From NCBI RefSeq assembly GCF_011059105.1, contig NZ_JAALLS010000014.1:1-64000 (forward strand): a stretch of 64,000 bases of DNA, written 5' to 3'. Every line of letters starts with the position of its first letter. Position 1 is the first letter of the stretch. Made by a program: the position numbers and the translations under genes. Below are positions 1-64,000 of the stretch, in pieces. The stretch is from Fodinibius halophilus. GTDB lineage: Bacteria > Bacteroidota > Rhodothermia > Balneolales > Balneolaceae. The notes under the pieces were generated by a model, which saw only the letters and a list, made by a program, of their open reading frames with translations, did no database searches and had not been told where the DNA came from.

Positions 1-170
1 TCTACAAAGCCTTGTGCGTAGTAGTGGGAGATTGCTCACACTTTAGTTATTTAGAGGCCGCTTACCTTCATTGGGCTTTTTAGACAGCCTCGGCCCTTAG
101 TGATAGCTGAGTTCCAAAGGTATGGCATGTTCCATATCATTGTTACTTCAGGGTGAAGCAGTTGCTTACT

Positions 171-497
171 GTTGCTGTAACCCAAGAAGATGGCACATTT
201 ATTTCTCCTCCTTATGAAGGAGGAGATTAAGAGGTGGTTGAACATAACGGCGAGTGAGGCTACCAAAAAATGCAATTTCAATGCCGTTCTTACCGGCATG
301 CTGACCCACTCCTGACCTCTCCCTACTGCTCGCAGGGAGAGGGACGCTTGTCTGCATTCCGTGTTAGGCAAAAAGCTCCATAGCCTTTCTTAGAATTCCA
401 GCTAAACTGCCAGGCAAAATACCCACTACTAAAGTCTCTTCCCCTACGGGTAGGGGAAGAACAAGATGGGGTCAGGAAATAGCAAGTAACCAAACCT
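171..497. repeat. Dispersed intergenic repeat, copy 1
   Basis: About 330 bp that is clearly related, in the same orientation, to 54405-54792. Shared blocks, in order, are a segment with gatggcacatttatttctcc, a GGAGGAGA-type inverted repeat (CTCCTCCTTATGAAGGAGGAG), a CTCTCCCTACTG...CGCAGGGAGAG hairpin, and a TCTTCCCC...GGGGAAGA hairpin followed by acaagatggggtcag. No convincing gene was seen in 1-714. An ORF on the minus strand across it is just the repeat read through. It is probably a non-autonomous repetitive element or the remains of one. Function unknown. Confidence 0.7.
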
Positions 498-732
498 GCT
501 AAATATATACCTTTTTCCCTCTAGAGATGAACGGTCGACCGCTACAAAAATTTGATTACCTTGATTCTGTCCGACGAACCTTAAACACCGCTGTGTTGCA
601 TTAGATACTTGAACATACTTTCGTTAAAACATCCTCAAATTTATTTTCAAAAAATCTGTAATAATTTCGTTTTTGCTAGTCTAACATAGTAGAAGGCACA
701 ACAACCTTAACCTTTTGGACGCTATATCTACT

Positions 733-1656
733 ATGATTTTATCTTTTTCAAGGATACAAATTCGACTACATACAATACTTGCCATACTCCTGCTTTTCTT
801 AGCACCAACAGTAGTTGAGGCTCAATCAGAAAGTCCCAAAACGGTGTATAATGAGCCGGCATTTACCGCAGAGATCTATGGCTCGGGCACTCCTCTTTAT
901 ATGATTCCCGGTTTGGCAAGTAGTGGGGAGGTTTGGCAGGGCACTGTTGATAAGCTCAAGGATCAATATGAGTGCCATGTTTTCACATTAGCCGGTTTTG
1001 CCGGGAAAGAGCCGATAGATCAAAAACCCTATCTGAAGACCATAAGAGATCAGCTGATTGACTATATCGAAAGTAATGGAGCAGGAGTCGTAATGGGACA
1101 TAGCCTGGGAGGCTTTTTATCGCTATGGATAACAGCTGAGGATGATCGACTTGTAAAAAAATCAGTAATTGTTGATTCATATCCCTTTTTAGCAGCCCTG
1201 CGCCAGCCAGAGGCTACCGAAGAATCGGTGCAGTTTCCCCGCCAAATGATGATTCAACAGATGACAGCAATGGATTCTGCCCAGTTTCGCCAGCAGCAGA
1301 AAAACACCCTATCAACGATGATATCAGACGAAAAAAATATTAAGAAAGCATTACAGTGGTCAATGCACTCCGACCGGGCCACCATCGTGCATGCGATGGG
1401 TGATTTAATGCAGGCAGATCTTCGGGATGAGCTTCGCAATATCAAAACACCAACTTATGTTATGCTTGCTGGCAATTTTTCGATGAATGGGAGGTCGCTA
1501 TATACTAAAGAACAGGTTCAGCAGATGGCGCAAGAGCAGTATCAACATCTTTCGGAAAAGACCATAAAGGTGGCAGAAAATGCCAGGCATTTTATTATGA
1601 TGGATGATCCAAAGTGGTTTTATCAAACGCTTAGGCAATATTTGAATGCAGAATAA
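733..1656 (+). CDS. Secreted alpha/beta hydrolase
   Basis: Alpha/beta-hydrolase-fold protein of about 307 residues, probably an esterase or lipase-like enzyme of unknown substrate outside the cytoplasm. An N-terminal hydrophobic segment ending VVEAQ looks like a signal peptide. The oxyanion-loop region reads IPGLASSG, the nucleophile elbow is GHSLGG (Ser at about residue 124), and the catalytic His is probably in ENARHFIMMDDP near the C-terminus. I chose ATG 733. A TTG at 715 in frame is the alternative and has AGAAGG about 20 bases upstream, which is too far to decide. The last 11 bases overlap the ECF sigma gene, so the two are almost certainly cotranslated. That links this enzyme to the sigma factor's regulon or signal, but the link is inference. 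Confidence 0.8.
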   Translation: MILSFSRIQIRLHTILAILLLFLAPTVVEAQSESPKTVYNEPAFTAEIYGSGTPLYMIPGLASSGEVWQGTVDKLKDQYECHVFTLAGFAGKEPIDQKPYLKTIRDQLIDYIESNGAGVVMGHSLGGFLSLWITAEDDRLVKKSVIVDSYPFLAALRQPEATEESVQFPRQMMIQQMTAMDSAQFRQQQKNTLSTMISDEKNIKKALQWSMHSDRATIVHAMGDLMQADLRDELRNIKTPTYVMLAGNFSMNGRSLYTKEQVQQMAQEQYQHLSEKTIKVAENARHFIMMDDPKWFYQTLRQYLNAE

Positions 1657-2152
1657 GAAGCAACACAGCGAACAATTTAAGCGTCTTTATCAGCGTCACA
1701 GTGATAAAGTATATCGTATTTGTGTGGGATATTTGAAGGATCAGAATGAAGTAAAGGATCTATTCCAGCAGGTGATGTTGAGTATTTGGAAAAACCTGGA
1801 TTCGTTTCGGGAAGAGGCCCGGATAACAACGTGGATCTATCGTATTGCTGTAAATACAGCTATTACGTTTACAAAAAGCAGGAAGCGCTTTGATCAACGT
1901 TTTCAGCTGGAATCCGATTTTACGGATATGGAATACGAAGGAGTGGATGAGCTTTCAGCCGATCCGCTGCCTCAGCTACAAGAGCTTCAGGATTGTATTC
2001 ATAAGCTCAAAAAGCAAAACCGATTAATTATCACACTTTACCTGGAGGGGCTAACCTACAGCGAAATCGGTGAAGTGGTGGGCATCTCTGAAAACTATGT
2101 AGGAGTAAAGATAAGTCGTATTAAAAAGGAACTTGAAGAACGAATGAGGTAA
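1646..2152 (+). CDS. ECF-type RNA polymerase sigma factor
   Basis: Sigma-70 family extracytoplasmic-function factor, 168 residues, which is the normal length. Region 2 occupies roughly residues 12-80 (YRICVGYLKDQNEVKDLFQQV, then TTWIYRIAVNTAI). Region 4 with its helix-turn-helix is about 110-165 (LTYSEIGEVVGISENYVGVKISRIKK, given here as LTYSEIGEVVGI then ENYVGVK). It would direct RNA polymerase to a small regulon, usually held in check by a membrane anti-sigma factor. The start ATG lies inside the end of the hydrolase gene (11-bp overlap), and the next gene starts 4 bases after the stop, giving a three-gene operon. The following membrane protein is the obvious candidate partner. Confidence 0.92.
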   Translation: MQNKKQHSEQFKRLYQRHSDKVYRICVGYLKDQNEVKDLFQQVMLSIWKNLDSFREEARITTWIYRIAVNTAITFTKSRKRFDQRFQLESDFTDMEYEGVDELSADPLPQLQELQDCIHKLKKQNRLIITLYLEGLTYSEIGEVVGISENYVGVKISRIKKELEERMR

Positions 2153-2156
2153 CCCA

Positions 2157-2759
2157 ATGAATTTAGACGAGCTAAAATCAGATTGGCAATCAATGGACAA
2201 ACCATCAACATTTGAAGTGGATAGTAAGCAGTTTAAAAAGATGATTAACTATTTTGAGCAGATTCAACAAAAAACAAGGAAAGAGAATATTATTATGAGT
2301 ATTCTCTTTGTGCTGAGCATTGCCTTTTTATGGGCTATGTATTCGTTTATGAATAATGCTTCGTGGTGGGTATGGAGCGGGGTCAGTATTCTAAGCGTTG
2401 AGATGGTTGCTGCGGCAGTATTTGCCTGGTATCGCAATACCGGTAAAAAGTGGAAACAGCTGCGCCGGGAGAGTCAACAGTATTTGAGTTTGGCTATCAG
2501 AAAGCTAAAATATCGAAAATTCTTGATGCTTGTGATTATCCCTATTTACACCTTGTTGTTAATTGTAGCTATTAACCTCATTTATATAGATGTACTCAGT
2601 GATCTTCGCCTGCTGTGGCGATGGGCTATTCATTGCGGGGTGAGTGTTGTCTTGGCCGGCTTTGTGGGATTTGAGATTCGCCGTAGATATAGGAGAGAAC
2701 AACAGGAGATTACTCCTCTCATCGATGAGTTTGAAGCGATCAAGGAAGGGATGGATTAG
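2157..2759 (+). CDS. Four-helix membrane protein, putative anti-sigma partner
   Basis: Unrecognised 200-residue membrane protein. A soluble N-terminus of about 40 residues beginning MNLDELKSDWQ is followed by four predicted membrane helices (approximately residues 43-62, 68-88, 121-142 and 152-170) and a charged C-terminal tail. N-termini of the LDELKxxW kind are common in small membrane proteins encoded after ECF sigma genes in Bacteroidota-like genomes. That, plus the 4-base gap to the sigma factor, suggests it binds or senses for the sigma factor. No zinc-binding anti-sigma motif (HxxxCxxC) is present, so the role is inference from context. Confidence 0.65.
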   Translation: MNLDELKSDWQSMDKPSTFEVDSKQFKKMINYFEQIQQKTRKENIIMSILFVLSIAFLWAMYSFMNNASWWVWSGVSILSVEMVAAAVFAWYRNTGKKWKQLRRESQQYLSLAIRKLKYRKFLMLVIIPIYTLLLIVAINLIYIDVLSDLRLLWRWAIHCGVSVVLAGFVGFEIRRRYRREQQEITPLIDEFEAIKEGMD

Positions 2760-2901
2760 TATATTTTATACTATATTTTAAAAAATAGTACCAATTAAAA
2801 TTAGTAAGATATCTCACATGTTTATGTGACTGTTTTGGTGTGCCAATATATTAACTTATAGATAACCGTTTAACAGAAACGCTAAATTCCCAGAGACGAA
2901 G

Positions 2902-3423
2902 ATGATGAGAAAAGCTACTGCCATATTTGTACTGTTATTTGTGATTTCATGTAGCGGAGCAGAAGGGCCTGCGGGGCCTCAGGGACCGCAAGGACCGGCA
3001 TCCGGCAAAGTTTATGAGATAAATCGTAGTTTTACTGAATCCAACAATTATACTGTATTCTCTGAATTCCCTGATGATATTACTGTGTTGGAAAGTGATA
3101 TTGTAATGGTCTATCTATTGTGGGAAATAGATCCGGAAACAGGAAATGATGTATGGCAGCCGCTTCCCGTATCAGTATTTTTTGATAATGGAGAGTTGCA
3201 GTATGGTTTTGACCATACCTTGGCAGATGCCAAGATCTTTTTAACGGGAGATGTTGATTTGAGCACTGTTGGAGATGAGTTCACCAAAGATAGAAAATTT
3301 AGAATAGCCATTTTGCCTGCTGATTATGTGCAATCAAAGAAAGTAGATGTATCGAACATGGAGGATGTAGTGAATACCGTGGGTCCCTTAAATGTGGAGC
3401 ACTTAGAGCTCTCAGAAAATTAG
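2902..3423 (+). CDS. Lipoprotein with a short collagen-like segment
   Basis: A 173-residue predicted lipoprotein. The lipobox is FVISC, with Cys at about residue 17. It is immediately followed by GAEGPAGPQGPQGP, four to five Gly-X-Y collagen-like triplets, then a globular domain rich in beta-strand-like sequence with no motif I recognise. This architecture (lipobox, short collagen stalk, small domain) recurs in Bacteroidota. The stalk may simply act as a spacer away from the membrane. It sits 142 bp after the sigma operon and upstream of a palindrome that could terminate it. A start one codon later (second Met) is equally possible. Confidence 0.75.
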   Translation: MMRKATAIFVLLFVISCSGAEGPAGPQGPQGPASGKVYEINRSFTESNNYTVFSEFPDDITVLESDIVMVYLLWEIDPETGNDVWQPLPVSVFFDNGELQYGFDHTLADAKIFLTGDVDLSTVGDEFTKDRKFRIAILPADYVQSKKVDVSNMEDVVNTVGPLNVEHLELSEN

Positions 3424-3431
3424 AATATGTC

Positions 3432-3465
3432 AGACTTTCCAAGTTTTTAAAAACTTGGAAAGTCT
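3432..3465. repeat. Perfect 34-bp palindrome at one side of the transposase gene
   Basis: A perfect inverted repeat: AGACTTTCCAAGTTTTT followed directly by its reverse complement. It lies just beyond the stop codon of the REP-associated transposase (minus strand) and just after the collagen-like lipoprotein gene. The same arm, AGACTTTCCAAG...CTTGGAAAGTCT, recurs at 4149-4181 on the other side of the transposase. It is followed by TTTCTT, so it may also act as a terminator for the lipoprotein gene. Confidence 0.85.
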
Positions 3466-3487
3466 TTCTTCCAGGCTTGGTGCCTCT

Positions 3488-4090
3488 TTATTCTAAAAGT
3501 AGGCGATTAATTTTATTGTAATTCTTTCTCTTATTATGATAGTCAATAAATGACTGTTTATTGCCAAAGAAATTAATGACTTGTTGCCTTTTTACCTTAC
3601 TAGCACATTGGCTAACTAGTGAGTTATAGGATGAAAACTTCCAGCCATAATACCTGTTTGTCAGGTGATGATGAATTGGGTTGTGATGGATGTAATGAAT
3701 TAAATGCTTAAGGTAATGTTTAGAGTCTACTTGTACCCGTTTAAATTTCTTTTGGAAGAGGCTTCCTGTTCTATCATAGTATTTGTTAAATGATTTAGTA
3801 TAGGATATAAATAATTTTCTGAATTGGTTCAGGATTAATTCTGATTCAGTTTTTTCAGATTTACAGAACTTCGAAAGATGATCACTATCTTTAACCTTAA
3901 TGAGGAAATGAAAGTGATTAGGAATGAGGCAGTACACCCATACCTCTACATACTCATCCAGGTATTGGCTCCATTTCTGTAAGAAAAAATGATAGTTTTC
4001 ATCGTTTTTAAATAACAATTCCGAACCAATGGCCCGATTGTAAACGTGATAGAAATGTCCAGCTACGAATTGTGAACTGTATTCCCTCAT
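3488..4090 (-). CDS. REP-associated tyrosine transposase (IS200-like Y1/HUH family)
   Basis: Single-domain transposase of the Transposase_17/Y1 superfamily, 200 residues. The HUH metal-binding motif is in LIPNHFHFLIKV (about residue 57-68). The helix expected to carry the catalytic tyrosine is YLKHLIHYIHHNP, and the family N-terminus FYHVYNRA is present. Members of the RAYT group cut single-stranded DNA at REP hairpins and often are single-copy genes that tend matching repeats. Here matching hairpins lie on both sides (3432-3465 and 4149-4181), which supports the RAYT assignment over a plain IS200/IS605 insertion sequence. No tnpB accessory gene is present. The gene appears intact. Confidence 0.9.
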   Translation of the reverse strand: MREYSSQFVAGHFYHVYNRAIGSELLFKNDENYHFFLQKWSQYLDEYVEVWVYCLIPNHFHFLIKVKDSDHLSKFCKSEKTESELILNQFRKLFISYTKSFNKYYDRTGSLFQKKFKRVQVDSKHYLKHLIHYIHHNPIHHHLTNRYYGWKFSSYNSLVSQCASKVKRQQVINFFGNKQSFIDYHNKRKNYNKINRLLLE

Positions 4091-4148
4091 GATGAATAAC
4101 GCTGGTTTTATCGTATAAACAACGTTAGCAAACTAATTATTAAATTTT

Positions 4149-4181
4149 AGACTTTCCAAGTCTCTAAAACTTGGAAAGTCT
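4149..4181. repeat. Hairpin at the other side of the transposase gene
   Basis: Inverted repeat AGACTTTCCAAG / CTTGGAAAGTCT with a 9-base loop, sharing its arms with the palindrome at 3432-3465. It lies 59 bp upstream of the transposase start and 5 bp beyond the metH stop. It could double as a metH terminator, although the T-run on the metH side is weak. Confidence 0.82.
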
Positions 4182-4185
4182 TTTA

Positions 4186-7100
4186 TTACTCCGGATCATA
4201 GCTGAGGTTAGGTCCCAGCCAGCGTTCCACTTTTTCTACACTCATTTCTTTACGTTCGGCATAATCTTCAATCTGATCTTTTCGGAGATTCCCCACATTA
4301 AAGTAATCCGATTCGGGGTGGGCAAAATACAGTCCACTTACGGATGCAGCCGGATGCATAGCGCACGATTCGGTTAGGGTGATGCCCGTTGTTTCCGGGA
4401 CATCCAACAGGTCAAAGAGGATACGCTTCTCGGTATGATCCGGTTGGGCAGGGTAGCCGGCTGCCGGACGAATACCATCATACTGCTCTTTTATAAGCTC
4501 TTTGTTCGTAAGGTCCTCATCAGGAGCGTAGCCCCAGATATCGGTACGCACTTTTTCATGGATAAGCTCGGTAAAGGCTTCTGCCAGTCGGTCAGCCAGT
4601 GCCTTGGTAAGGATGGCATTATAATCATCATGATCATCCTCAAACTGTGTAACCAGCTCTTCGGAGCCAAGGCCGCAGGTTACGGCAAAGCCCCCCATGT
4701 AATCCTTGATGCCGGAACTTTTGGGAGCTACAAAATCCGAGAGTGCTTTGTTGGGCTGTCCCCGGCGTTTTTGAGCCTGCTGGCGCAGCATGTGAAGAGT
4801 AGTAAGCACTTCCTCCCGACTGTCATCGGTATAGAGTTCTACATCATCGCCCACGGCATTGGCAGGATATAGTCCCATCACAGCCTTGGCTTTTAAAAGT
4901 TTTTGATCCACAATTTTGTCCAGCAGCTCATTGGCATCTTCATAGAGTTTCTGTGCTTCTTCGCCATACTTTTCATCTTCGAGTACCTCCGGGAAACGTC
5001 CTTTCATCTGCCAGGCAATAAAGAAGGGACCCCAGTCGATGTAGTTGCGAATCTCATTAAGCGGATAGTTGTCAAAGACTTGAGTGCCCAGTTTATTGGG
5101 TTTTATGATTTCCGACTCTTCCCAGTCAATATCCGTTGCATTCTCACGAGCTTTATCTATTGGGAGATACGTTTTGCGGTTTGATCGCCCTTCATGACGT
5201 TCGCGTAACTTCACATACTCATCTTTGGTCTTGTCGACGAAATCGTCGCGCAGCGTTTTAGATACCAGGTTCCCGGTAACGGATACACTGCGAGAAGCAT
5301 CCAGTACATGAATAACCGGCTGTTCATAGTTAGGTTCAATTTTAACAGCCGTATGCATGCGCGAGGTTGTGGCTCCGCCAATCATCAGCGGCTGGTCAAA
5401 CTCTTCGCGATCCAGCTCCTTCGCCACGTGCACCATCTCATCCAGAGAAGGGGTGATAAGGCCGCTGAGGCCGATAATATCTACCTTCTCTTTACGGGCC
5501 TCTTCCAGGATTTTATCCGCCGGAACCATTACGCCCAGATCTACTACATCAAAATTATTGCAGCGCAGCACTACGGACACGATGTTTTTTCCGATATCGT
5601 GAACATCACCTTTAACAGTAGCAAGCAGTACTTTCGCCTTGGGCTCGCTGTTTTGGTTTTTCTCTTTCTCCTTTTCGATATACGGTATTAAGTGAGCAAC
5701 CCCTTTCTTCATAACCCGGGCACTCTTAACGACCTGCGGAAGAAACATCTTGCCTGAGCCAAAAAGATCGCCTACCACGTCCATACCATTCATCATGGGA
5801 CCTTCAATAACCTCAATAGGTTGGTCAAACTGCTGGCGGGCTTCTTCCACATCATCCACAATGTAGTCGACAATTCCCTTCACTAGTGCATGTTTGATAC
5901 GTTCTTCTACCGGTTCTTCGCGCCATTCGGCGGTCTTTTTTTCTTTCTTCGTGCCTTTGTCTTTAATCTTTTCAGCATGGTCTACCAGGCGTTCGGTGGC
6001 ATCATCACGACGATTAAGGATAACATCCTCAACAAGTTCTTTTAGCTTGTCAGGGATCTCCTCATAGACTTCCAGCTGTCCGGCATTGACGATCGCCATA
6101 TCAAGCCCGGCCTGTATAGCATGATATAAAAAGGCAGCGTGCATGGCCTCGCGGACCCGGTTGTTACCACGGAAAGAGAACGAAATATTACTGAGTCCCC
6201 CGCTTACTTTAGCCAGCGGCAAGTTCTCTTTGATCCATTGCGTAGCTTCAATAAAGTCTACCGCATAATTACGATGCTCTTCAATACCGGTAGCTACGGT
6301 TAGAATGTTCGGGTCTAGGATGATATCCTGTGGCGCAAAGCCCACTTCTTCAGTGAGGATGTTATAGGCTCGCTGGGCAATTTCAATACGTCGCTCGTAA
6401 TTGTCGGCCTGTCCCTTTTCGTCGAAGCCCATCACTACAACAGCACCGCCAAAATTGAGGATCTCGCGGGCATGTTCTTTAAACTCTTCTTCACCTTCTT
6501 TAAGACTAATAGAGTTTACTACACATTTCCCCTGTATGGCTTTAAGGCCGGCTTTGAGTACCGACCATTTCGAAGAATCCACCATGACCGGAACCCGGGA
6601 AATATCGGGCTCTGCAGCTACCAGCTGTAGGAAGTCGACCATCACTTCTTCCGACTCCAACATACCTTCATCCATATTGATGTCGATGATCTGGGCTCCG
6701 TTTTCAACCTGCTGACGGGCAACAGAGAGTGCTTCTTCGTACTCTTCGTTTTTAATAAGACGTTTAAACTTTCGTGAGCCCATCACGTTGGTACGTTCCC
6801 CGATATTTACAAAATTGGTATCAGGTCGAACGACCAGCGGTTCCAGTCCACTGAGCCGCAAGTACGGTTCTTGTTCCGGTATCTCACGAGGCGAGCATTC
6901 TTTTGCTGCTTCTGCAATAGCTTCAATATGTTCGGGCGTGGTACCACAGCATCCGCCGACCAGGTTTACAAAATCGGAATCAGCATAATCCCGAAGCTGT
7001 TCCGCCATAAATTCCGGCGTTTCATTGTATTCGCCCATCTCATCGGGGAGTCCGGCGTTGGGATACAGGCTGGTATGGCAGGTTGCAACATTAGCAAGCT

Positions 7101-7878
7101 CTTCGATATAGGGTCGCATCTGTTTAGAACCCAGCGAACAGTTCAGCCCCACGCTGATCAGGTTTTTAGTGTGGGATACCGAGATCCAGAACGCTTCGGT
7201 TGTTTGTCCCGAAAGGGTGCGTCCGCTTTGATCCACAATGGTCCCAGAAATCATAACCGGCAACTCTTTGCCGATCTCTTCGTTGAACTTGTGGATGGCA
7301 TAGATGGCGGCCTTGGCATTTAAGGTATCGAAAATAGTTTCGATAAGCAGAATGTCTGCGCCCCCGTCGACCAAGCCTCGAATCTGTTCGGTATAGGCTT
7401 CTTTGAGTTGGTCAAAAGTGATATCGCGATAGCCGGGGTCTTCCACATCCGGAGAAAGGGAGAGTGTTTTATTCGTAGGCCCAATGGCACCGGCCACAAA
7501 ACGGGGCTTGTCCGGGTTTTGTTCCGTAAACTTATCAGCTACCTCGCGGGCATTTTGGGCCGCAGCAACATTAAGCTCATAGGCCAGATCCTCCATATGG
7601 TAGTCGGCCTGCGAAATGGAGGTGCTGTTAAAAGTGTTGGTTTCAATAATATCGGAGCCTGCAGCCAGGAATTGGCTGTGGATATCTTTAATGATCTCAG
7701 GTTGGGTGAGACTTAAAAGGTCGTTATTGCCTTTTAGCTCAGAATCCTCGAAATCCTTAAATCGTTCGCCTCGATAATCGCTTTCGGAAAGGTCGTGATT
7801 CTGGATCATTGTGCCCATGGCACCATCCAGAATTAAAATACGATCCTGTAACAGATCTTTAATTTGATCAAATTTCAT
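4186..7878 (-). CDS. metH: Cobalamin-dependent methionine synthase
   Basis: Transfers a methyl group from 5-methyltetrahydrofolate to homocysteine through methylcobalamin, in the cytoplasm. All four modules are visible over about 1230 residues, the usual length. The homocysteine-binding domain has zinc cysteines in GLNCSLG (about 243) and GGCCGTT (about 309). The pterin-binding domain begins near [11 protein letters not shown] (about 358). The B12 cap and Rossmann domain have the DVHDIG motif whose His replaces the dimethylbenzimidazole ligand (about 758). The AdoMet reactivation domain has RPAAGYPA (about 1137). I chose the ATG at 7876-7878 ([10 protein letters not shown]). An upstream in-frame Met would add 16 residues unlike the family. 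It is divergent from metF. I saw no cobalamin or SAM riboswitch upstream. Confidence 0.97.
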
Positions 7879-7974
7879 GTAAGTAAATCTCAGGTAATAG
7901 GTTATAAGGTACTTTTGGTTGCACAAAAACTTTTCAACTAAGCCACGAAGTGATTACCTTAACACTGTTTTACC

Positions 7975-7999
7975 ATTCTAGATGTGATAATGCTAGAAT
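7975..7999. promoter_or_regulatory. Inverted repeat in the metH-metF divergent promoter region
   Basis: ATTCTAG at 7975-7981 is mirrored by CTAGAAT at 7993-7999, with 11 bases between. It lies in the 176-bp region separating two divergent genes of the same pathway, a reasonable place for an operator controlling both. I cannot match it to a known regulator. Confidence 0.4.
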
Positions 8000-8054
8000 T
8001 GCGTAGCTCGCAGAAAAATTTTTGGACTCTAAGTTACAAATAATAGTAGAAGAA

Positions 8055-9023
8055 ATGAAAGTTATAGAACATTACGATCAAGCGGATGAACCTTTGATCT
8101 CTTTCGAAATCATTCCACCTAAGAGAGGGGGATCGGTGAAGAAGGTTTTTGAATCGCTTGATAAGGTGATGAAATACAACCCGCCCTTTATTGATGTGAC
8201 CTATCATGCAGCCGAATCGTACTATGAAGAGCTTAGCGACGGCACCATAAAGCGGCATGTTAAACGGAAGCGACCGGGCACAATTGGCCTTTGTGCGGCA
8301 ATAAAGCATAAATATGGGGTTGACCCCGTGCCGCATCTTATCTGTGAAGGATTTACAAAAGAGGAAACCGAAGATGCTCTTATCGAGCTCAACTTTTTGG
8401 GGATTGATAACGTGCTGGCTATTCGCGGCGATGCCCAGGAGAATGCTACACCGCGTCTGAAAAACGGTACGTTCAATAAATATGCTATTGATTTGGTGAA
8501 CCAGATCAAGGATATGAATAGAGGAAAGTACCTTGAAGATATTGTAAATGCGCATGAAACGAACTTCTGTGTGGGCGTGGCCGGCTATCCTGAAAAGCAT
8601 TTTGAGGCACCAAACCTTGACTTTGATATCGAACAGCTTAAGAAGAAAGTGGATGCCGGCGGTGATTATATCGTCACGCAGATGTTTTTTGACAACGAGG
8701 CCTATTTCCGTTTTGTGGATAAATGCCGTGATGCCGGTATTAAATGTCCCATTGTACCGGGGTTAAAAGTACTTACCCGAGAACGACACCTTAACTTTTT
8801 GCCCAAGTTTTTCCACTTGAATATTCCGGAAGCATTATCCGATGAAGTACAGGCCGACCCTGAAAATGCGCGAGAGATCGGGGTTGAATGGGCCGCCCAA
8901 CAGTGCACCGAACTACTTGAAGGGGGCGTGCCCGGTATCCATTTCTATATTATGGGCGACCCTACTCCGGCTCTTGATGCAGTAGATCAACTTCCATTGG
9001 GCCATGACGTGGTGAAACGGTAG
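8055..9023 (+). CDS. metF: Methylenetetrahydrofolate reductase
   Basis: FAD-dependent TIM-barrel enzyme reducing 5,10-methylene-THF to 5-methyl-THF, the methyl donor for MetH. Recognisable landmarks are ISFEIIPPK near the N-terminus (catalytic Glu in FE), DVTYHAAE, the FAD-binding region LAIRGDA, and YIVTQMFFDNEAYFRF followed by CPIVPGLKVL. Length is about 322 residues. The ATG at 8055 is preferred. An in-frame TTG at 8022 adds 11 residues. It faces away from metH and is followed by a clear terminator, so it looks monocistronic. The divergent pair supplies the methylation cycle. Confidence 0.96.
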   Translation: MKVIEHYDQADEPLISFEIIPPKRGGSVKKVFESLDKVMKYNPPFIDVTYHAAESYYEELSDGTIKRHVKRKRPGTIGLCAAIKHKYGVDPVPHLICEGFTKEETEDALIELNFLGIDNVLAIRGDAQENATPRLKNGTFNKYAIDLVNQIKDMNRGKYLEDIVNAHETNFCVGVAGYPEKHFEAPNLDFDIEQLKKKVDAGGDYIVTQMFFDNEAYFRFVDKCRDAGIKCPIVPGLKVLTRERHLNFLPKFFHLNIPEALSDEVQADPENAREIGVEWAAQQCTELLEGGVPGIHFYIMGDPTPALDAVDQLPLGHDVVKR

Positions 9024-9049
9024 TAACTTATTGTTGAATTTGATGAAAG

Positions 9050-9084
9050 AAACCCCGGTATCGAGAGAATGCCGGGGTTTTTTA
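9050..9084 (+). terminator. Rho-independent terminator of metF
   Basis: AAACCCCGG and CCGGGGTTT form a strong GC stem ending in TTTTTTATT, 27 bases after the metF stop codon. Confidence 0.88.
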
Positions 9085-9301
9085 TTGTAGGGGCAAGTCG
9101 TCGCCCCTCCCTTAATTGAAGTACCAAATTAGGCCCCGTCCTGTTTTTAAAAATATAATAGCCGTTGAATAGCTTTAGAGCCGGCTTTCGGTTGTCGTCG
9201 GTCTCCCCGGGAAATGACAGTATTCCATGCCGACGATTTTTTGTTGCTATTATGGGCAAAAAATAGGTATATATGAACTGCAGTGGCCCATTTTGCCACG
9301 G

Positions 9302-9530
9302 CTTTTAATAGCACCTTAGAGGAATTGAAATTTAACTAATGACGCTATATCCCCACCGCTGTAATTCTTTTAATAGCACCTTAGAGGAATTGAAATCTCA
9401 TTAGTGAGCTCTTGTAATAAGGGCCGCCCGGGCTACTTTTAATAGCACCTTACAGGAATTGAAATTAATTCCTAATTCGTAATTTATAATTTTTAATTAA
9501 CTCTTAATAGCAGCTTGTAGGAATGGAAAC
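9302..9530 (+). CRISPR. Short, decaying CRISPR array (four repeats, three spacers)
   Basis: A 30-bp repeat of the form CTTTTAATAGCACC...GAATTGAAAT starts at 9302, 9367, 9436 and 9501. The first two copies are identical, the third has one change, and the fourth has about six. Intervals are 65, 69 and 65 bases, giving spacers of 35, 39 and 35. The 3' end ATTGAAAT resembles repeats of type I-B/III systems. Decay towards the right suggests that the leader side is on the left. The third spacer is very AT-rich and resembles nearby sequence at 9578-9612, so that part may not be a true spacer. A further partial match (CAATAGCACC at 9621) lies beyond it. No cas gene is in the window. Confidence 0.75.
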
Positions 9531-9685
9531 TGCTTTTACGGTCGTCAGCCGTCGGTTAACGGATCCATGAAGCTGGAATTAATTTTTAATTCGTAATTGA
9601 TAATTTTTCATTGTCATTTACAATAGCACCGTAAAAAAATAAGAGTAAGTACGGACGCACTATAGCACGCCCGTACGTTAATCTT

Positions 9686-10441
9686 TTACCGAACAAAAAC
9701 CGGTTCCGTTTTATCTTCGGTATGCTCTTCGCTGTAGCTATAATCATTACCGTTAAAGCCTAGTAACCCATCGTAGGAGCTGACTTCATTTTCGATGAGA
9801 TAACGAGCCATAGTCCCACGGTTCTTTTTGGAATAAAAACCGATAGTCTTCAGTTTACCGTTTTTGAAATCCTTGAACTTCGGACTAATAACATCCACTT
9901 TTAAATCGTTTGGCTGCAAGGCTTTGAAATACTCTTTGCTGGCCAGGTTTACGAAAAGCTCGTCATTATCCAGTTCATCATTTAACGCTTCGGTAAGGCT
10001 GTCGTCCCAAAAATCGTAGAGCCTGTCATGGCCATTGACCTGCATTTTTGTTCCCATTTCCAGTCGATAGGGTTGCATTAAGTCAAGTGGACGGAGGATG
10101 CCGTACATACCCGAAAGGATACGCAGGCTATTTTGCATGGTATCGATATGCTCTATGCTATAGGCATCCAGCTCTTTGAAGGCCGAACCGTTAAAAGCAT
10201 AGATGCAAGGGCGCGCATTTTCCTTTGTAAAAGGGGGAGAAAACTTTTGATAGCGTTCATAGTTCAGGTCTGCCAGATTCTGGCTGATATCCATAAGCTC
10301 TTTGAGCTCATCTTTCGACATCTGGGCCAGTTCATCATTCAGTGTTTCCGCTTCATCTAAAAAACGCGGTTGTGTCGCTTTATCTGTTGGTAATTCACTT
10401 TCGTAGTCCAGTGATTTAGCCGGGGACATTACAATTTTCAT
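9686..10441 (-). CDS. yaaA: YaaA family peroxide-stress protein
   Basis: UPF0246/DUF328 family, 251 residues, full length. Family landmarks are MKIVMSPAKSLDYES at the N-terminus, AFNGSAFKELDA, LRILSGMYGILRPLDLMQPYR (split here as LRILSGMYGI and LRPLDLMQPYR), and FYSKKNRGTMARY with a C-terminal GFNGNDY. In E. coli the homologue lowers intracellular free iron and DNA damage during hydrogen peroxide stress. The biochemical activity is not settled. It stands alone between the CRISPR remnant and the propeller-protein cluster. Confidence 0.93.
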   Translation of the reverse strand: MKIVMSPAKSLDYESELPTDKATQPRFLDEAETLNDELAQMSKDELKELMDISQNLADLNYERYQKFSPPFTKENARPCIYAFNGSAFKELDAYSIEHIDTMQNSLRILSGMYGILRPLDLMQPYRLEMGTKMQVNGHDRLYDFWDDSLTEALNDELDNDELFVNLASKEYFKALQPNDLKVDVISPKFKDFKNGKLKTIGFYSKKNRGTMARYLIENEVSSYDGLLGFNGNDYSYSEEHTEDKTEPVFVR

Positions 10442-10631
10442 GGCAATAGATTATTAATATTAAATATTCTTTTTCTGAAAGTAGGATCTATAACCTGATT
10501 TACAAAACGAATCATTCCATGCTCAGCGATTTCTAGTTTTGAGGAGCGATTCCTTTTGCTAAGGAGATTAAAATGATTTTCTAGTAGAACAGGGAGCCCA
10601 AACTTGACAGCATATAAAGCTCTTTGAACGA

Positions 10632-12467
10632 TTAGTTGGAATTTTCGTAGTAGATAAGTCCACCGCCGTTGCCGCCGGACCAGAAGTCAGGATCTCCGTC
10701 TCCGTCCAGGTCACCGAATCGCGGGGCCGCCAAGCGGGGTACTTCAAGAGGCAGGGGGAGTTCTTCTGCAGAAAAAGCCGGTTGCCGGGCCGTGCCGGTA
10801 TTCCGGTAGAAGAGTAGTCCCTCAATTTTGGTACCCAGAAAGAGATCTAAATCACCGTCCGAATCAATATCATATAGTTCCGGGGCACTGCGGTGCTTGG
10901 CTTCAACATTAGCGAAGGCTCCTTTTTTAAGCACAAATTTAGCTTTCCTCGGTGTACCTTCATTTTTATAATACGCGATGCTACCACCGGAATTTCCTAC
11001 TAGTAGATCTAAATCTCCGTCCGCATCGAGGTCGCTAAGTACTGGCGCACTGTTACTGCCACGCTCTAGCTCTATCAATGACTTGTTGGCTAATTTAAAT
11101 CCATCCGTTGTGTTTCTGTAATAAGCGATACGTCCTTTCCAGGTACCCAGCAAAAGGTCATCTCGTCCATCACCGTTGAGGTCACCTAGTGCAGGTGCGT
11201 AGTGATAGGCATTGGGCAGCTTCAAAGTCTCTTGCTGATATAAAGATGTTTTCCCTTTCTCACTTCTATTTTCAAATTGGTATACAACGGAGGTATTACG
11301 GTTGCCGGGCTCAATTTTATTGGCAAGAAGCAGGTCCTCATCTCCATCTCCGTCTAAATCGCCTATTGCAGGCATACTTTCATTTCCGATATCAATAGTG
11401 TTTAAAAACCGCTTGGATTGGCGTTTAAAGGAGCCGTTATCTTTTTGCTCGTAAAAGTGGAAATTATCTGATAAGGATTGGTTGGCATTATAGGCTCCTC
11501 CCAGTACACCGATGAATAAGTCAAGATCTCCATCTTGCCCCCAATCGGTAAAGGCCGGGGCATTATAGCCACTCGATTGCACTGGGTTCGGGGAAGGAAA
11601 GGGCCGGGGTTCTCCTTGCAGTACGGGATTTCTGCACGAACCGGTATTTTCAACTAGAAGCAGGCTCGGCTCAAAGAAATCACCCCAAAAAAGATCTTGA
11701 TCGTTGTCGTTGTCGATATCAACGAAGGTAAGGGTGTTAGCTCCATGCATAGTACCGATCTGTTTGACAATCTCGATCCCTTCAAAGCGCTTGTTGACAA
11801 GCTCGAATTGAGGGATGTCTTGGTTGTCAAGCCCGGTTGATTCATACCGCATAACGGTTCCATCCAATCGACCGATAAAGAGGTCAAGATATCCGTCACA
11901 ATCAATATCCGTTACGTTGGGAATGTTTTGGCGGTCTGAGAATAGGGGCTTCCCATTTGCACCTTTGAGCGTATCGGCCGCCAGGGTAAAGTCGGGCTGC
12001 TCTGTTGATCCGTCATTGCGATAATACCGGATGTAGCTGTAGGGTTGTTCAGCAAGCAGATCCATGTCTCCATCCTGGTCCATATCAGCAAAACGAAACC
12101 ATTCGCCGATATCAAGGTTACGGAATTTATCAGTCTGCCAGCTAAGCGGGAATGATGATTCAGAAGAGGAGTGTTCGAAATGGATAAGCTTATTCGAGTT
12201 TTCCTGGACAAAAAGATCGGGGTCATCATCGCCGTCAATATCCACAAACTGCGGGCGTGGGTTATTAAAGCCGCCTAGAAATGGTTGGTCGATTGGCGCC
12301 CCGCTGCCGTCATAAACCGGGAATGGTGCTACGACCCGATGATATTTCGTATCTGCCTGACCAGAGCCATCATTTTGTTGGCTTGTAGAACGAATTCCAC
12401 TGCAGCCGGATATTAAAATTAACGAGGTGGCAAAGACAAGTAGATTAGAGAACGTTTGATATGGCAT
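10632..12467 (-). CDS. FG-GAP/VCBS repeat lipoprotein
   Basis: About 611 residues from the ATG at 12465-12467. The longer reading begins at a TTG abutting the neighbouring stop and is less likely. A lipobox (LISGCSG) sits after a hydrophobic stretch. The rest is about ten repeats of the calcium-binding type DxDGDGDxDLLxG, for example DIDGDDDPDLFV, DMDQDGDMDLLA, DLDGDGDEDLLL and DLDADGDLDLLVG. Such repeats form beta-propellers resembling integrin alpha heads, usually on the cell surface for adhesion or as a scaffold. No enzyme motif was found. It lies downstream of the YVTN protein on the same strand and may be cotranscribed. Confidence 0.85.
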   Translation of the reverse strand: MPYQTFSNLLVFATSLILISGCSGIRSTSQQNDGSGQADTKYHRVVAPFPVYDGSGAPIDQPFLGGFNNPRPQFVDIDGDDDPDLFVQENSNKLIHFEHSSSESSFPLSWQTDKFRNLDIGEWFRFADMDQDGDMDLLAEQPYSYIRYYRNDGSTEQPDFTLAADTLKGANGKPLFSDRQNIPNVTDIDCDGYLDLFIGRLDGTVMRYESTGLDNQDIPQFELVNKRFEGIEIVKQIGTMHGANTLTFVDIDNDNDQDLFWGDFFEPSLLLVENTGSCRNPVLQGEPRPFPSPNPVQSSGYNAPAFTDWGQDGDLDLFIGVLGGAYNANQSLSDNFHFYEQKDNGSFKRQSKRFLNTIDIGNESMPAIGDLDGDGDEDLLLANKIEPGNRNTSVVYQFENRSEKGKTSLYQQETLKLPNAYHYAPALGDLNGDGRDDLLLGTWKGRIAYYRNTTDGFKLANKSLIELERGSNSAPVLSDLDADGDLDLLVGNSGGSIAYYKNEGTPRKAKFVLKKGAFANVEAKHRSAPELYDIDSDGDLDLFLGTKIEGLLFYRNTGTARQPAFSAEELPLPLEVPRLAAPRFGDLDGDGDPDFWSGGNGGGLIYYENSN

Positions 12468-12530
12468 TTTCTTGGAATACGTTGAAAATTGCAATAGGAG
12501 GTAAAAATGAGGGCTTACCCTCTGTTTCAA

Positions 12531-13652
12531 TTATTGCCGTGCTCGCGTACCAATACCTGTTGCATAGGTTTCCACTTCGATTACCTTTTCAATATCGTAG
12601 GTTTCTGTGTTAATAACAGTAATAGTACCGGGAGGATCAGCGGTAGCGGAGGAATGGCTTGCCTGGTATGTTCCTTGGCGATTGTTGTTTGAGATATACA
12701 GGTATTGGCCATCCGTTGAAAGCGCACTTCCATGCGGTTGTGCAATGCCATTAGCCGTAATAGTTGCATCTACGGTAGGTGTTTTTATATCAAGTGCTGT
12801 AACCGTATGATCTCCTTTATTGCCAAAATAGACAAACTGGCCATCAGGCGAAAAGACCGGGTGCCAGGGCTGAGCGCCAACCTCAATAGTATCGGTTAAA
12901 GTTGGTGATGCGGGATTACTCAAATCAAAAATAAGCGCTTGCCCGGTCATTTGTGCTGTAGCCACCATTCTCTCCCCATCGGGAGAAATAGCAAAATCAA
13001 CAAATACATGCGTTTGGCCGTCAAGGGTGGTTAGATTTGTTTCGTTAGTTTCGAGGTTATAGGAAAAAATCTGGTTTTCAGCCAGGCTTGCCACGTAGAT
13101 CCAGTTCCCTTTGGGAGAGCTGGCAATAGCATGAGGACGTCTGAAGAAAGTCTGAACCTCTTTCATTAGCTTCATATCAGAGCGGCGAATAACGCCAATA
13201 CTTTGCGGGGGATTGACAGCACTCATGGATCGGCCGACAATTAGCAAGTCGCGTGTTGGATGTAGAGTAATTAGGCCGGGAACTTCCATTTCTGCTTGGC
13301 CCACAAGTTCATTCTCATGGTTAAATTTAAGAACACGATTTTCTCCGATCAGGGTAACGTACCAGTGTGAGCCGTCGGGCTCTGCGACAGTGTGGTGTGG
13401 TTTAGCGTTGGCCGAAAACCCCAATTCTTGGAGATCAATATTGTCGACAACTTTATTGGTCTTTACATCAATGACGCTGAGTGTTGCTTGTCCCTGGTTA
13501 CAGACGTAAATCTGTTGACCCAAGGAAGAACTTATGTGATCTGACTTTTGCTTAGAATGATTGTTTTGAGCCGACAGAGGGACTGTTAACCAGCAGACGG
13601 CCAAAAGTAGAAACAGGATATTACGTAAAGAAGCGATCATCATGCACCGCAT
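12531..13652 (-). CDS. Secreted YVTN-type beta-propeller protein
   Basis: About 373 residues with a signal peptide (MMIASLRNILFLLLAVCW then PLSAQ). Repeats of the YVTN/lactonase-like propeller follow: IYVCNQGQATLSVIDVKTNKV (shown in part), ISPDGERMVATA, FSPDGQFVYFGNKGDHTVTALD, and LSTDGQYLYISNNN. These are surface or periplasmic propellers of unknown ligand. Starts at the fourth or fifth residue (paired Met) are equally plausible. It lies 63 bases upstream of the FG-GAP lipoprotein and follows the strong terminator of the next gene, so these two probably form their own unit. Confidence 0.85.
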   Translation of the reverse strand: MRCMMIASLRNILFLLLAVCWLTVPLSAQNNHSKQKSDHISSSLGQQIYVCNQGQATLSVIDVKTNKVVDNIDLQELGFSANAKPHHTVAEPDGSHWYVTLIGENRVLKFNHENELVGQAEMEVPGLITLHPTRDLLIVGRSMSAVNPPQSIGVIRRSDMKLMKEVQTFFRRPHAIASSPKGNWIYVASLAENQIFSYNLETNETNLTTLDGQTHVFVDFAISPDGERMVATAQMTGQALIFDLSNPASPTLTDTIEVGAQPWHPVFSPDGQFVYFGNKGDHTVTALDIKTPTVDATITANGIAQPHGSALSTDGQYLYISNNNRQGTYQASHSSATADPPGTITVINTETYDIEKVIEVETYATGIGTRARQ

Positions 13653-13694
13653 AAAACAGAAGTGTTATTCAATTATTGGGAATGGGGCGATAAA

Positions 13695-13722
13695 AAAAGA
13701 TGGTGCCTAAGAGGCACCATCC
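13695..13722 (-). terminator. Rho-independent terminator of the FG-GAP/LVIVD gene
   Basis: Read on the minus strand, GATGGTGCC and GGCACCATC form a stem followed by six T residues, about 10 bases after the stop of the 13733-16156 gene. Confidence 0.88.
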
Positions 13723-13732
13723 AAAATAGTAT

Positions 13733-16156
13733 TTAACGCGAGGGTGATGTTGGGTTAGAATCGCCCGGATCCAAGATGAAAAGTCCTTCTTGTCCACTGC
13801 TCATAATAACAACACCACTTTCGAAATAGGGATAGTTACTCCATGTACCGGCAAAGCCCGGTGTATCTTCGCCAAAAGGCGCAGTATCAAAGAAGCCGGT
13901 TTTTACAGGATTTTCCGGATCGCTGATATCTACAACCTGTAGCCCGCTCACGTAGTTAGACTGGTACATCATTCCGTCTTTGATGTACAAGTTGTGATCA
14001 GAAGAAGCGTTATCAAATAGATATTCGCGAACAAATTGCGGGTCATCCAGGTCTGTTACATCCCAAATCAGCGTACGCGTATGGTCTACATTTCCGGTAA
14101 GCTCATCAAGCTCATCATTTTGGAAGAAATACCGGTGATCTTCTGTGAGCCATCCCTGGTGTACGTAAGCATAGTCAGGGTACGAGGCGGTTGAAAGTGC
14201 TTTGGGATTTTCTTTATCCGTAACATCGGCTATGCTGATGGCAGTCTCATTGGCACCGAGGCAGATTTCATGTCCTTTGTAATCTTTATCAGGTCCATCA
14301 TAGACTATGCATTGTGCATCGTGCGAATAACCGGTTCCGCTTCGACCTGTTGAAGGATCAGCAAAACATCCTTTGAATGTTGGATTGGTGGGGTCATTGA
14401 TGTCTACCATATGCAGGCCGCCTCCACATGTTTTACCGCCGCCGCTGCTTCCCACAACGTATGCGAAGCCAGTATCTTCGTTAATTACCACATTGTGTGC
14501 GCTGTGAATCTCATCGTAGTGTGCAGCTTCTTTCAATGCAAGGGGGGTGCCGTTAAAGTCCCGAAGGTCCGTCAGGTCAACTACCTGCATACCGTGCATC
14601 CCGGCATTATCTGCGACTACATAAGCGTGATTATCATAAACCTTGATATCGCGCCAAATACTAGCATTTGATTTTTCCGGTTTGGGCAGATTCCCGACGT
14701 AAACCGGATCAGTTGGATTGCTGATATCTACAAATGAGGTACCATCCATTCGACCGACAATGGCATATTCCTTCCCGGTTTTGGAATCAGTCCAGCCCCA
14801 GATATCGTTGAGGCGAACACCCCGGTCACCGCCCATTTTGTTAATAGGCAGGAAGGAAAGAAGGTCTACGTTGTTACATCCAAAAAGGGAGGCTTTGCCA
14901 TCGGCACATTTTACCTTGCCACCTGTGATGGGTTCAAGAACTGAACTGCTGTTGCTGAGTACAGTAGCTTGAGCATTCCATGTACCTGCTTCGTTACGCT
15001 CAAGTATTCCGGCTGTTCCGGCACCATAGTCAGCGCCAACAAGACCGGTAACTGCGACATCACCCTCAACGGCAATAGTGCCTGCAAACTGATCTCCCTG
15101 GCTGCGCTCAGGACCTTCAATTTTAGAAACACTAGCCCATTTGGCACTGTTGTCAGACGAGCGGTTGAATTGATAGAGCGCGCCTTTTCGGTTGTCTGCC
15201 CCGGGTGCACCGACCCACAAGTCGGCCCCATCAAAGGTAAGGGAAGCTCCAAACTGGTATCGAGAACCACTGTCATAGGCTACAAGTTTGCCGTTGGCAT
15301 TCCATTCTTGAGTGTTCGTATCACGCTGGAAAACAAATACAGCACCTGATCCGCCTGCATGGCGCGGTGCACCAATAAAAGCTTGGTTCCCTTGTAAGCC
15401 TAATGTTGAACCAAACGCAGCTCGTTGATCTACACGATTACTTGTAAGCACAGATTCCATCTCCCATGATCCGGAATCACTACCTTGATAAACATAAACA
15501 GCTCCGCCTTGTTTTTTTGGTGCCCCAACAAGCAACCTGGAGTCATCCACCGATAGCGCAGCGCCAAAACTAACGCCTTGTGCAGTATCAGGATTTGTAA
15601 TGTGTGCTTGCTGTTTCCATGCTCCATTACCAGTTTTCTGAAATACGTACACGGCACCAAGACCTTCATTTTCGCCGGGTGCCCCAATAAAAGCGCGGTT
15701 TTTATGCAGGGCGATACTGTTACCAAATCCACCTCCGGCACTGGTGTCAGAGAGTGCTATTTGTGCTACTTCCGTCCAAGTGTTGTCATTTTCTTTTTCA
15801 AATACATACGCCACGCCACGTTCATCATTTTGTTGAGGCGCTCCAATTAGTATGCGGTTTTCAGTGGCAACCAATGATGAGCCAAAGCCATCACCGATGT
15901 ACCCGTCAGAAGCTTTGAGCTGTGCCTGCTCTGACCAATTGGATTCGGAACGGCTGTAAATATAGACAATACCGGGTTGGTGTGCATTTGCAGGTTCGCC
16001 AATAAAAACGGTGCCATTGGCAACATCTACTGATCGTCCAAAGCCCAACATCGTTTCAACGTGGCCAGAGGATGTTGTTTGAGCCTCGGCCGTAGTGAAG
16101 GGGCTAATGCAAATAAATGCTAATAATGATATTACTAAACGTTTCATGAGATTCAT
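13733..16156 (-). CDS. Secreted FG-GAP plus LVIVD 'choice-of-anchor B' protein
   Basis: An 807-residue exported protein (signal peptide ending TTAEAQ). The N-terminal half holds seven repeats of the form FGxSLxxxxxRxxIGAPxx (GFGSSLVATENRILIGAP is typical), enough for one seven-bladed propeller. The C-terminal half has LVIVD-like repeats: YAIVGRMDGTSFVDISNPTDP, HAYVVADNAGMHGMQVVDL and YQSNYVSGLQVVDISDPENP (each shown in part). This matches the choice-of-anchor B family. It ends PGDSNPTSPSR without an obvious type IX sorting domain. It is probably on or outside the outer membrane; the ligand is unknown. A start at the fourth residue (MKRLVISL) is possible. It has its own terminator. Confidence 0.85.
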   Translation of the reverse strand: MNLMKRLVISLLAFICISPFTTAEAQTTSSGHVETMLGFGRSVDVANGTVFIGEPANAHQPGIVYIYSRSESNWSEQAQLKASDGYIGDGFGSSLVATENRILIGAPQQNDERGVAYVFEKENDNTWTEVAQIALSDTSAGGGFGNSIALHKNRAFIGAPGENEGLGAVYVFQKTGNGAWKQQAHITNPDTAQGVSFGAALSVDDSRLLVGAPKKQGGAVYVYQGSDSGSWEMESVLTSNRVDQRAAFGSTLGLQGNQAFIGAPRHAGGSGAVFVFQRDTNTQEWNANGKLVAYDSGSRYQFGASLTFDGADLWVGAPGADNRKGALYQFNRSSDNSAKWASVSKIEGPERSQGDQFAGTIAVEGDVAVTGLVGADYGAGTAGILERNEAGTWNAQATVLSNSSSVLEPITGGKVKCADGKASLFGCNNVDLLSFLPINKMGGDRGVRLNDIWGWTDSKTGKEYAIVGRMDGTSFVDISNPTDPVYVGNLPKPEKSNASIWRDIKVYDNHAYVVADNAGMHGMQVVDLTDLRDFNGTPLALKEAAHYDEIHSAHNVVINEDTGFAYVVGSSGGGKTCGGGLHMVDINDPTNPTFKGCFADPSTGRSGTGYSHDAQCIVYDGPDKDYKGHEICLGANETAISIADVTDKENPKALSTASYPDYAYVHQGWLTEDHRYFFQNDELDELTGNVDHTRTLIWDVTDLDDPQFVREYLFDNASSDHNLYIKDGMMYQSNYVSGLQVVDISDPENPVKTGFFDTAPFGEDTPGFAGTWSNYPYFESGVVIMSSGQEGLFILDPGDSNPTSPSR

Positions 16157-16575
16157 TTAAAAATTTGATAAGAAAAGGTCACTTCAATTAATGCTTCTAT
16201 TATAATTAAAATAAGGTTGGATTAGCAATGCATAATAATTTATAAAGTGTAAAAAATGCCTAATACGTATTTCATAATGCGCTTATTTGTAGGAAGGGCA
16301 TCGGAAAGTTATATGGGTTCAGGCAGTTATAGATTATCAGCCCACTATGTCCAGCTTCATTCAGATTGCTCCTCATCATTTCCTCAGGAAAACACCAAAA
16401 TTTACTATCGCTGATAGTGGGATATTTGTATGCTAGGTTCGCCAAAATATTGCCATGCAAGTAACAGGGATTGGCTGAGCTGTGGCACGTCTCAAGGGTA
16501 GGCATCAGCAAAAATGGTTCTGGCTATATTAATACCTCAATTTTGATTTCCAGACAGCCTCTCAAACTTTGTTGA
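16157..16575. other. Intergenic region without a recognised gene
   Basis: About 420 bp between two minus-strand genes. It must hold the promoter of the FG-GAP/LVIVD gene. A 79-codon minus-strand reading frame at 16272-16511 has no recognisable features and I do not call it. Confidence 0.5.
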
Positions 16576-17040
16576 TTACTTTCCCATAGGAGCAATGTTC
16601 CCGCGTATCTCCCCGTTCCGATGGTCAAAAGTATTAATCGTTATGTATAGTTTTCCTTCTTTGAGTAGCTGTTTTTCGGCGGCCGACAACACAAAACGGT
16701 TTTCTTTTGTCTTTAATTTTCCCCCGTTTTGTTCCTCATTGAGATCAGTTTTGAGCTTGTACAGCTGATTTCCGCCCTCCCCGCGAATATCAACCATAAT
16801 ATAAGCGCCCGAGTATCGATTGGTGAGGTTTTCAAAATCCCCATGAACAGTAAGAGTGTCTCCTTTAAGTTTAACAGTAACCATTCCCGAACCACTGGTA
16901 GCAACACGGGGTTTCATTTTGTAACCGCCCAGGGTAATCATTTGGGAGTTTTGAGCATGAACATCGGTTGGCATGCTGTAGAAACAAAAAAGAAGTACTA
17001 TAATGGCACTTGAAAGTAGCTTCAGCTTTTTCATAGTCAT
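16576..17040 (-). CDS. Secreted CHRD-domain protein
   Basis: A 154-residue protein with a signal peptide (hydrophobic residues 8-22, cleavage near DVHAQ). Its C-terminal half ends ITINTFDHRNGEIRGNIAPM. The NGEIRGxI signature and the length fit a single CHRD domain, a fold first described in chordin and widespread in bacterial secreted proteins. Bacterial function is not established. It is a single gene between propeller proteins and polX. Confidence 0.8.
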   Translation of the reverse strand: MTMKKLKLLSSAIIVLLFCFYSMPTDVHAQNSQMITLGGYKMKPRVATSGSGMVTVKLKGDTLTVHGDFENLTNRYSGAYIMVDIRGEGGNQLYKLKTDLNEEQNGGKLKTKENRFVLSAAEKQLLKEGKLYITINTFDHRNGEIRGNIAPMGK

Positions 17041-17095
17041 ACACTCTGTCAGTTATTGGTTAGTACTATAACCCTGCACTGCAAGTTATATTATA

Positions 17096-18862
17096 TTAGA
17101 CCTCTCGATTTTTAAACCAAGCCTCTATTTCTTCCGCACTTTTAGTGTTAAGAATCCGATCTTTCTCAAATTTCGCTTTTCGGGCTATGCGGACGCCATA
17201 GGGAATGTCATCAATACCATCTTTGCTATGCGCATCGGGGTTAATGGAGGAGAGTAACCCTACTTCTTTGGCTTTATTGCCGTGGCGCCAGTCCAGATCA
17301 AGCCGGTAAGGGCTGGCATTAATTTCAATGGCCGTATTGTGTTCTGCTGCTAGCTCAATAAGTTCATTCATATCAAGGTCACTGCCATCGCGGCGCAGCA
17401 GAAGACGTCCCGTCGGGTGCCCTACAATGCGGGTATAGGGATTCTTAATGGCATTACGGAAGCGAGTCATCATTTTTTCGCGTGACATATCCAATCCGTT
17501 GTGGACGCTGGCTATAACAAAGTCGAACTGGGCCAGTAGTTCATCCTCATAATCCAGGCTGCCGTCACTTAAGATATCCGACTCTATACCTTTAAAGATT
17601 CGAAATGCTGTGCCCTCAGCTTCAAATTGTTCATTAAGCTGGTCAATCTCTTCCCATTGTTGTTTGATCTCATCAACAGTAAGCCCGCCGGCATAAGCGG
17701 CTGTTTGTGAGTGGTCGGTGAGCCCAAGGTATTCATAACCGCGCTCGATACAGGCCTCGGCCATCTCCTGTATAGAAAACTTGCCATCACTCCAGGTGCT
17801 GTGGGCATGGATTACTCCACGAATATCATCATTTTCAACAAGATCCATCGTTTTATTGGACTCAAAAAAGTCAATTTCGCCGCGGTCTTCTCGCAGTTCG
17901 GGAGGCACAAAATGCAGCTCCAGCTTTTGGTAGATATCTTCCTCTGAGGAGTAGTCGATAGGTTTATCGAAATCGGTACTTCCTTCCTCATCGAGTTCGA
18001 AAAGTCCATACTCATTGAGAGAAAGCCCTCGTTTGCGTGCTCGTTGTCGCAGCACTACATTGTGCTCCTTGCTGCCGGTAAAATACATCAGCGCAGCGGG
18101 AAATTGGTCCGGCTTGACGATTCGAAGATCCACTTGTCGACCATCTTTGGTACGGATGGAGCTCTTCGTGTCGCCGCGGCCAAGCACCTCGACAACCAGT
18201 TCGTGATCCACAAAGGCATCAAAAAGATCGGTAATATATTTTTCATCGGCGCCGATAAGGATATCCACATCGCCAATCGTTTCTTTAGAGCGTCGTAGTG
18301 AGCCTGCTACTTCAATAGCTTCTACGCCTTCTTGATCTTTCATAAAGTCGAAGACAGGCCGGGCAATCTCCAGGGCCTCATCAAGGCGGCAGCGTTCATC
18401 AAACTGCTGCATCCATTCTATCGATTTTACTATCTTTTCTGCGGATTTTTTTCCGAGTCCATCCAGGGATGCTACTCGTCCGTCTTCACATGCCGCTTTG
18501 AGTTCATCGAGTTCTGAGATCCCGAGCTCTTTGTGAATTTTTGCAATATTTTTAGGTCCGAGGCCCGAAATGTTCAGCCATTTTATAACGCCGGCAGGTA
18601 TGCGTTCGCGCAGACTTTCCAGCACTTCAATTTCTCCGGTATCAGCATAAGAGCTGATATCAGAGGCGATAGAATCACCGATTCCCTTGATATCAGTGAG
18701 CGTATCATTCTCAATGTATTCGTTGATATCTTCATTAAGAGATTCGATAGTTTGTGCGGCGCGGTCAAAGGCAATAGCGCGGAATCGATTTTCGCCGGCC
18801 AGCTGCATAAGTTGATAAATTTCGCGCAGACGTTCTGCAATTTCATCGTTTGTTACGGGCAT
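17096..18862 (-). CDS. polX: DNA polymerase/3'-5' exonuclease PolX
   Basis: Family X DNA polymerase with a C-terminal PHP exonuclease domain, 588 residues, about the usual length. It acts in gap-filling base-excision repair. The N-terminal 8-kDa-like domain and helix-hairpin-helix elements (ISGLGPKNIAKIHKELGI) are followed by the nucleotidyltransferase motif GSLRRSKETIGDVDILIG (catalytic Asp pair near residue 197) and a third Asp in VDLRIV. The PHP domain from about residue 350 has HAHSTWSDG, LGLTDHS, FKGIESDIL, VIASVH, GHPTGR and NPDAHS metal-binding motifs, all intact, so both activities are expected. Confidence 0.95.
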   Translation of the reverse strand: MPVTNDEIAERLREIYQLMQLAGENRFRAIAFDRAAQTIESLNEDINEYIENDTLTDIKGIGDSIASDISSYADTGEIEVLESLRERIPAGVIKWLNISGLGPKNIAKIHKELGISELDELKAACEDGRVASLDGLGKKSAEKIVKSIEWMQQFDERCRLDEALEIARPVFDFMKDQEGVEAIEVAGSLRRSKETIGDVDILIGADEKYITDLFDAFVDHELVVEVLGRGDTKSSIRTKDGRQVDLRIVKPDQFPAALMYFTGSKEHNVVLRQRARKRGLSLNEYGLFELDEEGSTDFDKPIDYSSEEDIYQKLELHFVPPELREDRGEIDFFESNKTMDLVENDDIRGVIHAHSTWSDGKFSIQEMAEACIERGYEYLGLTDHSQTAAYAGGLTVDEIKQQWEEIDQLNEQFEAEGTAFRIFKGIESDILSDGSLDYEDELLAQFDFVIASVHNGLDMSREKMMTRFRNAIKNPYTRIVGHPTGRLLLRRDGSDLDMNELIELAAEHNTAIEINASPYRLDLDWRHGNKAKEVGLLSSINPDAHSKDGIDDIPYGVRIARKAKFEKDRILNTKSAEEIEAWFKNREV

Positions 18863-18992
18863 AAAAGAGATCTAAACTTTTTAAAATGAAAGTACCAGAT
18901 TCGTTGTAAAAGTTCTACAAGATAATGCTTCTTATTTTGGGATTTAAAAACCATTTAGTACTATCAATGATTCACCCAAAGAAAATTATTTT

Positions 18993-19493
18993 ATGAAAAA
19001 CTATCTATTACTTCTGGGAATTGCTTTTATAGTATCTTGCGGGCAATCAATGGATACCGCACCGGCAACAGAAAAAGCTGTAAATAGGGTTTTGGATGAT
19101 TGGCATGCGGCGGCCGCTGATGCGGATTTTGAACGCTATTTTAATCATTTTGCCAGCGATAGCGCCATTTTTATGGGAACCGATGCCACAGAGCGTTGGA
19201 CGGTAGCAGAATTTCGCCCTTGGTCTAAACCTTACTTTGATCGTGGTAAGGCCTGGAGTTTTACACCGGTTGAAAGACATCTGTATTTTTCAGAAAATGG
19301 CACTACTGCTTGGTTTGATGAAGCCTTGGATACCCCGAACTTAGGTCCGGCTCGCGGTACCGGGGTCTTGATATCAAAAGGGGGAGAGTGGAAGATCGCC
19401 CACTATAACCTCTCTATTCCCATACCCAATGCCATTGCCGATACGGTTATAAAGCAGGTAGAACAGGCCTTGCAAGATACAACAGCACAGTAA
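18993..19493 (+). CDS. NTF2-like (SnoaL-type) lipoprotein
   Basis: A 166-residue lipoprotein with lipobox FIVSC (Cys at about 16). The mature part looks like a nuclear-transport-factor-2/SnoaL fold. VLDDWHAAAADADFERYFNHF is the typical start, DSAIFMGTDATERW the strand after it, and GTGVLISKGGEWKIAHYNLS the closing strands. Such proteins bind small hydrophobic ligands or serve as enzymes. No specific role is visible. It is immediately upstream of the M14 peptidase (29-base gap), so the two are probably cotranscribed. Confidence 0.83.
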   Translation: MKNYLLLLGIAFIVSCGQSMDTAPATEKAVNRVLDDWHAAAADADFERYFNHFASDSAIFMGTDATERWTVAEFRPWSKPYFDRGKAWSFTPVERHLYFSENGTTAWFDEALDTPNLGPARGTGVLISKGGEWKIAHYNLSIPIPNAIADTVIKQVEQALQDTTAQ

Positions 19494-19522
19494 GTTATTA
19501 CTAATAATCTATATAGTCGTTT

Positions 19523-22060
19523 ATGAGATTCTTAAAACCTCACTTCTTTTCTTTTTTATTATTTGGATTACTGATTTCTGTTTCAGCTACTGCTCAATCC
19601 CAGTTGCAATCTCCGGAAGATTTTTTGGGATATGAGCTGGGGAGCCAGTGGACTCCACATCATAAAGTAATGGACTACTTTTGGCATGTGGCTGAGCAGT
19701 CAGAGATGGTAAAGGCAAAAAAATATGGGGAAACCAACGAGGGTCGCGAGTTGATGCTGGCCTATGTTTCCAGCACCCAAAATGTGGAGAGGCTGGATGA
19801 GATTCGTAAGAATAATTTAAAACGTACCGGTCTGTTAGAAGGTAAGCCTAAGGCTGGTAATACCGCCATAGTTTGGCTGAGTTATAATGTGCACGGCAAC
19901 GAAACATCCAGTAGCGAGGCTGCGCTGAAGACCATTTATGAGCTGGTTCGCCTGGATAACCCAGATACCAAAGAGTGGCTGCAGAATACGGTGGTAGTGA
20001 TGGATCCGATGTTAAATCCTGATGGACGTGATCGATATGTGCACTGGTATAAAGAGACGGTAGGCGATTCTTTTAACGCATATGGGGAAGCCCGTGAACA
20101 TCATGAACCTTGGCCCGGCGGACGTACAAATCACTATTACTTTGATCTGAACCGAGATTGGGCTTGGTTGACCCAAAAAGAAAGTCGAGCAAGGGTAGAG
20201 GAGTTCCAGAAGTGGATGCCCCATATCCACGTTGATTTCCACGAACAGGGATATACTTCTCCATACTATTTTGCTCCAGCTGCTGAGCCTTTTCATAAGG
20301 CTATTACCGAGTGGCAGCGAGACTTCCAGTATACCATTGGTGAAAATCATGCGAAGTATTTTAATGAGAATAGCTGGCTTTACTTTACGCGCGAAGTTTT
20401 TGATCTCTTTTACCCCAGTTATGGCGATACGTATCCTATTTTTAACGGCTCTATTGGCATGACCTACGAGCAGGCCGGTGGCGGATATGCCGGTCTCGGA
20501 ATCAAGAAGCCGGTAGGGGATACGCTGACGCTGAAAGATCGATTGACCCATCACCATACTACAGGGTTGTCGACTGTGGAGATTAGTTCAAAGAATGCGG
20601 ATAAACTGGTTGATAATTTTGCAGACTATTTTGAAGAAGCTCAAAATAATCCCGAAGGTAAATACAAGACTTTTGTAATAGAAAAAGAGAACAATCCGGA
20701 TAAGCTACAGGCTCTATTTTCTCTCTTGGACAAGCATAAGGTAGAATATGGGCAGGCCGGGCAAAACGAAAATGTTTCAGCTTATAATTATAAGACCGGT
20801 CAAACACGGAGGGTGAGGGTAGAAAAAGGGGACTACTTGGTGAGTACCTACCAGCCTAAGGGGGTATTGGCGCGCATTTTGTTTGAACCCCGTCCGGAGC
20901 TGGCTGATTCCGTAACTTATGATATTACGGCTTGGTCACAGTATTATGCCTATGGACTAGACGGTTATGCTGTTCCGGAACAACTGGATGTAGAGGCGGC
21001 GCCGGCTCCCCAAAAAGAGATTAATAATACCGCTGATGAGAAAGCCTATGCTTACCTGGCAGAATGGAAAGACTTGTCAGATGTAGGACTCCTGGCCGAT
21101 CTGTTAAAGCATGATATTAAGGTTCGCTTTTCAGAAAAAGCATTTAAGATAGAAGGGCAAGATTATGCCCCCGGAACGTTGGTTATTACCCGATCAGATA
21201 ATAAGAATAGAGGCAAGGATTTTGAAAGGCTTGTTACCGAGCTGGCGACAAAGCATAATCAGCAGGTAGATGCGGTCTCAACCGGTTTTGTACAGTCAGG
21301 GGCCGATTTTGGTTCATCCTCGGTACGTTATCTCGAAAAGCCTCGTATCGCGCTGCTTTCCGGTGAAGGTACATCCTCTAACAGGGTTGGTGAAGTGTGG
21401 CACTATTTTGATAAACAGATCAACTATCCTGTTACCCTTGTTGATACTGACTACTTTAGTAGCGTGAACCTGGATAATTATGAGGTGCTTATTATGGCCT
21501 CCGGCTATTACGGTAGTGAAATTGACAGTAGCCAATTTGATGAGCTGCGGAATTGGATTTCGGAAGGCGGTAAGTTAATTGCTTTGCAGGGAGCAAATAG
21601 CTACCTGGCCGGCAAAGATGGATTTAATATTGAAAACAAGTCGGATGATGGGAATGGTGGAGATTCTCCTGATTCCGGTACAGTGCTTGATGAATATGGA
21701 GATCAGCAGCGAGAACGTATCTCCGGCTTTAACAGCGGATCGATTTTTAAAATTAGTTTGGATAACAGTCATCCCTTGGCCTTTGGATATGATGATCATT
21801 ATTTCTCCCTGAAGCTTAATGCCGATGCATATAGCTATCTTGAAGACGGGTGGAATGTTGGGGTAGCAAAAGGGGATGCCCGGATGAGCGGTTTTGTTGG
21901 ATATAAAGCCAAAGAAAAGCTTCGCAACACTCTTACTTTTGGTGTTCAGGAGATGGGGAGTGGTTCGGTAGTATATATGGTTGATAATCCCCTGTTCCGG
22001 GCTTTTTGGTATAATGGGAAGCTTCTTTTTGGCAATGCAGTGTTTATGGTAGGGCAGTAG
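19523..22060 (+). CDS. Secreted M14 family zinc carboxypeptidase-like protein
   Basis: An 845-residue exported metallopeptidase (signal peptide ending SATAQ). The zinc ligands appear in NVHGNETSSSEA (HxxE) and in HIHVDFHEQGY. The substrate-binding region has LNPDGRDRY and FDLNRDWAW, and the probable catalytic Glu is in GMTYEQAGGG. The remaining 500 or so residues form a C-terminal extension including a glutamine-amidotransferase-like segment (VLIMASGYYGS...LRNWISEGGKLIALQGANSYL, shown in parts). This domain order is common among Bacteroidota M14 enzymes, thought to trim peptides in the periplasm or outside. The exact substrate is unknown. Confidence 0.9.
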   Translation: MRFLKPHFFSFLLFGLLISVSATAQSQLQSPEDFLGYELGSQWTPHHKVMDYFWHVAEQSEMVKAKKYGETNEGRELMLAYVSSTQNVERLDEIRKNNLKRTGLLEGKPKAGNTAIVWLSYNVHGNETSSSEAALKTIYELVRLDNPDTKEWLQNTVVVMDPMLNPDGRDRYVHWYKETVGDSFNAYGEAREHHEPWPGGRTNHYYFDLNRDWAWLTQKESRARVEEFQKWMPHIHVDFHEQGYTSPYYFAPAAEPFHKAITEWQRDFQYTIGENHAKYFNENSWLYFTREVFDLFYPSYGDTYPIFNGSIGMTYEQAGGGYAGLGIKKPVGDTLTLKDRLTHHHTTGLSTVEISSKNADKLVDNFADYFEEAQNNPEGKYKTFVIEKENNPDKLQALFSLLDKHKVEYGQAGQNENVSAYNYKTGQTRRVRVEKGDYLVSTYQPKGVLARILFEPRPELADSVTYDITAWSQYYAYGLDGYAVPEQLDVEAAPAPQKEINNTADEKAYAYLAEWKDLSDVGLLADLLKHDIKVRFSEKAFKIEGQDYAPGTLVITRSDNKNRGKDFERLVTELATKHNQQVDAVSTGFVQSGADFGSSSVRYLEKPRIALLSGEGTSSNRVGEVWHYFDKQINYPVTLVDTDYFSSVNLDNYEVLIMASGYYGSEIDSSQFDELRNWISEGGKLIALQGANSYLAGKDGFNIENKSDDGNGGDSPDSGTVLDEYGDQQRERISGFNSGSIFKISLDNSHPLAFGYDDHYFSLKLNADAYSYLEDGWNVGVAKGDARMSGFVGYKAKEKLRNTLTFGVQEMGSGSVVYMVDNPLFRAFWYNGKLLFGNAVFMVGQ

Positions 22061-22070
22061 TGTTACTATA

Positions 22071-22234
22071 GGGCTTTGCAAAACTAGTCACCTCTTGTCA
22101 TGCTGTCCACCGGCTGGCGGATCAGCATCTCATATACCTGTTATTAGCATTAAAACTGAGATCCTGAACTGATTACTACGCCAAGGCTTCGTAGCACAGG
22201 TTCAGGATGACATGCTGGGTTTGGTAAAGCTCCC
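22071..22234. mobile_element. MITE-like element, 164-bp variant
   Basis: Bounded by GGGCTTTGCAAAAC on the left and the inverted GTTTGGTAAAGCTCCC on the right, and flanked by perfect 7-bp direct repeats TACTATA (22064-22070 and 22235-22241). The ends match the 127-bp elements at 36236, 51055 and 63718, but the interior is different and contains its own hairpin. No coding sequence. The left flank lies 4 bases after the M14 peptidase stop codon. Confidence 0.82.
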
Positions 22235-22241
22235 TACTATA

Positions 22242-22785
22242 ATTCTTCTTGTTTCGATGCTCTGGGTTGGCTTGATATTTTGGGTAAGCTCCCATCTCTC
22301 GTCGGACGGCTGGGGTTGCCGTCCGGCGAATAGATACCATGGCAGGCGTTGATTTAAAAGTTTAAAAGCAGTCTCCCTTTCTTAGTCCGCGTAATATCGA
22401 AAAGGCAATAAAAAATCTTCCTTGTGGCACTAAGGATGAAAGAATTGGTAGTGTAAACGGAAGGAGGTGCAGCTATGCGCCTCGAAGTTTTAACGTAGTG
22501 GCGGAGGATGGTCACTTTTGTATTGTTTCGATGCTTTAGCGGTAGTTGGCTCTGCGTCGGACCGAACTTCTCACCATGTGTGTGAATTCTTTCAGTCAAG
22601 AAAAACAAACACCTACATCTTGCCTCATTCCCAAAGCCAATAGTTAGTATATTTTTCAGCTTTTTGCTTTCCCACCTAACGAGGGCTTACCCCATCCGTC
22701 GAGGGAAAGCGGTAATTTATATATCTTATCTTTTGAAACTTCCGCGATAGGCCCTTATCTTTGGGCGCATTCTAACTATACCCAA
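22242..22785. other. Intergenic region upstream of the TPP riboswitch
   Basis: About 540 bp. It has a GGACGGC...GCCGTCC hairpin near 22298-22323 and no reading frame I would call. The last part must contain the promoter for the riboswitch-controlled receptor. Confidence 0.45.
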
Positions 22786-22862
22786 GGTTGGGGGTGCTTG
22801 CAATAGCAGGCTGAGATCATACCCTGAGAACCTGAACCGATTAAGATCGGCGTAGGGAAACC
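22786..22862 (+). promoter_or_regulatory. TPP riboswitch (THI element)
   Basis: A canonical thiamine-pyrophosphate aptamer. GGGGGTGC and GCAGGCTGAGA form the pyrimidine-sensing arm, followed by ACCCTGAGAACCTGAACCGA, then GATCGGCGTAGGGAA. The closing P1 stem can form from GGTT (22786-22789) and AACC (22859-22862). TPP binding represses the downstream gene in this family. It sits 108 bp before the start of a TonB-dependent receptor, making that receptor a likely thiamine or thiamine-precursor importer. Confidence 0.96.
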
Positions 22863-22932
22863 ATGGCAGCGGTAGTGCTCCAAATATTGGTGTACGCTTC
22901 TGCCGGATTGATCAGCATTTCTTGCAAGTTCA

Positions 22933-22965
22933 TCTCCCGCTCTTATGAATCCTATAAGACGGAGG
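22933..22965 (+). promoter_or_regulatory. Putative ribosome-binding-site sequestering hairpin
   Basis: TCTTAT (22941-22946) pairs with ATAAGA (22954-22959), and CCG (22937-22939) with CGG (22960-22962). Continued by TCT pairing with AGG, this places most of the Shine-Dalgarno GGAGGA (22961-22966) inside a stem, 5 bases before the ATG of the receptor gene. Pairing was worked out by eye. It fits translational control by the upstream TPP aptamer. Confidence 0.55.
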
Positions 22966-22970
22966 AACTT

Positions 22971-25421
22971 ATGTATTCCAAACTATTACAAACAACAGCA
23001 TTTTTATGCTTATTTATGGCGATGAGCTCGGTGCTTGTGGCCCAAACAATAACCGGTACTGTTACCGATGCCCAAAGCAATGAGCCGCTGGCCGGTGCTA
23101 ATATCATTCAGCTCAATACCGGTAATGGAGTATCGGCGGATAATAACGGTGAATTTAGCCTGACGTTACAAGATGGCGAATCGTCTAAGATAAAGGTGAC
23201 TTTTGTTGGCTTTAAATCCAAAATTATTGATACCGCAGAAAGGGATGAAGAGCTTACTATCACCTTAGTGTCCAATACGATAAACAGTAACGAGGTTTTT
23301 GTGAAGGCGCTTCGCGTTGATGAAGCCTCTCCCATGGCATTTGATAATGTAAGCCGCACAGACATCGAAGAGAAGAACCTGGGGCAGGATATGCCCTATA
23401 TGATGAGCAGTTCACCCTCGGTGACTACAACTTCTGATGCCGGGGCCGGAGTCGGTTATACCGGCATGCGCATTCGTGGTGTTGACCAGGCACGGATTAA
23501 TGTGACCATTAATGGAATTCCGCTGAATGATGCGGAATCTCATGGTGTGTACTGGGTTGATATCCCGGATCTGGCATCATCAGTTGAAAATATCCAGATA
23601 CAGCGTGGAGTCGGTACCTCTACAAACGGGGCCGCCGCTTTTGGTGCTACCGTAAATGTGCAGACCTCACAAATGAAAAACGAAGCCTATGGCAAGGTCA
23701 ATACCGGCTTGGGATCATTTAATACCCAGAAAGCAAATGTGATGCTGGGGTCGGGCCTTATGGATAATGGTTGGCAGTTCGAAGGACGTCTCTCAAAAAT
23801 TACTTCTGACGGATATATCGACCGGGCGTCATCAGACTTAAAGTCGTTTTACCTTTCGGCTGCCAAGCATGGTGAGCGAAGTTTATTACGAGCTGATGTG
23901 TTTTCCGGCAAAGAGAAAACCTACCACGCTTGGAATGGGGTGCCCGAAAGTGAGGTCGAAAGCGGAAACCGAACCTATAACTCTGCAGGTACAGGAAAGC
24001 CGGGTGAACCCTATGAAAATCAAACCGATAACTACCAGCAGGATCATTACCAGCTGCATTATTTCTATGAGCTGGCCGATAACTGGAATGTCAATGCTTC
24101 ACTCCATTATACCTATGGACGTGGTTACTACGAAGAATATAAAGCCGATCAGAAGTTTGACGAATACAGCATAGATTCTATTCAATTTCCGGATACCACG
24201 ATATCGAGTAGTGATTTGGTACGTCGTAAGTGGCTGGATAATCATTTCTACGGAACGGTATTTTCAACGAGCTATGAGTCTGATGTATGGTCGCTTACGT
24301 TAGGTGGGGGCTATAATGAGTATGATGGCGATCACTTTGGAGAAGTGGTCTGGGCAGAGTATGCCGGCAATACCGATGTAGAAAACCGTTATTATGATAA
24401 TAATGGCTTTAAGACTGACTTCAATACCTATCTTAAGGGGCAATATTATGTAACGGAGGATCTTACACTCTATGCCGATGCTCAAATCCGTAACGTTACG
24501 TATGAGTTTTTGGGTAAGGATCGGATAAAAGACCAAAATGGCAATTACAATGTTGTTGATGTCCGGCAAGAAGACAAGTTAACTTTTCTGAATCCCAAGG
24601 CCGGGCTTACATATAATAAAGGCAACCACCGTGCCTATCTTTCGTTCAGTGTGGCAAATAAAGAGCCCACTCGTGAGGAATATGTGGATTCTACGCCGGA
24701 AAGTCGTCCTAAGTATGAAACCCTCTACGACTGGGAAGCCGGCTACAAAGGTAGTTTCAATCGTTTCTTTGTAGGCGCCAACCTTTACTATATGGATTAT
24801 AAAAATCAGCTTATTTTAACCGGTGAAATCAATGATACAGGCTCTGCTATACGCCAGAATGTAGATGACAGCTATAGAGCAGGTATTGAATTGCAGGCCG
24901 GAGTTGAAATATTAGAGGGGCTGGAGTGGAATGGAAATGCTACGTTTAGTAAGAATAAAATAAAAGAGTACGAACAGTTTACTCAAGTTCTCAAATACAT
25001 AAATGGGGAGTTAAAAGCTGTAGGTACAAAGAGCAGAGGAGTTTTTAAAGATACTGATATTTCATTTTCGCCTAACTTTATTGGTAATTCAAAGCTTCGT
25101 TTTCAACAAGCTGGCTTTTCTGCTGTATTAAATACGAAGTATGTGAGTCGGCAGTACCTTGATAATACTCAAGCTAAGAGCAGGTCTATTGATCCCTACT
25201 TTGTTAATGATCTGCGCATAGGATATAGCTGGGAAGAAGTACCTATGGTAGAAAATATTGAGGCCAACTTTGTGGTCAATAATATTTTCAATGAAATGTA
25301 TGAAAACAAAGGATATGTCTGGGATTATGTATCAGCAGAAACCAACGACTACAATTATTACAATTATTACTATCCGCAGGCCGGACGCAATTTTATGCTC
25401 CAGCTTTCGTTTACCTTTTAG
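22971..25421 (+). CDS. TonB-dependent receptor, likely thiamine-related transporter
   Basis: Outer-membrane receptor of about 816 residues. After a signal peptide (MYSKLLQTTAFLCLFMAM, cleavage near LVAQ) comes a carboxypeptidase-regulatory-like domain (TITGTVTDAQSNEPLAGANI) typical of Bacteroidota receptors. The plug domain follows (MRIRGVDQARINVTINGIPL, RGVGTSTNGAAAFGATV), then a 22-strand-type barrel ending in NFMLQLSFTF with a terminal Phe. The start ATG 22971 follows a strong GGAGGA. An in-frame ATG at 22863 lies within the riboswitch leader and is rejected. TPP-riboswitch control points to thiamine or a precursor as substrate. No inner-membrane thiamine transporter lies next to it. Confidence 0.93.
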   Translation: MYSKLLQTTAFLCLFMAMSSVLVAQTITGTVTDAQSNEPLAGANIIQLNTGNGVSADNNGEFSLTLQDGESSKIKVTFVGFKSKIIDTAERDEELTITLVSNTINSNEVFVKALRVDEASPMAFDNVSRTDIEEKNLGQDMPYMMSSSPSVTTTSDAGAGVGYTGMRIRGVDQARINVTINGIPLNDAESHGVYWVDIPDLASSVENIQIQRGVGTSTNGAAAFGATVNVQTSQMKNEAYGKVNTGLGSFNTQKANVMLGSGLMDNGWQFEGRLSKITSDGYIDRASSDLKSFYLSAAKHGERSLLRADVFSGKEKTYHAWNGVPESEVESGNRTYNSAGTGKPGEPYENQTDNYQQDHYQLHYFYELADNWNVNASLHYTYGRGYYEEYKADQKFDEYSIDSIQFPDTTISSSDLVRRKWLDNHFYGTVFSTSYESDVWSLTLGGGYNEYDGDHFGEVVWAEYAGNTDVENRYYDNNGFKTDFNTYLKGQYYVTEDLTLYADAQIRNVTYEFLGKDRIKDQNGNYNVVDVRQEDKLTFLNPKAGLTYNKGNHRAYLSFSVANKEPTREEYVDSTPESRPKYETLYDWEAGYKGSFNRFFVGANLYYMDYKNQLILTGEINDTGSAIRQNVDDSYRAGIELQAGVEILEGLEWNGNATFSKNKIKEYEQFTQVLKYINGELKAVGTKSRGVFKDTDISFSPNFIGNSKLRFQQAGFSAVLNTKYVSRQYLDNTQAKSRSIDPYFVNDLRIGYSWEEVPMVENIEANFVVNNIFNEMYENKGYVWDYVSAETNDYNYYNYYYPQAGRNFMLQLSFTF

Positions 25422-25454
25422 ATAGACGTTGTGTTAGGTTAGTGTAAGAGTGAG

Positions 25455-25486
25455 AAGGCAGGTCGAAAGGCCTGCCTTTTTCTTTT
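25455..25486 (+). terminator. Terminator after the TonB receptor gene
   Basis: AAGGCAGG and CCTGCCTT pair around a short loop, followed by TTTCTTTT, about 35 bases beyond the receptor stop codon. Confidence 0.85.
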
Positions 25487-25525
25487 AGATAAGCTTTTGA
25501 AGCAAGTTCTTGATTAGCAGCTAAT

Positions 25526-26428
25526 TTATTTTTCAGTACGATTATATAAAGTATCCATTTGTTTATTTTGATATGGTGAGGTGGGCTTACTATCAATAAC
25601 CTGGATGAAAATAGCTCCGCTGATAATAAAAATAGCTGATATAATTTCCGGTAGAGAGGGGTTTTCTCCAATGCTGAGCCAGGCAATGAGCAGGGCGGCG
25701 ATAGGTACCAAATTGCCATAGAGTACTACCTGGGTAGGCCCAAGCTTTTTAAGTGCCCGTACTTTGATCCATTGCCCGAGTCCTACTCCTATACCCCCAC
25801 CGGCCAGGATTGCAAACCAGGTCCAGGGGCCGAGTGATAGCCAGCTTACCTCGACTAATGCAGGCGATGCAATAAAAAGATAGAGTGTGCCTCCTATAGC
25901 TGTACGAAGAGCCACTATCGGAATTGGGCCATATTCCCGTGCCAGGGGTTTGATCAAATGTAGCTCAATGATGGTTAGAATGAGGGCAATAATTAGGATA
26001 ACATCTCCCAACCAGTAGCCTTGCTCGGGTCGCAAGCCATCCCATCCCAAAATAAATGTTCCGGTTACTGCAAACAAAACCCCGAGGAAACCATAAGTTC
26101 CCATCTGTTCTGTTCGTAAAAAATATCCGCATGCTGTGCTAACTGCGGGTCCCAGTGCCAGCCATAAAGAAGCTCGTGCTCCATGGGTAAGCCCAAGCCC
26201 TTCAATGCCCAACCAGGGGGCAAGAGTAGCACCAACAACAGAGATAAGTATCAGCCGTGGCCAATGTTTCTTTTTAATACTGGGAAGAAAGGAGACGGAA
26301 TTTTTTTTATGTCCTGATTCGGCACGGTACTGCAGGTATAGCACTAAAAACATAGCTAACCCTCCCATTGCAAAACGGGATACACTGAAAGAGATAGGAG
26401 ACATCTCTTTCAGTGCAATTTCCGCCAA
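25526..26428 (-). CDS. EamA/DMT family transporter with anomalous 5' end
   Basis: Drug/metabolite-transporter superfamily permease, with two EamA halves and about ten membrane helices expected. From the listed TTG start the protein has 300 residues and begins AEIALKEMSPISFSVSRFAMGG, which is the end of helix 1 and helix 2. Upstream in the same frame, 34 codons up to a stop at 26531-26533 encode ILILFTFLWGANFIL, the canonical EamA helix 1 with its LWGxNF signature, but no ATG, GTG, TTG or CTG occurs there. Either translation starts at a rare codon such as ATT or ATC, or a small indel has broken the 5' end. It follows the DUF2911 gene closely. Substrate unknown. Confidence 0.8.
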   Translation of the reverse strand: MAEIALKEMSPISFSVSRFAMGGLAMFLVLYLQYRAESGHKKNSVSFLPSIKKKHWPRLILISVVGATLAPWLGIEGLGLTHGARASLWLALGPAVSTACGYFLRTEQMGTYGFLGVLFAVTGTFILGWDGLRPEQGYWLGDVILIIALILTIIELHLIKPLAREYGPIPIVALRTAIGGTLYLFIASPALVEVSWLSLGPWTWFAILAGGGIGVGLGQWIKVRALKKLGPTQVVLYGNLVPIAALLIAWLSIGENPSLPEIISAIFIISGAIFIQVIDSKPTSPYQNKQMDTLYNRTEK

Positions 26429-26541
26429 AATAAAGTTGGCTCCCCAAAGAAAGGTGAATAAAATGAGAATACTGTGATGAGGCCAGATCCCACCATCAGA
26501 TGTGTTGGTATTTTGAGTATCTCTTTGGATCTATCGTCAGG

Positions 26542-27087
26542 TTATACCTTAATTGTAAAGGGCACCTTGGTCTCATCCCAATGCAGTACTACCGTCGCCT
26601 TTTTATTTGTGACTTCTTCGAAATAGAACATCATGCGCTCACGGTAGTCTGCTTTTTGAGGTTCAACGGTGAATCGAAAAAGATCTTTACTTTTATTGTA
26701 TTGGGTACCCCAGGAAAGTTTGGTATTAATAATAATGGTCCATTTATCTTTGCCGGGAATGGTATAAAGAGAGTAGGTACCTGCTTTTAGCTTATTACCT
26801 TCTATAGTAACGTCCTTAGAGACTACAAGTGCTGTAGACTCATTAGCCCCGGTACGCCATACATCTCCATAGGGTACAAGCTCGCCGAAAATTTCTCGGT
26901 TATTAACTGCTGGTCTTCCATAAGTAAAGGTTATATCAGTAGTACCTATTGTTTGACTAACCGTGGCATTGGGGCTGGTTCTGGGTTCTTCGTTGCCCCG
27001 TTCCTGGGCCCAGTTCGTAGAGGTGATCGTTAAGCCCAACAGAAGTATTAGACCAACCTTGAGTGATAGTTTTTTTAGTAGATCCAT
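26542..27087 (-). CDS. Secreted DUF2911 protein
   Basis: A 181-residue exported protein (signal peptide to about residue 27, ending NWAQ). It carries the DUF2911 signatures ITFTYGRPAVNNREIFGELV, PYGDVWRTGANEST and AGTYSLYTIPGKDKWTII. The family is frequent in Bacteroidota and of unknown function. The domain covers nearly the whole mature chain. It lies directly upstream of the EamA transporter on the same strand and is probably the first gene of that pair. Confidence 0.88.
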   Translation of the reverse strand: MDLLKKLSLKVGLILLLGLTITSTNWAQERGNEEPRTSPNATVSQTIGTTDITFTYGRPAVNNREIFGELVPYGDVWRTGANESTALVVSKDVTIEGNKLKAGTYSLYTIPGKDKWTIIINTKLSWGTQYNKSKDLFRFTVEPQKADYRERMMFYFEEVTNKKATVVLHWDETKVPFTIKV

Positions 27088-27378
27088 AAGTGTAGAATTT
27101 TACTGCGGTTTATTAATCACATTATTTAACTAAAAACAGGAGCTCTTTGTTCGTCATGCAATATGAGTATATCGTTGCTAGTATAGCATAGCAATTTTTT
27201 TTACAGGATTATACAGTTCTGTTGGTACCTCACAGGTTATGCAACTTTTTTCATCTCAATTATGGCTGTATATGGGATCTGAGTTATAATAATTATATAG
27301 TATTAATATTTTTTAATATATTGGTTCGTATATATAGCTCATTCATTTTAAAAGTTGTTTTTGGTATTTGGGGACACA

Positions 27379-30300
27379 ATGAGAGAAAATGAAAGCCAGG
27401 TATTTTCTTCTAATGATTTAGAGAAACTTTTTAGTAGCAACACAGTCATACTTTTTCGATGTGATAGTAAGGAAGGTTTCCCATTACTATCAGTTAGTGA
27501 AAATGTTAAAGAGATATTGGGTTTTAAATCTTCATATTTTTTAGAAGGTGAAAATCGTTGGTCGAATCGTATCCATCCGGATGACAAAGAAAGAGTGTTA
27601 CATCGGTTTGAACAGATAGTTCAACAAAAACAAGGTATCATTAATGAGTATCGGTTTAAGCGAAAAGATGGTACTTACATTTGGTTGCGAGATGAACTCA
27701 AACTAGTCAAAAACAATGGGGATTCTTCTCTTATTTATGGGTCCTCTATCGATATTACAGAACGGAAAAAAGCTGAATTGGCGCTTAAAGAGAGTAAAGA
27801 GCAGTATCAGTCGGTTGTTGATCATATAAAAGATATCACCTACTCTATTAACCCCGACGGGGAGATTCTTTTTCTAAATAGCTCATGGGAAGAACGTACA
27901 GGCTATACAGTGGAAGAAACAAAAGGAAGTTCTTTTTGGAACTATCTCCATCCGGAGGATATCGGTAGTATCGAGGAGATGATTGAGGATTTGATAAAGC
28001 AGAGGGGAGAGTCGGCAAAAAAGGTTGTTCGAATCCGTACAAAAAATGGTAGTTATTATTGGGTTGATTTGTATGCCAAAAGTTTGAAACGAAAAACTGC
28101 TGAGGGGTTAATTGTCAGCGGTACAATTTCTGATGTGTCGGACGGACTTGCCCGTTTACAGGAGCGCGCTGCAATAAATAAGCAGCTCGAAAAACGTGTT
28201 CAACAACACTCAGAGGATCTGCGTGAGGAGATAAAAAAGCGGAGGGGGGTAGAGAAAGAATTAAATCAACGCTTGCGGTATGAGCAGGCTCTTTCGAAGT
28301 GTTCGAGTTTACTGCTTGAGCATACAAATTCAGGTGCATTAGAAGAAAGCTTGAAAATTCTTCGTGAAGTAACCCAGTCAGACAGGGTCTATATCTCAAG
28401 AAATGTAGAAGTCGGAGATAAACTCTGTTTAGAGCCTCTTATCGAAGTTACAGATCAAGGCACGGAAATTCCCAAGGTCAAAGCCGATCAGCTTGTTAGT
28501 TATTCCGAGGTGCCCTGGTGGTATCAAAAGCTGTCCAATAATGAAATTATTAATACGCGAGTTGATGATTTACCCGACGAGGAAGGGGTGATACTACAGG
28601 CACGTGATGTGAATGCGGTGCTGGTAATCCCTATTTCTATTGGAGAGGAATGGTTTGGGTATATTGGGTTTGCCGACAATGAAAAAGATCATCTTTGGGA
28701 TAAGAACGAGGTACGTCTTTTACAAACAGCTGCAGATATAATATCAGCATATAAAAAGCGTAAAAAAATTGAGAAAAACCTGATAGAACATAAAAATTAT
28801 ACCGAGGCTATTCTTAATAGTCTTCCCAGTATCTATCTGTTGGTAGATGAAGAGTTGGATAATGTGCAATGGAATGCTAGTACCAAATTCTTTACCGGGT
28901 ATAGTGAAGAAGAACTAGCAGAAAGAAGTGCGTATGACCTTATTGTGCCAGAGCATCATAATCGCTTAACACAAGCTAAAGAGAAAATACGCAATAATGA
29001 GGGAGGCAGTTTTGAATTAACCCTGCTTAGTAAGCTAGGTCGTAAAATCCCGTATTACTGGCGCGGGTATTACATAAAGTTAAATAATAAGCACTACTAC
29101 ATATGGGTAGGTATCGATATTACCCGGCAGAAAGAAACTGAACAGGCTTTGGTAGATGAAAAACGGTTTAACGAGGCCCTTGTAGAAACACTGCCGGGGT
29201 GTTTCTATATGATCGATGAAGAAGGGCAATACCAGACCTGGAATCAAAATTTAATTGATGAGTTTGGGTACACCGATAGTGAGCTGAAAGAACTCTCGCC
29301 CCTGGCACTGTTCTCCAAATCGGCACAAAAGAAGGTTGTAGAGTTTGCTAATAAAGTTTTTGAGGATGGTGAAGCTTCTGTAGAGGTCTCGTGCCTGACA
29401 AAAACGGGCCAAGAGATACCATATCTGTTAACGGGTAAACTTTTTCGCCAAGAAGGTAAAGACTACCTGCTGGGGGTTGGCCATAATATTACCGAACAAG
29501 TAGAAGCCCGGGAGAAGCTCAGGAAAAACGAGGAGCTGTTTCGAAACCTGTTCTTACAGGCTCCTTCGGCCATTGTTATGGTAACTCCGGATAATGAAAT
29601 TAAAGATATTAATAGAAGTTTTGAGAAGCTTTTTGGTTATTCAATAGATGAAATTAAGGGCAAAGATATTGATAAGGTGCTGGTGCCAGAAGGTGAGCGC
29701 GAAGAAGCCCCCACGTTGCCTGCCAAGCATAACCGTATGATGGCAAGTTTCCACCGAGAAGCTCAACGTCGTGCAGCCGACGGTTCGCTGGTAGACGTTT
29801 TTGTAGCAAGTATCCCGGTTGTTGTAGATGGGAAACCTATTGCCGGTTTTGGCATGTATATCGATATAACGGAACAGAAGAAGTATGAAGAAGAGATATA
29901 CAGTTCGCTTAAAGAAAAACACGTCTTATTACAAGAGATTCATCATCGGGTTAAAAATAACCTTGCCGTAGTATCGGGACTTATTCAGCTGCAGATGTAT
30001 GAAACTGATGATGAAGAGGTTCGGGATACACTTCGTGAAAGCGAAAGTCGTATCCAGACTATGGCTTTGATTCACGAAAAGTTATATAAATCACAGAGAC
30101 TCTCCGAGATCTCGTGTCAATCTTACATTGGTGATCTTTTAGAAACGATACGCTCAACTAATAATACGGCCAAGGATATTACGCTGGAAAAAAAGATAGA
30201 TGCGGTTAACCTAAGTATCAATCAGGCCGTGCCTTTTGCTCTTTTAATAAACGAGGTAGTTACCAATGCATTTAAACACGCTTTTAAAGGGCAGGAAGAG

Positions 30301-30564
30301 GGTAATATTTGTATTACCCTGCAAGGTGACGACAATATGGTGAAGCTGTCAATACAAGATAATGGCATTGGCTTGCCAGAGGATTTTAAACCCAGAGAAA
30401 GTGATAGCCTGGGCATGACATTGATTTATAACTTTATGGATCAACTAGAGGCAGATGGAGAGATAGGAACCGATGACGGTACTTATTTAAACCTTACTTT
30501 TGAAGTCCAAAATGTGAATGGGTCGTCTGCATCATCACTGTTGAGCTCATCGTATGGAATGTAA
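27379..30564 (+). CDS. Multi-PAS/GAF sensor histidine kinase (HisKA_2 type)
   Basis: About 1061 residues, cytoplasmic, with no membrane segment. By eye it holds two PAS domains (about 10-130 and 145-260, each ending in a D(I/V)(T/S)-type motif such as SSIDITERKKAE), a coiled stretch, a GAF domain (about 300-460), and three more PAS domains (about 470-590, 595-715 and 720-845). A HisKA_2 dimerisation domain with the phospho-acceptor in LLQEIHHRVKNNLAVVSGL follows, then a HATPase with NEVVTNAFKHAF, DNGIGLP and SLGMTLI. Start ATG 27379 is preferred to the TTG at 27355. No response regulator is adjacent. The signal is unknown. Confidence 0.92.
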   Translation: MRENESQVFSSNDLEKLFSSNTVILFRCDSKEGFPLLSVSENVKEILGFKSSYFLEGENRWSNRIHPDDKERVLHRFEQIVQQKQGIINEYRFKRKDGTYIWLRDELKLVKNNGDSSLIYGSSIDITERKKAELALKESKEQYQSVVDHIKDITYSINPDGEILFLNSSWEERTGYTVEETKGSSFWNYLHPEDIGSIEEMIEDLIKQRGESAKKVVRIRTKNGSYYWVDLYAKSLKRKTAEGLIVSGTISDVSDGLARLQERAAINKQLEKRVQQHSEDLREEIKKRRGVEKELNQRLRYEQALSKCSSLLLEHTNSGALEESLKILREVTQSDRVYISRNVEVGDKLCLEPLIEVTDQGTEIPKVKADQLVSYSEVPWWYQKLSNNEIINTRVDDLPDEEGVILQARDVNAVLVIPISIGEEWFGYIGFADNEKDHLWDKNEVRLLQTAADIISAYKKRKKIEKNLIEHKNYTEAILNSLPSIYLLVDEELDNVQWNASTKFFTGYSEEELAERSAYDLIVPEHHNRLTQAKEKIRNNEGGSFELTLLSKLGRKIPYYWRGYYIKLNNKHYYIWVGIDITRQKETEQALVDEKRFNEALVETLPGCFYMIDEEGQYQTWNQNLIDEFGYTDSELKELSPLALFSKSAQKKVVEFANKVFEDGEASVEVSCLTKTGQEIPYLLTGKLFRQEGKDYLLGVGHNITEQVEAREKLRKNEELFRNLFLQAPSAIVMVTPDNEIKDINRSFEKLFGYSIDEIKGKDIDKVLVPEGEREEAPTLPAKHNRMMASFHREAQRRAADGSLVDVFVASIPVVVDGKPIAGFGMYIDITEQKKYEEEIYSSLKEKHVLLQEIHHRVKNNLAVVSGLIQLQMYETDDEEVRDTLRESESRIQTMALIHEKLYKSQRLSEISCQSYIGDLLETIRSTNNTAKDITLEKKIDAVNLSINQAVPFALLINEVVTNAFKHAFKGQEEGNICITLQGDDNMVKLSIQDNGIGLPEDFKPRESDSLGMTLIYNFMDQLEADGEIGTDDGTYLNLTFEVQNVNGSSASSLLSSSYGM

Positions 30565-30618
30565 ACATGTCGGTAGAAATAGACGGCACGGTTCCTAATC
30601 CCCGGATATCAATCTGTG

Positions 30619-31275
30619 TTACGATTCTTCTTTCTTCTCCTTTAGCATGTGAGAGAACTCTTTGCGGAATTTCTTCAGTTTCGGCGCAATTACGACCGTA
30701 CAATAGCCTGCATTGGGATTGTTCTCGTAATAGTTTTGATGGTAGTTTTCCGCTTTTGAATAATTTGTTAACGGTTGAACCTGAGTAACAATAGAGTCTT
30801 TCCAAAGATCAGAGCTATCTGTTTTCTTGAGCGATTGCTGAGCGATATCTTTTTGCTCTTCATTATGATAAAAAATTACCGATCGATACTGAGGGCCAAC
30901 GTCAGCACCTTGCCGGTTTTTGGTCGTTGGGTTGTGGGTATGCCAAAATACCTCGAGCAGTTGCTTAAAAGATACCACAGACGGATCGTAGGTGATGCGT
31001 GTTACTTCGGCATGGCCGGTTGCACCGGATGCTACCTGTCTATAACTGGGATCTTCAATTTCTCCCCCGGCATAACCGGCAACAACAGATTCCACGCCTT
31101 TCACTTCTTCAAATATTGCTTCTACACACCAGAAACACCCGGCCCCGAGAGTTGTTTGTTGCAGCTTTTCAACATTCTCTTCCATGGATATATTATTAGT
31201 TTGTTGAGCTATTGCAGTAGAAGATGCTAATATCCCAATTGCACTTATTGTGAGTAATAGTCGAATAATATTCAT
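30619..31275 (-). CDS. msrA: Peptide methionine-S-sulfoxide reductase, exported
   Basis: Reduces the S-form of methionine sulfoxide in proteins. The catalytic motif GAGCFWCVEAIF, the GYAGG and GHAEV motifs, WHTHNPTTKNRQGADVGPQYRS (split: WHTHNPTTKNRQG and ADVGPQYRS) and a resolving Cys in NPNAGYC are all present. A signal peptide (MNIIRLLLTISAIGILAS then TAIAQ) implies periplasmic or outer-surface protein repair. I chose the ATG at 31273-31275, since upstream residues are not signal-like. It is convergent with the histidine kinase gene and 55 bp from it. Confidence 0.95.
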   Translation of the reverse strand: MNIIRLLLTISAIGILASSTAIAQQTNNISMEENVEKLQQTTLGAGCFWCVEAIFEEVKGVESVVAGYAGGEIEDPSYRQVASGATGHAEVTRITYDPSVVSFKQLLEVFWHTHNPTTKNRQGADVGPQYRSVIFYHNEEQKDIAQQSLKKTDSSDLWKDSIVTQVQPLTNYSKAENYHQNYYENNPNAGYCTVVIAPKLKKFRKEFSHMLKEKKEES

Positions 31276-31386
31276 AGTAATAACCTGGATCCTGGATTTA
31301 GTGATAGTTGATCCTTCTTTGTAAATGGGCACGCGGCGAGTATGCCGCACCACTTACAGTAGATGTATTATGCCTAACAGTTATTA

Positions 31387-31830
31387 CTACTTTCGGGTTT
31401 CCTCGTATGCCTCTATAAATTCATCAGGAGTCTGCTTGGCAATAAGTTCGGCAATAGCTTCCAGTGGGAGATCATTAATTGTCTGAAAACGGAGACAGGA
31501 TCGCCCCATGTCCATTTCCTTGTTCGATTCCTCAAACTTTTCTTCTAACCATTCCTGGATCTCTTCATCTTGGTATGCCGACATCAGGTAAAGGGCATTG
31601 TGGTTTTTTTGAGCAGCCAACCCTACATAAGTTAGCGGTTGGTTATTATAGGTGTCAGGGTATTTTTCCAGCGGGATTTCATAGTTGATCATCCCCCAGC
31701 TAATGGTCTCTTCATATCCATCAGGAAGATTATCAAGGATCAGCTCTCGAATTTCTTCGATTGTTTCCCTTCGGTATTCGGGAAGTTCCTGAATATAACC
31801 TTCAACGGTTTGGGTCTTACTCTTTGCCAT
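31387..31830 (-). CDS. DUF1801 family protein
   Basis: Small cytoplasmic protein of 147 residues, full length for the DUF1801/YdhG-like family. It shows the early helix VEGYIQELPEYRRETIEEIR, the motif YEETISWGMINYEIP, and GLAAQKNHNALYLM, then GRSCLRFQTINDLP. The fold is related to frataxin-like alpha/beta proteins. Function is not established. It stands between msrA and the OsmC gene, all on the minus strand with short gaps. Confidence 0.88.
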   Translation of the reverse strand: MAKSKTQTVEGYIQELPEYRRETIEEIRELILDNLPDGYEETISWGMINYEIPLEKYPDTYNNQPLTYVGLAAQKNHNALYLMSAYQDEEIQEWLEEKFEESNKEMDMGRSCLRFQTINDLPLEAIAELIAKQTPDEFIEAYEETRK

Positions 31831-31886
31831 AATAAAAATTGATAGTTTAAATTATTGAATAATTCCTGCTAACGAAATTGCATTAA

Positions 31887-32363
31887 CTAAGAAGTTCCGC
31901 CAATAGTTGCATCAACAGTGATATCTGTTAACACCGAGTTCGCAATAAAACATCGCCTATGTGCCCGATGATGCAAGTTGTTGTGTGCGGTACGGTTTGG
32001 GTGCTGATTCTGTTTAAAGGTAACCACTGGTTGCAATATAACCTCTGTAACGGCCAATTTCCCCTTCTTATTCTTTTGCATCTTACCTTCGGCATGGTCA
32101 GAATAACCGTCGACAATATACCCTTCCTGAGCTGCAATTGAAAGAAACCATAACATGTGACAACTCGAGAGGGAGGCAATAAAGGCTTCTTCCGGATCAA
32201 CTACCGCAGGATCTGAAAAGGGTTCTGGAACAACCTGTGGAGAAGCTGAAGCTGCTATAGTAACACCGCCGTCAAAGGCCCATTGGTGTTTGCGTGAATA
32301 TTTGTTGTCGGTAAAAGCGTCTCCGTTTCGCTGCCATTGAATGGTTGCCTGGTATCTATGCAT
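31887..32363 (-). CDS. OsmC family (peroxiredoxin-like) protein
   Basis: A 158-residue OsmC/Ohr superfamily protein. The two redox cysteines are in EAFIASLSSCHMLWFLSIA and HRRCFIANSVL, and the N-terminal strand region YQATIQWQRNG is typical. Homologues reduce organic hydroperoxides. Substrate preference here is unknown. It runs in the same direction as msrA and the DUF1801 gene, which would give a small oxidative-damage cluster, although they are separated by about 60 bp each. It is divergent from the copper oxidase gene. Confidence 0.9.
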   Translation of the reverse strand: MHRYQATIQWQRNGDAFTDNKYSRKHQWAFDGGVTIAASASPQVVPEPFSDPAVVDPEEAFIASLSSCHMLWFLSIAAQEGYIVDGYSDHAEGKMQKNKKGKLAVTEVILQPVVTFKQNQHPNRTAHNNLHHRAHRRCFIANSVLTDITVDATIGGTS

Positions 32364-32399
32364 GGTGTTTTCTCATTTGTGGGCGTTAAAAGTAAGGGG

Positions 32400-32564
32400 A
32401 TGTTGTTCGAACATCTATGGCTGATTGCAGGCTATTTATTGGTTTTATTGGGTTGCCTACATATAACGATCAACCTTGTGAAAGAAGAAAGTATAAGATC
32501 TGAAACTCATATTCATCTATTATATCGCCACAAAAAGCTGCACAACAAAACAGTGTCAGTCTAA
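32400..32564 (+). CDS. Possible small membrane peptide
   Basis: An open frame of 54 codons from ATG 32400 with a hydrophobic stretch (LWLIAGYLLVLLGCLHI) followed by a charged, His-rich tail. It is not recognised, the potential ribosome-binding GGGG is too close to the start, and the position (between divergent genes) equally fits chance. Confidence 0.22.
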   Translation: MLFEHLWLIAGYLLVLLGCLHITINLVKEESIRSETHIHLLYRHKKLHNKTVSV

Positions 32565-32647
32565 ATAAATAAAAGTTTAGCTTTAACTAAGAATATATTT
32601 TTAATACATTAAATAATCTAATAAGGATAAAGCCTAATGGTCACACT

Positions 32648-33778
32648 ATGTTTGATGATAAGATTCCTAGAAAACTGTTTCTTAAATCCGGCCTTATATC
32701 GGGGGCTAGTGCACTTCTTGGTTCAATGTTTTTTGGCAGTGGAGATAACCAAACCTCCGGGGAGCAATATTCCGATGAACCAACTAATAAGGGGCCGGCC
32801 CATCCGGGTGTCGACCACAATGGAATGACGGCCGTTGGGCAAGTTGATCATGAAAAAAATGGGTTTGATCCTCATGAAATGCTTACCGACTGGGATACCG
32901 GGAAAGTCTCAACGCTGCCGAACGGACAGACCTTGCGGGAGTTCCAAATGGTTGCAGTAGATAAAGAGATTGAGGTTGCACCGGGCATTCATTTTCCTGC
33001 CTGGACCTATAATGGTCGTGTGCCGGGCCCCACAATGCGATGTACGGAAGGGGATCGGGTGCGCGTGGAGTTTATTAACTCAGGTTCGCATCCACATACC
33101 ATTCATTTTCACGGTATACATTCGGCTTCAATGGACGGGGTGCCCGGAAATGGCCCGGGAATCATCAATCCCGGCGAATCTTTTACCTATGAGTTTGATG
33201 CCGAGCCATTTGGCTGTCATCTTTACCACTGCCATTCTATGCCGCTGAAACGCCACATGCACAAGGGGTTATATGGAGGATTCATTGTAGATCCGGATCC
33301 CCAAAAGCATCCGGAGTATGAAGAGGAAGCCCGGTCACGTCTTTTAGGCTCTGCCGAAAATGAAGAGTGGCAGGAATTTTTTATGGTGATGAATGGCTTT
33401 GATACGAATTTTGATGACGATAATGAAATATATGCAGCCAATACGGTTGCATTTGCATACCAGCAGAAGCCTATTCCCATAAAGCATGACAAACCCACAC
33501 GCGTATACCTGGTAAATGCCACCGAGTTTGATCCAATAAATTCGTTTCACCTTCATGCGAACTTCTTTGATTACTATGATCATGGCACTACGCTTTATGC
33601 CACCAAAGAAACAGTGGACACTGTAATGTTATGCCAGGCACAACGAGGAATTTTAGAATTTTCATTCGAAGATTTTGAACCCGGCCGATATATGTTCCAT
33701 GCGCATCAGGCTGAATTTGCTGAATTAGGATGGATGAGCCTTTTCGAAGTTATTAATGAAAATAAAGCAGCAGTATGA
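32648..33778 (+). CDS. Two-domain multicopper oxidase-like protein
   Basis: A 376-residue cupredoxin-repeat protein of the two-domain laccase/nitrite-reductase type. The N-terminus PRKLFLKSGLISG resembles a twin-arginine-type signal with RK in place of RR. Domain 1 has HTIHFHGIHS and HLYHCHSMPLKRHMHKGL, supplying His, Cys, His and Met for a type 1 copper. Domain 2 has SFHLHANFF and MFHAHQAEFAELGWM, where the usual Cys is Ala, so it contributes only His ligands. That arrangement resembles NirK-type proteins with the type 1 site in domain 1. The stop overlaps the ZIP transporter start by 4 bases (ATGA). The exact reaction is not deducible. Confidence 0.87.
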   Translation: MFDDKIPRKLFLKSGLISGASALLGSMFFGSGDNQTSGEQYSDEPTNKGPAHPGVDHNGMTAVGQVDHEKNGFDPHEMLTDWDTGKVSTLPNGQTLREFQMVAVDKEIEVAPGIHFPAWTYNGRVPGPTMRCTEGDRVRVEFINSGSHPHTIHFHGIHSASMDGVPGNGPGIINPGESFTYEFDAEPFGCHLYHCHSMPLKRHMHKGLYGGFIVDPDPQKHPEYEEEARSRLLGSAENEEWQEFFMVMNGFDTNFDDDNEIYAANTVAFAYQQKPIPIKHDKPTRVYLVNATEFDPINSFHLHANFFDYYDHGTTLYATKETVDTVMLCQAQRGILEFSFEDFEPGRYMFHAHQAEFAELGWMSLFEVINENKAAV

Positions 33779-34944
33779 GTACCGATTGGATAGAACGATT
33801 GCCGAAATGGATTTGGGCTGTAATTCCGCTGGCGTTATTATTTGGGGCTGTGGTCCTGTTTTTAGTTGAAAACCCGTTGCAAAATTTGGGGATTAATGCC
33901 CCGCCTGTACAGCAGTTAACGGTAGAACAAACGAAGCTGGATGATGACGGTATCCACCTAAAAGTCCGTGCAAACGGTTCGGAGCCGGTTTCGCTGGCCC
34001 AGGTGATGGTTGATGAGGCGTACTGGAAATTTTCGATGAAGCCCGAAAGTCCCATTCCGCGTCTTTCTTCATCGTGGGTAACAATACCTTATCCATGGGT
34101 AAAGGATGAATTGCACGAAATAACCCTTTTGACAGATGTAGGGGCTACCTTTTCTCATACCATCGAGGTTGCTACCCCCACTCCCGAATTAACAATGGAG
34201 CGTATCTGGGGATATATTTTGTTGGGCATTTTTATTGGTGTAGTACCGGTAGCGCTGGGATTGATGTTCTATCCCTATCTGAAAACGAAAGGTGATATGG
34301 TATTACAGTTTCTGCTCACTCTTACCCTGGGATTACTGCTCTATCTTTTTATAGATACGTTGCAAGAAGGATTAGAACTGGCAGAAGAAGCCGCAACGGT
34401 TTTTGAAAGTAGCTTAATAGTTTGGTTAGTGACCGGACTATCCTTCCTGTTAATTTATGCCGTGGGTCGCAGTAAAGGAAAAGCCCCTGAAGGGCTATCC
34501 CTGGCAACATACCTTTCCATTGGCATTGGATTGCACAACCTTGGAGAGGGATTGGCCGTTGGAGCGGCATTGGCATCAGGAGAAGCAGCTTTGGGTTCAT
34601 TTTTAGTTGTAGGATTTACGCTACATAACCTCACAGAAGGGATTGGCATCGCAACACCGTTGCTGCAGCGTAAGACAAAGCTGTTGACTTTTGTTGGACT
34701 TACCCTTCTGGCCGGACTCCCTGCTGCTGCGGGTACTCTCATTGGGGCCTTTTCATATAGTCCACAGTGGGGAGCGGTATTATTTGCAGTAGGTGCAGGA
34801 GCAATATTGCAAGTCATTGTTGAAATTAGCAGTTATATTATGCGAAATACAGAGGTAGGGCAACGCTTCACGGTTCCTAACCTTGCCGGTTTTACACTGG
34901 GTATAGCGCTAATGTATGGAACAGCACTATTGGTAGCAGTTTAA
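33775..34944 (+). CDS. ZIP family metal transporter with an extracytoplasmic domain
   Basis: A 389-residue transporter. One N-terminal membrane helix (about 12-32) and a soluble beta-rich segment of about 100 residues precede eight ZIP-type helices. The metal-binding helices 4 and 5 carry GLHNLGEGLAVGAAL and TLHNLTEGIGIATPL, the HNxxEG motifs of the family (zinc, iron or other divalent metals). The N-terminal extension is not part of the normal ZIP core. The ATGA overlap with the copper oxidase gene implies translational coupling, suggesting that the two act on the same metal at the cell envelope (inference). Confidence 0.9.
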   Translation: MSTDWIERLPKWIWAVIPLALLFGAVVLFLVENPLQNLGINAPPVQQLTVEQTKLDDDGIHLKVRANGSEPVSLAQVMVDEAYWKFSMKPESPIPRLSSSWVTIPYPWVKDELHEITLLTDVGATFSHTIEVATPTPELTMERIWGYILLGIFIGVVPVALGLMFYPYLKTKGDMVLQFLLTLTLGLLLYLFIDTLQEGLELAEEAATVFESSLIVWLVTGLSFLLIYAVGRSKGKAPEGLSLATYLSIGIGLHNLGEGLAVGAALASGEAALGSFLVVGFTLHNLTEGIGIATPLLQRKTKLLTFVGLTLLAGLPAAAGTLIGAFSYSPQWGAVLFAVGAGAILQVIVEISSYIMRNTEVGQRFTVPNLAGFTLGIALMYGTALLVAV

Positions 34945-35064
34945 TAAAGAAGGATTGCCGAACCTGTTGCTACTCATTATTGATATTTGGGATATAAAGT
35001 GGAGCTATATACATTAGCCTGTTATTGATAGTTCTGTCATAGACAATTCTTAAAATACTGGTGT

Positions 35065-36066
35065 ATGAAATATCGTTTTTTAGGACGTTCAGGCCTTAAG
35101 GTATCGGTACTCTCATTTGGATCATGGGTTACGTTTGGAGAACAGGTAGGTGAGGATGCCGCATACGAGTCGATGAAAATAGCTTATGATGCAGGCGTTA
35201 ACTTTTTTGATAATGCTGAAGCCTATGCCGATGGTCAATCAGAGATTATCATGGGGAATATTATCAAGCGAGCAGGATGGAAACGATCTGACCTGGTACT
35301 TTCTACAAAAATATTTTGGGGTGGCGAGGGACCCAACGACCAAGGGTTATCCTTTAAGCATATCAAGGAAGGTACCGAGGCGGCACTCCAAAGACTTCAA
35401 ACCGATTACGTGGATCTCATTTTTTGCCACCGCCCGGATAAACATACGCCAATAGAGGAAACAGTTTGGGCCATGAATCAAATGATTACAGAAGGCAAGG
35501 CTCTTTATTGGGGGACCAGTGAATGGTCGGCAGGTGAAATTCGGAAGGCCTATGATATTGCACGGCGCGATCATCTGCGACCACCATTAATGGAACAGCC
35601 CCAGTATAATATGTTTCACCGTGAAAAGGTAGAACAAGAGTTTGCTCCCCTTTATGATGAAATCAGATTGGGAACAACGATTTGGAGTCCCTTGGCAAGT
35701 GGACTGCTGACGGGTAAGTATAATGATGGTATCCCCGAGGGAAGTCGATTAGCTATGGAAGAATATAATTGGCTGAGAGAGCGGCTGCTTGAAACCGAAG
35801 ATGGTCGACAGAAATTAAAAAAGGTACAGAAATTAGCTAAGATCGCTGATGAACTGGGAATACCATTATCGCAATTGGCACTAGCGTGGTGTGCAAAAAA
35901 TACAGATGTAAGTACCGTTATCACCGGGGCTTCAAAGCCGGAACAGGTAGAGCAAAATATGAAGGCAGTTGAGGTGATCGATTTGTTGACTCCTGATCTT
36001 ATGGATGCAATTGAAACGGTATTAGACAATAAGCCCGAAAAAACCTCGGATTTTCGTACTAATTAA
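35065..36066 (+). CDS. Aldo/keto reductase, Kv-beta-like group
   Basis: NADPH-dependent oxidoreductase of 333 residues with a TIM-barrel fold. Landmarks are [16 protein letters not shown], the catalytic Asp/Tyr in [14 protein letters not shown], Lys in LSTKIFWGG, His in FCHRPD, and the cofactor-binding segment [14 protein letters not shown]. The sequence is closest to the group related to voltage-gated potassium channel beta subunits (YghZ-like). The physiological substrate is unknown, probably reactive aldehydes. It stands alone; the nearby ZIP gene is 120 bp upstream. Confidence 0.92.
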
Positions 36067-36235
36067 CAAATATAGTCATGGTTAGGTATTGTTACCCATG
36101 GTTAGGCGCTTAGCACCAATATATAAGCCTTTTTGTTATTTAATAAGCAAAACTTGTTTATAAAGGGGTATTTACTGTTCTCTGTGCTCTATTTGGACTA
36201 ATGGCTGTTATTTGAAATAAATTAACTGTATCCCA

Positions 36236-36362
36236 GGGACCTTTGCAAAACCAGGCAATCATCCTGAATGTAATGAAGGATCTCCCTTTCAACGGCAGCA
36301 GATGGATACTGGAGATTCTTCGACAAGCTCAGAATGACGAAATCAAAGGTTTTGCAAAGCCC
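36236..36362. mobile_element. MITE-like element, 127 bp, with 7-bp target duplication
   Basis: Ends GGGACCTTTGCAAAACC on the left and GGTTTTGCAAAGCCC on the right form terminal inverted repeats. Perfect 7-bp direct repeats TATCCCA flank it (36229-36235 and 36363-36369). The interior is itself roughly palindromic (CTGAATGTAATGAAGGATCT against GATTCTTCGACAAGCTCAGA). It is nearly identical to the copies at 51055-51181 (inverted) and 63718-63844 (same orientation). No coding capacity. Confidence 0.88.
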
Positions 36363-36369
36363 TATCCCA

Positions 36370-36749
36370 ATGAATTGGGATAGCAATCCCTGTCGAAAAT
36401 TCGAAATTAAGTTAGTTTCTATTATGGACACAGAACGGATAGTTATTTCTCAATATGAAAAATATCCCATTCGATGTTGTACAATCAATTAAAATAACCG
36501 AAAACATTTTCCTGACGAAATATTCACTTCCTTTAATAATAAATATGAATGCACAAGCAAATATATAGGTATAAGGTTAGCTGCGGTTAAAAAATTAGTT
36601 GCCCATAAATCTTGGTGCTCTGTTTTCGAGCCAGAAAATGGCAACAATAAAACAGATATTGAGTGATTTGCGATACGCAAATAATAAATAGTGCGCCTGC
36701 AACGTTTAAACAGGTAAATCATAAGATTGCATATACAATTATCAGCGTT
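36370..36749. other. Intergenic region
   Basis: About 380 bp between the miniature element and the M23 peptidase gene. A 77-codon minus-strand frame at 36489-36722 has no supporting features. I see nothing else of note. Confidence 0.4.
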
Positions 36750-37559
36750 TTACTCATGCCTATAAAGTTCACCTTCATAGAGAATGGTGTATTGGTTACG
36801 AAATCGGATAGGAATTGATCTACCGGAAATAAGCACCGAAAAGTGAAGGTGAGGAGCGGTACTGTACCCGGTATTTCCACTTCGTCCAATAACTTCTCCA
36901 ACAAAAACAGATTCTCCGACCTCTACAAATGCCCCTTGGTATTGAAGGTGTGCATAATGAGCAATCGTCCCGTCGTTCTGACAAATAATGATCTGGTTTC
37001 CTTGTTCCATCATACTACGTTCTTGTCCACCCTCTTTGTATTTCTCTACCACATGAGTTACAACCCCGCCACGGGCGGCAGATATAAAGTCCCCTTCCGG
37101 AACGGCAAAGTCAAAGGCGTACTTTGCCTGGGGGGTATTATGGGTAAAGGTGCTTTTATTCCCCTGAGTTAACCGGTAGGCTTTGCCCTTGGGATAAGGA
37201 AGATTGTATTCGTAGTCGTCATCATGTACGGCATTGGGATCCCCAAAAATATAGTCAAACTGAAATACATCTTTTATCTCTCTGATAAGGTTACCAGGTG
37301 GATTTGCCATTTGGAATACCAAGCGTTTTTTATTTTTGGCAATAGTTTTTTTGAAACTGGTATCCAGTTGAGTTGAAGTAACATTGAGATTGATAGTGCA
37401 GGGAAATCTGTTTTCTACTTCCAAGAAAAGGGAATCATTCTTAAGGTTTGGATAAGCTAACAGGTGTTGACTATTGACGTTATATACAGATAGCAGTAAT
37501 AGGCAGGATGCCAAAATAAGAGTTTGGAGAATGTTATTTCCATCTGTTTGATATACCAT
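36750..37559 (-). CDS. Secreted M23 family metallopeptidase
   Basis: A 269-residue exported peptidase-like protein (hydrophobic signal to about residue 30, ending NVNSQ). The LytM/M23 domain occupies the C-terminal 130 residues, with the first zinc ligands in STFTHNTPQAKYAFDFAVPEGD (shown as FTHNT and YAFDFAVPEGD). GGVVTHVVE follows, then catalytic His in GTIAHYAHLQ and the final HxH in TAPHLHFSV. Family members cut peptidoglycan cross-bridges or peptides. The N-terminal half is not recognised. The start is the only nearby Met. Confidence 0.88.
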   Translation of the reverse strand: MVYQTDGNNILQTLILASCLLLLSVYNVNSQHLLAYPNLKNDSLFLEVENRFPCTINLNVTSTQLDTSFKKTIAKNKKRLVFQMANPPGNLIREIKDVFQFDYIFGDPNAVHDDDYEYNLPYPKGKAYRLTQGNKSTFTHNTPQAKYAFDFAVPEGDFISAARGGVVTHVVEKYKEGGQERSMMEQGNQIIICQNDGTIAHYAHLQYQGAFVEVGESVFVGEVIGRSGNTGYSTAPHLHFSVLISGRSIPIRFRNQYTILYEGELYRHE

Positions 37560-37604
37560 GTAGTTAGCTTAATAAATGATAAGTACAGATGCCACTAAGG
37601 GATC

Positions 37605-37943
37605 TCAACTGAGCTTGGCTCCGTTTGGTGTTTGTTTGTCGGGTACGGCCAGTACTACTTCCTCTTCATTGCGGTAAAGGCCGGTAACAAGGCATTCAGA
37701 GATAAATGGACCGATCTGTTTGGGCGGAAGGTTAACCACGGCAATAACCTGTTTGCCGACCAACTGTTCGATATCGTAGAGATCTGTTATCTGGGCACTG
37801 CTTTTTTTAGTTCCGATCGAGTCACCAAAATCAATTTTTAGTTTATATGCCGGGTTGTGAGCTTCAGGGAATTCATTTGCTTCAATAATAGTACCAATTC
37901 GAAGTTCAACGGATTCAAAATGCGCCCAATCGATTGTATCCAT
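37605..37943 (-). CDS. csaA: CsaA-type tRNA-binding protein
   Basis: A 112-residue protein with an EMAP/OB-fold tRNA-binding domain. Family motifs are FESVELRIGTIIEANEFPEA, AYKLKIDFG, KSSAQITDLY, LVGKQVIAVVNLPPKQIGPF and the end LAVPDKQTPNGAKL. CsaA dimers bind tRNA and have reported chaperone activity in Bacillus. Length is exactly as expected for stand-alone CsaA. It is separated from the M23 gene by 45 bases on the same strand. Confidence 0.95.
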   Translation of the reverse strand: MDTIDWAHFESVELRIGTIIEANEFPEAHNPAYKLKIDFGDSIGTKKSSAQITDLYDIEQLVGKQVIAVVNLPPKQIGPFISECLVTGLYRNEEEVVLAVPDKQTPNGAKLS

Positions 37944-38439
37944 AGTAAACCAGATAATAATTGTAGGTTAGCCAATTTTTGGTGACTAATGAAATAACGA
38001 GGTGCTTAAGTTTTGTTGTATGAAAAAGTAACCAAATCTATGAACCGGTCAAAAGTTCAGGTATGGCGCTACGGTTTTTTTAGAGGTCCTTGGCCCACGG
38101 TTAAGTTAGTTGTTTTTTGTTGACCCTATTTTATTCTTTCCCTGCAAGTATGGGAAGAGACTTTGTTAAAAAGTGTAGAGTTTGAAGTTTAGCTGAGATA
38201 CGTTAAAAGGAGATGCTCATTTTATCCCGGCACGGACAGTAGTCAGGATAGGAGTGGTGCAGAAAGCCTATGTTAAGAGGATTTCTAATCCAACAGTGAC
38301 TGCTTGAACGCAGTTTGCAACAAGAATTCTTTTCGCCAGATTTTTCGTAAAGGGGTATAGGGACTAGAGAGTATAATATTTATAATTCGCGATTCGCAAA
38401 CCTTGTATATAGGCTAATATTTATGTATGCTTATACCTT
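37944..38439. other. Intergenic region between divergent genes
   Basis: About 495 bp between csaA and the winged-helix gene. It contains TCTTTCCCTGCAAGTATGGG, reminiscent of part of the dispersed repeat at 171-497, but no other structure I can name. Confidence 0.4.
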
Positions 38440-38955
38440 ATGAAAGAACACAAAGGAATGCGTCCCCAAGATATTGTAATACTGCTCAAAATTGTTGCCT
38501 TGGGAAAACAAAGTTGGTACAAAAAGGACCTGGCCAATCAGCTGTATATTAGCAATTCGGAAGTGAGTGAATCGCTAAATCGTTCCGTTATTGGTAATCT
38601 TATCGAAAGAGACAAGGTTACGGTACGTAAAGAGCAGTTATTGGTATTTTTGGTTTATGGAATAAAGCATGTGTTTCCTGCGGTTCCCGGTCGTTTGCAG
38701 AGAGGCATGCCCACGGCTTATTCAGCTCCGCTATTAGAAAGGGAGTTTGTAGTCGATGATCCGTATATATGGCCTGCAAAGGGGCACACTACCAAAGGAG
38801 TATCCATTCCTCCGCTTTATCCTACAGTACCAAAAGCGTGTGCCGATGACGAAAAGTTATATGACTTGTTGGTGCTGGTGGATGCGCTCCGGGTCAGTAG
38901 AAAAAATGAGGCGGTGGTCAACATGCTGAAAGAGAGGATCTATCAAGAAAATTAG
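38440..38955 (+). CDS. Winged-helix (MarR-like) DNA-binding protein of unknown role
   Basis: A 171-residue protein. The N-terminal half is a winged helix: MRPQDIVILLKIVALG, KKDLANQLYISNSEVSESLNR. The C-terminal half has the conserved-looking FPAVPGRLQRGMPTAYSAP, then YIWPAKGHTTKGVSIPPLYPTVPKA (in two parts: YIWPAKGHTTKG, IPPLYPTVPKA). From memory, relatives with the same PTAxSAP and PLYPxVP motifs are often encoded beside nucleotidyltransferase-like (AbiEii-type) toxin genes. No such gene lies on either side here, so it would be a solitary copy. Regulation or antitoxin function is only a guess. Confidence 0.75.
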   Translation: MKEHKGMRPQDIVILLKIVALGKQSWYKKDLANQLYISNSEVSESLNRSVIGNLIERDKVTVRKEQLLVFLVYGIKHVFPAVPGRLQRGMPTAYSAPLLEREFVVDDPYIWPAKGHTTKGVSIPPLYPTVPKACADDEKLYDLLVLVDALRVSRKNEAVVNMLKERIYQEN

Positions 38956-39088
38956 TAAAAATATATAAAATGTTTGCACATACAAATAAAAGTATAGTTT
39001 GTATATAACAGTTGTAGAGCCTGCTGAGGCGTAAAAAGAGACTAAGCTATTAAGATAGGCCCTTCCGGTAAATATCGGGGACTGATAG

Positions 39089-40141
39089 TTATATAGCTTG
39101 AGACTGTCCTGAACCACTGGAGTCACTCTTTTTGAAAATGATCTCTGCAGATAAACCTTGTTCGGTTTCGACACTAAGTTCTGCTTCCAGCTGTTGAACA
39201 AGAGTATCGATAATCAAGTATCCCATATTATTGGTGTCTCTTGGTTGGTCTTCATCCTTTAAGCCTTCACCATGGTCGGTTACCCTCAGTGCCACTTTCT
39301 GATCAGAAATTTTATAAAATTTGATCTGAACCTCTCCACTCTCACTTTCAGGGTAAGCATGATTATAGATGTTGTGAACCAGCTCGCTTAAAATTATGGA
39401 AAGCGGAATAGCCTGATTTACATTAAGCGGAACAGGTTCAGAATCTATTATAAAATTTAGATTAGCTTGCGATGGTTTTCGATAATTTCGGAAAGCATCA
39501 GTTAACTCAAAAAGTACAGAACCAAATTCAACACGAGAAAACCCTTCTTTTTGATAAAGATTCTCATGGATCATCTTCATAGACTGGATACGCATGCGGG
39601 TCTTTTGCAACGTTTTTGTCTCTGAGGATGAATCTACATCAAGGTCGAGGAGGCTTGATATTACAGCTAAATTATTTTTTACCCGGTGGTGCACTTCTGT
39701 TTCCAGTACTTCCTGGTTACTACGAAGTCGTTGGATTTCCTCTTTTTTGAGGATGAGTGAGGTAATATCATCTTGTACTCCCATATAATAAATGGTAGTA
39801 CCGGTACTGTCTTGAATAGGGAAAAGGCTCAACCGGTTATAAAACAGTTCTCCGTCTTTCCGATAATTACGTAATACTACTCTACAACTTTGATCCGTTT
39901 TAATAGCTGATCGCACTAATTGAAGACCTGCTTGATCTTTTTCGACGCCTTGTAAAAATCGACAATTATAACCGATGGTTTCTTCTCGACTGAAGCCGGT
40001 AATTTCAATAAATGCATTATTACAGTATATAACTGGTTGTTTGTCTTTTGTCATATCTGTAATGACCATCCCTTCGGGACTTCGATCAAAAACAGTTTTT
40101 AATTTTGCTAAAAAAGGTTTTAGCTCATCGTGGCTAGACAT
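39089..40141 (-). CDS. LOV-domain blue-light sensor histidine kinase
   Basis: A 350-residue cytoplasmic kinase. An N-terminal LOV domain (about residues 15-130) carries the flavin-binding signature GYNCRFLQG, with the photoactive Cys at about residue 60. It also has the expected Asn residues in NYRKDGELFYNRLSLFPI and the Gln in YYMGVQDDI. A short linker helix leads to a HisKA_2 domain with the phospho-acceptor in TEVHHRVKNNLAVISSLL. A HATPase follows with SELVHNIYNHAY, TDHGEGL and MGYLIIDTL. Family knowledge: blue light forms a flavin-cysteinyl adduct that changes kinase activity. No response regulator is adjacent. Confidence 0.95.
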   Translation of the reverse strand: MSSHDELKPFLAKLKTVFDRSPEGMVITDMTKDKQPVIYCNNAFIEITGFSREETIGYNCRFLQGVEKDQAGLQLVRSAIKTDQSCRVVLRNYRKDGELFYNRLSLFPIQDSTGTTIYYMGVQDDITSLILKKEEIQRLRSNQEVLETEVHHRVKNNLAVISSLLDLDVDSSSETKTLQKTRMRIQSMKMIHENLYQKEGFSRVEFGSVLFELTDAFRNYRKPSQANLNFIIDSEPVPLNVNQAIPLSIILSELVHNIYNHAYPESESGEVQIKFYKISDQKVALRVTDHGEGLKDEDQPRDTNNMGYLIIDTLVQQLEAELSVETEQGLSAEIIFKKSDSSGSGQSQAI

Positions 40142-40684
40142 AGCACAAGTACATTATTAACAGTAAAATATCTTCAATGTTAGGTTATCGGCATATTACA
40201 TCAAAAGTTAATTAGGACAGGCAGTTAACTGTACACACACAACACAAAGGACAGGATAGTAATATCAAGAAGCGACTAACTGTTGTTGTATAAATAACCA
40301 CATGTAAAACCGGAGGGTAGACCGTTTCCACAGCGGTGGTTGTTATTCTCACTCATGGTATTTTTAGGAGATATAAAACTTGGGTTAGTTAAATGATAAC
40401 GCCCAAGAGATCTTAGAGCTGAATCTTTTAACAGATTCAGTATTCTCGGAAAACAGCATATTCTGTTTTCTTGTTTCTTAATAAAAAGAATAATTTATCG
40501 ACCTAGAAGTAAGAATGCGAACGGACTGGCTATATCAACAACTCCCAATAAGTAAGAAGGTGATATTTTTCTGCAGATTAAAGTTGTGTAAATCTAGGGG
40601 GGAGATGTTTATTCGTATAGGGGCTTTATAAGGCTCTCCATATCTTTATCGGAAAACATCTGAATACCAATAGAAGTTAATCTT
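40142..40684. other. Intergenic region, right part duplicated at 50.9-51.2 kb
   Basis: No gene seen. The segment 40505-40533 (aagaatgcgaacggactggc and neighbours) and the run near 40597 (TAGGGGGGAGAT) recur at 50912-50939 and about 51003, in both cases downstream of an AraC gene. This shows that the regulator was duplicated with its 3' flank. Confidence 0.6.
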
Positions 40685-41521
40685 TTAGGGATGAAAACTG
40701 TTTTCTGAATCGGTGCGCATGATTCGAGAGAAGATAAGTTTAAATAGGTTATTTTTATCCCCGGTAAGAACACTAAGGTTACTGCCGTAATATTTCTTAA
40801 ACTGCTTCATGAAGTGCGAGCGGTCATAATATCCAAACTTCATCAGTATATCTTTGACAGATTCTGTCCCTTCGGCAATCTGGGCACAGGTGAAATTGAA
40901 ACGTACCTGACGAATGAACTGTCCCGGAGTAAAACCAAGATGGTTACTGAATTTTTTTTCAAGATATCTCCGGCTTATATCCTCATGTTCGCAAAGGTCT
41001 TTTACTTTCAAGATCCCCTGCTTTTGGTAGATCAAATCAACGATTACATCAAGGTGGGTATATTTAGGTGATACCGGTAGTTTTTGTATCAGAAAATCTT
41101 CTAGCAGGTCAAATCGTTTTTCGGTTTCATCCACTTGAAGTAGCTGATTTCTCAGTTGGTCAGCCTCCTCCCCAATAACCTCATCTAATTTTATAAAATC
41201 ATTTTGAATGTCAGCCAGGTAGATATCAAACAGTTTATAGCTGGCTGTAGGTTTAAGGGCTATGCCATAGAATAATAATGGACCGTCACTTGCAAAAGAA
41301 AAGGTGGGAAAGTATTGCCCGCTCAAGGTATAATTGGGAGCGTGATGAATGCCATCGATACTTTTAACCCGCGAATCTCCTTTCAATGAAATGCTAATGG
41401 TACCCGTACCCATTGGGATAATACGATTTTCTTCAAAGGTACTGGGGCCGGGGATGTTGACTTCATAAATACGCTTTACAAGGTGAGAAAGGTCTTTCGG
41501 TGGTATTCTGTGCTTGTGCAT
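40685..41521 (-). CDS. AraC family transcriptional regulator, paralogue 1
   Basis: A 278-residue regulator. The C-terminal 100 residues form two helix-turn-helix motifs: KVKDLCEHEDISRRYLEKKF and VKDILMKFGYYDRSHFMKQF, with GFTPGQFIRQVRF between them. The N-terminal half is a beta-rich sensor or dimerisation domain of the kind preceding HTH_18 in Bacteroidota regulators (IPMGTGTISISLKG, LFYGIALKPTASYKLF). Same length as the regulator at 51203-52039 and roughly 70% identical by eye, without gaps. It lies downstream of the giant-protein operon on the same strand, with the second copy upstream of it. Target genes unknown; the intervening operon is the natural candidate. Confidence 0.92.
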   Translation of the reverse strand: MHKHRIPPKDLSHLVKRIYEVNIPGPSTFEENRIIPMGTGTISISLKGDSRVKSIDGIHHAPNYTLSGQYFPTFSFASDGPLLFYGIALKPTASYKLFDIYLADIQNDFIKLDEVIGEEADQLRNQLLQVDETEKRFDLLEDFLIQKLPVSPKYTHLDVIVDLIYQKQGILKVKDLCEHEDISRRYLEKKFSNHLGFTPGQFIRQVRFNFTCAQIAEGTESVKDILMKFGYYDRSHFMKQFKKYYGSNLSVLTGDKNNLFKLIFSRIMRTDSENSFHP

Positions 41522-41759
41522 ATTACCCTATTTCGCCTAAATATTTTATCTCCCTTAAATAATTAAAAAAGAACTCTATTTGCAATAATAGATTTAAGAG
41601 TAACTGCTAAAGAGTTGTTACGACAAAAAAATGCATTTAATGGAACGCTAATTTTCTGGAATGAGTTCAGACAGGCAGTAAGTTGAGTTTTTTAACTAGC
41701 AAGACGAATGGATATCCATAAGTATGGGGGTAAACTATTTTGTGCTTAAGGTTTTCAAA

Positions 41760-42953
41760 CTACTGCATGGTTGGACGCCCCGGAGGGTCCGGAAGTTCAC
41801 TTTCTCCGCCGCCGGTTAGTAGCACAGTACCAAGGGAAATAGCAGCTGAAGCACCCGCTGAAATCAGAAGGAATTTCCGATTCTTTTTAAAGAAGCCTTT
41901 CTCGGGGCTATTGTCTTTATGAGTGTAGGGCTGTAGATTATTCAGTTTATCAGAAGGTTGGTAGGGAGTACTAAGAGGGGCAGCTGCCAGGTTATTTATG
42001 TAGGGGGTGTTATTTTCCAGATTTCCAACCTCATAGGCATAGGATTGCCATGATTTCATTCCTACTTTTGGATTTTTTCCACGGAAATCAAGAACGATCA
42101 CAGCATATCCTTTATCGGAATAGGAAGGGGTTTCCCAACTTTGTTTAAAAGTGATTACATAAACATCCTTTACTTTGGGATGTTGATAGCTTCGAAACTG
42201 CTCAAAATGGATTTTCGGTTTTTTAGCTGATTGGTTGATAATATCAATATAGCGTTGCTTGGAAACACGGCGGTACTGAAAATAAGGACCTTGTTGTTCA
42301 TCGTGACGGTAGCGTGCAATATTTCCTTTAATAATAAGGGCATCAGCAGCTAGCAGCGAGTCAATTGCTGCGCTATTCCCATTTGTCAGTGCAGTTTGAT
42401 AGCGGCGAATATAGTTTTTAATGATCCGACTTTGATCCGGAGTAGTCCAAATGTTACGATCCAGGGCCAGCTGGTAATTATGAATAGGGTCTCCCAATTT
42501 GGTACCGATCAGTTGCCCTCTCCAGTTAAAATGAAGTATGAGTTCTTTATGAGAGAAAGCATTGGCAGGGGCTGTTTTCACAAATAATTCCCGCACTTCA
42601 TAGGACCCATCTTTACGGTTTAGGAGCTGTACATTATCGGGAACTCGAAGACTTTGAATGTTATGTTTATCTGCAAGTGAGTTTAACAGCCCGGTGGCTG
42701 GATGCTTGCCGGTAAGCGTAAAATCTTTCCAGCTGCCAGGGTTATTAATGCCGTGTTGTATCTCAATAATGCGCTCTTTTATCAGTTGAGCCGTAGGGTT
42801 TTGGGGATCTGCATGAAGAGTAAAATCACTATTCTGCTGGGCAAAACTCTGTTGGCCGGCAAACAGAATCAGTAGTAGTGTAAAAAAGCATTTATGTAAG
42901 TGCATAGTGAGCATCGATTGCATAGCATCCAGATTTATGGTCCGTGAAATCAT
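41760..42953 (-). CDS. Exported companion of the giant surface protein
   Basis: Unrecognised 397-residue exported protein. A signal peptide (CFFTLLLILFAGQQSFAQ) is reached from the ATG at 42951-42953 or a later Met. The middle (YIRRYQTALTNGNSAAIDSL, FKQSWETPSYSDKGYAVIVL) looks like an NTF2-like fold. The C-terminus is unusual: a basic stretch KKNRKF, one membrane-helix-like segment LLISAGASAAISLGTVLL, then a short GGGESELPDPPGRPTMQ tail. The start codon shares one base with the stop of the 2552-residue gene (TAATG), so translation is probably coupled. That arrangement suggests a dedicated export, anchoring or processing partner for the giant protein, which is inference. Confidence 0.8.
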   Translation of the reverse strand: MISRTINLDAMQSMLTMHLHKCFFTLLLILFAGQQSFAQQNSDFTLHADPQNPTAQLIKERIIEIQHGINNPGSWKDFTLTGKHPATGLLNSLADKHNIQSLRVPDNVQLLNRKDGSYEVRELFVKTAPANAFSHKELILHFNWRGQLIGTKLGDPIHNYQLALDRNIWTTPDQSRIIKNYIRRYQTALTNGNSAAIDSLLAADALIIKGNIARYRHDEQQGPYFQYRRVSKQRYIDIINQSAKKPKIHFEQFRSYQHPKVKDVYVITFKQSWETPSYSDKGYAVIVLDFRGKNPKVGMKSWQSYAYEVGNLENNTPYINNLAAAPLSTPYQPSDKLNNLQPYTHKDNSPEKGFFKKNRKFLLISAGASAAISLGTVLLTGGGESELPDPPGRPTMQ

Positions 42954-45900
42954 TATTTAATAAGTGTCATTTTCTTAGTTATAACTTGCTGGCCTATTAC
43001 TATACGGTAGAAGTAGGTACCACTGGCCAGCCTGCTGCCGTCAAAAGGAATTTCATACCAACCCGCTGATCGGTTTTCATCAATAAGCGTATGTATTTTT
43101 CGTCCCAGTATATCATAGACAGCAAGTTGTACATCAGCTTTTTTATTCAAGCCAAAACGAATAGTGGTCTGGGGGTTAAATGGGTTGGGATAATTCTGGT
43201 TGAGGGTTATTTGTTGAGGGGCCAGGCTTTCGGCAATACCTTTTAAGATATTTTCGGAACCGGTATAGATATCAAACGTTTTTTTTCCGTTACCGGTTAT
43301 GAAATTATATTCCTGATCATGGTTTAGAATCTTTGTGCGTCCTTCTTCAGAATCAACAATAAGTACACTGGTAGATTGTTCCAGACCACTCATGTGCACC
43401 TTCCAAGTGAGCAGGTCTTGTGGGCTGGATTTCACTTCTATTTGGTAGTGATTTTTTTCCTGCTCATAAGTATCACCCACAGTTTGCAGTAGCCGGTTAC
43501 GATTTCTGTTGTCTTTATTGATGAAGGCTGCACCAAATTTGCTGAGTTGCAAGGGAGGATAGTAGCGAGTGACTTCTTTTTGCCGGGGCAAGTCATCCAC
43601 ATATCGTATACTTAGCAAGGTATTGGTCTGTTGCCTTTTGCTGGTTATCGTGATATTAACTTTTTGGGGATTCGCTTTTTTAGCCAGTTCCTTTTTTGTT
43701 GGCGGCTCACGCTTATCCAGGCTGGTATAAGGAACAGAAAGCATAACGTCGGTATTTTTGTCGTTATACACATAGTATGCTTTGAAGGGATCCATTTTTT
43801 TACTGTTTAAGTAGCTGCCTTCATAGTTGTAGAGGTTTGTGCTTAGTCCATTGAATGTTTGAACCTGCTGCCAGTTTACCGATCGGTTAAAAGGCGTGCT
43901 GATGATATTCCAGCCCGGAGTAAGAGTAATCGCATAGGTGTCATTTTTTGATACCGGGACCGGCGGTTGTTGCTCATTGATTTTCAGAGGTTTTTTACTG
44001 AGCACCCAATAGCCCTTGCCGGTCGTGAAAGAAAGTGGATTATCCTGGGTATGTTCGTGTAGAAAATCTTTTTGGGTGCCATCATCTTCAAACACTTTCC
44101 ACTCGGTACCGTATTCACCGTCAAACAGCTGTTCTACGGGGATAGACTTGGCGACCGGTAAGCCTATAAGCTGATAGTCGTATGAATCCCATTTCTCATC
44201 ACTGCCTCTGCTTCCTGTTGAAGTATCAAATGTTATTTCTGTCGATAACTGCAGTTGCTCAGCTCCCCGGGTTTGGAATTGGTCAGGAGAAGACCAGTTA
44301 CTGGTAGAGGGTGATTCGGTACGAACCCTCCAGTAATAAGTAGATCCTGATTGTAACCCTGCTACACTTAGTTTTTTTGCAGATACAAGTGAATCGAGAA
44401 CCAGCTCTTGCATCTGGCTGTCGGTGGCAAGTTGCAGCCGGTACTTTCCGTCCTGGTAGTCAGAGTTCCAGGAAAGGGTAGGGGCAATACTGATCTTATT
44501 TTCATTATTCGTTGGGAATGCGAGAGTTGGACTAATAGATTTTGTCATAAACTCATAAGGTCCGGCCCAGTTACTGTTTCCCCCCACATTAATTGCCTGT
44601 ACACGCCAGCTGTAGCTGGTGGCATGATGGAGAGAGGCTTTTGGTGTAAATGAAAGACTTGTAGTTTCGGTTTGTGCCACCGGTGCGCTAAAGTTTCCTC
44701 CTTGGGAGATCTCTACTTTATAGGTGGTAGCATTATCAACGGCTTGCCATTGCAGTTGAGGTGTTAGTATTATGTTATTCTTCCCATCTTCCGGTGCTTG
44801 CAGGGTGGGTTTTGCCGGCACATCAGGAATTGTTGAGAACTTAAAAGTTTCAGACCATTTACTGTTCCCGGTACTGTTACTGGCACGTACGCGCCAATAG
44901 TAGGTTGTTGCATTTTGTAGTTTATTTTGGATGTGATGTGTAGTGTCCTGAATACCAGAATAGTCAATAATTAGTTTATCGGCAGAAAAAGTAGAGTTGG
45001 TAGCTAATTGAAGCTCATAGCTTTTAGCACCATATGGTTTCTGCCATTGAAGAGTTGGCAGAAGACTGATATTTACTGTGGCCTTACCGGGATTAGCAAG
45101 TAGTACCTTATCAGGGATAGCTGATTTCGCAATGATGGGATCGCTTTTTGTACCAGGCAGTCCCTGAGCTGAAACGTTGATAGCAATGGTTTCTTCACTG
45201 AAATTCGGTGTCACATAATCAAAGGTTAGTCCACTAAATGTTACTGTTCCTTTAATGAGGGTAGCCGTTGCCTGTTTAATCGAACTATCTTCATCATTAT
45301 TAGAAGAAATGCTGTTGAGGGTGCCGTTAGCATCAGTAAGAGTAAGCTCTACAGCTTGAGAAAAATCGGTATCTGTATTTCCAAAAACATCTTGGGCCGT
45401 GATTGCAGGCGGGGTAGCCAGTGGCGATCCCGATACGAAATCTGAAGGTTGTGTAGTAAAGACCAGCTGGGTAGCTTCAACAGCGGTAGTACTTCCAATA
45501 CCATTATTTATAGTGGTTGTCTTGCCCATCTGTGTACCTGTTCCGTCAACGGTAAGATCGCTGTCACCATCCACAGAAAGAATAATGGTTTGCCCATCCG
45601 TCAGGCCAGTTGTAGCACTGTAGTGCGCATCGACGGTATAAACTTCACTGCCACCCTCGGAGATAGAAAGAGATAACCCGGAAAAAGTAAGGGTGCTGGC
45701 ATTACTGTCAAAAGTCCCGGTTACGTTCGTAGTATCCGGTCCGTTCAAGCTGAACGTTATTTTGTTTGGATCAGCAGTTCCACTGACGTGGAGTTCAATT
45801 GCAGTAATACCCAAGGGGAGGCCATCATCGCTGCCACCGTCGACGAGGTTGAAATCAAAAATATCCAGTGATTCAGTTTTAGTGTTGACCGTAGAGCGTA

Positions 45901-48900
45901 AAGCTACGGGCTCCGTGACCCCGGGTGCCGCAGTGAGATCACCGTCATTGTTTTTATCTTCTCTTGAAACCGTTACCTCATATGTTTTGGTGCTTCCGTC
46001 TTCGGCCGTTACAATGACATTGACCGTATTTGAACCATAACTTAGCGGTATGGGATTAGAAGCCTGACCGCTGGGTACTACTAGCCCATTAACCGTAACG
46101 GTGGCATTGTCGTCAGCAAGGGTAGGGGAAGTGGTAACGGAGGTGACGCTTGCTGGGACCGAAACCGTATAATTTGTAGTATTGGAGGCGAAGGTCGGAT
46201 TGGGGGTGCCATTAGAGAATGAAAGCGCCGATAGGTTTTTATTTTGGCTCAATACATATTTTCCGGGAGGTGGATCCTGGGCCGTTGACTGCAGGTACGG
46301 GTACGAGATGGTGCCGCTAGATGGCTTTTCGATCTGCCAAGTTGAGCTGAAATCCCATCCCGCTGCGGTGAAAGTTGTTTGATCTTTCATCTCGGAAGTG
46401 GGCTTTCCGGTTCCTCCGGCACTGGTAGCATAGCTGCTGGTTTCGGTATCCCAAAAAGAGTTTGTGATATCCTTTTCAGAAGCTTGGTTACGGCCAATAA
46501 AACCACCCACATCTGTTTGCTGGGATGTATTGTAACTTATCTTAGCCGTTGAAAATGATTTATCTACCGAGCCATTGCTGGTGTTAGTACCAATAAGTCC
46601 TCCGACATATTGTTGTGTGGCGGTTACATCCCCAAGAACATAGGACTGATTAATACTGCCTCCATTTTTACCAACCAAACCACCAGTGTTATTAGCTCCG
46701 TTGATGGTTCCTGTGGCATAAGATTGGGTTACTGTCCCGTTTTGCAGTTGCCCAACCAGCCCGCCGGTATTTAAAAGCCCCTCAATACTTCCTGCTACAG
46801 ATACCGTTTGAATAGTACCACTACTTTGACCAGATAAAATGCCGACGAAATGCTGACCTGTTATATCAGCGTTTTGAATAGTCAGCTCTTTGAGGCTTCC
46901 ACTTATTTTTGCAAATAACCCTACATGCTGGGTGTTATTTGTTGATGTTTTTTCGATTGTCAGGTTGCTAATAGTGTGGCTATTTCCATTATACTGGCCG
47001 CTAAATGCCGTTGAGTTTGCACCATCAGAACCGGTATCCCAGCCAATGGGGTCCCAGTTGGTGTAGCCGGATAAGTCAATATCGGCAGTCTGGATAAAAT
47101 AGTTATCAAGGAAGTCTCGTACTTCATTAAGTTGGTCAGCCGTAGCTACCTGGTAAGGGTTTGCTTGCGTGCCGCTGCCACCGGCAAAAGGAGAAGCGAC
47201 GAGGCTGAAAGCATTTTGTGCAGCTGTGCCGGCCACGTTTCCGTCATTAGGGGTGATCTCAAAACGGATGTATTTATGGGCATCGTCGGGAGCCAGCGTA
47301 TAGGTTTGGGCAGTGGCTCCGGCAATAGCTATCTGGTTAGTGCCAGAGGCATCGTCGGCCCGGTACCATTGGTAGGTACTGCCACTTTCGGTATCTCCGT
47401 CGCGGTCGCTAAAGTCGTAACTGCTGGTAAGTTCTTGGCCAACAATCATGGAGCCGGAGAAGGTAACATTTGCAACGGTTGGAGTATTATTGTTTTTGTA
47501 GATTAGGCTCTGGATAGTACTCCCATCGGTGCCGGCAATGATCAGGTCGAGGTCACCGTCGTTGTCAAAATCGCCCAGATCGGCCGCGCCATTGATAACC
47601 CCGGTAAGTCCGGCGCTAATGTTAGAAAAGTTGCTATTTTCATTTTCGTAAATGAGGCTTTGCGAATTGTTCCCGTCGTTACCGGTGATGAGTAGGTCAA
47701 GATCACCGTCACCGTCTAGGTCACCCCAGTTAACAGAGCTGTTATATACTCCGGTAAGACCGGCATTGATGGTGGAGAAGGTGCCGTCTCCATTATTTTC
47801 GTAAATAAGACTTTGGAGACTGCCACTGCTATTGTCACCAGTGAGGATGAGGTCGAGATCACCGTCACCGTCAAAGTCGCCCCATTCGCCGTCGCCAATA
47901 CCAATTCCGGTGAGTCCAGCGCCGAGTTTGGAGAAGCTGCCGCCGTCATTTTCATAAATAAAGCTTTGGGGACCACTGCCATCACTGCCGGTGATGAGTA
48001 GGTCAAGATCGCCGTCGCCGTCGAAATCTCCCCAGTCGGCGGAGCCATGCTGGAGCCCGGTGAGTCCGGCACCGATAGTGGAAAAGCTGCCGCCGTTATT
48101 TTCATAAATAAGGCTTTGGGGACCAACGCCATTATTACCGGTGATGGCCAGGTCGAGGTCACCGTCGCCGTCAAAATCTCCCCAGTCGGCCGAACTAGCA
48201 AAGAGGCCGGTAAGGCCGGCCCCGATGTCAGAGAAGGTGCCATCGCCATTATTTTCGTAGATGAGGCTTTTTGGACTGGTGCCATCGTCGCCTGTGATGA
48301 CTAGATCGAGGTCGTCGTCGCCGTCAAAGTCGCCCCACTTAGCTGAGCCTCGGGAGAGCCCGGTAAGCCCGGCATTGATATCGGTGAAGGTGCCGTCACC
48401 GTTATTTCGATATATGAGGCTTTGAGGGCCGCTGCCATTATTGCCGGTAATAGCGATGTCGAGGTCGCCGTCATTATCAAAGTCGCCCCAATCAGCTGAA
48501 CTTTCATAGACGTTGGTGAGCCCGGCCGAGACTTCAATAAAATTGTCGCCACCGCGGTCCACAATGCTGAAGAGATCGGTAGTGGTTGCATTGGTGCCAT
48601 CGTAAGCTCGTTGTACTTTAATATGGTATTGCCCGGCCTCCAGACCTGACGGAACTGTGGTGGTGAGAATACCGCCCGTCAGCCCGGTTGGGGGAGCAGT
48701 GGTACCGCTTCCGCCGCCTGCGGGTACAAAGGTAGTGGTATGGTCAGAGGCGTTGGGGTCAAAACCGCTTCCCAGGATATCTACTTCGGTGCCCGGGGCC
48801 CCGGAAGACTGTTGGGTACCGGTAAGTTGCAAATCACTTGGTTGAACCTGTTGGAAGGTACTCTTCCCGGCTGTGCCGGCCACGTTTCCGTCATTGGGGA

Positions 48901-50611
48901 TGACCTCAAACCGGATATGTTTTCTGGCATCATTAGAGGTGAGAGTATAGGTTTGACCATTAGCACCGGTAATGGCTGTTTCGTTAGTGCCGCTGGTATC
49001 GTCGGCCCGGTACCATTGGTAGGTACTGCCACTTTCGGTATCTCCATCTTGGTCAGTATAGTCATAGTTGCCGATAAGTTGTTGGCCGATATCTAGGGAG
49101 CCGGAGATAGTAATATTTGCAGCAGAGGGGGCATTGTTGTTTTCATAAATCAGGCTTTGGAAGCCATTGTCACCATTGCCATTGACGGCTATGTCAAGGT
49201 CGCCGTCGCCGTCAAAATCGCCCCAGTCTGATGACCCTCGATATAGTCCGGTAATTCCAGCGCCCATGTCTGAGAAGTTACCATTGCCGTTGTTTTTGTA
49301 GATTATTTGGGCGCCATTGAAACCACCTGTAATGATGAGATCCAGGTCACCATCACCATCATAATCGCCCCAGTTTGATGAACCTCGAGATAGTCCTGTA
49401 AGTCCGGCGCCGATATCAGTGAAGGTGCCATTGCCATTGTTTTCGTAGATAAGACTTTGATCGTTATTATTGTTATCGAGGCCCGTGATGAGCAGGTCGA
49501 GGTCACTGTCATTGTCAAAGTCACCCCAGTTCGCTGCTCCAGTGCTGAGACCTGTGAGGCCGGCGCCAATATCTGAGAAGTTGCCATTCCCATCATTTTC
49601 ATAAATCAGGCTTTGGTAAGTGCCGCTGTTAAGGTAACCGATAATGAGGAGATCGAGGTCGCCGTCACCATCGTAATCACCCCAGTCTGCTGAGCTGAGT
49701 AAGACTTTGGTGATTCCTGCACCGATAGGAGAAAAATTACCGTTCCCATTATTTTCGTAGATCAGGCTTTGGGGGGCATAACTGTTATCTGCACCGGTGA
49801 TGAGGAGGTCAAGATCGCCATCGCCGTCAAAATCGCCCCAGTCTGATGACCCTCGAAATAGTCCTGTAAGTCCTGCATTGATGTTTGAAAAATTACCGCT
49901 TCCGTCATTTTCATAGATTAGGCTGCGCGGGACATCATTAATATCCATGCCAGTAATGATGAGATCCAGGTCACCGTCATTATCGTAATCGCCCCAGTTG
50001 GCCGAGCTGTACTGGAGCCCGGTGAGTCCGGCTCCTATAGTGGAAAAGCTACCGTCGTCATTTTCATAAATAAAGCTTTGGGGTCCACTGCCATTACGCC
50101 CGGTCATTAGTAGGTCGAGGTCCCCATCCCCGTCGTAATCGCCCCAGTCCATAGCGCTGCGAAAGAGTCCGGTAAGTCCTGCCCCAATGTCGAAGAAATT
50201 ATCTCCGCCACGATCCACCACGTTATACAGATCCGTTGTGGTGGCGGTTATCCCGTCGGAGGCCCGTTGTAACTGAATATGATAGGGACCCGCAGCCAGC
50301 CCTGCTGGTACGTGAGCAGTAATGATGTTGCCGGTGAGCCTGGTTGGATTAGCTGTTGTTCCAGCCCCTCCGCCAACCGGTATAAAAGTAATGGTATGGT
50401 CGGAGGCATTTGCATCGAAACCGCTGCCCATGATATCTACTTTGGTGCCCGGGGCCCCGGACGATTGCTGGGTGCTGCTGACAGTAAGCTGGCCCAGGCT
50501 AATATGGGATAGCCCAAGCAGCATCAGTAGGAGGATGCCCAGGCATTTAATGAGACGTTGTTTCTTAACGGACTGCTGTTTCACGAGACTGTTTGTCTTA
50601 GGTATTTGCAT
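42953..50611 (-). CDS. Giant type IX-secreted multidomain surface protein
   Basis: 2552 residues. A signal peptide ends near LGQ (about 40). Two near-duplicate modules follow (about 40-580 and 587-1130). Each has an IPT/TIG-like domain (QQSSGAPGT, GSGFD), seven VCBS/FG-GAP repeats of the form WGDxDGDGDLDLLITG, and an Ig-like domain (YQWYRADD, IRFEV). Then come a GLUG region (about 1150-1400), a cadherin-like sandwich (about 1460-1550), sandwich domains to about 1835, three fibronectin-III-like domains (about 1840-2110) and a globular part with GKGYWVLSK and GWNIISTPFN. The C-terminus carries the sorting domain LNQNYPNPFNPQTTIRFGLN ... TYFYRI ending ITKKMTLIK. It is expected to be secreted and anchored for adhesion or binding. 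The ligand is unknown. Confidence 0.93.
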   Translation of the reverse strand: MQIPKTNSLVKQQSVKKQRLIKCLGILLLMLLGLSHISLGQLTVSSTQQSSGAPGTKVDIMGSGFDANASDHTITFIPVGGGAGTTANPTRLTGNIITAHVPAGLAAGPYHIQLQRASDGITATTTDLYNVVDRGGDNFFDIGAGLTGLFRSAMDWGDYDGDGDLDLLMTGRNGSGPQSFIYENDDGSFSTIGAGLTGLQYSSANWGDYDNDGDLDLIITGMDINDVPRSLIYENDGSGNFSNINAGLTGLFRGSSDWGDFDGDGDLDLLITGADNSYAPQSLIYENNGNGNFSPIGAGITKVLLSSADWGDYDGDGDLDLLIIGYLNSGTYQSLIYENDGNGNFSDIGAGLTGLSTGAANWGDFDNDSDLDLLITGLDNNNNDQSLIYENNGNGTFTDIGAGLTGLSRGSSNWGDYDGDGDLDLIITGGFNGAQIIYKNNGNGNFSDMGAGITGLYRGSSDWGDFDGDGDLDIAVNGNGDNGFQSLIYENNNAPSAANITISGSLDIGQQLIGNYDYTDQDGDTESGSTYQWYRADDTSGTNETAITGANGQTYTLTSNDARKHIRFEVIPNDGNVAGTAGKSTFQQVQPSDLQLTGTQQSSGAPGTEVDILGSGFDPNASDHTTTFVPAGGGSGTTAPPTGLTGGILTTTVPSGLEAGQYHIKVQRAYDGTNATTTDLFSIVDRGGDNFIEVSAGLTNVYESSADWGDFDNDGDLDIAITGNNGSGPQSLIYRNNGDGTFTDINAGLTGLSRGSAKWGDFDGDDDLDLVITGDDGTSPKSLIYENNGDGTFSDIGAGLTGLFASSADWGDFDGDGDLDLAITGNNGVGPQSLIYENNGGSFSTIGAGLTGLQHGSADWGDFDGDGDLDLLITGSDGSGPQSFIYENDGGSFSKLGAGLTGIGIGDGEWGDFDGDGDLDLILTGDNSSGSLQSLIYENNGDGTFSTINAGLTGVYNSSVNWGDLDGDGDLDLLITGNDGNNSQSLIYENENSNFSNISAGLTGVINGAADLGDFDNDGDLDLIIAGTDGSTIQSLIYKNNNTPTVANVTFSGSMIVGQELTSSYDFSDRDGDTESGSTYQWYRADDASGTNQIAIAGATAQTYTLAPDDAHKYIRFEITPNDGNVAGTAAQNAFSLVASPFAGGSGTQANPYQVATADQLNEVRDFLDNYFIQTADIDLSGYTNWDPIGWDTGSDGANSTAFSGQYNGNSHTISNLTIEKTSTNNTQHVGLFAKISGSLKELTIQNADITGQHFVGILSGQSSGTIQTVSVAGSIEGLLNTGGLVGQLQNGTVTQSYATGTINGANNTGGLVGKNGGSINQSYVLGDVTATQQYVGGLIGTNTSNGSVDKSFSTAKISYNTSQQTDVGGFIGRNQASEKDITNSFWDTETSSYATSAGGTGKPTSEMKDQTTFTAAGWDFSSTWQIEKPSSGTISYPYLQSTAQDPPPGKYVLSQNKNLSALSFSNGTPNPTFASNTTNYTVSVPASVTSVTTSPTLADDNATVTVNGLVVPSGQASNPIPLSYGSNTVNVIVTAEDGSTKTYEVTVSREDKNNDGDLTAAPGVTEPVALRSTVNTKTESLDIFDFNLVDGGSDDGLPLGITAIELHVSGTADPNKITFSLNGPDTTNVTGTFDSNASTLTFSGLSLSISEGGSEVYTVDAHYSATTGLTDGQTIILSVDGDSDLTVDGTGTQMGKTTTINNGIGSTTAVEATQLVFTTQPSDFVSGSPLATPPAITAQDVFGNTDTDFSQAVELTLTDANGTLNSISSNNDEDSSIKQATATLIKGTVTFSGLTFDYVTPNFSEETIAINVSAQGLPGTKSDPIIAKSAIPDKVLLANPGKATVNISLLPTLQWQKPYGAKSYELQLATNSTFSADKLIIDYSGIQDTTHHIQNKLQNATTYYWRVRASNSTGNSKWSETFKFSTIPDVPAKPTLQAPEDGKNNIILTPQLQWQAVDNATTYKVEISQGGNFSAPVAQTETTSLSFTPKASLHHATSYSWRVQAINVGGNSNWAGPYEFMTKSISPTLAFPTNNENKISIAPTLSWNSDYQDGKYRLQLATDSQMQELVLDSLVSAKKLSVAGLQSGSTYYWRVRTESPSTSNWSSPDQFQTRGAEQLQLSTEITFDTSTGSRGSDEKWDSYDYQLIGLPVAKSIPVEQLFDGEYGTEWKVFEDDGTQKDFLHEHTQDNPLSFTTGKGYWVLSKKPLKINEQQPPVPVSKNDTYAITLTPGWNIISTPFNRSVNWQQVQTFNGLSTNLYNYEGSYLNSKKMDPFKAYYVYNDKNTDVMLSVPYTSLDKREPPTKKELAKKANPQKVNITITSKRQQTNTLLSIRYVDDLPRQKEVTRYYPPLQLSKFGAAFINKDNRNRNRLLQTVGDTYEQEKNHYQIEVKSSPQDLLTWKVHMSGLEQSTSVLIVDSEEGRTKILNHDQEYNFITGNGKKTFDIYTGSENILKGIAESLAPQQITLNQNYPNPFNPQTTIRFGLNKKADVQLAVYDILGRKIHTLIDENRSAGWYEIPFDGSRLASGTYFYRIVIGQQVITKKMTLIK
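47490..48540 (-). repeat. VCBS repeat array, module B (seven units)
   Basis: Seven tandem units of about 150 bp within the giant gene, each encoding (N/T)FSxIxAGLTGxxxxSxDWGDFDGDGDLDLxITG (one unit per propeller blade). The unit order parallels module A at 49150-50200, about 1660 bp away, indicating an internal duplication. Confidence 0.85.
49150..50200 (-). repeat. VCBS repeat array, module A (seven units)
   Basis: Seven tandem units of about 150 bp with the same WGDxDGDGDLDLL core, preceded by the IPT/TIG domain at the N-terminus. Seven units are the right number for one closed beta-propeller. The duplicate is at 47490-48540. Confidence 0.85.
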
Positions 50612-51054
50612 GGGGGGGCAGAATAGTGATACTTGTTAAAATGAAACGGGGTACAAGACAGTGGGGATGGGATATTGCCGGGTAATTCGACAGGTATTAA
50701 CATTTAAACTGCTTTGCTGTCTATAAGTTATAGAACAGCAGCGACGAAATGCATAATGCCATTAATTTGGGCATTGTAATTCTCCAATATCCACTGACTA
50801 TTATTTAATGTATGTGATATTTTGTGATAAACGGGCTGTTTCGCACTACGAATCAGATCAGTAAATGGCCCTTTTTTGAGCTAAAAATGTAAGCCAATCT
50901 CTCTTGATCAGGAAGTAAAAATGCGAACGGACCGGCTATGTTAATAGCTTTTAATGTTTGGTATGGCAAGAGATGGTAATGCAGAGTAAGCCTCTGTCAA
51001 TGTAGGGGGGGATTATCTATGGTTTTATTGAGGAAAACTCGAATAATTAATAGA
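50612..51054. other. Promoter and intergenic region upstream of the giant gene
   Basis: No gene. It must hold the promoter of the giant operon. It includes the duplicated 3' flank of the AraC gene (50912-50939 and around 51003), interrupted on its right by a miniature element. Confidence 0.55.
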
Positions 51055-51181
51055 GGGCTTTGCAAAACCTTTGATTTCGTCATTCTGAGCTTGTCGAAGA
51101 ATCTCCAGTATCCATCTGCTGCCGTTGAAAGGGAGATCCTTCATTACATTCAGGATGACTGCCTGGTTTTGCAAAGGTCCC
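51055..51181. mobile_element. MITE-like element, 127 bp (inverted orientation)
   Basis: Same 127-bp element as at 36236-36362 and 63718-63844, here in the opposite orientation: it starts GGGCTTTGCAAAACC and ends GGTTTTGCAAAGGTCCC. Flanks are TAATAGA on the left and TAATAAC on the right, an imperfect trace of a 7-bp duplication. It lies in the duplicated 3' flank of the second AraC gene, where the first copy has no element. Confidence 0.87.
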
Positions 51182-51202
51182 TAATAACGAATTGAACTAA
51201 TT

Positions 51203-52039
51203 TTATGGGTGAAAGGTGTTTTCCGAATCGGTGCGCATGATGCGAGAAAAGGCGATCTTAAACAGATTATCCTCGTCACCGGTAAGTACACTCAGATCGT
51301 TACTATGATACTTTTTAAATTTCTTCATGAAGTGTGAGCGGTCGTAATAGCCAAATTTCACCAGGATATCGTTGACGGGCTCTGTGCCCTCAGCAATTTG
51401 GGCGCAAGTAAAATTGAAGCGAACCTGGCGAATGAATTGGCCGGGCGTAAAGCCAATATGTTTTTTGAACTTCTTTTCGAGGTAGCGGCGGCTGATATCC
51501 TCATGCTCACAGAGCTCCTGTACTTTAAGGATACCCTGCTTTTCGTAGATCAGGTCAATGATCACGTCAATATGATTGTATTTCGGAGATACCGGCAGCA
51601 TCTGTAGTATGAAATTTTCCAAGAGATCAAAGCGCTCTTCGGTATCCTCAAGTTCAAGCATACGGTCACGAAGTTGGTCTGCTTTGTCACCCATAACTTC
51701 ATCAAGTCGAATAAAATCGTTTTGAATCTCAGCCAGATAGGTATCAAAGAGCTTATAGGTGGCTGTAGGTCGCAGGGCAATACCGTAATATTGCAAGGGA
51801 ATATCACTGTCAAAAGAAAAGGTGGGGAAGTACTGCCCACCCAGCGCATATTTGGGAAAGGGTCGGATGCCGTTAATGCCTTTAATTCGGGGATTCCCCT
51901 TCATCACCACGCTTATGGTTCCCATGCCGATGGGGATTACCTGGTTATCCTCAAAGGTGCTGGCATGCGGAATATCAATTTCATACATGCGTTCTACGAT
52001 ATGAGAAAGTTCCTTTGATGCTACCCTATGCTGATGCAT
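51203..52039 (-). CDS. AraC family transcriptional regulator, paralogue 2
   Basis: A 278-residue AraC regulator, gap-free paralogue of the one at 40685-41521. The DNA-binding half is almost unchanged (EDISRRYLEKKF, GFTPGQFIRQVRFNFTCAQI, FGYYDRSHFMK, FSRIMRTDSEN), while the N-terminal sensor half differs much more. This suggests similar DNA targets but possibly different signals. It lies just upstream of the giant-protein operon, separated from it by the miniature element. The upstream sequences of the two copies also share AATTAAAAAAG and GCAA(A/T)A tracts, consistent with duplication of the whole gene. Confidence 0.92.
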   Translation of the reverse strand: MHQHRVASKELSHIVERMYEIDIPHASTFEDNQVIPIGMGTISVVMKGNPRIKGINGIRPFPKYALGGQYFPTFSFDSDIPLQYYGIALRPTATYKLFDTYLAEIQNDFIRLDEVMGDKADQLRDRMLELEDTEERFDLLENFILQMLPVSPKYNHIDVIIDLIYEKQGILKVQELCEHEDISRRYLEKKFKKHIGFTPGQFIRQVRFNFTCAQIAEGTEPVNDILVKFGYYDRSHFMKKFKKYHSNDLSVLTGDEDNLFKIAFSRIMRTDSENTFHP

Positions 52040-52263
52040 GCTACCCTTTAATTTGCAGTAAATGATATGTTTGCCTAACGCTCCTTTTGTTCTTGATCAT
52101 AACTAATTAAAAAAGGTTGTTATTGGCAAATAGGTATTTATAAGTGAATATTGATAGATATTTATTTAGAGCATGTCAGCAGATAGAGAAAGTGACAGAA
52201 TATTGTTAAATACTACCCAAAGCAGATATCATAAAGATAAATTCTAAGTTTATTGTTTTACCG

Positions 52264-53247
52264 ATGGAATACACGAAAGTAAGCGATCTCGATTTCGAAA
52301 TATCCAGGATAACACTGGGAACCTGGGCCATTGGCGGATGGCAATGGGGCGGCACGGATGAGCAACAGTCTGTTGATACCGTGCTTGAAGCATTAGAAAT
52401 GGGGGTGTCAACGATTGATACGGCTCCCATATACGGCTTTGGTAAAAGCGAGGAGTTGGTCGGCCGGGCTGTAAAGGAATTTGGCAATCGGGAAGAGGTT
52501 CAGATTGCTACCAAGTTTGGACTGCAGTGGGATGATGATGAAAACGTACGGCGAAACTCCTCTCGCGAACGTATCCTCAAAGAGTTTAATGATTCGCTGC
52601 GGCGGTTGCAGACCGATTATATCGATATCTATCAAATTCACTGGCCCGACCTGCAGACCAATTTCAGGGAGACGGCCAACACCTTGCTGCAGCTCTTGGA
52701 CAGTGGAAAGATTAAAGCTATAGGCGTTTCGAATTTTTCGGTGGAGCAGATGGAGGAGTTTCAGCAGTATGCCCCCATCCATGTGGCGCAGCCGCCCTAT
52801 AATCTGTTTGAGCGGGGCATTGAACATGATCTGCTGCCGTATTGTAATGAGCATAATATCTCGTTACTGACTTACGGCGCGCTGTGCCGGGGGCTGTTGA
52901 GCGGTAAGATGGATGAGGATCAGGAGTTCCAGAAGGGTGACCTGCGTAGAAATACCGATCCGAAGTTTCAGGGTGACGTCTTTAAAAATCATTTGGATGC
53001 GGTCGAAAAACTGAAAGAGTATGCTGCTGAAGAACTGGACAGGAGTGTGCTTGGCTTAGCTGTACGCTGGATTTTACATAAAGGAGTGGATTCGGCCATC
53101 TGGGGTGCCCGCCGACCGGAACAAGTTACTTTTGACGAAGCCACCGGCTGGGAGTTGACGGCAGATCAGGTAAAAGAGATCGAAACTATTGTTGAGGAAA
53201 TGGTAGAAGACCCCGTGAGTCCGGCATTTATGGCGCCGCCGGAGTAA
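52264..53247 (+). CDS. Aldo/keto reductase
   Basis: A 327-residue NAD(P)H-dependent aldo/keto reductase. It has LGTWAIGGWQWGG near the N-terminus, catalytic Asp and Tyr in IDTAPIYGFGKSEELVGRA, Lys in IATKFGL, and His in DIYQIHWPD. The C-terminal cofactor site is WGARRPEQV. It is distant from the reductase at 35065 (different group, resembling bacterial AKR11/general-stress types). It stands alone, divergent from AraC paralogue 2 with a 224-bp gap. Confidence 0.92.
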   Translation: MEYTKVSDLDFEISRITLGTWAIGGWQWGGTDEQQSVDTVLEALEMGVSTIDTAPIYGFGKSEELVGRAVKEFGNREEVQIATKFGLQWDDDENVRRNSSRERILKEFNDSLRRLQTDYIDIYQIHWPDLQTNFRETANTLLQLLDSGKIKAIGVSNFSVEQMEEFQQYAPIHVAQPPYNLFERGIEHDLLPYCNEHNISLLTYGALCRGLLSGKMDEDQEFQKGDLRRNTDPKFQGDVFKNHLDAVEKLKEYAAEELDRSVLGLAVRWILHKGVDSAIWGARRPEQVTFDEATGWELTADQVKEIETIVEEMVEDPVSPAFMAPPE

Positions 53248-53299
53248 CAGAGGAGGTCTTCTCCATTCGCAGGTGCATACTGATCCCTGCCGTGATTCC

Positions 53300-53821
53300 T
53301 CAAAATTTGAAAATAGGGTGTGTTTGGTACGTCACTTCGATACCCTCTTTGGTATAAAATCGTTCTTTACGGTCGTGTCCGTCAATATGAAGCAGGGGTT
53401 GGCGGACATAGATTTTGCCCCCACATTTTTTGTGAATGAGATTTGTTTTTCTAGGGGTATTAAGCGTAAGCCTACCCGGGCCGACATCGATTTTGGGAAT
53501 CACCTGGAAATTATGGCTGCCGCATTCCAGGCATCGTGGCTGAGACTCCCTTTTTTCTAGCAGACTTGCCAGTTCAATCTGTTCGGCAAGGTAGCCGGTT
53601 GGAGCCGATTTCCCTTTTATTTGTTTTACCTTTTTATGTAGAGCTGTCTGATCCGGCAATATTTCCACTGCTGTAATACTTTCGCAGTTATAACACACAC
53701 CGGCCCTTCTTGGAATCGAAAAACGATAAGTACCAATCTGATAAAAGAAATCTCCCCATGTGCAGGTTGAAGAACCCTCCAGGTCACATCCGGAACACCA
53801 ATAATTATGGAATGCAGACAT
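53300..53821 (-). CDS. Zinc-ribbon-containing hypothetical protein
   Basis: A 173-residue cytoplasmic protein with three Cys pairs: YWCSGCDLEG at the N-terminus, GVCYNCESI, and RCLECGSHNF, plus HKKCGGKI. The arrangement suggests two zinc ribbons. No domain I can name follows. It is convergent with the aldo/keto reductase gene (52-bp gap) and probably monocistronic. Real because of the conserved-looking Cys pairs and length; function unknown. Confidence 0.7.
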   Translation of the reverse strand: MSAFHNYWCSGCDLEGSSTCTWGDFFYQIGTYRFSIPRRAGVCYNCESITAVEILPDQTALHKKVKQIKGKSAPTGYLAEQIELASLLEKRESQPRCLECGSHNFQVIPKIDVGPGRLTLNTPRKTNLIHKKCGGKIYVRQPLLHIDGHDRKERFYTKEGIEVTYQTHPIFKF

Positions 53822-54404
53822 GGTCGGTTCTATTGGTTATCAGTTGTAGTTGCAAAAAATATCATCGTAGTTGGGGAGGGAAGGCCGGAGCCGTGGTTAA
53901 AATTACTATGTTGTGAGTTTCTTGATGGTATGCCTGTTGCAAATTTTATAATCATCTTGCACGTGTTTTATTTAATGGCCGTCATTATATCCACTATAGG
54001 TTATCGGCAAAACCGAAATTTTGTTAAGGCCTGGATCAGGTGAATACATTTTTTAATGATCTTTTTTGGGGATTTATTAATGGGTAATCTGAATTCAATT
54101 AGCGAGTGTAACATGAAGGAGTTCTCCGGGAGATTTACTGAGGTCTCTCGTCAAGTGGTTTATATTATTTTGGTATATCCGAAAAAAACACTGAGATCAG
54201 CTAACAGGTGGTTCCAGTGCTTTAGTAATAACGCTTAAATTATCATCAGAAAATTCTCTTCTTTATGAAAAAAGAGGCCAAGATACGGTGCAAGACCAGG
54301 GGATTGGCAACCACCCCTAACCCCTCCTTGATAAGGAGGGGAATTTTGTAGCTGAGATGTAAAACTAATAGCACAATATATTTAAACAGGGCGCTATATC
54401 TTAT
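53822..54404. other. Gene-poor region
   Basis: About 580 bp with several short open frames, none with recognisable features. At 54312-54342 there is a CCCCTCCTTGATAAGGAGGGG hairpin (one base more than one turn of stem), the same kind of short repeat as CCCCCTTCGAAGGGGG near 57553. Confidence 0.4.
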
Positions 54405-54792
54405 TGTTGCTGTAGCCAATGGAGATGGCACATTTATTTCTCCTCCTCATGAAGGAGGAGACTAAGAGGAGGTTGAAAATAACGGGAGTTATGCTGCCAA
54501 CAGTCGAAAATCCTACACCTTCACTGCCGGCATGTTGCCCCACTCCTGTCCTCTCCCTACTGTTCGCAGGGAGAGGGACGCTTATCTACAATATGTGCTG
54601 GGTTTAAATGCGTGTATCCTTTTAGAGACACTCAGTTTAATTTCCAGCTGAATACTCAATAAAAAAGTCTCTTCCCCGATGTGTAGGGGAAGAACAAGAT
54701 GGGGTCAGAACCAACTCAATACTCACACTCTCAAAGTCTCACATCTCGTAGGCGAAGAACAAGATAGGGTCAGAAAATAGCAGCCAACCAAA
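54405..54792. repeat. Dispersed intergenic repeat, copy 2
   Basis: Related to 171-497 over the whole length, with the blocks in the same order: gatggcacatttatttctcc, the CTCCTCCTCATGAAGGAGGAG hairpin, CTCTCCCTACTGTTCGCAGG, and GTCTCTTCCCC...GGGGAAGAAC. The last block is present twice here (about 54665 and about 54735), an internal tandem duplication absent from copy 1. Confidence 0.75.
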
Positions 54793-54924
54793 GCCTTGGC
54801 ATAGGCTGATCTGCGGGGCATCTCTTTCAGCATCTCGATTTCCCAGACTTCTCTGAAATATTCGAGCATATTATATTGGCATAGCTATGCATCTAACAGT
54901 ATACTTTACAGGAGATAAGCAGCG

Positions 54925-55017
54925 ATGAATAAAATGTTATTGTCACAGATAATTAAGATCAGTTCCGGGCTTGGACTTTCGTCTGCAAAGGAATTTGTTA
55001 CGGCCCGGGAAGAGTAA
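54925..55017 (+). CDS. Possible 30-residue small protein
   Basis: ATG 54925 is preceded by AGGAG at a proper distance (10 bases), stronger than most ribosome-binding sites in this window. The peptide ends ISSGLGLSSAKEFVTAREE, which resembles the GLGLKEAKxLVE helix of ribosomal protein L7/L12. It could be a genuine short protein or a relic of an L7/L12-like domain. No homologue search was possible. Confidence 0.4.
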   Translation: MNKMLLSQIIKISSGLGLSSAKEFVTAREE

Positions 55018-55053
55018 CAGTTTTCATATTACCAGCAAATAAACATTTAACCC

Positions 55054-55320
55054 ATGACTAAATTTTTAGGTACATATCGCGGAGCCGCCGTATATGAGGT
55101 TGAACAGTTTGACCCATCGGAAGGTGAAAAGGTTGATGTAAAACTTATAGCTAATGGTTTTCATCCCGGTCAACAGAACATGAAGGTGGATTTTGCCGAG
55201 GAGGCCACATCGGTAAAGGATGCCCAAGAAAAGATAGAGACAGCGATCGACCGGTATTTAGAGGAGTATGGTTTGAATCAACTTGAAAGTGATAGCGAAG
55301 ACAATGGTAGCAACAGCTAA
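55054..55320 (+). CDS. Small acidic hypothetical protein
   Basis: An 88-residue soluble protein with no named domain. Sequence such as FLGTYRGAAVYEVEQFDPSEG and AQEKIETAIDRYLEEYG (a helix near the C-terminus) looks like a folded small protein rather than chance. It follows the 30-residue frame by 36 bases, so the two may be cotranscribed. Function unknown. Confidence 0.55.
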   Translation: MTKFLGTYRGAAVYEVEQFDPSEGEKVDVKLIANGFHPGQQNMKVDFAEEATSVKDAQEKIETAIDRYLEEYGLNQLESDSEDNGSNS

Positions 55321-55531
55321 CGAAATTTCTTATGAAGAGCATTTGCTGGTCGAAGAGGGGCAAGATATTCATGAGCACCAGCAGCAACTTTTATATGAGC
55401 AATCGCTGAAATCTGGAGAGAGGATAAGGGTCAGTATAACAGAAAGCTTGAGGGCGTCGAAGCACAGATCCAGCCCGACCTGTTGCGTCAAACATATCAA
55501 GGAAGCAACTGCCGATCATTCAGTTGAGTAA
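55304..55531 (+). CDS. Doubtful overlapping small ORF
   Basis: 75 codons from ATG 55304, overlapping the end of the previous gene by 17 bases. The N-terminal half (EISYEEHLLVEEGQ) is plausible. The second half may be frameshifted, since another frame there reads GVEAQIQPDLLRQTYQGSN, which looks more protein-like. Possibly a decayed gene. Confidence 0.28.
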   Translation: MVATANEISYEEHLLVEEGQDIHEHQQQLLYEQSLKSGERIRVSITESLRASKHRSSPTCCVKHIKEATADHSVE

Positions 55532-55601
55532 TTTGATATTGAGCAGTTGCAATAAAAAACCGATGTTTGTAGTCAGCTAATAAATTAATAGATTCGGGGC
55601 T

Positions 55602-57455
55602 ATGAAATCTCCTCACAACTGGAAGCAAAAGTGGATTAAGTGGCTTCGGCGATGGCGAAACTTTAGAAAAAAAGCCAATCTAAGTTTCCACTACCTGCAA
55701 GATGATATTTACGAAATTGACAAGGTCGCACATCCGTATCTGCGAGCCTTGAGCGTGCTGCTGAGCCTGCTGGTGATAGCCAGCATTCTTATTCCTATTG
55801 GCTTTGAACTGACCCCCGAGCTGGTATATCTGAATCGTCAGATAGAAGGATGGATCTTGTTTGGCTTTGTTGCCAGCTTCTTTATTCGCTTAATTTTGAC
55901 CAGCGATCGAAAGACCTACCTCAGGAAACGATGGTTTGAGGCTGTCGTTTCACTGTTTTCAGTGTTTCTACTCGTTGATATTGGGGTCTCCACAATTGGT
56001 ATTATTGATTACCTCTTTAAGGGCGCCGCCCATCCCGAAGAGCTATTCCTGAAGTTTCTAAAAGGTTATCTTCTTTTTGTGGTGGCGGTAAAGTTCCTGC
56101 AGTACCTGCCCGAACTGCTGGGGCAACAAAAGAATACCGGACGGTTTTTAATCTATAGTTTCTTATCGCTCATTGCCGGTGGTACCTTTCTACTTATGTT
56201 GCCTGGTGCCACTCAAGACGGACTCGGACTTGAATTTATTGACGCCCTCTTTACCTCCACCAGCGCGGTTTGTGTGACGGGCCTTATTGTGGTTGATACG
56301 GCCACTCATTTTACGCTTTTTGGGGAGCTGGTGATTCTTACCTTAATCCAGCTTGGCGGTATAGGAATTGTCACTTTTGCTACCTTTCTGTTTTTATTTA
56401 TCAGCGGAGGCCTGGGCGTCGGACAGATGAACACTCTTAAAGGAATGGTCGGGGAAAGCAATGCGAGCCTGGTGACGGCCACGCTAAAACGAGTGGTGGG
56501 ATTCACATTTTTGGTCGAGGCCATAGGTGCCGTAGGCTACTACCTGAGCTGGGAGGTCTCCTTCCCGAGCCATGGGCAACGGATCTTGTTCTCCATATTC
56601 CATGCGATATCGGCTTTTTGTAACGCAGGCTTTTCGCTGTTTACCAACAGCCTGGCGGATCCGGCGAATGCCACCAACCTGGGGATCAATATTACTACGA
56701 TGATACTTATCGTTTTGGGAGGATTGGGCTTCACCGTTATCTGGGAGATGATCAGAACCCGAACGGACCGCTCGCGCTGGCGACGGCGGTTATCGATACA
56801 TACCCGGACGGTGCTTGTGACTACGGCGGTACTTATTGCGGTGGGAACATTGTTTATCCTTGTTATGGAATGGAACCAAACGCTGGCCGGCTACAGCTGG
56901 GGGAATAAGATTATGGCGTCCCTCTTTCAGAGTATAACCACGCGTACTGCCGGATTTAACACCATTGATACCGGGGCTATCGGCATATCTGCTACCCTGG
57001 TGATGCTGATTCTGATGTTCATCGGGGGTTCGCCGGCTTCTACCGCGGGGGGGATCAAGACCACAACCTTTGCAGTGGTGATGCGCTCCATTGTGATGAC
57101 CGTACGCGGATACAACAAGATGGAACTGTTTAAGCGAACGGTACCCAATCATGTTATCTTTCGGGCTATGACCGTCATTTTATTAGCCGCTTCTTGTATT
57201 GGCGTTAGTACCATTTTATTATCGCTGGTAGAAGATCATGGCTTTGTGGATCTGTTTTTTGAAGAAGTGTCGGCCTTTGCCACGGTGGGTTTGTCCCGGG
57301 GTATTACCGGGGATCTAACATCGTGGGGAAAATTTATTATTGTGGTTTCTATGTTTTTGGGCCGTGTGGGGATTCTCACATTTATGGCGGCCTTTGCCAC
57401 CAAAGTAGATACCAATAAATACAAGTATCCCGAAGAAGATATTATGGTGTCATAA
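55602..57455 (+). CDS. trkH: TrkH/KtrB-type potassium uptake protein
   Basis: A 617-residue membrane transporter for K+ (or Na+-coupled K+) import. The four pore loops with the selectivity-filter glycines are visible as TSTSAVCVTGLIVVDT, AFCNAGFSLFTNS, TTRTAGFNTIDTG and AFATVGLSRGIT. The GGSPASTAGGIKTTT motif lies between loops 3 and 4. The N-terminus adds about four extra helices (residues about 50-175) before the canonical core, as is common in this phylum. It is followed after 365 bp by a KtrA-type regulator, the expected gating partner. Confidence 0.92.
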   Translation: MKSPHNWKQKWIKWLRRWRNFRKKANLSFHYLQDDIYEIDKVAHPYLRALSVLLSLLVIASILIPIGFELTPELVYLNRQIEGWILFGFVASFFIRLILTSDRKTYLRKRWFEAVVSLFSVFLLVDIGVSTIGIIDYLFKGAAHPEELFLKFLKGYLLFVVAVKFLQYLPELLGQQKNTGRFLIYSFLSLIAGGTFLLMLPGATQDGLGLEFIDALFTSTSAVCVTGLIVVDTATHFTLFGELVILTLIQLGGIGIVTFATFLFLFISGGLGVGQMNTLKGMVGESNASLVTATLKRVVGFTFLVEAIGAVGYYLSWEVSFPSHGQRILFSIFHAISAFCNAGFSLFTNSLADPANATNLGINITTMILIVLGGLGFTVIWEMIRTRTDRSRWRRRLSIHTRTVLVTTAVLIAVGTLFILVMEWNQTLAGYSWGNKIMASLFQSITTRTAGFNTIDTGAIGISATLVMLILMFIGGSPASTAGGIKTTTFAVVMRSIVMTVRGYNKMELFKRTVPNHVIFRAMTVILLAASCIGVSTILLSLVEDHGFVDLFFEEVSAFATVGLSRGITGDLTSWGKFIIVVSMFLGRVGILTFMAAFATKVDTNKYKYPEEDIMVS

Positions 57456-57820
57456 CAGGATGAATTGTTGAAAAATCACGCAATGGATGAAAATATAGTT
57501 TTAAAAATATCCTGAATAGAATACTATGGGTTTAAATAACCTGGTTGTCATCCCCCTAACCCCCTTCGAAGGGGGACAGAAAACGGGTATTGGCAGAATG
57601 TTAACGGTTCGCCTTAAAAGATTTAGATTGGTTGTAATTTTGTGTCACTTTTTTTACAGCCTCTTGAAGGGGAGGAGATAGTTCTTAATATGCTGTTAGA
57701 ACCGCACTGAACTTTTTGGCAGATGTTGATAAATTAGTTTTTCATATAGCGAAGTTGTTATAAATGAATTCCGGCGATTTAATTTTCGTCTCTTAATGTT
57801 AATCACCTATTTTTGAAATT
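57456..57820. other. Intergenic region between trkH and the KtrA-type gene
   Basis: 365 bp without a gene, unusually long for two subunits of one transporter. It includes CCCCCTTCGAAGGGGG near 57553, a short repeat hairpin found also near 54312, which may have inserted and lengthened the gap. Confidence 0.45.
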
Positions 57821-58522
57821 ATGAAACGACGAAGTGACCTGCATTTTGCAATTATCGGTATTGGAGCTTTTGGCAGTGCCCTGGCTAAAAAGCTTTCCGA
57901 GGAAGGAGCGTATGTAATCGCTATTGATAATAATATGGAGCATATCAACCAGGTCAAAGAATATGTCTCTGATGCCATCTGTTTTGATGCCACCGATCCG
58001 GACCTGCTGGAAAACCACGGTATTACCAACGTGGATGTGGCAATTATAGCCATCGGGGAAGCCTTTGAGCCGGTGGCTCTTATAGCCATGCATCTGATTA
58101 ATTCGGGTGTCACTGAGGTATATGGCCGGGCCGGCACCTATATTCAGGAACAGATTTTGAAACAGATCGGCATTACCGATGTCATCCACCCCGAGCGACA
58201 GGTCGCAGAGCGCATGGGAGTGTCACTGGTGCGCAGGGGGATGTCCGATGTGTTTGATATTGGGGAAGGACTGGCGATGTTTGAGATAGAAGCCCCGGAA
58301 GCAATGGTGGGATACACGCTGGCAGAACTCGAAATACGTAAGCGCTATGAGCTCAACTTAATCACCATTAAACGACCGGTAGAACTGGAAGGGGAGATCG
58401 GTCCCGAGAAACATTATAAACCTATCGGTATCCTGCGAGGTTCAACGGAGGTTAAAGAGGGAGACCAGTTTTTACTGGTGGGACGCAAAGAAGATGTCGA
58501 CAAGCTGCTTGAAACCAATTAA
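57821..58522 (+). CDS. ktrA: TrkA/KtrA-type potassium channel regulatory subunit
   Basis: A 233-residue cytoplasmic RCK protein. The TrkA_N Rossmann domain begins HFAIIGIGAFGSALAKKL (GxGxFG nucleotide loop) and continues AIDNNMEHI, DATDPDLL and VAIIAIGE. The TrkA_C domain from about residue 135 has LAELEIRKRYELNLITI and VKEGDQFLLVGRKEDV. It gates the TrkH-type pore upstream in response to nucleotides. Its stop is 2 bases from the stop of the convergent APC permease gene, leaving no room for a terminator between them. Confidence 0.93.
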   Translation: MKRRSDLHFAIIGIGAFGSALAKKLSEEGAYVIAIDNNMEHINQVKEYVSDAICFDATDPDLLENHGITNVDVAIIAIGEAFEPVALIAMHLINSGVTEVYGRAGTYIQEQILKQIGITDVIHPERQVAERMGVSLVRRGMSDVFDIGEGLAMFEIEAPEAMVGYTLAELEIRKRYELNLITIKRPVELEGEIGPEKHYKPIGILRGSTEVKEGDQFLLVGRKEDVDKLLETN

Positions 58523-58524
58523 CG

Positions 58525-60759
58525 CTACCTCGATAACCGTTCAATAATACCCTCCGTTACAGAGCGGGGTTTATATTCTCTGCTCCTTGTTATAATTAAG
58601 TTTCCATCGGTGTGTTCGCCAATCTCTTCGGGAATAGAGCCGAATAGCGCCTGCCGGATGGCTGTGCTGCGCGTTGCCCCGATACAGACCGTGTCATAGT
58701 CTTCTACGGCTTCCAGCAGTGTTTCACGTACGTTGTCGGATACAATGACTTCTGTATTGTACTGATCGGAGCTAATCCCGGCCTCATGGGCTACTGAATG
58801 AATATATCCCTCTCCCTTCGATTGGGGATCGGTGTGGCCATCGGTACCCGGTGTTTGGACCATCAACAGGGTAAGAGAAGTATCGTCGGCACTGGAGGCC
58901 AGGTCGTAACCTCGTTTGACGGCCAGTATCGTGTTTGGACCGGTTCCAACTAATACAACAATATTTTTCACCGGTTGTTGCCCGGCTTTTACAAGCGTTA
59001 TTTCACAGGTGGCTTCATCCACAATATGGTCGATATTGGAGCCCAGGATATGTTCATATCGTTTGCGTTTACCGCTCCATCCTAATATAAGATGTTGGGC
59101 TTGCTCTTCTTTAAGCACGTTCAATACGGTAGAACTGATGCTGTGGCCCACAATAGCCCGGGTACGAAGCCCTAAGCCAGCTTGCTCGGCTGTTTGTCGA
59201 GCACCGTTTAGCAGCTCTTGTTGGCGCTGAATACGTTCGTCTTCATACTCTATACTCTGCTGAAGAGAGGTCTGCTGAGGAACCTGCAGAACGCTTACAG
59301 CTACAATTTCCGCTTCGCCGTAATTGCCGCCAATCATGCCTCCAATATTGATAAGATGTTGCTCGGTCTTTGGGTTGGCCACGGGAATAACAATGCGATA
59401 TCGCTCATTGGGCGCGGGCGTACGATCACGGGCGGCAATAGCATCTCCCACGAGGCTGGGTTTGATGGCACGGCTAGCTGCATATCCGAAGTACCAAAGT
59501 ACACCTACTGCGATAATAATACCCCCGATGAGGAGTACCAGCGGACGCATCTGCGCTACAATAACCAAACATGATGCAGAGCCAAGAAGCGGGATCGTAG
59601 GATAGGCCCAGGAGGAGAGCTTAAAATCGGGATTATAATCCTCAGGCTCCGCCCGACGCATCACAATAACAGCTATATGAACTAATGCATAGGTGATCAG
59701 GTACAAGAAACTGGCGACATCGGCCAGCGTTTCGATACCGACGCCAATCGCGATAAGCAGCAGGATAACCGCTCCCGTAATAAGGATCGCCCGAAAGGGA
59801 GTGCGAAATTTGTCGTGAATTTTGTTGAGCCAGCCGGTAAGGATTTTATCGCGCCCCATCGCAAAGTTTACACGGGCCGCCGAAAGAATGGAGGCGTTGG
59901 CACTGGATACGGTAGCAAGCAGGGCCCCGACGACCATCATCAAGGCTCCAATAGTACCCAAGTACTCGCTGGCTACATCGGCCACCGGAATATTGGATCC
60001 GGCCAGCTCAGCCACCGGCAGTACCCCGGTAGAGACCAGCATCACCAACACATAGAATATCATAGGGGTAAGTACCGAGGCGATCATAGAGAGCGGCAGG
60101 TTGCGGCCGGGATTTTTGATCTCTTCGGCGCTGGTGGCTATCACTTCAAATCCTATAAAGGAGACATATACCGTGGCCGCCGTGGATGCTACTGCCCCCC
60201 ATCCATTGGGATTAAAGGGTTTAAATACGCCCCAGTCGATGTTGAAAACCCCGAAAGAAAGGAATACCAGTATAAAACCGATAAGAAGAATGACAATCAG
60301 GTTTTGCAGCGCTCCCGCTTCTTTTACACCCCGGTAGTTGACGCCAATAAGAAGAGCAGCCATCCCCAGGGCCGACCAACCAACGGCAATATTGCCATAG
60401 AAGAACGTCAGATATTGCCCGAAGCCAAGCATATAAAAGGCCGTGGCGAACATGAGTCCCGCCCACATGCTCCATCCCACAATAGAACCAAAGAAGCTGC
60501 CCATAGCCCGGTTCACATAATAATAGCTGCCGCCGGCCTTGGGCATGCCGGTTGCCAGCTCAGAAAGGGAGAGAGCAGTAAGTAATGATACAACCCCGCC
60601 AATGATAAACGAGATCATCCCCGCCGGACCCGCATTATTGGCTACGATACCGGGCAGCACAAAGATTCCGGCCCCGATCATAGTTCCTACCCCAATAGTG
60701 TACGCTTCCAGAAAGCCAAGATCCCGTGCTAACTCTTGGTCAGCCGTTGATTCTGTCAT
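58525..60759 (-). CDS. APC family amino-acid permease fused to universal-stress domains
   Basis: 744 residues. The N-terminal part (about 10-435) is an amino acid/polyamine/organocation permease with 12 helices, starting LEAYTIGVGTMIGAGIFVLPG (the GxGxxGAGIF substrate motif) with EELATGMP-like SELATGMPKAGGSYYYVNRA. The C-terminal 300 residues comprise two UspA-like domains (YRIVIPVANP..., then NIVVLVGTGPNTILAVKRG), ending DTVCIGATRSTAIRQALFG. Such fusions suggest nucleotide-dependent control of transport. The substrate is not deducible. It is convergent with ktrA. Confidence 0.92.
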   Translation of the reverse strand: MTESTADQELARDLGFLEAYTIGVGTMIGAGIFVLPGIVANNAGPAGMISFIIGGVVSLLTALSLSELATGMPKAGGSYYYVNRAMGSFFGSIVGWSMWAGLMFATAFYMLGFGQYLTFFYGNIAVGWSALGMAALLIGVNYRGVKEAGALQNLIVILLIGFILVFLSFGVFNIDWGVFKPFNPNGWGAVASTAATVYVSFIGFEVIATSAEEIKNPGRNLPLSMIASVLTPMIFYVLVMLVSTGVLPVAELAGSNIPVADVASEYLGTIGALMMVVGALLATVSSANASILSAARVNFAMGRDKILTGWLNKIHDKFRTPFRAILITGAVILLLIAIGVGIETLADVASFLYLITYALVHIAVIVMRRAEPEDYNPDFKLSSWAYPTIPLLGSASCLVIVAQMRPLVLLIGGIIIAVGVLWYFGYAASRAIKPSLVGDAIAARDRTPAPNERYRIVIPVANPKTEQHLINIGGMIGGNYGEAEIVAVSVLQVPQQTSLQQSIEYEDERIQRQQELLNGARQTAEQAGLGLRTRAIVGHSISSTVLNVLKEEQAQHLILGWSGKRKRYEHILGSNIDHIVDEATCEITLVKAGQQPVKNIVVLVGTGPNTILAVKRGYDLASSADDTSLTLLMVQTPGTDGHTDPQSKGEGYIHSVAHEAGISSDQYNTEVIVSDNVRETLLEAVEDYDTVCIGATRSTAIRQALFGSIPEEIGEHTDGNLIITRSREYKPRSVTEGIIERLSR

Positions 60760-60997
60760 ATGATATACCCACTGATATTGAAAAAAGATAACGACCGAAA
60801 AGGTACAAAATTCTATTTATTTCACAATAGAATTCTGACATCCTATTTATGGCTGATTCCCTTTAGCCAAAAAGGTAGAGGTTTAACTGTTGTTTATAGC
60901 AGTCTGATGGCAAGTTTTTCTCCATGGCATAGTCCTGAAAGCCGATTATACCCTATCTCACGTAGATATTTGGAAGGTTGGTCGATGCAAATAGTTA

Positions 60998-63004
60998 TTA
61001 GTTTGATAACCGAAAAAGTTCACCACAATTTACAAACTGATCAGCGTTGCCAACTAAAATCAAACGATCATCAGGCTGTAAACGAAAATCCGCAGAGGGA
61101 TTGCCGATAGTTTGCTCTCCTCGTTTAATTGCCAAAACAGTTAGGCCATATTCATTGCGAAGTTTTAATTCCCGAAGTGTTTTCCCGGCAGCAGGAGAAT
61201 GCTCTCGCACGGCCACTGCGCGGGTATGAAGACCTTCCTCGTCAAGCCCCTGCAGTACCATCAAATGGGCTTCCTGAATACTTCCCCGAACAATTTCGTA
61301 ATCATCGGCACGAAGCGCTTGTACATGCTCCTGTATTTCCTGCTGCGGAACTCTGTAAGCACCCAGGACATGGGAAAAAAGTCGCACTGTGGTTTCCATC
61401 TCTTCGGGTACAACAATATCGGCTCCCAGCTTTTCAAATCGTTCAATTTCACTCAAATACCGCGTGCGAACCATTATCTGCAGAGTGGGATTCAAGTGGC
61501 GAGCCTGCTGGATGATACGGGGGCTCGAAGCCGGATCATTGGTAGCAATTACACAGAGCTTAGCCCTTTTAACGGCTGCCAAATTAAGAATATGCTGCCG
61601 GCTTGCATCTCCAAATATGGCCGGAATATCGTTTTTGTGCATCTCTTCCACCGAGTCCGGGTTCATTTCAATAACAATATAGGGGATACCGGTATCGTGT
61701 AAGACCTGAACTAAATGGCGGCCCGCCGGGCCGTATCCTACTATAATAACGTGATCCTCTAGAATTGTCTTTGGCTTTTCAACCGAAGCTTGTTTTGAGG
61801 CCCGGGCCAGATGTCTCAGAAATGTCTTGCTGAGCAGTTCTCCCATCCAGCTGCTCTTGTGAAGCATAAAGGGAGTAGCAATCATCAACAGGACCGCCAC
61901 TGCAATAAATGTTTGTACGCCGTCTTCTCCCAGTCCCGCAGGAGTAATTCCGGCTGTACGACCGGCTCTTTCAAGTACAAATGAAAACTCCCCGATTTGG
62001 GCCAGTGTAAGCCCGGAAGCGGCAATAATCCGGATCGGATATTTTAAAGTCATTAAGCTGGCTGTAGTAATTAAAAATTTAATGATTACCACACTTACAG
62101 CAGTTCCGAGAATGATCAACGGGTTTGCAATGACAAAGTTCAGATCAAGCAACATGCCTACTGATACAAAGAAAACCGCATTAAATATCGTGCGCAGCGG
62201 CAATATTTCGCTGATGGCCTGTTCACTAAAATGACTCTCACTTACAACCAAGCCCGCCAAAAAAGCTCCCAGCGCAAGGCTCACACCTGCTAAATTTGTA
62301 AGGGCTGCAGTACCAAAGCAGATGGCAACTACCGTTAGCAGGAAGAGTTCTTGTCTCCGGGTTTTAGCTACCTGCTCTAAAATCCAGGGGACAATACGTT
62401 CGGCTAATAATAGGACGACCGTTATTAATACTCCTGCTTTGAGCAGTATCCATCCAATATTGGTTATTGATTCTGACTGGCCGGCCAGCATGGGTACGAG
62501 CAATACCATCACAATAATGACAAGGTCTTGGAAGATAAGTACAGCCAGCGATAGTTGTCCGGAAGGCGTGTCGGTCTTGTCCTCATCGCTAAGTAAACCC
62601 AATATAATAGCAGTACTGCTTAGGGCTACAAGACAGCCGGTATAGATCGCAGAATTCCAGCTAATGCCCCAGTACCATAAAATGAAAGTAACTATGCCAA
62701 CAGTAATCCCGACCTGTAATCCGCCTCCCAGGAATATGGCCTTTTTGATACGTGAAAGCTTCTCCAGGCTAAACTCGATACCAATGGTAAAAAGAAGAAG
62801 GATGATACCAATCTCAGCCAGCATATCTACCAGTTCCTGGTTTTGGACTAGTCCCAGGGCATTGGGGCCAATAATAACACCTGCAATTAAAAAGCCGACG
62901 ATAGGCACAATCTTAAGCCGGTAACATACGTAGGCAATACCCACGCTTACCGTAAATAGAGCGACGAGTTCTGTCAAGAAAGGAAGCGTAACAGCAAATA
63001 CCAT
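60998..63004 (-). CDS. CPA2 family monovalent cation:proton antiporter with TrkA domains
   Basis: A 668-residue KefB/YbaL-like antiporter. The membrane half (about 1-385) is a Na_H_Exchanger with GFLIAGVIIGPNALGLV and the region LALGAFLAGLVVSES. The cytoplasmic half has a TrkA_N domain (VIIVGYGPAGRHLVQVLHDT, FGDASRQHIL) and a TrkA_C domain (KLRNEYGLTVLAIKRGEQTI). It extrudes K+ or Na+ in exchange for H+ under nucleotide control. The ATG (63002-63004) shares a base with the stop of the upstream DUF3124 gene (TAATG), so translation is coupled. Confidence 0.94.
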   Translation of the reverse strand: MVFAVTLPFLTELVALFTVSVGIAYVCYRLKIVPIVGFLIAGVIIGPNALGLVQNQELVDMLAEIGIILLLFTIGIEFSLEKLSRIKKAIFLGGGLQVGITVGIVTFILWYWGISWNSAIYTGCLVALSSTAIILGLLSDEDKTDTPSGQLSLAVLIFQDLVIIVMVLLVPMLAGQSESITNIGWILLKAGVLITVVLLLAERIVPWILEQVAKTRRQELFLLTVVAICFGTAALTNLAGVSLALGAFLAGLVVSESHFSEQAISEILPLRTIFNAVFFVSVGMLLDLNFVIANPLIILGTAVSVVIIKFLITTASLMTLKYPIRIIAASGLTLAQIGEFSFVLERAGRTAGITPAGLGEDGVQTFIAVAVLLMIATPFMLHKSSWMGELLSKTFLRHLARASKQASVEKPKTILEDHVIIVGYGPAGRHLVQVLHDTGIPYIVIEMNPDSVEEMHKNDIPAIFGDASRQHILNLAAVKRAKLCVIATNDPASSPRIIQQARHLNPTLQIMVRTRYLSEIERFEKLGADIVVPEEMETTVRLFSHVLGAYRVPQQEIQEHVQALRADDYEIVRGSIQEAHLMVLQGLDEEGLHTRAVAVREHSPAAGKTLRELKLRNEYGLTVLAIKRGEQTIGNPSADFRLQPDDRLILVGNADQFVNCGELFRLSN

Positions 63005-63570
63005 TAGTTACCACTTGCTTCAGTTGATGAGCGTTCCTGTAAAACGCGTCCCACGCTTAAGAAAGAGATCCCTTGGTTACTTGAAGTGCTGATATTGACG
63101 GCTTCAATCACAGGCGGTATTACTGGTTCTTTTGATTTCCAGCTAACCAGAAAGTTTGCCCCTACACCACCCCGCAGATCGCGCTCTTCAATTACGTAAG
63201 CTGTTGAAGCCAATGGACTTATTTCGATTTCTGAATCGATATATCGCTGAACGAGTTTTCCCTGGGAATCATAGTACAAAACTTTTGTGAGTGTTAAAGG
63301 GCGATAGGGATCAGCATTACGTATACTCAGGGTGGTTGTTAAATTAAACGTTCTTTTTCGATCCTGTTGGTAGATATGAGAATAAACCGGTACATAAACC
63401 ATTTGGCCAATACTGGTGGCATCACGAGTGAATGAATCTGACTGTTTAATCAAAACAGAGTCAACCACAGTAGTATCCGGTGGCGCCGACTGTTCAACCG
63501 GATTGGATTCCTGCCGTTCGGTGCAACTGATGATAGCCAATATCAATATAGTGGAGTAAAAGAATTTCAT
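63004..63570 (-). CDS. DUF3124 lipoprotein
   Basis: About 188 residues from ATG 63568-63570. A lipobox is seen in ILAIISCTER, and the DUF3124 signature is IGQMVYVPVYSHIY with SIRNADPYRPLTLTKVLYYD (in parts) and a conserved end. An upstream Met in frame (63604-63606) would add 12 residues before the signal and is less likely. The family is periplasmic or outer-membrane, of unknown function. Its stop overlaps the antiporter start, suggesting an accessory role for cation export (inference). Confidence 0.87.
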   Translation of the reverse strand: MKFFYSTILILAIISCTERQESNPVEQSAPPDTTVVDSVLIKQSDSFTRDATSIGQMVYVPVYSHIYQQDRKRTFNLTTTLSIRNADPYRPLTLTKVLYYDSQGKLVQRYIDSEIEISPLASTAYVIEERDLRGGVGANFLVSWKSKEPVIPPVIEAVNISTSSNQGISFLSVGRVLQERSSTEASGN

Positions 63571-63717
63571 TGTCATCCAATTATAGTATTCATCAAAACC
63601 ATGCATTATAAATATAATTAAATTATAAGCAACAATGTTGCACCCTTTTCTCGAAGAGATAGCGGAGAGTTTTGGGGGCAGTGAGGAATACTAAGGTTGA
63701 CGGAAACTAATTTTGAA

Positions 63718-63844
63718 GGGACCTTTGCAAAACCAGGCAGTCATTCTGAATGTAATGAAGGATCTCCCTTTCAACGACAGCAGATGGATACTGGAGATTC
63801 TTCGACAAGCTCAGAATGACGAAATCAAAGGTTTTGCAAAGCGC
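63718..63844. mobile_element. MITE-like element, 127 bp
   Basis: Third near-identical copy of the 127-bp element, oriented as at 36236. Ends GGGACCTTTGCAAAACC and GGTTTTGCAAAGCGC (one or two changes at the right end). Flanks TTTTGAA on the left and CTTTGAA on the right (after one extra base) are a possible imperfect duplication. Confidence 0.87.
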
Positions 63845-63948
63845 TCTTTGAAATTGGTGCTTGTTCTCACAGGATTAATACTACTGAGAAATTAGGTTTG
63901 TGTAAAAATTAATATAAGGGAGGGGCAGGGAGGCTCGGATATTTTTAA

Positions 63949-64000
63949 GAGATCTTTGCAAAACCTCCAGTTTTCAGCCCGTCATTGCGAGTGCAGCGAA
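63949..64000. mobile_element. Left end of a further MITE-like element, cut by the window edge
   Basis: GAGATCTTTGCAAAACCTCC at the end of the window matches the left terminal repeat of the family, and the interior that follows (GTCATTGCGAGTG) differs from the 127-bp type. Only the left end is visible. Confidence 0.5.

Follow-up and report, generated by a model that had tools for sequence, protein, structure and literature searches.

REP-like hairpin pairs between IS5-type ends in a family of miniature transposons of Fodinibius halophilus

Published CGTC REPs consist of a tag, an 8-bp stem starting with AT and a 5-nt loop, and form head-to-head heterodimers; a survey of 2013 associates these widespread hairpins with no transposase genes, found no dedicated transposase for them and did not settle whether transposases of other kinds mobilize them (Di Nocera et al. 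2013, PMC3733652). All CGTC-1 dimers of Halothiobacillus neapolitanus lie within GGGaaGCTT-GAAAaACC palindromes, which were treated as targets (PMC3733652). REPINs are also dispersed, non-coding pairs of inverted REP hairpins with a spacer, but consist of GTAG-type REPs, and their mobility is ascribed to a tyrosine (Y1) transposase (PMC3116915). The ATR of Neisseria is a proposed MITE of ISNme1 that is often associated with repeats (REP2), and BrickBuilt of P. gingivalis contains a 23-nt minisatellite rather than a hairpin pair and has duplications of inconsistent length (PMC4596501). The family described here shares with CGTC REPs the CGTC/TGTC tag, the stem, the loop and the heterodimers, but its dimer lies between IS5-type ends with 5-bp duplications (PMC3733652). 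With ISNme1, ATR and BrickBuilt it shares an end of one type (GAGACCTTTGCAAAA there, GAGNNCTTTGCAAAAC here) and, with the latter two, the apparent status of a non-coding IS5-family derivative; its interior is unrelated to theirs, and it has at least 70 copies compared with 19 copies each (PMC4596501). Very probably, an IS5-type (NF033581) transposase moves these REP-dimer MITEs in trans into TNNNA sites.

The window, which is the whole analyzed stretch of 64,000 nucleotides of contig C6 in a draft genome of 91 contigs, contains members of two subfamilies, A and B (Table 1). The near-identical copies that an initial annotation had placed at 36236, 51055 and 63718, and the longer variant that it had placed at 22071, are present and have ends of the CTTTGCAAAACC type in common. 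Their length is 129 bp rather than 127 bp, because the second end had been set 2 bp short, and the variant measures 166 bp (22069-22234) rather than 164 bp (22071-22234). In the 36236 element the GAGGGC-type end is mutated to TAGGGC. The further left end noted at the window edge belongs to a fifth element of approximately 126 bp (C6:63949-64074), which continues beyond the window to contig position 64074 and has a partial 4-bp duplication, TTAA.

Table 1. Positions of the miniature elements, their target-site duplications (TSDs) and a REP-like hairpin in the window
Feature	Position	Strand	Basis or remark
Left 5-bp TSD TACTA	22064..22068	.	flank comparison
MITE subfamily B copy, 166 bp	22069..22234	+	extra sequence in apical loops of both hairpins
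Right TSD TACTA	22235..22239	.	flank comparison
Left 5-bp TSD TCCCA of 36236 element	36231..36235	.	sequence, offset test
MITE subfamily A, 129 bp	36236..36364	+	end GGGACCTTTGCAAAACC, inverted REP-like hairpin pair, GAGGGC-type end
REP-like hairpin GTCATTCTGAGCTTGTCGAAGAATCTC within 36236 element	36312..36338	-	partner at left on opposite strand
Right 5-bp TSD TCCCA of 36236 element	36365..36369	.	sequence
Left TSD TAATA	51048..51052	.	flank comparison
MITE subfamily A copy, 129 bp	51053..51181	-	similarity search and flanks
Right TSD TAATA	51182..51186	.	flank comparison
Left TSD TTTGAA, 6 bp	63712..63717	.	flank comparison
MITE subfamily A copy, 129 bp	63718..63846	+	similarity search and flanks
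Right TSD TTTGAA, 6 bp	63847..63852	.	flank comparison
Fifth element, left part	63949..64000	+	GAGATCTTTGCAAAACC, hairpin of CGTCATTGCGAG type

Other features of the window are a TPP riboswitch (22780-22875; RF00059, 61.9 bits) approximately 550 bp from the 22069 element; four degenerate direct repeats of CTTTTAATAGCACCTTAGAGGAATTGAAAT that are 65-69 bp apart and look like a small CRISPR array (9302-9541); long coding-type tandem repeats of approximately 150 bp, the copies of which have diverged (47223-50224); and a two-copy repeat with blocks that are 88-90% identical, partly purine-rich and palindromic, and 54 kb apart (165-475 and 54400-54708).

The family extends throughout the 4.19-Mb genome. 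With up to two mismatches, GGGNCNTTTGCAAAACC occurs six times in the window compared with 0.19 times expected, and the strict end pattern GRGNNCTTTGCAAAAC has 104 matches in the genome, compared with none for a reversed control pattern. A 127-bp query yielded 40 matches of 96-100% identity and 98 candidate places, and the second subfamily as a query yielded many further copies. Stretches around the matches provided 70 unique copies in which both ends could be read. Characterized copies number at least 70 over several subfamilies, and the family of the 36236 element includes no fewer than 40 near-identical copies of 129 bp. The 40 full-length copies of subfamily A have 0-4 differences per 129 positions from their own consensus, which indicates that the expansion was recent; this burst would have used an active transposase. 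The ends of the 129-bp element read GGGACC-TTTGC on one side and GAGGGC-TTTGC on the other, with terminal inverted repeats of the GRGNNCTTTGCAAAAC pattern at both. The initial annotation had noted no coding capacity, and the longest frames are indeed 42 amino acids in subfamily A and 29 in subfamily B. The characterized copies, 124-284 bp in size, are thus multicopy, non-coding and shorter than 300 bp: they are genuine MITEs, short non-coding miniature transposons. The proposal that the family derives from transposition and is defined by its ends, with palindromic interiors that differ, agrees with these results, the interiors of A and B being different pairs of hairpins.

The length of the target duplication was determined by an offset test. 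Each end was set to start six bases before TTTGCAAAAC, and random pairing of the left flank of one copy with the right flank of another served as the control. Exact duplications of 5 bp are present in 45 of 70 copies (control mean 2.03) and of 6 bp in nine (control mean 0.49), so that 54 of 70 copies have an exact duplication of one length or the other, versus approximately 2.5 by chance. The 5-bp sites have the form TNNNA, with T first in 42 of 45 and A last in 43 of 45. Duplications of 7 bp, as proposed in the initial annotation, are rejected by this genome-wide test: none of the 70 copies has one at the defined ends (control mean 0.05). As strings of letters, the 7-bp repeats TATCCCA and TACTATA are present, but two of the seven bases in each belong to the element itself, as the TA of its mutated terminus, and the two cases are 5-bp duplications, TCCCA and TACTA, extended by this chance TA. 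Thus, the restriction that 7-bp duplications had been thought to place on possible parents is also wrong, and an IS5-family match has a 5-bp duplication. The lack of 7-bp duplications at most copies, which had been named as grounds for abandoning transposition, is real, but transposition stands, with 5-bp duplications instead. One chimera (L107 1418-1604, G000:C34), in which a B arm is joined to an A arm, lacks a duplication, which is what recombination between two copies would leave.

No transposase with such ends is located in the window, as had been noted; the candidate parent lies on other contigs. A search of the genome for the DDE families PF01609 and PF13340 found five DDE_Tnp_1 genes, two of which belong to copies of one element (L059 on contig C15, L060 on contig C41). 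Both copies are 1,278 bp long and 83% identical to each other; their ends are GGGAGCTTTGCAGAACC and GGGGGCTTTG (also given as GGGAGCTTTGCAGAACCCCC and GGGGGCTTTGAATTAC), and they are flanked by the duplications TATTA and TTAAA. A full-length insertion sequence of the kind for which a genome-wide search had been recommended exists; its ends match those of the MITEs, and its duplication is 5 bp long. Subfamily B matches one end of this element at 17 of 18 bases and the other at 10 of 10, and keeps its asymmetry. The transposase scores 240 bits against the IS5-family model NF033581 (cut-off 140), has the Pfam domains DUF772 and DDE_Tnp_1, and has D161, D248 and E298 in positions that are invariant across six aligned transposases. 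The MITEs have ends in common with an autonomous-type IS5 element of the same genome, which resembles the IS5 family (NF033581, transpos_IS5_4) in its two domains, its GRGNNCTTTG-type ends and its short AT-rich duplication, but apparently differs in that the duplication here is 5 bp of the form TNNNA, sometimes 6 bp. In classical IS5 subgroups the duplication is usually given as 2-4, 8 or 9 bp. The GC content of the element is 56% compared with 44% for the window, which is consistent with recent arrival. L060 is frameshifted near its start, and L059 has ATC at the position of the L060 start codon ATG, its frame remaining open; both copies look damaged, and an intact copy may be absent from the draft. 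The MITE ends and the ends of the insertion sequence differ at CAAAAC/CAGAAC, and one end of the latter has no CAAAAC part, so that the MITEs may descend directly from a closely related element outside the assembly. A second candidate, a supposed full-length element at C4:131546-133436 with facing ends 1.9 kb apart, was rejected as two separate MITEs around ordinary genes.

In the mechanism proposed, a DDE transposase of the IS5 family (NF033581 type) would recognize the two ends of approximately 17 bp (GRGNNCTTTGCAAAACC) and insert the MITEs in trans at T-NNN-A sites, most of which lie between genes, with a target duplication of 5 bp or sometimes 6 bp. The cargo is not a shrunken transposase gene but two REP-like hairpins of the CGTC/TGTC class arranged head to head; the composite presumably arose once the ends of an insertion sequence came to flank a REP dimer. 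Judging by the ends, the transposase was probably supplied by the L059/L060 element or by a near relative that is now lost. It is improbable that the mover was instead a small ISNme1-like IS5 element with ends of the form GAGACCTTTGCAAAA: the ends of ISNme1 and of BrickBuilt from Porphyromonas (PMC4596501) are nearer to GAGNCCTTTGCAAAA than those of the local element at CAAAAC/CAGAAC, but the genome has no small IS5 (PF13340) transposase, only the L059/L060 element among the five PF01609 matches has such ends, and subfamily B retains the GGGAGC/GGGGGC asymmetry of that element.

Ends of the same kind delimit related full-length elements in other genomes; related transposase loci that carry names come from Balneolales and Gracilimonas records. 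Five of the elements are flanked by duplications (ATTAA at L067, TTTTA at L129, AAATC at L135, GCTTC at L132 and TATATC at L128) with a measured length of 5 bp or, once, 6 bp. An exact duplication is absent at some others (three in G043 and one in L131). Genome G011, the other genome of the genus that is rich in such MITE ends, has a frameshifted copy of the insertion sequence, the best segment of which is 77% identical. Elsewhere in the genus, and in one other genus, there are MITEs with the same type of ends, with exact 5-bp duplications in 11 of 36 examined, and those of some relatives (G005, G007, G008) have REP-type interiors. A different MITE of 139-141 bp in G011 and G030 (L194-L233) has the same type of ends and a long unrelated palindrome inside. 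Units of approximately 40-50 bp that contain little besides two facing ends (L218 about 287-332 in G030; L208 about 290-330 in G011) are possibly deletion products.

The interiors of subfamilies A and B are different sequences with one architecture, namely two hairpins and a spacer with the tags outward, as in head-to-head dimers. The hairpins have the form (C/T)GTC-ATNCTGA...AT-CTC, and their loops can carry extra sequence, which accounts for the longer copies including 22069-22234. Those that read TGTC-ATGCTGAA-CTTGT-TTCAGCAT and TGTC-ATCCTGAA-CTTGT-TTCAGGAT agree with the published CGTC definition, having a CGTC/TGTC tag, a stem of 8-9 bp beginning with AT and a loop of 4-5 nt; at the position of the CCA tail, one A hairpin has ATCTCCA and B has ATCTCATA. 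On this sequence evidence, each palindromic interior consists of two REP hairpins, placed head to head, that fit the CGTC class. The hairpin pattern has 144 matches in the genome; among the hairpins listed, 25 lie outside characterized copies, two of them in decayed MITEs and 23 without ends. Relatives without MITE ends also have hairpins (12 in G003, 16 in G016 and 22 in G027). Thus, the hairpins exist independently of the MITEs.

If a RAYT-type enzyme had inserted REP dimers into pre-existing palindromes made of IS ends, the ends would be targets rather than vehicles, as the flanking palindromes in other species were termed by Di Nocera et al. (PMC3733652), and the genome does have eight RAYT-like Y1_Tnp genes (L186-L193). 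The duplications, however, lie outside the composite ends, which indicates that the whole unit moved, and ends and interior alike are common to the near-identical copies of subfamily A. A hairpin of the GTCATNCTGA type was found beside none of the eight Y1_Tnp genes, the only hairpins near one being those of an ordinary subfamily A copy approximately 0.5 kb from the gene of L189. A RAYT as the mover is rejected on these grounds, and the reading as a whole is unlikely; insertion by a RAYT into IS-end palindromes may nevertheless have been the origin of each founding composite. Identity with REPINs is rejected as well, the tag being CGTC/TGTC and not GTAG and linkage to a RAYT gene being absent. 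REPINs are also not known to have DDE-type terminal inverted repeats.

A search of the genus with the flanks of eight copies, joined as if the element were absent, showed several sites to be collinear and empty in G010. Many genomes have an empty site upstream of a ferredoxin gene; in an alignment of six genomes of the same genus, the element and one TAATA are missing there. At this site (L116 1504-1641; G000:C29:2711-2852), the MITE lies between a TAnnTTTG-like promoter and the ferredoxin start codon, and relatives are empty. The copies are mostly intergenic, the genes around them are tandem in 22 cases, convergent in eight and divergent in eight, with no orientation bias, and an Rfam search at the copies matched no family; this context fits selfish spread, and individual copies, for example that in the ferredoxin leader, have possibly been co-opted. 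The same data bear on the idea that the repeats are dispersed hairpins that function as RNA, either terminating transcription or stabilizing mRNA, and are kept by selection, the ends being incidental. The strong predicted folds (-48.6 kcal/mol for A and -51.8 kcal/mol for B) and the ferredoxin leader copy favor it, but the unbiased orientation of neighboring genes, the clean 5-bp duplications with empty sites and the lack of an Rfam match make it highly improbable, and functional RNAs with conserved flanking context, which the initial annotation had named as a contrary outcome, are not what the mixed gene orientation indicates. Slimmer still is the chance of a different insertion sequence with CTTTGCAAAAC ends, a 7-bp duplication and an absent parent, for which the literal 7-bp repeats at two window copies speak, but against which stand the offset test (0 of 70 with 7 bp, 54 with 5 or 6 bp) and the presence in the genome of an insertion sequence whose ends match and whose duplication is 5 bp.

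Two pattern scans of viral contigs for the composite gave only matches at chance level, with no duplications, and literature searches by the sequences of the ends or of the hairpins found nothing pertinent. The letters of the H. neapolitanus palindrome GGGaaGCTT-GAAAaACC resemble the ends described here (GGGGCCTTTGAAAAACC in L067), and by this resemblance the 'target palindrome' that surrounds CGTC dimers may be a transposon end of this kind. By analogy, IS5-family DDE transposases might be the general vehicle of CGTC REPs, the palindromes of other phyla being transposon ends, but this extension is tentative and more doubtful than the interpretation of the family in F. halophilus.

MITEs related to IS5 are ordinary; the notable point is that REP dimers appear as the cargo of IS5-type ends. 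The corrected length of the target duplication changes which parents are to be looked for. Movement by an IS5-type transposase would give a DDE enzyme a direct route by which to spread REPs, with a testable element and its probable enzyme in one genome.
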